Source of the DNA: a virus
DNA length: 21,426 nucleotides
Direction: 5' to 3' (one strand)
IMG/VR virus record: IMGVR_UViG_3300044825_002519
Location: 1 to 21,426 of that record
Below the pieces are notes generated by a model that worked only from the letters and a program-made list of their open reading frames with translations, did no database searches and was not told where the DNA came from. This document shows, piece by piece, positions 1-21,426 of this stretch (the first letter of the stretch is position 1; each line of letters starts with the position of its first letter). The translations under genes and the position numbers were made by a program.

Positions 1-187
1 ACACCCAGTAGTCTCTGCACCTTCCAATCACGACTTGATTGGCTTGGCTCAGGATTACCCTCGTCTTTACGTTAGGGCTTCCCTGAATTCATCCGGTTTG
101 CACCCATCGATTGCTCGGTGGGGTGACAACGTTGAGCGTTCAGATTAAACAATTAAAATTGTTTACCAGGACCTGAACTAGCTATCA
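1..187 (-). ncRNA. Group I intron, 5' part (3' part lies outside the window)
   Basis: On the minus strand the conserved group I core elements occur in order: P (AAUUCAGGGAAGCC, about 78-91), Q (AAUCCUGAGCC, 46-56) and R (GUGCAGAGACUAC, 8-20). P4 pairs UUCAGG with CCUGAG. P5 is a CCCU/AGGG stem at 57-79. P6 extends as a perfect 7-bp hairpin (CCAAUCA/UGAUUGG, 24-42). A P2-like hairpin with a GCAA loop lies at 101-125. The core wording closely matches introns of cyanobacterial tRNA-Leu genes. P7', P8, P9 and the 3' splice site are beyond position 1. The 5' end at 187 is inferred from a 7-bp P1: exon UGUUUAU (188-194) pairs with the internal guide GUAAACA (160-166), leaving the diagnostic U-G pair at the splice site. 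A competing hairpin uses the same guide bases (146-165), so the 5' boundary is less certain than the core. No homing endonuclease frame is visible here. Confidence 0.8.
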
Positions 188-210
188 ATAAACACCTTGG
201 TTTATCCTCC
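188..210 (-). promoter_or_regulatory. Shine-Dalgarno, GTG start and putative first exon ahead of the intron
   Basis: On the minus strand a perfect GGAGG (206-210) is followed after 10 bases by GTG TTT AT (195-188). The predicted 5' splice site then comes after the second base of the third codon. If correct, the interrupted gene begins here and continues to the left of the window. The frame upstream of GTG is closed by a stop, and no ATG start feeds into the splice site in the other frames. The interrupted gene cannot be identified, although by position it would be the next gene of the late operon. Confidence 0.35.
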
Positions 211-235
211 AGTGTCGATGTTTTTATCGGGTGAA

Positions 236-260
236 AGATAAAGACACTTACGTCTTATCT
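236..260 (-). terminator. Hairpin after the last late gene in the window (weak terminator candidate)
   Basis: On the minus strand AGATAAGAC (260-252) pairs with GTCTTTATCT (245-236) around a 6-base loop, giving nine pairs with one bulged base. It lies 33 bases behind the stop of the 183-residue gene. The bases that follow (TTCACCC) are not a proper T run, so it may instead be a processing site or part of the leader of the intron-bearing gene. Confidence 0.25.
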
Positions 261-292
261 AACACAAATTTTAGCAGGTAGTGAACTTAAGA

Positions 293-844
293 TCACATGT
301 ACTGCGTACTAGCGTAAGGTGTTACGCCATATTTGGCACTTGCCGTGTTGCTTGACCCAGGGGATTCTGGATCAATTGCACCGCCTTGACCAAAACCTGG
401 TACACCCATAGCACCAGGAATCGCGCCAAGTGCTACACCGCCAAGACCGGCGGTAAGTGCAGCAGCAGGAACAAGACCTGCGGCAGCAACTTTTCCGTAT
501 GAACGTGTGGAAGGACCTAAGCCCTTTTCCGGTGGTGCATTAAGAGAAGGATTGACGGGACCTTGTGCAACTTTGCCTTTTCCGATTGTTCCAGGGGCAA
601 TCGGGGCGGCAAGAATTTGCTCCTTAGTCAACCCACTTGCTTTTTTGCTTTTGAGTAAAGCACCTGCACGAGCGGCAAGCTCTGGCGCGTAACGTCCCGC
701 CAGCCTTAAGCCACCATAAGCACCAAGTCCACCGGCAGCCGCAGCAAGAGCAGCAGATCCGGGATCTTCACCTTGAGAAAGGGCGTACCCACCCGTGGCT
801 AAGCCAGCGGCAATAGGTACGCCATAAGCTAAGCGATTACGCAT
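293..844 (-). CDS. Gly/Ala-rich hydrophobic protein, probable virion component
   Basis: This 183-residue protein of unknown function starts at ATG with GGAG/GAGG just upstream, 4 bases after the stop of the preceding gene, so translation is probably coupled. Residues 6-23 and about 28-50 form hydrophobic, glycine-rich segments, and a third lies near residues 118-150. The middle (about 62-115) is Lys/Pro-rich and hydrophilic. This make-up suggests a membrane-inserting or membrane-lining protein. Several other late proteins in this operon have it too (9544-9927, 10426-11271, 11311-12240, 12240-12761). Position downstream of the portal gene supports a structural or DNA-ejection role, but no known family is recognised. 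It is the last complete gene before the intron-bearing gene. Confidence 0.7.
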   Translation of the reverse strand: MRNRLAYGVPIAAGLATGGYALSQGEDPGSAALAAAAGGLGAYGGLRLAGRYAPELAARAGALLKSKKASGLTKEQILAAPIAPGTIGKGKVAQGPVNPSLNAPPEKGLGPSTRSYGKVAAAGLVPAAALTAGLGGVALGAIPGAMGVPGFGQGGAIDPESPGSSNTASAKYGVTPYASTQYM

Positions 845-848
845 CGCC

Positions 849-1814
849 TCACTCCATTACAAACAGTTTGTTGGCAACAACTTGAGGCTGAGCTTGGTTC
901 AGGAGGCGCCAGGCTTGTGCAGGATCTACATCCATTTGCTGCTTGAAGGAACCCCAGAAGTTTTCAGGTTGCTGAGGAGCGGAAGCTGCAGGGGGAGCAG
1001 GGAATTGACCAAGGGCACTTTGAATCGGAGCAGTGGGATAACCACGGGTCTCCAGTTGAGCCTCATCTTCGTACACAGGGTACGGACCTTCAGGACCGAA
1101 GAACTTCAGCGTGTAATCGCTCAGTACATCGGGATTGGTCAGGATCTCGTTGTAAGCCAGGTTCTCTTGGTGCTCAGCAACAGAGAAGTTGGCATAACGC
1201 TGCAGGACATCTTGGGCCTTGCTGCCCCAGGCAACAGCGCTATCCAGCATCCCTTCCAGTTGAAGGGCGTAGTTATTTAGGATTGCGGGTGCTTCTACCC
1301 CGTACGCGTCTACCACGTGGCGCGTTTCCGGACTCCACTGGAGCAGATCCGCCACGTCCGCCAAGGATTGAACCGAGTAGGTTTGGGAAGAGTTGGGCGA
1401 GGAGATCTGGTTGGGTGACCAGGTCTGCTGAGCCGATTGTTGCGTAGCTGGGTTGCTGTACTGCTGGCCGTAATTGGCTGGAGCGTATTGCGTCGTCGGA
1501 GACGATTGACCCTGGAACGGGGATTGAACTGGTGCGCTCAGCAGATTCACCACCTTGTTGAACGCCGACTCCCAGGGGTTGCTGCTCGGAGCTTCCGGTT
1601 GGGATTGGGGGGCGTACTGCGTAGGGGCTGATTGGTAATTGGGGGCCACCTGAGGCACCGCTTGGGGGTAACTGGTACCCACTTGATACGCCACTGGAGC
1701 CGGGCTCTGTGCCACCTGGTAATTGACCGGGGCTGGAGCCACGTAGCTGCTTGGAGCCACCGCTGCCGGGACTTGGCTCGTCTGTGGGATCGATTGGACG
1801 GTAGCGTCCTGCAT
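849..1814 (-). CDS. Probable virion structural protein with disordered N-terminus, overlapping the portal gene
   Basis: This is a 321-residue protein. The start is well supported: on the minus strand AAGGAG stands 7 bases before the ATG at 1814. Residues 1 to about 147 are low complexity, rich in Pro, Gln, Ser, Ala and Tyr. From about residue 148 the sequence looks folded and alpha-helical (for example LADVADLLQWSPETRHVVDA), with an acidic stretch (GPEGPYPVYEDEAQ) and a Pro/Ala linker before a short C-terminal helix. The first 180 codons lie inside the 3' part of the portal gene in another frame. Position straight after the portal suggests a scaffold, head or head-completion protein. I do not recognise a named family. 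Confidence 0.8.
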   Translation of the reverse strand: MQDATVQSIPQTSQVPAAVAPSSYVAPAPVNYQVAQSPAPVAYQVGTSYPQAVPQVAPNYQSAPTQYAPQSQPEAPSSNPWESAFNKVVNLLSAPVQSPFQGQSSPTTQYAPANYGQQYSNPATQQSAQQTWSPNQISSPNSSQTYSVQSLADVADLLQWSPETRHVVDAYGVEAPAILNNYALQLEGMLDSAVAWGSKAQDVLQRYANFSVAEHQENLAYNEILTNPDVLSDYTLKFFGPEGPYPVYEDEAQLETRGYPTAPIQSALGQFPAPPAASAPQQPENFWGSFKQQMDVDPAQAWRLLNQAQPQVVANKLFVME

Positions 1815-3561
1815 AACTCATCTCCTTTTGTAGAGCTTCTAAGGTTCGATACAGATATGGAGTTAAATCCAATCTTGGATCCGCAGCCATCGGAAGATCC
1901 GGTGCTTGCGGGTGAGGAGTCTGCATCATGCCCCCCACTAAGCGAGCGAATTGAGAGTATGCACCCTGTAATTCGTTCACCATCCTGAATGGGAACCCAG
2001 ATAACATCTCGGCCCTTTCCTCATCCGTCTTAGACGGGAAGAGGTATTTCAGTGCTTCAATGCTATCAACACCTAACTCCTGAAGGTTGCGTACCACGAT
2101 GGAGTTGTTAAGGATGTCCTGCGTGGAATCCTCATATACAGGTCCCAACCAACGCCACAAAACAGTGACGTCACCATCTGGAATCAAACCAATGACATTA
2201 GGTGGAATCTGTTGTGCTTCCACGCAAGCCATCATAAGGCTCTTGAGTTGCTCGTTGTATTGCTTCTCTGCTGCTTCATAACCAGCTTCATCTTCCGGTG
2301 AAGCATCTGGCGGTAGATCCACAGGCTTTTCAAGTCCTGCTGCAGATGCAAGTGTCGCTTTGAATAATTGTTCTTCTTGGTAGATAATCAATTCAAAACA
2401 ACGACACAAGCCGTGTGTATAAATAGCATTTGCTTTTTTCTTTGATGTAGCAGCAACGCGTCCAAACAATGATTTGTACTCAGTTGCTGTCACACCAGCA
2501 GAAATTGAAAGTTCGTCTACACCACCAAGTGCGGTGCGAATCTCTTCTCGATACTGACGAGCAAATGCATTTTGGTCACCAGTGATTGCATCTGGAACGA
2601 TATAGCCAACACGGTCGTTTGGTTCCAGGTTTGCAATGACGCGTGGAACACGGATCTGGCCATCAACACCACGGCTGACGGGATCAGCCTTGAACATCGA
2701 CCGACTCATCGGTGATGGGCTAGTAAAGCCAGAGTTTGCAGCAATGGAAGGACGCTGAACAATAGCGTCTCCCCCTGCCTCCATGAGGTCAGTCTTGGGG
2801 CGAGACGACAACAGCGTTGGGTTACCAAAGAAAGTGATATTCTTCCGCATCGTACGCATCATTTCGTCATGCGTACAAATGTGATTGGCTAGTGCATCAA
2901 ATTCACCAATACCCTCTGAAGAGAAGCCCTGGGGATTATTGATGATTTCAACGCAGGGGATAAAGCCAAGACTATTTTTAAACGTCTTGGTATGCCCGGT
3001 CAATGCATAGGTTGGCATCTCAAATGACATCTCGGAATCCGAGTGCGTCTCTTCAATCTCTCTGGGCTTGATCGAAAGTCTGATGTAACGCTTTGCACCA
3101 GGACTGCCAGTGCTCAAGCCACCTGTTAGCGATGTGGTTGAAAGCTGATCACCAAAGCCATTAGCCTTGCGAACCTTATAGCTGTAGATAATTACAACTT
3201 CGTCAAGCTCACCGTCAACGTTGTAGTACGCACGATACTCATGCTCGCGGAAATAGTAGAGACGATAGTTTTGTTTTGTAGGACGGATGTAGAAAAGACC
3301 TTTGCCATCACACAGGAAATACTCCCAGATTGAATCCAGGCGTGTGTCTAGTTTGTTGTACTTGGCTACACGATCGATAAAGTCTTTGCGCTGGTTACCA
3401 AAGTTATCTTGGGATGGAAAAAATTCAACCCCTTGGCGTATGCCAAAGAGTTTCATCTGTGCGATATGAGACGCGACAACGCCAGTGTCTACAACAACGT
3501 CACTATCTTTGTCGAGATAGGCATTGATGATTTCCTGAAGCCTGGCTTTAGCGTCTGCCAT
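1273..3561 (-). CDS. Portal protein (head-tail connector) with long overlapping C-terminal tail
   Basis: This 762-residue protein is the best candidate for the portal, the dodecameric ring through which DNA enters and leaves the capsid. Evidence is its size, its place downstream of terL, and an overall pattern like the portal superfamily: an N-terminal helical region, a beta-rich wing with an aromatic segment (YRLYYFREHEYRAYYNVDG), a helical stretch with ANHICTHDEMMRTMRKN, and an Ala/Glu-rich stem and crown region around residues 350-450. The folded part appears to end near residue 583 (QKEMSYAGRYRPIDPTDE). The remaining roughly 180 residues are Gly/Ser/Pro-rich with a basic end (RGRRVRGRSTRNPK). 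That tail is encoded entirely within the overlap with the next gene. There is no clear Shine-Dalgarno sequence before ATG 3561. The portal call rests on pattern and context, not alignment. Confidence 0.75.
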   Translation of the reverse strand: MADAKARLQEIINAYLDKDSDVVVDTGVVASHIAQMKLFGIRQGVEFFPSQDNFGNQRKDFIDRVAKYNKLDTRLDSIWEYFLCDGKGLFYIRPTKQNYRLYYFREHEYRAYYNVDGELDEVVIIYSYKVRKANGFGDQLSTTSLTGGLSTGSPGAKRYIRLSIKPREIEETHSDSEMSFEMPTYALTGHTKTFKNSLGFIPCVEIINNPQGFSSEGIGEFDALANHICTHDEMMRTMRKNITFFGNPTLLSSRPKTDLMEAGGDAIVQRPSIAANSGFTSPSPMSRSMFKADPVSRGVDGQIRVPRVIANLEPNDRVGYIVPDAITGDQNAFARQYREEIRTALGGVDELSISAGVTATEYKSLFGRVAATSKKKANAIYTHGLCRCFELIIYQEEQLFKATLASAAGLEKPVDLPPDASPEDEAGYEAAEKQYNEQLKSLMMACVEAQQIPPNVIGLIPDGDVTVLWRWLGPVYEDSTQDILNNSIVVRNLQELGVDSIEALKYLFPSKTDEERAEMLSGFPFRMVNELQGAYSQFARLVGGMMQTPHPQAPDLPMAADPRLDLTPYLYRTLEALQKEMSYAGRYRPIDPTDEPSPGSGGSKQLRGSSPGQLPGGTEPGSSGVSSGYQLPPSGASGGPQLPISPYAVRPPIPTGSSEQQPLGVGVQQGGESAERTSSIPVPGSIVSDDAIRSSQLRPAVQQPSYATIGSADLVTQPDLLAQLFPNLLGSILGGRGGSAPVESGNAPRGRRVRGRSTRNPK

Positions 3562-3594
3562 TATCTATTCTTGTGTTAGTTAAAGCTTAGCAGC

Positions 3595-3948
3595 TCAAGA
3601 GACGTATTTAGCATCAAAGTTTGCAGGGGCTGACGCCTGTAAACCAAGAGGATTTGATTTTAGATAGTTTTTAATTTCTTGCCTGAATGAACCTGGCGCC
3701 TGATACTTTTTATTAAAACGCAATTCTTCAACTTCTCGTTGAAACTGATCTTGCGTCATGGGGAAACGAGGATCTTGAAAAGCGGGAATACCCTGAGCAA
3801 GAGGTTGAATTTCTACTGGAGCGCCGTAATAAGGCATAGGCATTGCTTGAACGGGCTCTCCACGATACACTAGATCATTCAGCGCACCTGCGCTGACCGG
3901 GAAATTTCCTGGGGCGCCAGGGACATTAGCCATACCGCTGTAACGCAT
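3595..3948 (-). CDS. Small Pro-rich protein of the packaging/portal cluster
   Basis: This is a 117-residue protein of unknown function. The N-terminal half is rich in Pro, Gly, Ala and Met with little predicted structure. Around residues 65-100 there is a charged, probably helical segment (QFQREVEELRFNKKYQAPG). AGGTAG precedes the ATG at a short distance. It sits 25 bases after the AbrB-like gene and 33 bases before the portal gene, so it is surely co-transcribed with terL and the portal. It could be an accessory capsid or portal-assembly protein. I recognise no family. Confidence 0.65.
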   Translation of the reverse strand: MRYSGMANVPGAPGNFPVSAGALNDLVYRGEPVQAMPMPYYGAPVEIQPLAQGIPAFQDPRFPMTQDQFQREVEELRFNKKYQAPGSFRQEIKNYLKSNPLGLQASAPANFDAKYVS

Positions 3949-3973
3949 CTAACTACCTATCGATCTTTTTATT

Positions 3974-4156
3974 TTACTCTTCTATAACCTCGTAGCCAGC
4001 AGTGTCATTTACTTTGCTGAGAACAATGCCGTTACTGCGTACGTCCCAATTAAGAATATCGCCTTCTTGCCAGCCCAACTCTTCAATTACCTCGTCAGGC
4101 AGGGTGATGTACTGATCACCGTTTTCGTCCTCCTGGACCTCGAGGATGTAGCTCAT
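3974..4156 (-). CDS. AbrB/SpoVT-like DNA-binding regulator
   Basis: This 60-residue protein has the layout of the AbrB/MazE/SpoVT swapped-hairpin fold. A first strand (SYILEVQEDENGDQYITLP) leads into the helix DEVIEELGWQEGDIL, and a closing strand WDVRSNGIVLSKV follows. The 'xxxLPxEVxxxLGWxxGDxL' spacing is typical of the family, whose members bind DNA as dimers and act as transcription regulators or antitoxins. An acidic tail ends the protein. Its ATG overlaps the stop of the upstream membrane/coiled-coil gene by 4 bases (ATGA), so translation is coupled. No toxin-like partner is visible beside it. A role in regulating the phage's own late genes or host promoters is inferred. Confidence 0.8.
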   Translation of the reverse strand: MSYILEVQEDENGDQYITLPDEVIEELGWQEGDILNWDVRSNGIVLSKVNDTAGYEVIEE

Positions 4157-4458
4157 TTAGTGGAAAGCATTGTCTCGATTAGTTTATCAAGCTTATTATT
4201 AATTTCGCGAAAGTTGTCGCGCATGTCTTGAATTTCTCTTAAAAAATCAACCTTTAGTACATATTCCAGCGGAAGGCGTTTCAAGTCTTCTTCCAAAACA
4301 TCAATCCTTCGCTTTTGTGATCCTATGTAACTATAAGCTTGCTGGACCTGATCGTTGTATCGACTCAAGATTTTGGATGCGGCCCAGCCACCGCCTGTGA
4401 TAGCCGATATAACGGCTGTCAAGCCGATGGCTAAGTATTCAGGTCCCACCGCAAACAA
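4153..4458 (-). CDS. Membrane-anchored coiled-coil protein (candidate inner-membrane spanin or holin-like)
   Basis: This protein has about 101 residues. One hydrophobic segment (about residues 7-26, YLAIGLTAVISAITGGGWAA) is followed by a basic turn and a long charged helix with heptad-like leucine/isoleucine spacing to the end (residues 33-98). This N-in, one-span plus coiled-coil design fits phage Rz-like spanins, which bridge to the outer membrane during lysis. It also fits small tail or membrane proteins. In T7-type phages the Rz gene also lies beside the large terminase gene, which gives mild support. The frame opens at TTG 4458. GTG 4449 is an alternative, and neither has a good Shine-Dalgarno sequence. 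No lysozyme or partner lipoprotein gene is seen in the window. Confidence 0.6.
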   Translation of the reverse strand: MFAVGPEYLAIGLTAVISAITGGGWAASKILSRYNDQVQQAYSYIGSQKRRIDVLEEDLKRLPLEYVLKVDFLREIQDMRDNFREINNKLDKLIETMLSTK

Positions 4459-4480
4459 TGCTTTTTTCTAATTCTAGAGT

Positions 4481-6007
4481 TTAGTAATCAAGTTGAAGCT
4501 GACCCTTGCGCATCAATCCGGTCAATAGGTAAACCAAGGCGTCAACGCAATCGTCATGACTGCTGACACCAAAGTTAGTCAACTCTTCAAACATAGCTGT
4601 AAAGTTGCGGAAACGATTGAAGATAATCTTGCGATCCTCAAACATGCCCATACAGCCACGGAAACGTGCCAGCTTATCGGCACGGAATCCTTTGACGGCA
4701 TGCCAATTTAAATTGTACAAGCTTTCATTGGTGAGGCATACACGTTTAAAATCAGCTTCCAGAGACGCCTGGTACGCAACCGCTTCACTCCAGATGTCAC
4801 ACGTGGAGTAAGTCGGAAAGTAGTGACCGCCTTCATCCTTGCCAAGAATTGACCAATCGTTGAGCAATTCCTTGAGGGCATCCAGTTTTTCTAGGTTACC
4901 CATAACGCGCAAACGCCTGTAATCAATGATGTGAATCTGATCACCAATGCGACCACCAAGGACCATAACGGTGTAATCATTCTTTTCTTTTGTTCCAACC
5001 GAAAGGTCAACCCCGATACCAAGAGAATCAAACTCCGTCGCAATCTCCGCTTTGACAATCAGTTCTGGCGCCAACGACAACTCGTTTTGTCTGATGACTT
5101 GATTCATGTACTGGAACGAGAAAGCAATTGGAGCTTGTCGTTTCTTTTCTTTCAAGTAATCCAAGGACCACATCGATGGCCAATACGACATTTCATCCCC
5201 AGTTTTGGGATCGTTGATGATGGCAGAAAGCACGATTTGTAACCAATTATTCTGCGGGTTGAATGTTGTGGCATGAATGTCATCATGTCTAAAGCGCGTA
5301 CCAAGACAGATCGCACGGCCACCTTCAAACATGGTGGGTGCAATCACAGCATTCCAGTTGTCCTGCATCTGTTTCCGGATGTCAGGGTTAGAGATGTCTG
5401 CAGCAGATTTGATGGCGTCATCGATGATGACCAGATGGGAACGCTTGGAGGTCACCGAGCCCTTGAGACCTGCAGCGCAGAGTGTAAATTGTTCCTCACC
5501 AGTGGTATCGATTCCTGCAAACTTGTGGTCAATAGACCAGTACTCATTACTGGTGACGTTTTTTAGAAGGCGTACGGTAGGAAAAACTTCTTGGTATCGT
5601 TTGCTTTCAATGATGCGTTTGATGGTTGCTGATTTGGAACGCGCAATATCAACCGTGTACGACAAGTACAGGATCTGTAACGGCAACTTGGCTGCTGTAT
5701 GAACGCCAATAGCCCAGGCGGTAAACAGACCCAAGACTGTTGATTTGGCAGAACCACGGGGTGCCAGGAGATCAACGTTGGGTCCAGCAATCTTTCGCAG
5801 GCAGCTACTGTCTTCGTTGGTAACAAAGTGACGATGCCATTCTTTGTGGTGATCAGCCGGAGGTTTATCTGCTACGTACTCACAAAAAAATCCAAAATCT
5901 TCCCTTGCTTTCTCCAGGGATTCAAGATTTCGGGGGACACGTATTTGTTGCCTGCGTGCAGCCGCTTGTGCGTTACGACGGTATGCAAGATGTTGGTACG
6001 CAGGCAC
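4481..6007 (-). CDS. terL: Terminase, large subunit
   Basis: This 508-residue DNA-packaging motor has both expected domains. In the ATPase domain, Walker A is APRGSAKST (residues 82-90), Walker B is HLVIIDD (191-197) and the coupling motif is CLGTRFRHDD (234-243). In the RNase H-like nuclease domain, the first acidic strand is IGVDLS (D334), a second acidic region is CDIWSE (403-408), and the last motif is HDDCVDALVY (484-493). The length is normal for TerL. It hydrolyses ATP to drive DNA into the prohead and cuts the concatemer. The frame opens at GTG 6007 without a clear Shine-Dalgarno sequence. Small packaging-type genes lie upstream, and the portal lies three genes downstream. Confidence 0.95.
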   Translation of the reverse strand: MPAYQHLAYRRNAQAAARRQQIRVPRNLESLEKAREDFGFFCEYVADKPPADHHKEWHRHFVTNEDSSCLRKIAGPNVDLLAPRGSAKSTVLGLFTAWAIGVHTAAKLPLQILYLSYTVDIARSKSATIKRIIESKRYQEVFPTVRLLKNVTSNEYWSIDHKFAGIDTTGEEQFTLCAAGLKGSVTSKRSHLVIIDDAIKSAADISNPDIRKQMQDNWNAVIAPTMFEGGRAICLGTRFRHDDIHATTFNPQNNWLQIVLSAIINDPKTGDEMSYWPSMWSLDYLKEKKRQAPIAFSFQYMNQVIRQNELSLAPELIVKAEIATEFDSLGIGVDLSVGTKEKNDYTVMVLGGRIGDQIHIIDYRRLRVMGNLEKLDALKELLNDWSILGKDEGGHYFPTYSTCDIWSEAVAYQASLEADFKRVCLTNESLYNLNWHAVKGFRADKLARFRGCMGMFEDRKIIFNRFRNFTAMFEELTNFGVSSHDDCVDALVYLLTGLMRKGQLQLDY

Positions 6008-6042
6008 AATAAGTATCGTTCAGTGTATTACTGAATACTACC

Positions 6043-6207
6043 TCATTCTTTATCCTTGCTGTCTTTCTTTTGTTCCTTGTACTTACGCGCTTTATCCAAT
6101 GCTGCTTTCCGTTTTTCCTTATCGGACATTTCGCTGCCGTCCTCCCTCTTGGCCTCCTTCTTTTTGAAGAGATCCAGGAGTTCTGGCGGCATCTTGTTTT
6201 TGCTCAT
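6043..6207 (-). CDS. Small Lys-rich phage protein
   Basis: This is a 54-residue, strongly basic and charged protein: MSKNKMPPELLDLFKKK, then Asp/Glu/Lys repeats to the end. The MPPELL..FKKKEA opening followed by a Lys-rich helix recalls small proteins encoded next to terminase genes in cyanophages, though I cannot name a family. The frame is open up to TTG 6234, but the ATG at 6207 is the more likely start. The 5' end overlaps the preceding gene by 89 bases in another frame, and the stop lies 35 bases before terL. A role in packaging or nucleic-acid binding is inferred from charge and position only. Confidence 0.6.
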   Translation of the reverse strand: MSKNKMPPELLDLFKKKEAKREDGSEMSDKEKRKAALDKARKYKEQKKDSKDKE

Positions 6208-6388
6208 CTTGTTTATTGGTTTGTAAAGCGGCAATGACCTTTTCCCCGTCAGCTACTTTATCGATGACAGGTGTAGGACGACGGAAACCAGTTACACGCT
6301 CACGATTCTTTTGAAGTTGACGAGCAACATCAAATAATCGTCCAGCGATATTTTCCCCGTATTGAGGTTGTGAAACTGGTTGCTTCAT
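6119..6388 (-). CDS. Small hypothetical protein upstream of terL
   Basis: This 89-residue protein starts at ATG 6388, with GAAGG immediately before the start codon. Residues 1-50 look partly helical (NIAGRLFDVARQLQKNRERV). The second half is Gln/Lys/Asp-rich and probably disordered. Its last 89 bases overlap the next small gene in a different frame, which may explain the unstructured tail. It lies between the candidate small terminase (6407-7003) and terL. No known family is recognised. It could be a terminase accessory factor. Confidence 0.55.
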   Translation of the reverse strand: MKQPVSQPQYGENIAGRLFDVARQLQKNRERVTGFRRPTPVIDKVADGEKVIAALQTNKQDEQKQDAARTPGSLQKEGGQEGGRQRNVR

Positions 6389-6406
6389 CCTTCAAGTTTA
6401 CTTGGT

Positions 6407-7003
6407 CTATTCTTCGAGTTGCATATGAGCCCAGACGCTCATTGAGGCTTCTTCCAAAGGGACCTCAATTGGGTCATCTTTGAAGATGGTAAGAAGTTCA
6501 CGAATGGCACGATCCGCACCAGCCATAAGCAAACCTTTGCGATCCTTATTGGCCGTGCTTAGTTCAACTTGTGCGATAGTTCCACGTAATTCTTTTTGCA
6601 TACCAGCGATGCGTGCAACACCAGCATCGCGTTTAACAATACCGTCATCCACGTCCGCACGAAGCTTGCGAATATCTTCCTGCATCTCTTCGATTTCATT
6701 CAAAAGAACTGCCCTATGATCAGGCTTGGGATAGTTCTTTTGTACCCATAGATCACAACCTGCAATGCTTCCTGTGTAACCAAGGAAACGCGCATAAAGG
6801 TAGCACTCAATCACCGAGTAGTTTTCAGAGCAAAAACCCGTGAATGCTTCTTCGGTTGGTGCATCAAGATTATCGACCCATTGGCCGAAGATCTCAATAT
6901 CGATATGCCCTTTGGGACTGATTGTAGTCTCGTGCTTCGTCTTCCTGAGCGAAGCGCTGGGCTTGAGCTGCTGTCTCACGTTGTTCTTTGCCAGAGGTTC
7001 CAA
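6407..7003 (-). CDS. Candidate small terminase subunit
   Basis: This protein has up to 198 residues. After a basic N-terminus there is a helical region that could form a helix-turn-helix (about residues 48-85, including SVIECYLYARFLGYTG). A long coiled-coil-like stretch follows (about 95-150, NEIEEMQEDIRKLRADVDDG), then an acidic C-terminus. DNA-binding head, oligomerisation helices and acidic tail is the design of small terminase subunits, which select the packaging site and regulate TerL. Position two small genes upstream of terL supports this. The frame opens only at a non-ATG codon: TTG 7003, or GTG 6979. Its 5' part overlaps the preceding gene by 110 bases, so the true N-terminus is doubtful. 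Confidence 0.6.
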   Translation of the reverse strand: MEPLAKNNVRQQLKPSASLRKTKHETTISPKGHIDIEIFGQWVDNLDAPTEEAFTGFCSENYSVIECYLYARFLGYTGSIAGCDLWVQKNYPKPDHRAVLLNEIEEMQEDIRKLRADVDDGIVKRDAGVARIAGMQKELRGTIAQVELSTANKDRKGLLMAGADRAIRELLTIFKDDPIEVPLEEASMSVWAHMQLEE

Positions 7004-7190
7004 TGGTCTCTCGTTGCTGAGCGCCTTCTTCCTTCATCTTTTCCTTGGTCGAACCAACGGAAACATCCTGGAAGATTTTAACGGCAGACGCAGCTTTACG
7101 AGCTTTATCCTCGTCAAATAGTAGATCGTACGGATCAAGATTTTCGGGTGTCTCCCAATCAGATGGGGTGCCCGTATACGGGGATGCCAT
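6894..7190 (-). CDS. Small Gln/Glu-rich hypothetical protein
   Basis: This 98-residue protein starts at ATG 7190 with a good AGAGG about 8 bases upstream. The N-terminal part (MASPYTGTPSDWETPENLDPYDLLFDE in outline) is acidic and Pro-rich. The rest is a highly charged, Gln-rich, probably helical or disordered tail. The last 110 bases overlap the start of the candidate small terminase frame. The reading frame of that gene is +1 relative to this one, so a frameshift-fused product is conceivable though unproven. No family is recognised. Confidence 0.6.
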   Translation of the reverse strand: MASPYTGTPSDWETPENLDPYDLLFDEDKARKAASAVKIFQDVSVGSTKEKMKEEGAQQRETIGTSGKEQRETAAQAQRFAQEDEARDYNQSQRAYRY

Positions 7191-7192
7191 TT

Positions 7193-7357
7193 TTAAACCT
7201 CTTCTTTACCTGAACTAAACGCTGACTCTTCCAGATTATCTTCTGGTTTTGTTTTTGACTCAAGCTTATTCTTGGCGTATCGATAAGCTACGTCTGCAGC
7301 CTGGCGATAACGATTGAGTTCAGCTTGTTCAGTAGAGCCAGCGTTATCGTCCTTCAT
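7193..7357 (-). CDS. Small acidic hypothetical protein (54 residues)
   Basis: An ATG at 7357 opens a 54-codon frame on the minus strand that ends with TAA at 7193. It fills the otherwise empty stretch between the 92-residue and 98-residue genes, starting 4 bases after the former's stop. The translation begins MKDDNAGSTEQAELNRYRQA and continues with a helical ADVAYRYAKNKLES segment and an acidic tail. The next gene starts 2 bases after its stop, and that gene's Shine-Dalgarno sequence lies inside this one's last codons. Spacing and composition support a real gene of unknown function. Confidence 0.6.
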   Translation of the reverse strand: MKDDNAGSTEQAELNRYRQAADVAYRYAKNKLESKTKPEDNLEESAFSSGKEEV

Positions 7358-7361
7358 GTGA

Positions 7362-7640
7362 TCAGAAGTTGGTCATCATGCTGGCAAGACCACCGGCCAT
7401 CACATCACGCTGACGAGCGCGGTTGGCTTGGGAAGCTTGGCGCATCTTGGAACCCTCAAGACGACCGATAAGGGTCTCAAAATCTTGAAGTTCAGCACGT
7501 GACATACCACCGCCGACTTCACGCTCAGCTTGAGCATCTACAAGCTGTTGTGCTTCGGTCTCACTCATGCCATCAGCCATGAGTTGAGCCTTGGTTTTCC
7601 TTGTACGGTCGTAAGCAGACGCAGGAATGCTGTAAGACAT
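7362..7640 (-). CDS. Small helical hypothetical protein of the late operon
   Basis: This 92-residue protein starts at ATG 7640, with AAAGGAAAC giving a normal Shine-Dalgarno sequence. It reads as mostly helical: a Thr/Lys N-terminus, then LMADGMSETEAQQLVDAQAE, a Glu/Leu-rich segment (AELQDFETLIGRLEGS) and a basic Arg/Gln-rich region before a short Gly/Met end. No membrane segment or known motif is seen. It is co-oriented and closely spaced with its neighbours, so probably a small virion or assembly protein. No family is recognised. Confidence 0.6.
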   Translation of the reverse strand: MSYSIPASAYDRTRKTKAQLMADGMSETEAQQLVDAQAEREVGGGMSRAELQDFETLIGRLEGSKMRQASQANRARQRDVMAGGLASMMTNF

Positions 7641-7681
7641 GTTTCCTTTAAGAGTTATAAAGATATTTTAGTACAAACAAC

Positions 7682-8434
7682 TTAGAAGTTGAATGCACTC
7701 ATGATGCTAGAGAACATATTTGAACCACGTTCAATATTAGCAATGTTCTTGTAGCCAGCATTAACAATGCCTTGAAGATCCAGTTTTCCTTTTACTTCCA
7801 TACCTGTCACGGCAAGGTTGTTTTCATTGACAAGCTTTTGGCGTTCCGTTTGACCGGCTTGGCGAAGCTCTTCAAGCTGGCGCTGCATGCCCAGATTAGC
7901 TTTATCAAGACCTGCCTGATATTCAAGGTCAGTGACAAGCCCTTCGGGAACTTCCGAAAGAAAAGAGTCAGTGCCAAAGCCTCGTTCATCGAGAACACCT
8001 TCAATAATTTCACGAGTAGTATTTGCTTGAGACTGAGACTGAGCTTGCGCTGCCGCTGTCGCTGCAGCTCTAAACGCATCCTTAGCTCCCGAGCCTATTG
8101 TTATGTCTTTTCCCTGAGCTTTTTGTTGAAGCTGAGAAAAAGTGGTAGTAGGAACAGCAGATTGAATTCTTGCAATATCACCAGCGCCAAAAGTTTTGCC
8201 AACGTTAAAAGATTGCCCGGCAACGTTGATAGTGCTGCCTCCTCCTCCAGGGGACATAGCTCCTCCGGAAGACGCAGAGCCTCCGGAAGACATGGCTCCT
8301 CCTGAAGACGCAGAGCCTCCACCGCTGAATCCAGGGGGCAACGCAGAGCCTCCGGAAGACATGGCTCCTCCTGAAGACGCAGAGCCTCCGGAAGACATGG
8401 CTCCGCTGTTGCCACCCATATTGCCCATCGACAT
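7682..8434 (-). CDS. Probable structural protein with Gly/Ser/Ala repeat N-terminus
   Basis: This 250-residue protein starts at ATG 8434 with GAGGATTTAGGT upstream. Residues 1-68 are an imperfect tandem repeat of about 12 residues built from SASSGGAMSSGG. This is followed by a beta-like segment (STINVAGQSFNVGKTF), an Ala/Gln-rich helix (about 105-140) and a long helical region with LEELRQAGQTERQKLVNENN (about 175-210). The C-terminus is hydrophobic (MFSSIMSAFNF). The repeat gives long open frames on the other frames and strand, which are artefacts. A tail, ejection or internal head protein is plausible from context. The function is not recognised. Confidence 0.7.
   Translation of the reverse strand: MSMGNMGGNSGAMSSGGSASSGGAMSSGGSALPPGFSGGGSASSGGAMSSGGSASSGGAMSPGGGGSTINVAGQSFNVGKTFGAGDIARIQSAVPTTTFSQLQQKAQGKDITIGSGAKDAFRAAATAAAQAQSQSQANTTREIIEGVLDERGFGTDSFLSEVPEGLVTDLEYQAGLDKANLGMQRQLEELRQAGQTERQKLVNENNLAVTGMEVKGKLDLQGIVNAGYKNIANIERGSNMFSSIMSAFNF
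8272..8389 (-). repeat. Two exact 49-base direct repeats within the Gly/Ser repeat region
   Basis: Positions 8272-8320 and 8341-8389 are identical over 49 bases, separated by 20 bases. Each copy is itself built from a 36-base unit that encodes the 12-residue SASSGGAMSSGG-type repeat. Unit number should change easily by slippage or recombination, altering the length of the protein's N-terminus. Confidence 0.9.
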
Positions 8435-8470
8435 ACCTAAATCCTCAACATCTTTTCTTTCATTATAAAA

Positions 8471-8872
8471 TCAAAAAGTTTCCAAAAAATGCTTTGCGTT
8501 TTCTTCGCCATAATCAATAGTGATTTCTTCCCCTTCCCGAATGTTTTTTATCGCATAATGACAAATCATCTGATTAACTTTGTCAATCGTATAATCTGCG
8601 GTTGGCTCATAACTGTGATTGTAAAGACACGCACAGCCAGTGCCAATCAATAAATTTTCGTCGGAAAATCCATAGGTATAAATATTACAAGAAGGAGCAG
8701 AATCTGCCTCTTTCTTGGGAACCAAGAAATACGGAGTTTCTTCTAAAATCTCATATGGGGCGATATCTACAAGTGCAAAAACGCCCCAGCGATGCAAGCT
8801 AGATCTTTTTACACAGATCTTAAATCCACGAAAAAGATCGGTCTTCCATAAGGAGATCCCCGGAATTTGCAT
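8471..8872 (-). CDS. SET-domain protein, putative protein-lysine methyltransferase
   Basis: From ATG 8872 this is a 133-residue protein; the frame is also open to TTG 8890. It carries the three SET hallmarks in order: a cofactor-loop motif RWGVFALVDI (28-37), the pseudoknot motif YNHSYEPTADY (84-94), and the terminal EGEEITIDYGEE (113-124) with the catalytic-type tyrosine of DYG. SET enzymes transfer methyl groups from S-adenosylmethionine to protein lysines. The length is close to stand-alone viral SET proteins, such as the chlorella-virus vSET, with no pre- or post-SET Cys clusters. The gene is more AT-rich than its neighbours, has no Shine-Dalgarno sequence, and is flanked by AT-rich gaps, which suggests a separately acquired gene. 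The substrate is unknown. Confidence 0.8.
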   Translation of the reverse strand: MQIPGISLWKTDLFRGFKICVKRSSLHRWGVFALVDIAPYEILEETPYFLVPKKEADSAPSCNIYTYGFSDENLLIGTGCACLYNHSYEPTADYTIDKVNQMICHYAIKNIREGEEITIDYGEENAKHFLETF

Positions 8873-8939
8873 TTTGTTCTGTGGTAACAAAACAAATATA
8901 ACAAAAAATAAACAGAAATAATTGCTCCGGGTATTGTGA

Positions 8940-9500
8940 TTACCCTAAAAGCATCTCTGCAACAGTACTTGCTGAGCCAGGTCTAAATACTTTAAAGCCA
9001 CGCAGTAATTCTCCGCTAGAACTACGTGCCATTGGCCCATATTGTGACTCCCATTCAATATCAGCTTCTGATTTAATCTTAGCTTGTCCCTCTGGTGTAG
9101 AGGCAAGACGCTTATTGATAAAAGATTGGAAGGGATCAGGGTCTTTTATTCCCATTGTCTTAGCAAGCCCAGATGCCTCTTGCCATTCCGCATCAGACAT
9201 TGAACGACCAAGCAAATCTTGGTACGCCGTTTCACCAAGGAGTCTAAACCGCTCATAGTCAACCGGTTTAGTCATCAACTTGCCCATCAGCAAGTTGGGT
9301 CTGAAGTTGGTATAACCTCGATATTCTGATAAGAAAGCCTGAGCTTCACTGGGACTCGTCTCAAAAAGCTTTCTAGCTGTTTGCTTGAGACCCTTGCGTT
9401 CTTCTTTTGAAAGACGCGCTGTTTTGGCAGGGTAGTCCTCAAACATCGAATAGGATGTGTGATGACTTTCGCCTGGGTTAATACCAAATGTTGACGCCAT
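8940..9500 (-). CDS. Hypothetical late protein, probable virion-associated
   Basis: This 186-residue protein starts at ATG 9500. The mid-part is helical and includes AYQDLLGRSMSDAEWQEAS (about 92-110), which resembles the 'LLGR' helical repeats of large secreted or virion proteins (DUF4214-like), followed by DPFQSFINKRLASTPEGQAK. The N-terminus is hydrophilic with many Ser/Lys residues. The C-terminus has a Gly/Ser/Arg-rich link and a short helix. The resemblance is faint. The Shine-Dalgarno sequence is poor, as only AAGG about 18 bases upstream is seen. It lies between the SET gene and a Gly/Ala-rich gene. It could be an internal or tail-associated protein. Confidence 0.65.
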   Translation of the reverse strand: MASTFGINPGESHHTSYSMFEDYPAKTARLSKEERKGLKQTARKLFETSPSEAQAFLSEYRGYTNFRPNLLMGKLMTKPVDYERFRLLGETAYQDLLGRSMSDAEWQEASGLAKTMGIKDPDPFQSFINKRLASTPEGQAKIKSEADIEWESQYGPMARSSSGELLRGFKVFRPGSASTVAEMLLG

Positions 9501-9543
9501 ATTTATTAAAAAATTACCTTAAAACCATTGTAAGATAAAAGGT

Positions 9544-9927
9544 TTAAGAAAACCTGTCAGCCATACCGATCAAGTAAGGACTGAATTTACCAGCGGTCAT
9601 AAACCCTTGGCTGAAATCTTGTTTTTTATTCTGTTGAAAGATTGGACTCTGCATAAAATAATTACCTTCACGTAATGCAGCCATCTGATTTGCTTTATCC
9701 CGCTCACCAAGCCAAGCTGCGATTCCTACATCAGCAATCTTAGTTCGCCGTGCTTCTTCCATCGCTTTCTCGGCTGCTTGCTGCTCCATAGCACCACCAA
9801 TTGCTTGGAAGCCGCCTTGTAAAGCAGTGGCACCTAGCATCCATGGACCTAGGGCTGCCATGCCAGCACCGGCACCGGCACCGGCACCGCCGCCAAGAAA
9901 ACTAAGTGGTCCTGCAATACCGGCCAT
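9544..9927 (-). CDS. Gly/Ala-rich small membrane-active protein
   Basis: This 127-residue protein starts at ATG 9927 with AAAGG nine bases upstream. Residues 1-45 form a hydrophobic Gly/Ala segment with a GAGAGAGAG run, encoded by a short CACCGG-type DNA repeat at 9868-9893. A helical Glu/Ala/Lys/Arg region follows (about 46-85), and then a hydrophilic end with aromatic residues. Glycine-zipper segments of this kind insert into membranes or line channels. With neighbouring genes of similar make-up, a role in forming the DNA-ejection conduit is a reasonable guess. No family is recognised. Confidence 0.65.
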   Translation of the reverse strand: MAGIAGPLSFLGGGAGAGAGAGMAALGPWMLGATALQGGFQAIGGAMEQQAAEKAMEEARRTKIADVGIAAWLGERDKANQMAALREGNYFMQSPIFQQNKKQDFSQGFMTAGKFSPYLIGMADRFS

Positions 9928-9952
9928 AACTGTTTACCTTTATATGTCTATT

Positions 9953-10420
9953 TTATCGGACAAATCCGTAATAGTTGGCGGAATTAACAGAAGGAATGCC
10001 CCTGCCAGCACCTGCTGCAGCAATTTGGATCTGTTCAGGTAGGTAAGTATTGCGTGCACGGAACGCGCCACCAATTGCCGCCGGTACATCTTTAAGGAAA
10101 GAACCGATAATTTGATTGCGAATACCCATTTCATTTGCTCTTTCTGATGCGCGTTCTTGATAAGCTAAATATTTATCCGCCATTGCCTCTGATCTTTTGG
10201 CTTGCTCTAAATCACGCATGCCTAATATTCCACCCATCACAGCAAAGCCCCTCATGTCTTCGGGTAACTTTGCCAGATCTGGATTGGAAGCAAAACTAAT
10301 AAAATCAGACATGTAACTGCCTGCGATTGGAATTGTTCCGGTAGTTTGCTCGCCACCAAAACGCATCTGGTCCCAGATCGGGCCACTGCTAAAAGGTTGT
10401 CCTTGCGCAAAAGAAGTCAT
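9953..10420 (-). CDS. Hypothetical late protein
   Basis: This protein has 155 residues from ATG 10420. The frame also opens at GTG 10429, which overlaps the preceding stop by 4 bases. ATG is preferred because GGGTGAT lies a few bases before it. The N-terminus (MTSFAQGQPFSSGPIWDQM) is polar and aromatic. Helical segments follow (MADKYLAYQERASERANEMG, then an Arg/Ala-rich part), and it ends in a Gly/Ala/Ser region. There is no clear membrane span. It is a tightly coupled member of the late cluster, probably a virion or assembly protein. No family is recognised. Confidence 0.65.
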   Translation of the reverse strand: MTSFAQGQPFSSGPIWDQMRFGGEQTTGTIPIAGSYMSDFISFASNPDLAKLPEDMRGFAVMGGILGMRDLEQAKRSEAMADKYLAYQERASERANEMGIRNQIIGSFLKDVPAAIGGAFRARNTYLPEQIQIAAAGAGRGIPSVNSANYYGFVR

Positions 10421-10425
10421 TGGTA

Positions 10426-11271
10426 TCACCCAAAACGAATCTGAGGAGCTTGCATGATGGCGCCAGCGTATGGATTAGTTTGCAGAGCAGTGTTCGTAAG
10501 TTGAGCAACATTCTGCTGTGCGCCAAGGGCCAAGGAACCTGCTGTTGCCAAGACACCTTGTTGCATGTAGCCTTGGTTCTGTGTATTCATTAACGCTTGC
10601 TGACGAACAAGATCAGCATTCTTCATTTGATTGATCAAAGGAAGATTGCGTTGCAAGTTAAGGTATTCTTGATCAGAAGTCGCCTTGCTTAGATCAATAA
10701 GACTACTGGTATAAACACCCATGTTGTCACGATATTGCGTAGTGCCCAGCTCAGCCAATTGTTTGTTCATGGCCATCTGAGTACTAAACTCGCCCTCCTT
10801 GCCTTTGGTGGGCTCACCGGTAAGTTTTTGGCGAACAGATTCAGTGCCTGATGCGGCAGCGCCAGGGAGCAATGCGCCAAGGCCCATAAGCCCGTAACCT
10901 GCTACTTGAGCAACGGGATGTCTAATCATTGCAAGGCCCGTACCGACAGCGCTCAATGCGCTAGGAGCAAGAGCACCTAAAGCACCAGCAGGGCGACCTG
11001 CGTTAACCTCAGAAAGCGCAGTCGTCACACCAGGGATGACAGAAGCCGCTCCAGCCACAAGTGGTGCGTACTTGCCTAAAAACTCTTGAGCACCTTGCGC
11101 TCCTGTTTTTAATCTACCCGCTAACTGTTCACGAGCTTGACCCGCTTCCAAGCGTTGCTTACGTGCTTCAAAACGCTCTTGACGTGCGGCAGCTTCTCGA
11201 TCAATAGGGCTTGTTGGTCCCTGTGGTAAAGGAAGCATTCCTTCCATTGGGAAGGCGTAATTGATAGCCAT
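10426..11271 (-). CDS. Late protein with charged N-terminal helix and Gly/Ala hydrophobic core
   Basis: This 281-residue protein starts at ATG 11271 with AGAGGGC just upstream. Residues 20-55 form a highly charged helix rich in Arg, Glu and Gln. Residues about 60-140 are hydrophobic and Gly/Ala-rich with several potential membrane spans (for example GALAPSALSAVGTGLAMI and GYGLMGLGALLPGAAASG). The second half is polar and helical, with many Gln, Asn, Thr and Met residues. Such a mix suits an ejected internal protein that inserts into the cell envelope. Its stop overlaps the GTG of the next frame by 4 bases. The function is inferred only from composition and location. Confidence 0.7.
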   Translation of the reverse strand: MAINYAFPMEGMLPLPQGPTSPIDREAAARQERFEARKQRLEAGQAREQLAGRLKTGAQGAQEFLGKYAPLVAGAASVIPGVTTALSEVNAGRPAGALGALAPSALSAVGTGLAMIRHPVAQVAGYGLMGLGALLPGAAASGTESVRQKLTGEPTKGKEGEFSTQMAMNKQLAELGTTQYRDNMGVYTSSLIDLSKATSDQEYLNLQRNLPLINQMKNADLVRQQALMNTQNQGYMQQGVLATAGSLALGAQQNVAQLTNTALQTNPYAGAIMQAPQIRFG

Positions 11272-11310
11272 GCCCTCTTTTATAAATAGCTTTTATTTAA
11301 ATAAATTCTA

Positions 11311-12240
11311 TCACTGCATTATTTCATACTGACCGATGGTCGGTAGTTTTTGCTCGGTTGCTTTTGCAGCAAGTGCAGTGTTAGCTAAGTTGCCTGCAAT
11401 AATGCCAGCACCCGAACCTAATGCAGCACCGGCTAAACCGCGCTTAAAGGAACCTCCCAATTTGGGAGCAGTACGTATCGCGGTAGCAGCACCAGCAATA
11501 CCACCAACAGCCGTGGTGACGGAAGGAATGGTCACTGGATACCCAAGGAGCCGAGCCTCTGGTACGCCTTCTAAGTTTTCAGGTGTTGCTTTTAGGATGC
11601 CGAGGAATCCTTTGTCTTGATAGTAGTTGCGTAGGTAATTGCCGTAGCGTTCAGGTGTCAAGGAAGGAATATCTTTTTGTGCTTCTTCGTATGCAAGAGG
11701 ACGTCCAGTGCGGCCAAGGAAAAAGCGTTCAAACAGTTCAGGTACGGGCTGTGTTGTTTCTCTGCGATCTTCTGAACCTTCCCCTGCATAGGCTTGGGCA
11801 AAACCCTTTGGCCTAAACATTTCACCGGGATTGGCGATATTGTATGCACCAGCAAGGGCTGTGGCGGGGACAACAACACTGGCGGTGATAAGACCTGTCT
11901 TTGTCGGTCCCAGGGCTTCGTATGCCTCTTTACCAATGGCCGCTTTAGCGCCTGCTTCCAGGATCGCAAGGGGGTGGTTGTAACGCCAATAGATGCCTCG
12001 TGTGCCGTCGTTCGTAAGGTCCGTCATCAGACGGGTAGCAAAAGCACCTGCAGCCTGCACAGGTGTTTCGGAAAGAGAAACACCTAGCTTCTTAAGGTTT
12101 TGGTGGTACTCACCACGAAGACCTGGAGCACTTTTGAGGATCGTTGGATTGCGTTCACCTTGCAAGTAAGCGAGGCGACTAGCTTCAGCGCTTTTGCTTG
12201 CACCAGTGAAAAGGTCATTCAGTAGCTGCTGGAACCCCAT
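11311..12240 (-). CDS. Late protein with Gly-rich hydrophobic C-terminus
   Basis: This 309-residue protein starts at ATG 12240, with the GGAGG of its ribosome site inside the end of the previous gene. Its first base overlaps that gene's stop (TAATG). Residues 1-100 are mixed helical and include an amphipathic start, MGFQQLLNDLFTGASKSAE. A hydrophobic stretch lies near 110-135 (TKTGLITASVVVPATALAGA). An acidic and aromatic middle region follows. A long Gly/Ala hydrophobic part covers about 230-290 (TTAVGGIAGAATAIRTAP, GAALGSGAGIIAGNLAN). The start resembles that of the adjacent 173-residue protein (MSFQRLL versus MGFQQLL), which hints at a common origin. A membrane-interacting virion protein is likely. 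Confidence 0.7.
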   Translation of the reverse strand: MGFQQLLNDLFTGASKSAEASRLAYLQGERNPTILKSAPGLRGEYHQNLKKLGVSLSETPVQAAGAFATRLMTDLTNDGTRGIYWRYNHPLAILEAGAKAAIGKEAYEALGPTKTGLITASVVVPATALAGAYNIANPGEMFRPKGFAQAYAGEGSEDRRETTQPVPELFERFFLGRTGRPLAYEEAQKDIPSLTPERYGNYLRNYYQDKGFLGILKATPENLEGVPEARLLGYPVTIPSVTTAVGGIAGAATAIRTAPKLGGSFKRGLAGAALGSGAGIIAGNLANTALAAKATEQKLPTIGQYEIMQ

Positions 12241-12761
12241 TACACCACGCCTCCCATAGTTTGTTGAATTAAAGCTTGATCTTCAGGGCTTAAGTACTGT
12301 GTCCAATTATTGCGTTGATTTAAAAGCTGTTGAAAATTTTCAGGGTCAGGCATTCCCGCCATTTGAAAATTAGTGCCAGGGGACAGGAGTTGTTCTTGCG
12401 CCAGGTTATTGACTAAAGTACGTTGCTCAACTTGTTGTGCAATTTGTTGCGACTGTGGTGCTAATGCTTGATTGCCGTAAAGCAAGTTACTTGCAACAAG
12501 AGTAGACCCAAGGGATGCCCCGATATTTGCCGTATTTTCTGCTGCGCCTTTAATCCAAGGTGTCTTCACATTACGTGTCAAAGCACGGGCTGCCATGGTT
12601 GCTGGGAAAGCAGCCGCTGCGTCCGCAAGGCCATAGGTCAATGCTGCACCAGGGCCTTCAAGCATGCCGAATCCCCCGGCCAGTAAGCTGCCAGGGAGAA
12701 CGGACTTTGCAACATCGCCTGCATTGCGTCCAACAAAACTTAATAACCGTTGGAAAGACAC
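12240..12761 (-). CDS. Hydrophobic late protein with possible kinship to its downstream neighbour
   Basis: This 173-residue protein starts at GTG 12761, with a purine-rich AAGGAAAAAGAG upstream. Residues 18-70 are Gly/Ala-rich and hydrophobic (VLPGSLLAGGFGMLEGPGAA and ADAAAAFPATMAARAL). Residues 82-105 form another hydrophobic segment. The last 65 residues are Gln/Asn-rich and polar, ending in ALIQQTMGGVV. The MSFQRLLSFVGR opening resembles the next protein's MGFQQLLNDLF. The one-base stop/start overlap with that gene means coupled translation and probably joint assembly. No family is recognised. Confidence 0.65.
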   Translation of the reverse strand: MSFQRLLSFVGRNAGDVAKSVLPGSLLAGGFGMLEGPGAALTYGLADAAAAFPATMAARALTRNVKTPWIKGAAENTANIGASLGSTLVASNLLYGNQALAPQSQQIAQQVEQRTLVNNLAQEQLLSPGTNFQMAGMPDPENFQQLLNQRNNWTQYLSPEDQALIQQTMGGVV

Positions 12762-12789
12762 CTATCTACTCTTTTTCCTTATTATACGC

Positions 12790-13344
12790 CTAAGCTTGTT
12801 CTAGTTTTTCTTTATCTTCTTCTGAAGGTTTATTAAGTAGTTGAGCAACAGACTTATTATCTTCCACCTCATTTAATGCGCGCTTCTCTGCTGATGCCAT
12901 CATATAACCCTTGGGATCTGGGTTGGTCATCCGTGGCATTGGATTACTTGCTCGCTTATCCGGATTAACGGTTGGGCTGATGCGATAGGCTTCTACCCAT
13001 ACAGGAGAAAAACCTGGCTGGTCTTCAGGACGCAAGGTTGTTAACGCACGTCCTTCGTTGAAGTCATAGCTTTCGTTGCGCACAAAACGACCGATGTCAG
13101 CAAACACCTCATATTCTTCTGGTGTATCACCAACGAAGTTAAGGCCAGGGTTAAGTCTTAACTTACGTGTTTGAATGCGACGCAATAAGTCCGATTGCTC
13201 GAACCGACTTGGCATCCAAGGTGCCGCACCACTGGATGGTTTGGATGCAAAAGAATCGTCAAAGTTGACTTGACGTTTTTTAAGAAAAGGATCTTTTGCG
13301 TAATCAATATAACGATCTAAAGCTAAACGATGATCCTTTGCCAT
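12790..13344 (-). CDS. Hydrophilic hypothetical late protein
   Basis: This 184-residue protein starts at ATG 13344, overlapping the preceding stop by one base (TAATG), with AAAGAG just before. It is charged throughout with scattered aromatics: an N-terminal LALDRYIDYAKDPFLKKRQ, a central LNPGLNFVGDTPEEYEVFAD, and Pro/Arg-rich loops. The Glu/Lys-rich tail is probably helical. There is no membrane segment, Cys cluster or catalytic motif. Its composition is that of a soluble, Pro-rich virion or assembly protein. No family is recognised. Confidence 0.65.
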   Translation of the reverse strand: MAKDHRLALDRYIDYAKDPFLKKRQVNFDDSFASKPSSGAAPWMPSRFEQSDLLRRIQTRKLRLNPGLNFVGDTPEEYEVFADIGRFVRNESYDFNEGRALTTLRPEDQPGFSPVWVEAYRISPTVNPDKRASNPMPRMTNPDPKGYMMASAEKRALNEVEDNKSVAQLLNKPSEEDKEKLEQA

Positions 13345-13559
13345 TACTCTTTATCTTTACGTTTTCTCAATCCTACCAACGTCTTACGAAGCCGTGCTTG
13401 CTTCACAGTTTTTTCATCGTACTCATCTGGATTGGATAGCACGTTTTCTTGGAGTTGAGCAGTGGTGATACCTTTACGCTTTGCTTTAGCAGTAAAGGCA
13501 CCCTCCTTCATCTCCATACCTTGAATCCACTTTTTGTCTTTCTTTTTCTTTTCAGCCAT
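13344..13559 (-). CDS. Small Lys/Arg-rich phage protein
   Basis: This protein has 71 residues from ATG 13559. The frame also opens at TTG 13565, but GGAG nine bases before the ATG decides the start. It is strongly basic: MAEKKKKDKKWIQGMEMKEG, then AFTAKAKRKGITTAQLQENV and a helical basic end. The layout 'KKKWIQ..., GAFTAKAKRKGIT..., LQENV' recalls a small protein common in tailed phages, often near virion genes, whose role is unknown. Its Shine-Dalgarno sequence lies in the last codons of the 1033-residue gene, so the two are translationally coupled. Confidence 0.7.
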   Translation of the reverse strand: MAEKKKKDKKWIQGMEMKEGAFTAKAKRKGITTAQLQENVLSNPDEYDEKTVKQARLRKTLVGLRKRKDKE

Positions 13560-13561
13560 GA

Positions 13562-16500
13562 TCAACGACTCCGACGCTTACCAGCACGGCGTCCCGCTTG
13601 CGCCATAAGTTGTTGAGTCACAACTTCAAGACCAGAGGGAAGCCTTTGTGGTGAAAAAACAATTTTTTCTGGTTCAACTTTAGCAAGGGCTTGCCTTGTT
13701 GATTGCATCTCAGCGCCAACACGTTGCGGGTCAAGTGCTTGTAATTGTTGGCCGAGGTCACCAAAGCGAAGCGTCATGGGCTTCGAGGGTTGCTGTGTTG
13801 TGCCAAGTCGTGTTCCAACCGAGACTCCTGCTGGATATTGCTGAAGATTGGTCTCAGGTACCAGGTAGAATTCACGCGTAGGTCCAATGATTGGGCCGCC
13901 GGTGTAAAGAGGTTTGTTGGCTGGACTTGTGAGTCTACGTTGCTGTTCTGGTGTCTGAGCAGATTTAAGCTCAACAGAACCGTAATAAGCAGAAGGCCCT
14001 TCTTCTAAATACGTATCAACATCAACAATATCTTCGGAGCCGTAACCAACACGTTCACCTGTGGGTTTACCAGAAAGATCCTTGGGTGAGAACATAACAT
14101 CCCTTGGCACAGGACCCGAAACCCTACGTGTAAGAGAAGGATCAGCTTGTGAAACACTCCGATAATTCTTGGGCATTAAGCCTTCTTGTTGTGCAGCAAT
14201 GAGATCTTCGTTTGTAATTGGATAAACTTCACCGCTCTTACCAAGACTTACCAGGCGCCTTTGAGCTGCTGGATTTCCTGGGCGCCCAATAATACCTTGG
14301 ACAAATTCGTAAGCAGTAGGTGACTCAAGAACAGGAAGTTGAATGCCCTTCTCTGAACGAAGCTCATTTTGAACACGGCCAGCAATACGCACGTTGGCTT
14401 GTGGAACCTGGACGCCTGCTTGGCGAGCAGCTTTGGCAACAGGATTTTCTTTAAGATTTCCACGACCTGCGGCCATGTTTAAGAAATTATTAATAGATTG
14501 AATACTCTCAGTAGGTACGCCAATCTTGCTCAGGTTTGAAGCTTCACGCTTAGCTTTTGTCAATTCGTCGTTTAATTGACGTTGTGCGCGGATCATGGCA
14601 TCTTCCATATCAGCGCGACGAACGCGAGCGGCATAACTGACAGGGTTACCCTCTGTATCTTCAACCTGGAGAGGAGCCTGAACAATTTCATCGGTTGCCT
14701 CATAAACATCCGAAAGGAAGTTATAAGGTTTGCCGTATTGCGAAACGCCTTGTTTCCTGATTTGACCAACAGGTTGATTAATGGCTGCATTAAGTGCAGT
14801 CATTTCTTGTTCATAAGCATCGTTAGAAATTAACCCTTGCTTGAGCTGACGTTGCAGATTGCGCTCAGCGCGCTCAACGTTTTTAGATTTAGAAAGCAAT
14901 CCAGGGATTGCTACGGGTTGCGTAGTAATGTAATCGGGGTCGTAAGGCTTGCGTCCAATTTTGTATAGATACTCACCGGTTTCCTCACCAGTATCCGATA
15001 AACGTGTTAAGTCAAGATCAGAAACAGTCAGGTTCGTAAGAGTTGGTTCAGACTCTCCGGGGGCAAAAGTAACTCCTTGTGCAATTTTAGTTTGACGACC
15101 AGCCTTTGTGGTGTAAGGGCTGTACTGAATGTTGTACACTTCATCAGGAATTTCTATGTCAGGTGCCCCACCAACTAGGCGCCCTTTCTGAGAGCCACGT
15201 CCAGATTGGGGAGTAATTACCTCACCCGTTGGCGCATCAAAGTACAATCCTTCCTGCAAGCCTTCTTGCACATATTTGCTCTGTCCAAGATCACCAACTG
15301 TTCTTTCGTAAACATCGGTTAAAGTACGACCGGTATCAATGTATTTTTGAGCTTTGATACGAAGCTCTGGCATTTGTTTACCAAAGGCTTCCGCGTCTGC
15401 AATTGCGCGTTCTTTGTTAACAAGGAAAGGAACTTCAACCTCTACTTTTTCACCTGCTTCTACGCGTCGGATAGTGTCTTCGTCAAGCATTTCGCGGAAG
15501 CGCTGTGTTGGATACAAGTTACCATCATTGTCGGCTTCAATGCGAGTGGGTATATCTAGGTCATACGCATCAATAGGCCGCACTTCTCGAGAGGGGAAAT
15601 AAATGCCGGTATTAGGACCTGCGCGATGAAGCGTATCCCATTCTGTTGCAAATTTATCAATACCATATTTATATTGTTCGGAAAGCTTTTCTTGCTTAAT
15701 TCGACGCGTCTCAAGGTTTTCTGTCTGACGTGTCAAAAACTCTTGTGGATCAGTTACAAGAGTTTTTCTAGAGGGGTCGACTGTTTCAACTACTTCAACA
15801 CCTCCTTCAACTCCAAACAAGTCTTGCAAAGGATCATAATCACCCTCTTTAAGTTCAAGGACAGATTCTTTTCCTCCACGAAAAGAACGCCGTACTTCAC
15901 CTGTGGGATTTACCAAGTCACCTGACACAATACGACCTGTGCGATCAACATCCGCATTTACAACGTTTAGTGCTCTAGCAAAAGCGGTTGGCCCTCCTTC
16001 AACAGTTGCAGCATTGTAAGAAGGATCCAAGAAGTCGCGGTTACCCGTATTTGCAAAAGCTTCGATGCGAGCATTGATTTCAAACTCAGGCAAGCCAGCT
16101 TCACTTAGTTGGCTAAGAGCTGGACTCACATATTGAGCTTTATCACGACGAGTTAGTTGAGCTTCTTTAATATCACGTTGTTTATTCTCAACCGTGTTCC
16201 TGTAATCTTGTTGATCAAAACCTGTGTCATTAGCTTTATTCTGTTGAGACACAACAGAAGGTGCTTCTTTTTGCTGAAGAGTTGTCAAATCAACCGTAGC
16301 TTGTGGAATTGCAGTGGAAGATGCTGCAATTTTTGAAGGAGCAGGCGCTGTTGAACGCAAAGAAGTTTCTTTGACCTTGGCAAGATCCGTCAGATTTACC
16401 CCCAAGGGGGCTTGTGGTGTTTTTTGCGCCTCTCGCCCACGCAATGCACGGACGCCAAGAAACCCACCACCCAAAATACCAGCGCCGGCAAGAGCAGCTC

Positions 16501-16663
16501 CCACAGCACCAAGGAGATTACCGCCTTGATCAGGGGCTTTGAGCTGATTACGGCGGAATTCCAGGACTTCTGGAGCCATTTGCGCCCTTTCTTCCGGATC
16601 TTCTGGTACCGGCACCCCGGTTGCACGGCTGTAGGCGTAAAAATCAGCGGGTGCTAGTGCCAT
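13562..16663 (-). CDS. Large probable virion protein, first gene of the leftward operon
   Basis: This is a 1033-residue protein and the first gene after the divergent control region. ATG 16663 has AAAGGA three bases upstream. The first 45 residues (MALAPADFYAYSRATGVPVP and on) look like a folded or targeting segment. Residues about 48-75 form a Gly/Ala-rich hydrophobic helix. The remainder is hydrophilic, rich in Glu, Arg, Gln and Pro, and mostly helical with possible beta stretches. No enzymatic motif (lytic transglycosylase, protease, polymerase) stands out. Its size, position and N-terminal membrane segment suggest an internal or ejected virion protein, or a tail-tape-like protein. The start resembles proteins I associate with cyanophage virion clusters, but this needs a profile search. 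Confidence 0.7.
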   Translation of the reverse strand: MALAPADFYAYSRATGVPVPEDPEERAQMAPEVLEFRRNQLKAPDQGGNLLGAVGAALAGAGILGGGFLGVRALRGREAQKTPQAPLGVNLTDLAKVKETSLRSTAPAPSKIAASSTAIPQATVDLTTLQQKEAPSVVSQQNKANDTGFDQQDYRNTVENKQRDIKEAQLTRRDKAQYVSPALSQLSEAGLPEFEINARIEAFANTGNRDFLDPSYNAATVEGGPTAFARALNVVNADVDRTGRIVSGDLVNPTGEVRRSFRGGKESVLELKEGDYDPLQDLFGVEGGVEVVETVDPSRKTLVTDPQEFLTRQTENLETRRIKQEKLSEQYKYGIDKFATEWDTLHRAGPNTGIYFPSREVRPIDAYDLDIPTRIEADNDGNLYPTQRFREMLDEDTIRRVEAGEKVEVEVPFLVNKERAIADAEAFGKQMPELRIKAQKYIDTGRTLTDVYERTVGDLGQSKYVQEGLQEGLYFDAPTGEVITPQSGRGSQKGRLVGGAPDIEIPDEVYNIQYSPYTTKAGRQTKIAQGVTFAPGESEPTLTNLTVSDLDLTRLSDTGEETGEYLYKIGRKPYDPDYITTQPVAIPGLLSKSKNVERAERNLQRQLKQGLISNDAYEQEMTALNAAINQPVGQIRKQGVSQYGKPYNFLSDVYEATDEIVQAPLQVEDTEGNPVSYAARVRRADMEDAMIRAQRQLNDELTKAKREASNLSKIGVPTESIQSINNFLNMAAGRGNLKENPVAKAARQAGVQVPQANVRIAGRVQNELRSEKGIQLPVLESPTAYEFVQGIIGRPGNPAAQRRLVSLGKSGEVYPITNEDLIAAQQEGLMPKNYRSVSQADPSLTRRVSGPVPRDVMFSPKDLSGKPTGERVGYGSEDIVDVDTYLEEGPSAYYGSVELKSAQTPEQQRRLTSPANKPLYTGGPIIGPTREFYLVPETNLQQYPAGVSVGTRLGTTQQPSKPMTLRFGDLGQQLQALDPQRVGAEMQSTRQALAKVEPEKIVFSPQRLPSGLEVVTQQLMAQAGRRAGKRRSR

Positions 16664-16785
16664 GGGTCCTTTATTTGCTTATGTGATCCTGTTATTTGTA
16701 TTTTAGGGTATTAAAACGCACGTAGATGCGTTAAAGTAGTAGCAGAAGACGTAAGAATACCCTGAATCTAGGGATTTAACACGAG
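16664..16785. promoter_or_regulatory. Divergent control region with nested inverted repeats
   Basis: The leftward operon and the rightward small-gene cluster diverge here. An outer inverted repeat pairs AGGGTATT (16705-16712) with AATACCCT (16756-16763). It encloses a perfect 6-base inverted repeat AACGCA/TGCGTT (16715-16720, 16727-16732), and CCCT/AGGG (16760-16773) follows. AT-rich candidate -10 boxes exist on both strands, such as TAAAAT on the minus strand just behind the 1033-residue gene's leader, but no convincing -35 box matches them. Promoters for both operons must lie in or near this region, and the symmetric sites look like operators. The regulator is unknown. The AbrB-like protein of this phage is one candidate. 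Confidence 0.5.
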
Positions 16786-16992
16786 ATGAACCCTAAAAAC
16801 CGGGCAGAACGCGTTGTTGCGTTAGATGCGATTACCGAAGAAGCAGAAAAGCTGGCGGCAAGTGGCGCTGATCCCCTTACCGTTAAGAGTTTTACGGTTG
16901 GCGCCAGGAAAGAACTAGCCGATCAACGGCCAGATGTGGAAAATTACTTTGATGCAGCCGTTGCCGCAAAGAAAGCAAAGAACAGTTTTTGA
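16786..16992 (+). CDS. Small helical hypothetical protein, first rightward gene
   Basis: This 68-residue protein starts at ATG 16786. It is helical and charged, with Ala/Lys/Glu-rich segments (LDAITEEAEKLAASGADPLT), and has no membrane span. Only a weak GAG touches the start codon, so translation may not depend on Shine-Dalgarno pairing. It is followed after 32 bases by a strong intrinsic terminator, so it forms its own short transcription unit at the head of the rightward region. This placement is usual for an immediate-early product or a regulator of the divergent region, but no DNA-binding motif is clear. Confidence 0.6.
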   Translation: MNPKNRAERVVALDAITEEAEKLAASGADPLTVKSFTVGARKELADQRPDVENYFDAAVAAKKAKNSF

Positions 16993-17024
16993 TTTTAAGT
17001 AACACAAAAGTAAATTTACACACA

Positions 17025-17050
17025 GCCGGGGATAACACCCCGGCATTTTT
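17025..17050 (+). terminator. Strong intrinsic terminator
   Basis: A perfect 7-bp GC-rich stem, GCCGGGG/CCCCGGC (17025-17031, 17038-17044), closes a 6-base loop and is followed by ATTTTT. The flanks can also pair (ATTTACA upstream, TGTAAAT downstream). It ends the transcript of the 68-residue gene. The downstream gene at 17284 then needs its own promoter between 17051 and 17283. Confidence 0.9.
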
Positions 17051-17118
17051 GTCTGTAAATTAGGGTAAAACCTTAAATAACGCGACACTTTTTAGGTTTT
17101 GGTACGTTGTGATACAAA

Positions 17119-17169
17119 AGAAGGCCCCCTATAGGGTCAAAAAAGGATAAAAAATTATCTGAGCCTTCT
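17119..17169 (+). promoter_or_regulatory. Structured leader: three-way junction upstream of the 17284 gene
   Basis: The gene-free stretch 17051-17283 holds a folded element. A perfect 7-bp outer stem AGAAGGC/GCCTTCT (17119-17125, 17163-17169) encloses two hairpins: CCC-TATA-GGG (17127-17136) and GATAA-AAAA-TTATC (17146-17159). A further CTGCG/CGCAG hairpin lies nearer the start, inside 17240-17270. AT-rich boxes such as TATATAA (about 17224) could be promoter parts, but no full promoter can be called. The layout echoes the junctions between genes further downstream. Confidence 0.45.
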
Positions 17170-17283
17170 CCAACACCCCACGCGTAGTGAATTGCGTATA
17201 GAAAAAAAGAAAGGTGTGATGGGTATATAAGTTATCGGGGGCTGCGCATCCGTACCACGCAGAGTACCATCGCATTCAACACC

Positions 17284-17520
17284 ATGACAGAGCGTATGCA
17301 GCGTTTTGAGACAGCAGCGGAAGCACTCGTCGCTGGCCGTAAGGTTAGCGTACCAGTTCGTGAGCTGCCACAAGGTAACGTGCAGGCTTGGCTAGCCGAG
17401 CTACGTAGTTACGTCATCTTTGGTCACACTGATCCAGGAGATGAAGTGACTTATCGAGTGTACGTTACCGTTAAGGAAGGCCGAGCAATTGCTCAGGCCA
17501 AACTGACATACATCGATTGA
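17284..17520 (+). CDS. Small hypothetical protein
   Basis: This 78-residue protein starts at ATG 17284, preceded by an A/C-rich leader (ATTCAACACC) without a Shine-Dalgarno sequence. The N-terminal half is helical, with an amphipathic start (MTERMQRFETAAEALVAGRK). The second half looks like beta strands: a VTYRVYVTV stretch, then REAIAQAKLTYI-like strands. There are no Cys or catalytic motifs. The gene is followed at once by a terminator-like hairpin (17533-17556), so it may be a separate unit. It belongs to the rightward small-gene cluster. No family is recognised. Confidence 0.6.
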   Translation: MTERMQRFETAAEALVAGRKVSVPVRELPQGNVQAWLAELRSYVIFGHTDPGDEVTYRVYVTVKEGRAIAQAKLTYID

Positions 17521-17532
17521 CGGTTACCTTTT

Positions 17533-17556
17533 CCCCTGGTGAGAGCCAGGGGTTTA
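17533..17556 (+). terminator. Terminator-like hairpin after the 78-residue gene
   Basis: A perfect 7-bp stem CCCCTGG/CCAGGGG (17533-17539, 17546-17552) with a 6-base loop is followed by only three T residues (TTTAT). It may terminate some transcripts, or it may be the first of the structured spacers of this region. The stem is strong but the T run is weak. Confidence 0.5.
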
Positions 17557-17780
17557 TGTAGCCCTCAATACCTGCTTCGTTTGATACGAATTCGTATCGC
17601 GCGTGCGGGTTTTAGGCTTTCCGCGGCACCGCTTCGCCAAGAATCGTTCTCGCGCAAGGGATCTCAGCGATTGCTCGTCAAGCTGGACGTTAAACGCAGC
17701 AGACAACTCGGCGGTCGGTCACGACCTTGGCATCCACACTTCAGTGGTGTAAGCCCAAGCTCACCCTACGGAGTAACACC
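17557..17780 (+). other. GC-rich non-coding stretch with a 16-base perfect palindrome
   Basis: No convincing gene lies here. The open frames begin inside a hairpin and have unnatural composition. It contains the perfect palindrome GATACGAATTCGTATC (17583-17598), which looks like a dimeric operator. Several GC-rich partial hairpins follow, and a GGAG at 17771-17774 serves the next gene. A promoter or a small RNA is possible, but neither can be demonstrated. Confidence 0.4.
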
Positions 17781-17942
17781 GTGACCATCAACCCCACCAA
17801 GCTGCTCTCTCGCGAAGAGGTTGGCGACAAGATCATGCTCGAGATCCTTGATCTCCTTGAGTATGGTCATAGCCAGACTCTCGGTGAGCAGCACCTCCAA
17901 GTCATCAAGTCCTATGTGGACGAGATGCTGGAGAACAACTGA
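17781..17942 (+). CDS. Small acidic helical protein (53 residues)
   Basis: GTG 17781 is chosen because GGAG lies 7 bases upstream (CGGAGTAACACCGTG). The frame extends further upstream but without sensible sequence. The product starts MTINPTKLLSREEVGDKIML and continues with a Leu/Glu-rich helix and a helical LQVIKSYVDEMLENN end. It is all-helical and acidic, with no membrane segment. The TGA stop forms part of the outer stem of the first three-way-junction element. It may be a small regulator or inhibitor protein. No family is recognised. Confidence 0.6.
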   Translation: MTINPTKLLSREEVGDKIMLEILDLLEYGHSQTLGEQHLQVIKSYVDEMLENN

Positions 17943-18006
17943 TCCGTTAAAGCGGGTTGGGAGGTGCAAACCCTCCCACAGTTATTGCCCCCTGCGGAGA
18001 TGGGCA
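17937..18006 (+). promoter_or_regulatory. Intercistronic RNA element, type I, copy 1
   Basis: The outer stem AACTG/CAGTT (17937-17941, 17979-17983) includes the upstream stop codon. Inside it are hairpin CCG-TTAAAG-CGG (17944-17955) and a T-arm-like hairpin GGGAGG/CCTCCC (17959-17964, 17972-17977) with the 7-base loop TGCAAAC. A second hairpin TGCCC/GGGCA (17986-17990, 18002-18006) follows. The next gene has GGAG 7 bases before its GTG. Copies 2 and 3 keep the fold with different paired bases. Confidence 0.7.
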
Positions 18007-18027
18007 CCGCATACACGGAGAACATCT

Positions 18028-18309
18028 GTGATTGACCTGACTACTGGTTGGGTACCGCATCCTGGTGTACCTGGTGGTTTCCACCTGGTTTACATTGATA
18101 GCCTCGTTGGCGAGATCTCTATCGTCACTGGGCCCAAGGGCTCAGGACTGATGGCAGCCAACGATCCAGGCTTAGAGACTACGTATGAAGCGTGGTTTCC
18201 AGGTATGTGTAACCCAACAGGTTACCTAACACTTGCCGAATTGCAAGGCATTATCAAGTTCATGCGTCAGCGTGAGCAAGAGCAACTTGCTTGGCAAGAT
18301 GAAGACTGA
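18028..18309 (+). CDS. Small hypothetical protein (93 residues)
   Basis: GTG 18028 is preceded by GGAG at 7 bases (ACGGAGAACATCTGTG), which fixes the start although the frame is open earlier. Of 93 residues, the first half is rich in Gly, Pro and beta-type residues (GWVPHPGVPGGFHLVYIDSL, then EISIVTGPKGSG). The second half is helical and ends in an acidic/Gln-rich tail (FMRQREQEQLAWQDED). There are two Trp-containing turns and no membrane span. The TGA stop lies in the outer stem of the second junction element. The function is unknown. Confidence 0.65.
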   Translation: MIDLTTGWVPHPGVPGGFHLVYIDSLVGEISIVTGPKGSGLMAANDPGLETTYEAWFPGMCNPTGYLTLAELQGIIKFMRQREQEQLAWQDED

Positions 18310-18371
18310 GTCCGTATAAGCGGCATTGGCAGGTGCAAACCCTGCCTTCAGTATTGCCACAATCCAGTGGC
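18305..18371 (+). promoter_or_regulatory. Intercistronic RNA element, type I, copy 2
   Basis: The outer stem ACTGA/TCAGT (18305-18309, 18348-18352) contains the stop codon, with a possible extra G-U pair. Hairpin CCG-TATAAG-CGG spans 18312-18323. The T-arm-like hairpin GGCAGG/CCTGCC (18328-18333, 18341-18346) has loop TGCAAAC, identical to copy 1, while the third stem pair is G-C in copy 1 and C-G here. Hairpin GCCAC/GTGGC (18356-18360, 18367-18371) follows. Confidence 0.7.
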
Positions 18372-18389
18372 ATCTTACGACACTAACTC

Positions 18390-18551
18390 ATGACTTACTA
18401 CGTCATCATTAAGCATCACGACGAATTCTCTCAGGCTTATCTCCAGGGCTGTGAGCAATCGTTTGATACTGAGCAGCAAGCTCAGTACTACATTCAAACA
18501 TTTGAGGATTGGGAACAAGATCTCCTGGAGATTGACTTCAATCCTTTCTGA
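18390..18551 (+). CDS. Small acidic protein (53 residues)
   Basis: ATG 18390 opens a 53-codon frame that ends with TGA at 18551. It fits between two copies of the junction element, which argues that it is real. The product, beginning MTYYVIIKHHDEFSQAYLQG, has an N-terminal beta strand, then Gln/Tyr/Glu-rich helices, and an acidic end (LLEIDFNPF). It has one Cys and no membrane span. The leader before ATG (GACACTAACTC) has no Shine-Dalgarno sequence. No family is recognised. Small acidic early phage proteins often bind host enzymes, but nothing specific supports that here. Confidence 0.6.
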   Translation: MTYYVIIKHHDEFSQAYLQGCEQSFDTEQQAQYYIQTFEDWEQDLLEIDFNPF

Positions 18552-18611
18552 GTATCAGGCGTGATGCCGGGGGATCAAATCCCCCACTCAGCATTGCCAC
18601 AATCCCGTGGC
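18548..18611 (+). promoter_or_regulatory. Intercistronic RNA element, type I, copy 3
   Basis: The outer stem CTGAGT/ACTCAG (18548-18553, 18586-18591) again contains the upstream stop. Hairpin GGC-GTGAT-GCC spans 18558-18568. The T-arm-like hairpin GGGGG/CCCCC (18569-18573, 18581-18585) has the 7-base loop ATCAAAT. Hairpin GCCAC/GTGGC (18596-18600, 18607-18611) closely repeats that of copy 2. All three junction stems differ in sequence from copies 1 and 2 yet still pair. Confidence 0.7.
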
Positions 18612-18632
18612 ATTTACCTACACCACACTACC

Positions 18633-18821
18633 GTGATCAAAGGACAGAACGTATTTGCACTCATCATTATCCAAGCATTTGCCATGGGTATCATCGCTGG
18701 TCCTGTTGCTGCATACTTTATTGATAAGGCAACTGCCAAGCAATGCCTGACACATGATTGGCCCAAGGAGGCCGATCAAATCCACCGTGATTGGTGCATT
18801 GCCAACGGCTACAAGATCTAA
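18633..18821 (+). CDS. Small single-pass membrane protein (62 residues)
   Basis: GTG 18633 follows an A/C-rich leader (CTACACCACACTACC) with no Shine-Dalgarno sequence. The frame continues upstream into the RNA element and is not used there. The product starts MIKGQNVF and runs straight into a hydrophobic helix (about residues 7-30, VFALIIIQAFAMGIIAGPVA). A charged tail with two Cys and two Trp residues follows. It is probably an N-in, C-out inner-membrane or thylakoid protein. It is one of four such small membrane proteins in this cluster (also 19410, 20298, 21090). Function unknown. Confidence 0.65.
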   Translation: MIKGQNVFALIIIQAFAMGIIAGPVAAYFIDKATAKQCLTHDWPKEADQIHRDWCIANGYKI

Positions 18822-18826
18822 CTGAC

Positions 18827-18874
18827 TCCTGCTCTAAGGGCCTACGGGCCTTTACTGCAGGACTCAACATCCTG
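18827..18874 (+). promoter_or_regulatory. Intercistronic RNA element, type II (alternative pairing), copy a
   Basis: Segment 1 TCCTGC (18827-18832) can pair with segment 2 GCAGGA (18857-18862) around an inner AAGG/CCTT-based hairpin. Segment 2 can instead pair, as CAGGA, with segment 3 TCCTG (18870-18874) across a 7-base loop. The two pairings exclude each other. The element starts 5 bases after the stop of the membrane-protein gene. Confidence 0.6.
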
Positions 18875-18901
18875 TATCCATAGTCAATTCAATTCAACAT
18901 C

Positions 18902-19150
18902 ATGCTCTGCTATTACCCTTACGAAGGTGCAACCGAGCGCATCATCTGGCATGGAGGAGAATCAACCATGCTTCACTACCAAGTGCAGGTGGATGACTAC
19001 AAAGGAGATCCTGATTGGATCGAGCGTTACTCCCAGACCATTATGGGAGGTATCCCTTGTGGTGCCAAAGAGTTGCTAACTGCGATGTCTGATTACTATC
19101 AGTACATCAGCACCATGCATCTCGATACCATGGCTGGGACTATTTTCTGA
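18902..19150 (+). CDS. Small hypothetical protein with two possible starts
   Basis: This protein has 82 residues from ATG 18902, which follows an A/C/T-rich leader (AATTCAATTCAACATC) without a Shine-Dalgarno sequence. An in-frame ATG at 18968 has a near-perfect GGAGGAG 8 bases before it and would give a 60-residue product. The long form begins MLCYYPYEGATERIIWHGGE. The shared part has a beta-like MLHYQVQVDDYKGD start and helical segments (AKELLTAMSDYYQYIS). No membrane span is present. Its neighbours also use Shine-Dalgarno-free starts, so the longer form is kept, but both may be made. No family is recognised. Confidence 0.55.
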   Translation: MLCYYPYEGATERIIWHGGESTMLHYQVQVDDYKGDPDWIERYSQTIMGGIPCGAKELLTAMSDYYQYISTMHLDTMAGTIF

Positions 19151-19151
19151 T

Positions 19152-19199
19152 TCCTGCTCTAAGGGGCTTCGGCCCTTTACTGCAGGATTCAATTCCTGC
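19152..19199 (+). promoter_or_regulatory. Intercistronic RNA element, type II, copy b
   Basis: Segment 1 TCCTGC (19152-19157) pairs with segment 2 GCAGGA (19182-19187) around a 7-bp hairpin AAGGGGC/GCCCTTT capped by a UUCG tetraloop (19161-19178). Alternatively, segment 2 pairs perfectly with segment 3 TCCTGC (19194-19199) across the 6-base loop TTCAAT. It begins directly after the upstream stop. Confidence 0.7.
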
Positions 19200-19218
19200 T
19201 CCTATACCACACAACACA

Positions 19219-19407
19219 ATGACTGCACTGAACATCCGTAAGAACCTTGCGTCAATCCTTGTCAATACTGCAGCAGCAGTTGAGAATGCCAAGATACCTA
19301 CCAAGGCAGGCATGACGGAAAAGCTGAACGAGTATCGTACTCGAGCGGCGGCACTCATCATGCCGAACGACATGGCATTTATTATCCAACCTAAGCAAGG
19401 CAACTGA
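19219..19407 (+). CDS. Small basic helical protein (62 residues)
   Basis: ATG 19219 comes after an A/C-rich leader (ACCACACAACACA) lacking a Shine-Dalgarno sequence. The product is Ala-, Lys- and Asn-rich and helical: MTALNIRKNLASILVNTAAA, then a Lys/Thr turn, an amphipathic EKLNEYRTRAAALIMPND helix and a polar end. It has no Cys, Trp or membrane span. The next gene starts 2 bases after its stop, the only junction in this stretch without a structured spacer, so these two products are probably made together. No family is recognised. Confidence 0.6.
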   Translation: MTALNIRKNLASILVNTAAAVENAKIPTKAGMTEKLNEYRTRAAALIMPNDMAFIIQPKQGN

Positions 19408-19409
19408 TC

Positions 19410-19613
19410 ATGCACCGTAATTACTTCTCTGACGCCTGTGTTGCTCTCGTTCTTGGCACTGGTCTGGGTCTACTCGCTTCTGTTGGAGTACAGAAAGTTC
19501 TCAATAGACACTACCAAGCAACGTGCCATGATCGACCAGGACACAATTTGATTTACGTCCAAGGATTCCTTGGCGATACGTACTACTGCATCAACAGTAA
19601 GTACATGAACTGA
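19410..19613 (+). CDS. Small single-pass membrane protein (67 residues)
   Basis: ATG 19410 lies 2 bases after the previous stop, so translation is probably by coupling. The product starts MHRNYFSD and has a hydrophobic helix at about residues 9-28 (ACVALVLGTGLGLLASVGVQ). A basic, His/Tyr-rich tail with two Cys residues follows and ends in YYCINSKYMN. Topology is probably N-in with the tail outside, where the Cys pair could form a disulphide bridge. The overall plan matches the 62-residue membrane protein at 18633. The function is unknown. Confidence 0.65.
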   Translation: MHRNYFSDACVALVLGTGLGLLASVGVQKVLNRHYQATCHDRPGHNLIYVQGFLGDTYYCINSKYMN

Positions 19614-19616
19614 TCT

Positions 19617-19675
19617 CTGCACTTAAGCCTTCTCATCCTTGTGATGAGTGGCTTTTCTGCAGGGTTCTCCCTGCA
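19617..19675 (+). promoter_or_regulatory. Intercistronic RNA element, type II, copy c
   Basis: Segment 1 CTGCA (19617-19621, extendable by two pairs) pairs with segment 2 TGCAG (19658-19662). Enclosed between them is a two-part hairpin: AAGCC/GGCTT (19625-19629, 19650-19654) and CTCATC/GATGAG (19632-19637, 19643-19648). Alternatively, TGCAGGG (19658-19664) pairs with CCCTGCA (19669-19675) across a TTCT tetraloop. Bases differ from copies a and b but the design is the same. Confidence 0.65.
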
Positions 19676-19705
19676 TACACCACACGACACCACCAGGACT
19701 CAACC

Positions 19706-19951
19706 ATGACTCCTAAAGCTGTTGAACATCTTCTGACCCAAGACGCTCGTCTGCTTGCCAGGAGAGATGCCCCTTGCATCGACCAAGAACTTGAGGCGCA
19801 GCGTCAAGCTGCTCTCGAGTTGTTCTTCGAGTGGCAAGACGGTATGCGTCAATTCCAAGACCTTGTTCCCTTCGTTGCCATCGTGCAGCGTAAGGTAGAT
19901 CTCAACCGGGATCTGCTGCGGTGGGAACGCAAGCAACTGGAACAAGACTGA
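19706..19951 (+). CDS. Small charged helical protein (81 residues)
   Basis: ATG 19706 has an A/C-rich leader (CACCACCAGGACTCAACC). AGGA 12 bases upstream is a marginal Shine-Dalgarno sequence at best. The product is almost entirely helical and highly charged: LTQDARLLARRDAPCIDQEL, an aromatic/hydrophobic FFEWQDGMRQFQDLVPFVAI, and a basic/acidic VDLNRDLLRWERKQLEQD end. A helical bundle or coiled coil is likely. No known motif is seen. The stop is followed after one base by the next type II element. Confidence 0.6.
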   Translation: MTPKAVEHLLTQDARLLARRDAPCIDQELEAQRQAALELFFEWQDGMRQFQDLVPFVAIVQRKVDLNRDLLRWERKQLEQD

Positions 19952-19952
19952 C

Positions 19953-20003
19953 GACTACACTGAGGGGCTCCGGCCCTTCTCTGTAGTCCTCAACGAGGGC
20001 TAC
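19953..20003 (+). promoter_or_regulatory. Intercistronic RNA element, type II, copy d
   Basis: Segment 1 GACTACA (19953-19959) pairs perfectly with segment 2 TGTAGTC (19982-19988) around a 7-bp hairpin capped by UCCG, again a UNCG loop (19962-19979). Alternatively, GTAGTCCTC (19983-19991) pairs with GAGGGCTAC (19995-20003) over nine positions, with one G-U pair, across a 3-base loop. Compared with copies a and b all paired bases have changed, which argues for selection on pairing. Confidence 0.7.
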
Positions 20004-20023
20004 TACACCATTGCTACTACACC

Positions 20024-20296
20024 ATGGCTATTAGCATTGACCACCACGACATCACGCAGGCATTACAAGAGTTCAAACTTGAGGTGACTGACTATTACCT
20101 CGAGTTTACTGACCAGTGCATTTATATGTACTGGGTTGCATGCCCCAGTGATATTGAAGAGTATTTAGCAAAAGGTGACTGGGCGTGTCTTGACTTCCAG
20201 ATCAAAGGTACATGGAAGTCTGCTGAAGAGTTGTTCGCAGAACCTTTTACAGAACGTCCTTTCACTAACTGCCGTTACATCCTCGCCACTAACTGA
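20024..20296 (+). CDS. Small acidic hypothetical protein (90 residues)
   Basis: ATG 20024 is preceded by a C/A-rich leader (TTGCTACTACACC) with no Shine-Dalgarno sequence. The product is acidic and aromatic. It has an N-terminal helix (ITQALQEFKLEVTDYYLE), a beta-like YMYWVACPSDIEEYLAKGDW stretch, and a C-terminal Phe/Glu/Pro-rich part ending in YILATN. Three Cys and several Trp residues are scattered without a metal-site pattern. It starts a run of four genes without long spacers (the next ATG is 1 base after its stop). No family is recognised. Confidence 0.6.
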   Translation: MAISIDHHDITQALQEFKLEVTDYYLEFTDQCIYMYWVACPSDIEEYLAKGDWACLDFQIKGTWKSAEELFAEPFTERPFTNCRYILATN

Positions 20297-20297
20297 A

Positions 20298-20510
20298 ATG
20301 AAGACTATTTACTCCATGGGAAGAGGCAAGTACATCACACTTGACTCCTATCATTCTTACGGTGAGTCTCATGAGAATCGCCGTTGGTCAGTGTGCATTG
20401 CCCTCTTCTCCATCATCATCGCCACCATCAGTGCTACGGCACTTCTTGGCGTTGATATGACACAAGTCAATCCTCAACCTACCAAGGAGCAAATCAATGC
20501 GACTCGATGA
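20298..20510 (+). CDS. Small single-pass membrane protein (70 residues)
   Basis: ATG 20298 lies one base after the previous stop, indicating coupled translation. The N-terminus is polar and basic (MKTIYSMGRGKYITLDSYHS, then HENRRW). One hydrophobic helix follows at about residues 31-52 (VCIALFSIIIATISATALLG), and then a short polar tail. The positive N-side predicts N-in orientation. Its last 14 bases overlap the next gene, whose Shine-Dalgarno-like AAGGAG sits inside this gene. The function is unknown. Confidence 0.65.
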   Translation: MKTIYSMGRGKYITLDSYHSYGESHENRRWSVCIALFSIIIATISATALLGVDMTQVNPQPTKEQINATR

Positions 20511-20844
20511 ACACACGCAGGTGCTTGAAGCACGAATCGATGGCTTGCTCAACAAGATCATCGAGAAGTACACCAAGCAATACGGCTATAACGATTTGGC
20601 ATTTGACGTTGTCAAAGGCACAAAGTACTACAAGATTGTTCAACGTTCAATCAAACGAACGAACCTAGGTGGTGATGGTGGCTTTGTCCACGCATTCATC
20701 CACCGTCAATCAGGTGCTGTCTACAAGCCTGCATCATTTAAGGCTCCTGCTAAACATGTTAGATACAATCTACTTGATGACGTATCTTACGAAGTTTGTC
20801 TACGCTATGCCGATTGTCATGGCAGCTATCTCTATATGAAGTAG
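20497..20844 (+). CDS. Conserved-type phage protein of unknown function (115 residues)
   Basis: ATG 20497 has AAGGAG 8 bases upstream, inside the end of the previous gene, with a 14-base overlap. The first 35 residues form a charged helix (VLEARIDGLLNKIIEKYTKQ). The rest looks like a compact mixed fold: KGTKYYKIVQRS, a Gly-rich turn, VHAFIHRQSGAVYKPASFKA, and PAKHVRYNLLDD. The last two blocks strongly recall a small protein family widespread in tailed phages, in which a KYYKIV strand precedes VHAFID..TG.VYKPASWKAPAK.VRYNL. Its function is unknown as far as I know. It is the most family-like product of the rightward cluster. Confidence 0.8.
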   Translation: MRLDEHTQVLEARIDGLLNKIIEKYTKQYGYNDLAFDVVKGTKYYKIVQRSIKRTNLGGDGGFVHAFIHRQSGAVYKPASFKAPAKHVRYNLLDDVSYEVCLRYADCHGSYLYMK

Positions 20845-20853
20845 CGTCAATCA

Positions 20854-20891
20854 CCTGGGCATCCCCACGTAAGTGAGGTATAAGTCCCAGG
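20854..20891 (+). promoter_or_regulatory. Structured spacer hairpin with GUAA loop
   Basis: CCTGGG/CCCAGG (20854-20859, 20886-20891) encloses CCCCAC/GTGAGG (20863-20868, 20873-20878, one mismatch) capped by a GUAA tetraloop. It resembles the first pairing of the type II elements but has no visible alternative partner. GTTT follows, so it could act as a weak terminator. Confidence 0.5.
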
Positions 20892-20920
20892 GTTTACTGT
20901 CCGTTCACTCAACTCAAGCA

Positions 20921-21103
20921 ATGCCTGAACTCGATCCCAACTACAACGCTGACTTGCTTGATGCCATGGCTGATCAGTTCGAAGAAGAACAAGAAGCCAT
21001 GCGTGAATCAATGCAATCACAATGGTCACTTATCGAAGATGACCATGGCAATTTTATTGGCTTTAGTGTACACAACACTGAGGAATACGATGACCAAGCC
21101 TAA
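20921..21103 (+). CDS. Small acidic protein (60 residues)
   Basis: ATG 20921 is chosen over the upstream-extended frame because it follows the spacer hairpin and an A/C-rich leader (ACTCAACTCAAGCA). There is no Shine-Dalgarno sequence. The product is very acidic and mostly helical: MPELDPNYNADLLDAMADQF, then Glu/Gln/Met-rich residues, and a beta-like end (GNFIGFSVHNTEEYDDQA). No membrane span is present. The last 14 bases overlap the next gene's start, as at 20497. Its role is unknown. Acidic DNA-mimic or inhibitor proteins are one possibility, without specific evidence. Confidence 0.6.
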   Translation: MPELDPNYNADLLDAMADQFEEEQEAMRESMQSQWSLIEDDHGNFIGFSVHNTEEYDDQA

Positions 21104-21426
21104 GTACACACTGCGTCAAGCATGGGATGACGGTGACATCATCGTCATCCTGATCGCAATCATTTCAATCATCATCACTGAGTTTGCATCATGCTTCACC
21201 CCATCACCCAAGAAATTGCTTCAACCTTTGGCTACGTCCCCTTCACCGAAGAAGAAGGTCAGGAACAGTTCCAAGCAGAGTGCGACTTCCAAGACGCACC
21301 TAAGGGAGCAATCCCCTGCACTGGAAATGTCTACAGAAACAAGCGAGGAATCTTGCGTTGTTACTGGATCCCCGTCTACGGAGACAAGCAAGCCGAAGGT
21401 TGGTACGACATCCCAAGCAACGAAGA
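21090..21426 (+). CDS. Small membrane protein frame, running off the window
   Basis: ATG 21090 overlaps the previous gene's end by 14 bases, the same geometry as the 20497 gene. The product starts MTKPKYTLRQAWDDGD and enters a hydrophobic helix at about residues 17-35 (IIVILIAIISIIITEFAS). After that it becomes Ser/Thr/Lys/Pro-rich with no stop for the remaining 75 or so codons to the window edge. From 21191 on, a second frame is also open and looks more protein-like, so the low-complexity part here may be partly a by-product of overlap. The true end is unknown. Confidence 0.5.
   Translation, partial: MTKPKYTLRQAWDDGDIIVILIAIISIIITEFASCFTPSPKKLLQPLATSPSPKKKVRNSSKQSATSKTHLREQSPALEMSTETSEESCVVTGSPSTETSKPKVGTTSQATK
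21191..21426 (+). CDS. Hypothetical protein, 3' end outside the window
   Basis: ATG 21191 opens a frame that is still open at the window end (78 codons). The translation looks like a normal small globular protein: MLHPITQEIASTFGYVPFTE, an acidic Gln/Glu segment, then GNVYRNKRGILRCYWIPVYG and a Trp/Asp end. It overlaps the 3' half of the 21090 frame in another frame on the same strand. No Shine-Dalgarno sequence precedes it, and the upstream bases encode the membrane helix of the other gene. Translation by coupling is likely. No family is recognised. Confidence 0.55.
   Translation, partial: MLHPITQEIASTFGYVPFTEEEGQEQFQAECDFQDAPKGAIPCTGNVYRNKRGILRCYWIPVYGDKQAEGWYDIPSNE

Follow-up and report, generated by a model that had tools for sequence, protein, structure and literature searches.

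Mycobacteriophage LittleE carries a probable group I intron of ~820 bp in its major capsid gene, with splicing demonstrated by RT-PCR (PMC3706429). Like the intron described here, which sits after codon 4 of a cyanophage capsid gene (the codon-4 intron), that of LittleE has its endonuclease ORF on the opposite strand, an exon 1 ending in U, and an intron ending in G (PMC3706429), and it is therefore a precedent for an antisense endonuclease in a capsid intron. The two differ in that LittleE is an unrelated phage with another insertion point, whereas the present site lies at codon 4 and its element recurs in >100 contigs. The freshwater cyanophage Pf-WMP3 likewise combines a group I (IA2) intron with an HNH endonuclease (PMC3428280), although its intron interrupts the DNA polymerase gene, at another insertion site and with another endonuclease. 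The nickase of this phage, I-PfoP3I, nicks exon 1, 4 nt upstream of the insertion site (PMC3428280).

The T4 td intron with I-TevI is also a mobile phage group I intron, and the end of its endonuclease gene overlaps ribozyme structure (PMC2988022); it differs from the codon-4 intron in having a sense GIY-YIG endonuclease and in occupying a metabolic gene. Co-conversion in td homing is biased to exon 1, because I-TevI remains attached to the exon 2 side (PMC2988022). Endonuclease genes opposite the ribozyme strand are found in myxomycete nuclear rDNA introns as well (PMC9548176), but these encode His-Cys endonucleases and reside in eukaryotic rDNA.

At the DNA level, the terminase introns of Vibrio phages 1.187.O and R16F and the near-tRNA introns of Klebsiella jumbo phages are 72–77% identical to the codon-4 intron over the core. 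This similarity starts after the guide, and these introns have other insertion sites and hence other guides. The R16F terminase (L321, OP793884; 1712–4202) is annotated as five separate pieces, and its stretch 2501–3120 contains DNA related to the codon-4 intron, which suggests several introns in one gene. Our literature search, whose coverage was incomplete, found no published description of the codon-4 intron in S-EIV1-like phages.

The intron and its junction in the capsid gene

The window, i.e. the whole 21,426-base stretch of virus DNA that was analysed, holds the intron at its left end on the minus strand. Taken together, the evidence supports a group I intron that lies between capsid codons 4 and 5 and is mobile in this phage group, with a copy in the window that has lost its endonuclease gene; we assign this reading a probability of about 0.93. 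Genes for a virion structural protein (phrog_20475, E = 5e-275) and for the terminase large subunit (phrog_38) are found on the minus strand of the window. Both are located upstream of the capsid start and form a late structural operon with it, as the initial annotation had proposed. Of the named phages, Synechococcus phage S-EIV1 (KJ410740) is the closest, with 75% DNA identity over the structural gene. Two minus-strand ORFs of the window (849–1814 and 1273–3561) overlap by 542 bases; the corresponding S-EIV1 gene pair has no overlap, and so the true start of the 849–1814 gene is probably downstream of its first ATG.

Across the window, Rfam yields a single match, to the group I intron family (RF00028, minus strand 165–1, 40.5 bits, E = 2.3e-7, 3'-truncated). 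The match falls short of the gathering score (50), in keeping with truncation at the contig end. The visible core runs from P3 to the 5' strand of P7 and includes the P, Q, and R elements, while the whole catalytic core (P3–P9 with P, Q, R, and S) is present in relatives, from which we infer the 3' half and the 3' exon that lie outside the window. Complete copies in these relatives score 89–98 bits (92.5–97 bits for L031, L058, and L049), and the earlier identification as a group I intron is thereby upheld. The intron probably belongs to subgroup IA; P7.1 and P7.2 between P7 and P3' are a feature of this subgroup, and fold predictions for complete copies show helices GUAACA with UGUUAC and CUGG with CCAG. 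The window (at position 1) as well as contigs L008, L035, L068, and L069 terminate within the intron, perhaps because assembly breaks where intron and empty, or long and short, alleles coexist.

A search with the upstream structural gene yielded 80 related loci, 24 with the intron, 39 with an empty site, and 17 that do not cover the site. Pattern scans of the virus collection gave at least 119 intron stretches and at least 120 empty ones, and over all loci together we count 69 distinct complete introns, spread over 111 loci, as well as 156 loci whose site is empty. Intron alleles read GTGTTYATTGAT/AGCTRGTTCAG ... ACCAGGAG/AACGAYTTTCC (slashes mark junctions), while empty alleles read GTGTTYATTGAYAAYGAYTTYCC, with the consensus GTGTTYATTGAT/AAYGAY. 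All 69 distinct complete introns are inserted at GTGTTYATTGAT/AACGAY. The empty alleles thus fix the junction as GTG TTT ATT GAT/AAC GAC and, since they share the exon through GAT, place the 5' splice site at 184/183, between codons 4 and 5. The intron's identity and the position of its junction are near certain.

The capsid gene likely starts at GTG (195–193), as it is preceded by an in-frame TAA (204–202). In relatives, splicing at this junction gives a capsid ORF of 386–389 aa in 70 of 74 alleles; among the four exceptions, one is 365 aa, and L084, L141, and L153 (the latter two 107 aa) enter a second intron. The frame restoration expected of a group I intron is therefore seen in relatives, as is the coding, in-frame 3' exon that the initial annotation called for. 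Exon 1 ends in U and the intron, again in relatives, ends in G (...ACCAGGAG/AACGA), with P10 also present; this 3' end is located beyond the window itself. The joined gene, VFIDNDFPKILGAEL..., encodes the major capsid protein: its intronless homologue matches the phrog_1357 major head protein (E = 7e-11), and it is 88% identical to the S-EIV1 ORF at KJ410740 60859–61839. That S-EIV1 gene (L002 from 8860) is not annotated as a major capsid gene; the record instead lists a hypothetical opposite-strand ORF (60784–61545) and a partial ORF (61540–62010).

Fold prediction for the smallest copy, L084 (5' part), pairs UGAU/AGC with GUUGUCA (Table 1). The pairing is complete in 70 of 70 distinct 5' ends in which exon and guide are readable, and all of these have U184 opposite G127, the U.G pair of a group I splice site. 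We also examined covariation in an alignment (A1) of nine endonuclease-less 5' ends, where P1, its extension, and the distal hairpin are paired in 100% of cells and double-sided changes occur at four pairs, all within the distal hairpin. Both P1 and P10 are invariant, so covariation argues neither for nor against P1. The distal hairpin is where the endonuclease gene is inserted in relatives.

The initial annotation had proposed another P1, a 7-bp helix of TGTTTAT with GTAAACA that puts the splice site after GTGTTTAT (188/187, in the third codon) and makes a hairpin at 146–165 a potential switch over the guide. Allowing G.U, this helix does form 7 of 7 pairs in the window and in most short-form alleles whose codon 2 is TTT. 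However, it has a C.A mismatch in 4 of the 9 aligned alleles with no double-sided change, and it is missing from L084; the GTAAACA segment belongs to the endonuclease tail and the distal hairpin, and the latter covaries independently. The empty alleles share the exon through GAT, and joining after GTGTTTAT breaks the frame, leaving a median product of 26 codons vs ~387 aa. As such, we consider this P1 to have almost no chance of being correct. What stands is a splice site within the first few codons, at a position four bases further on, and a hairpin that is real but forms a conserved, covarying part of the P1 extension instead of a switch, with the guide itself at 130–124.

Table 1. Features of the codon-4 intron, its surroundings, and further introns of the capsid gene. 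Positions refer to the window unless a contig is named.
Feature	Position	Strand	Evidence or comment
Hairpin upstream of capsid ribosome-binding site	229–253	minus	Conserved whether or not the allele has the intron
Shine-Dalgarno-like GGAGG, 10 nt before GTG	206–210	minus	Sequence
In-frame TAA upstream of GTG	202–204	minus	Sequence
5' exon GTG TTT ATT GAT, capsid codons 1–4	184–195	minus	Empty alleles, spliced ORF, phrog_1357
Group I intron, 5' two thirds (183 of ~280 nt)	183–1	minus	RF00028 and empty-allele boundaries; remainder beyond contig end
P1 5' strand UGAU/AGC, spans 184/183	181–187	minus	7/7 pairs in 70 distinct 5' ends
In-frame stop UAG, intron nt 4–6	178–180	minus	Within palindrome CTAG (178–181)
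P1 extension 5' strand GUUCAG	173–178	minus	Also antisense to endonuclease gene tail
Endonuclease remnant TAC CAG GAC CTG AAC TAG (Y Q D L N stop)	164–181	plus	YQDLN-stop C-terminus in relatives
Distal hairpin of P1 extension	147–164	minus	4/7 pairs with double-sided changes, 100% of cells paired
P1 extension 3' strand CUGAAC	138–143	minus	Alignment of 5' ends
P10 guide CGUU for 3' exon AACG	131–128	minus	Overlaps P1 guide
Internal guide GUUGUCA, P1 3' strand	124–130	minus	G127 faces splice-site U184
P2 hairpin (approximate)	103–123	minus	Rfam alignment and predicted fold
P3 5' strand CCGGAU	91–96	minus	Partner GUCCGG beyond window, present in L031
P4-P5-P6 and P7 5' strand (P, Q, R elements)	9–90	minus	Rfam alignment
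Intron near codon 29	L038 10676–10974		Antisense LAGLIDADG_3 ORF
Intron after codon 48	L084 2466–2729; L146 1662–1951		Sense LAGLIDADG-type ORF
Intron near codon 90	L141 1322–1667; L153 9941–10901		Sense LAGLIDADG-type ORF

Judging from its sequence, the intron is predicted to be self-splicing. Specifically, the transcript would form P1 between the guide GUUGUCA and the stretch composed of exon UGAU and intron AGC, guanosine would attack at U184/A183, and the 3' exon AACG would pair with CGUU (P10), the exons joining as VFID/NDFPKILGAEL. Translation of the unspliced RNA ends after VFIDS, i.e. after 5 codons, where the ribosome would halt at UAG, and the intron makes capsid genes unreadable to ordinary gene callers. 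A copy cut at the contig end, with its 3' half out of view and no endonuclease gene, might also be a dead remnant that has lost splicing in this phage. This is very unlikely, given that the 130 nt of core in view match intact copies exactly and that the host gene is an essential structural gene from which unspliced RNA yields 5 codons.

The antisense endonuclease and intron mobility

Most copies of the intron encode a protein on the opposite strand. An intact antisense HNH endonuclease gene is carried by 61 of the 69 distinct complete introns, which are 821–827 nt long and have this ORF inserted within the P1-extension loop. The reading frame is uninterrupted in each of the 61; its median dN/dS is 0.11, and changes cluster at its own (antisense) third codon positions. 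The protein matches HNH_3 (E = 3.6e-10), while its helix-turn-helix matches are below cut-offs, and a tblastn search of the phage collection gave one match at E = 1e-5, to a Vibrio phage and not to LittleE. The position of its stop is the same in all 61 introns. This stop is supplied by the opposite strand of the CTAG palindrome (178–181; intron nt 3–6), which thus holds a stop on both strands; CTAG is kept in all endonuclease-bearing 5' ends, and CTGG replaces it in 3 of 12 short ones, although these numbers are small. With its stop opposite the in-frame stop of the intron, the endonuclease gene of the relatives invites the question of how antisense expression is achieved within a late operon. 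Searches for a promoter and a terminator of this gene found nothing above chance, i.e. 3 promoter-like sites vs 1.9 expected and 1 terminator-like site vs 1.7 expected.

The remaining 8 of the 69 complete introns are 271–325 nt long and have no endonuclease gene, although two of these short forms (L141 and L156) keep pieces of it. For 6 of the 8, the nearest core is endonuclease-bearing; the other two (L109 and L200) are nearest each other, with an endonuclease-bearing core at 99.1%. Given these nearest cores, the short form most likely arises by repeated, recent endonuclease loss. The window copy would be one such recent loss from an intron with the antisense HNH homing endonuclease gene in its P1-extension loop: its 130-nt core is identical to that of the endonuclease-bearing L005 and L111, and it keeps the last endonuclease codons because these also form the P1 extension.

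The distribution of the intron points to frequent movement. A tree built from 150 structural-gene sequences, 60 of them from intron-bearing and 90 from empty loci, has 28 changes of intron state, and well-supported branches force at least 22 gains or losses. For example, the intron and ~650 nt directly upstream set L058 apart from L037, and beyond these the two are ~100% identical for over 2 kb on both sides. Among close pairs (n = 7 and 6 intron/empty pairs), identity in the last 100 nt upstream averages 79% for intron/empty pairs, 100% for empty/empty pairs, and 93% for intron/intron pairs, while the downstream flank is 99% identical. The region from −700 to −300 upstream is variable in controls too, and some of the divergence could be ordinary recombination; as this stretch is partly variable in controls and the tree and pairs share relatedness, the length of the co-conversion tract is uncertain. 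Typing the upstream flank by short motifs was uninformative, since both classes contain the motif.

Patchy presence at one site and flank co-conversion are thus both found, as in homing introns, and the almost exclusively upstream co-conversion fits homing. Based on these sequence comparisons, homing by the HNH enzyme is very likely in this phage group, where the putative HNH homing endonuclease would perform the cutting. The one-sided pattern resembles what td homing (PMC2988022) or an upstream nick like that of I-PfoP3I (PMC3428280) may produce. Lacking an encoded homing endonuclease save for its last codons, the window copy is classed as a derivative of a mobile intron and not as itself mobile. 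We find that intron alleles always have AAC after the junction (relatedness not removed), and that GAC before it or AAT after it occurs in 24 of the 102 distinct empty alleles; because GAT was set in the pattern used to search for introns, only the AAC/AAT contrast counts as an observation. A widespread cyanophage group hosts in its capsid gene a common group I intron that is apparently still on the move, and pairs of nearly identical phages, one with and one lacking the intron, are a natural record of recent homing.

Translation start and splicing

The corrected 5' splice site follows nucleotide +12 of the capsid gene, and this position falls inside the normal ribosome initiation footprint. 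An initiating ribosome may thus overlap P1 sterically, and the competition between translation start and splicing that the initial annotation suggested is plausible, although in a weaker form. The site offers a clean natural test of how ribosome and ribozyme share an mRNA. Both in-frame stops after exon 1 and a coordination between splicing and translation are well established (PMC3984707).

Given this arrangement, we wondered whether the intron is kept as a regulator of the capsid gene, with a ribosome at GTG covering P1, excluding splicing, and thereby timing late expression. Such a role would agree with the location of the splice site (12 nt into the gene and within the standard footprint) and with the in-frame stop directly after exon 1, and T4 introns do show translation-splicing coordination (review PMC3984707). 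Yet many near-identical phages do without the intron, so this regulation is not needed and is unlikely to be the reason for the intron's presence. The distribution and co-conversion fit a selfish element, and the CTGG change has cost some endonuclease-less copies the first stop. We therefore regard regulation as improbable and prefer a mobile intron. Similarly doubtful is the stronger proposal that initiation and splicing exclude each other on each transcript, making the intron a timer of late capsid expression, with the endonuclease message in relatives adding antisense pairing over the capsid start.

The hairpin upstream of the capsid ribosome-binding site was considered as an intron-specific element and rejected, because empty alleles have it too. 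It is kept in all alleles examined with differing stems, e.g. GATAAGACAC with GTGTCTTTATC and GATAAGCC with GGCTTTATC.

Other introns in the same capsid gene

Group I introns also occupy no fewer than three other sites of the capsid gene, near codons 29, 48, and 90 (Table 1). Among the proteins encoded in sense orientation in these introns, those of L084 and L141 were tested and both match LAGLIDADG_2. The L038 match is the only one above the Rfam gathering score, with the other second introns at 33–43 bits (E at most 1e-4). Scans recover 6 contigs that have the codon-48 element and 9 that have the codon-90 element, and three contigs of each kind also carry the codon-4 intron. As such, several contigs have two introns in the capsid gene simultaneously.
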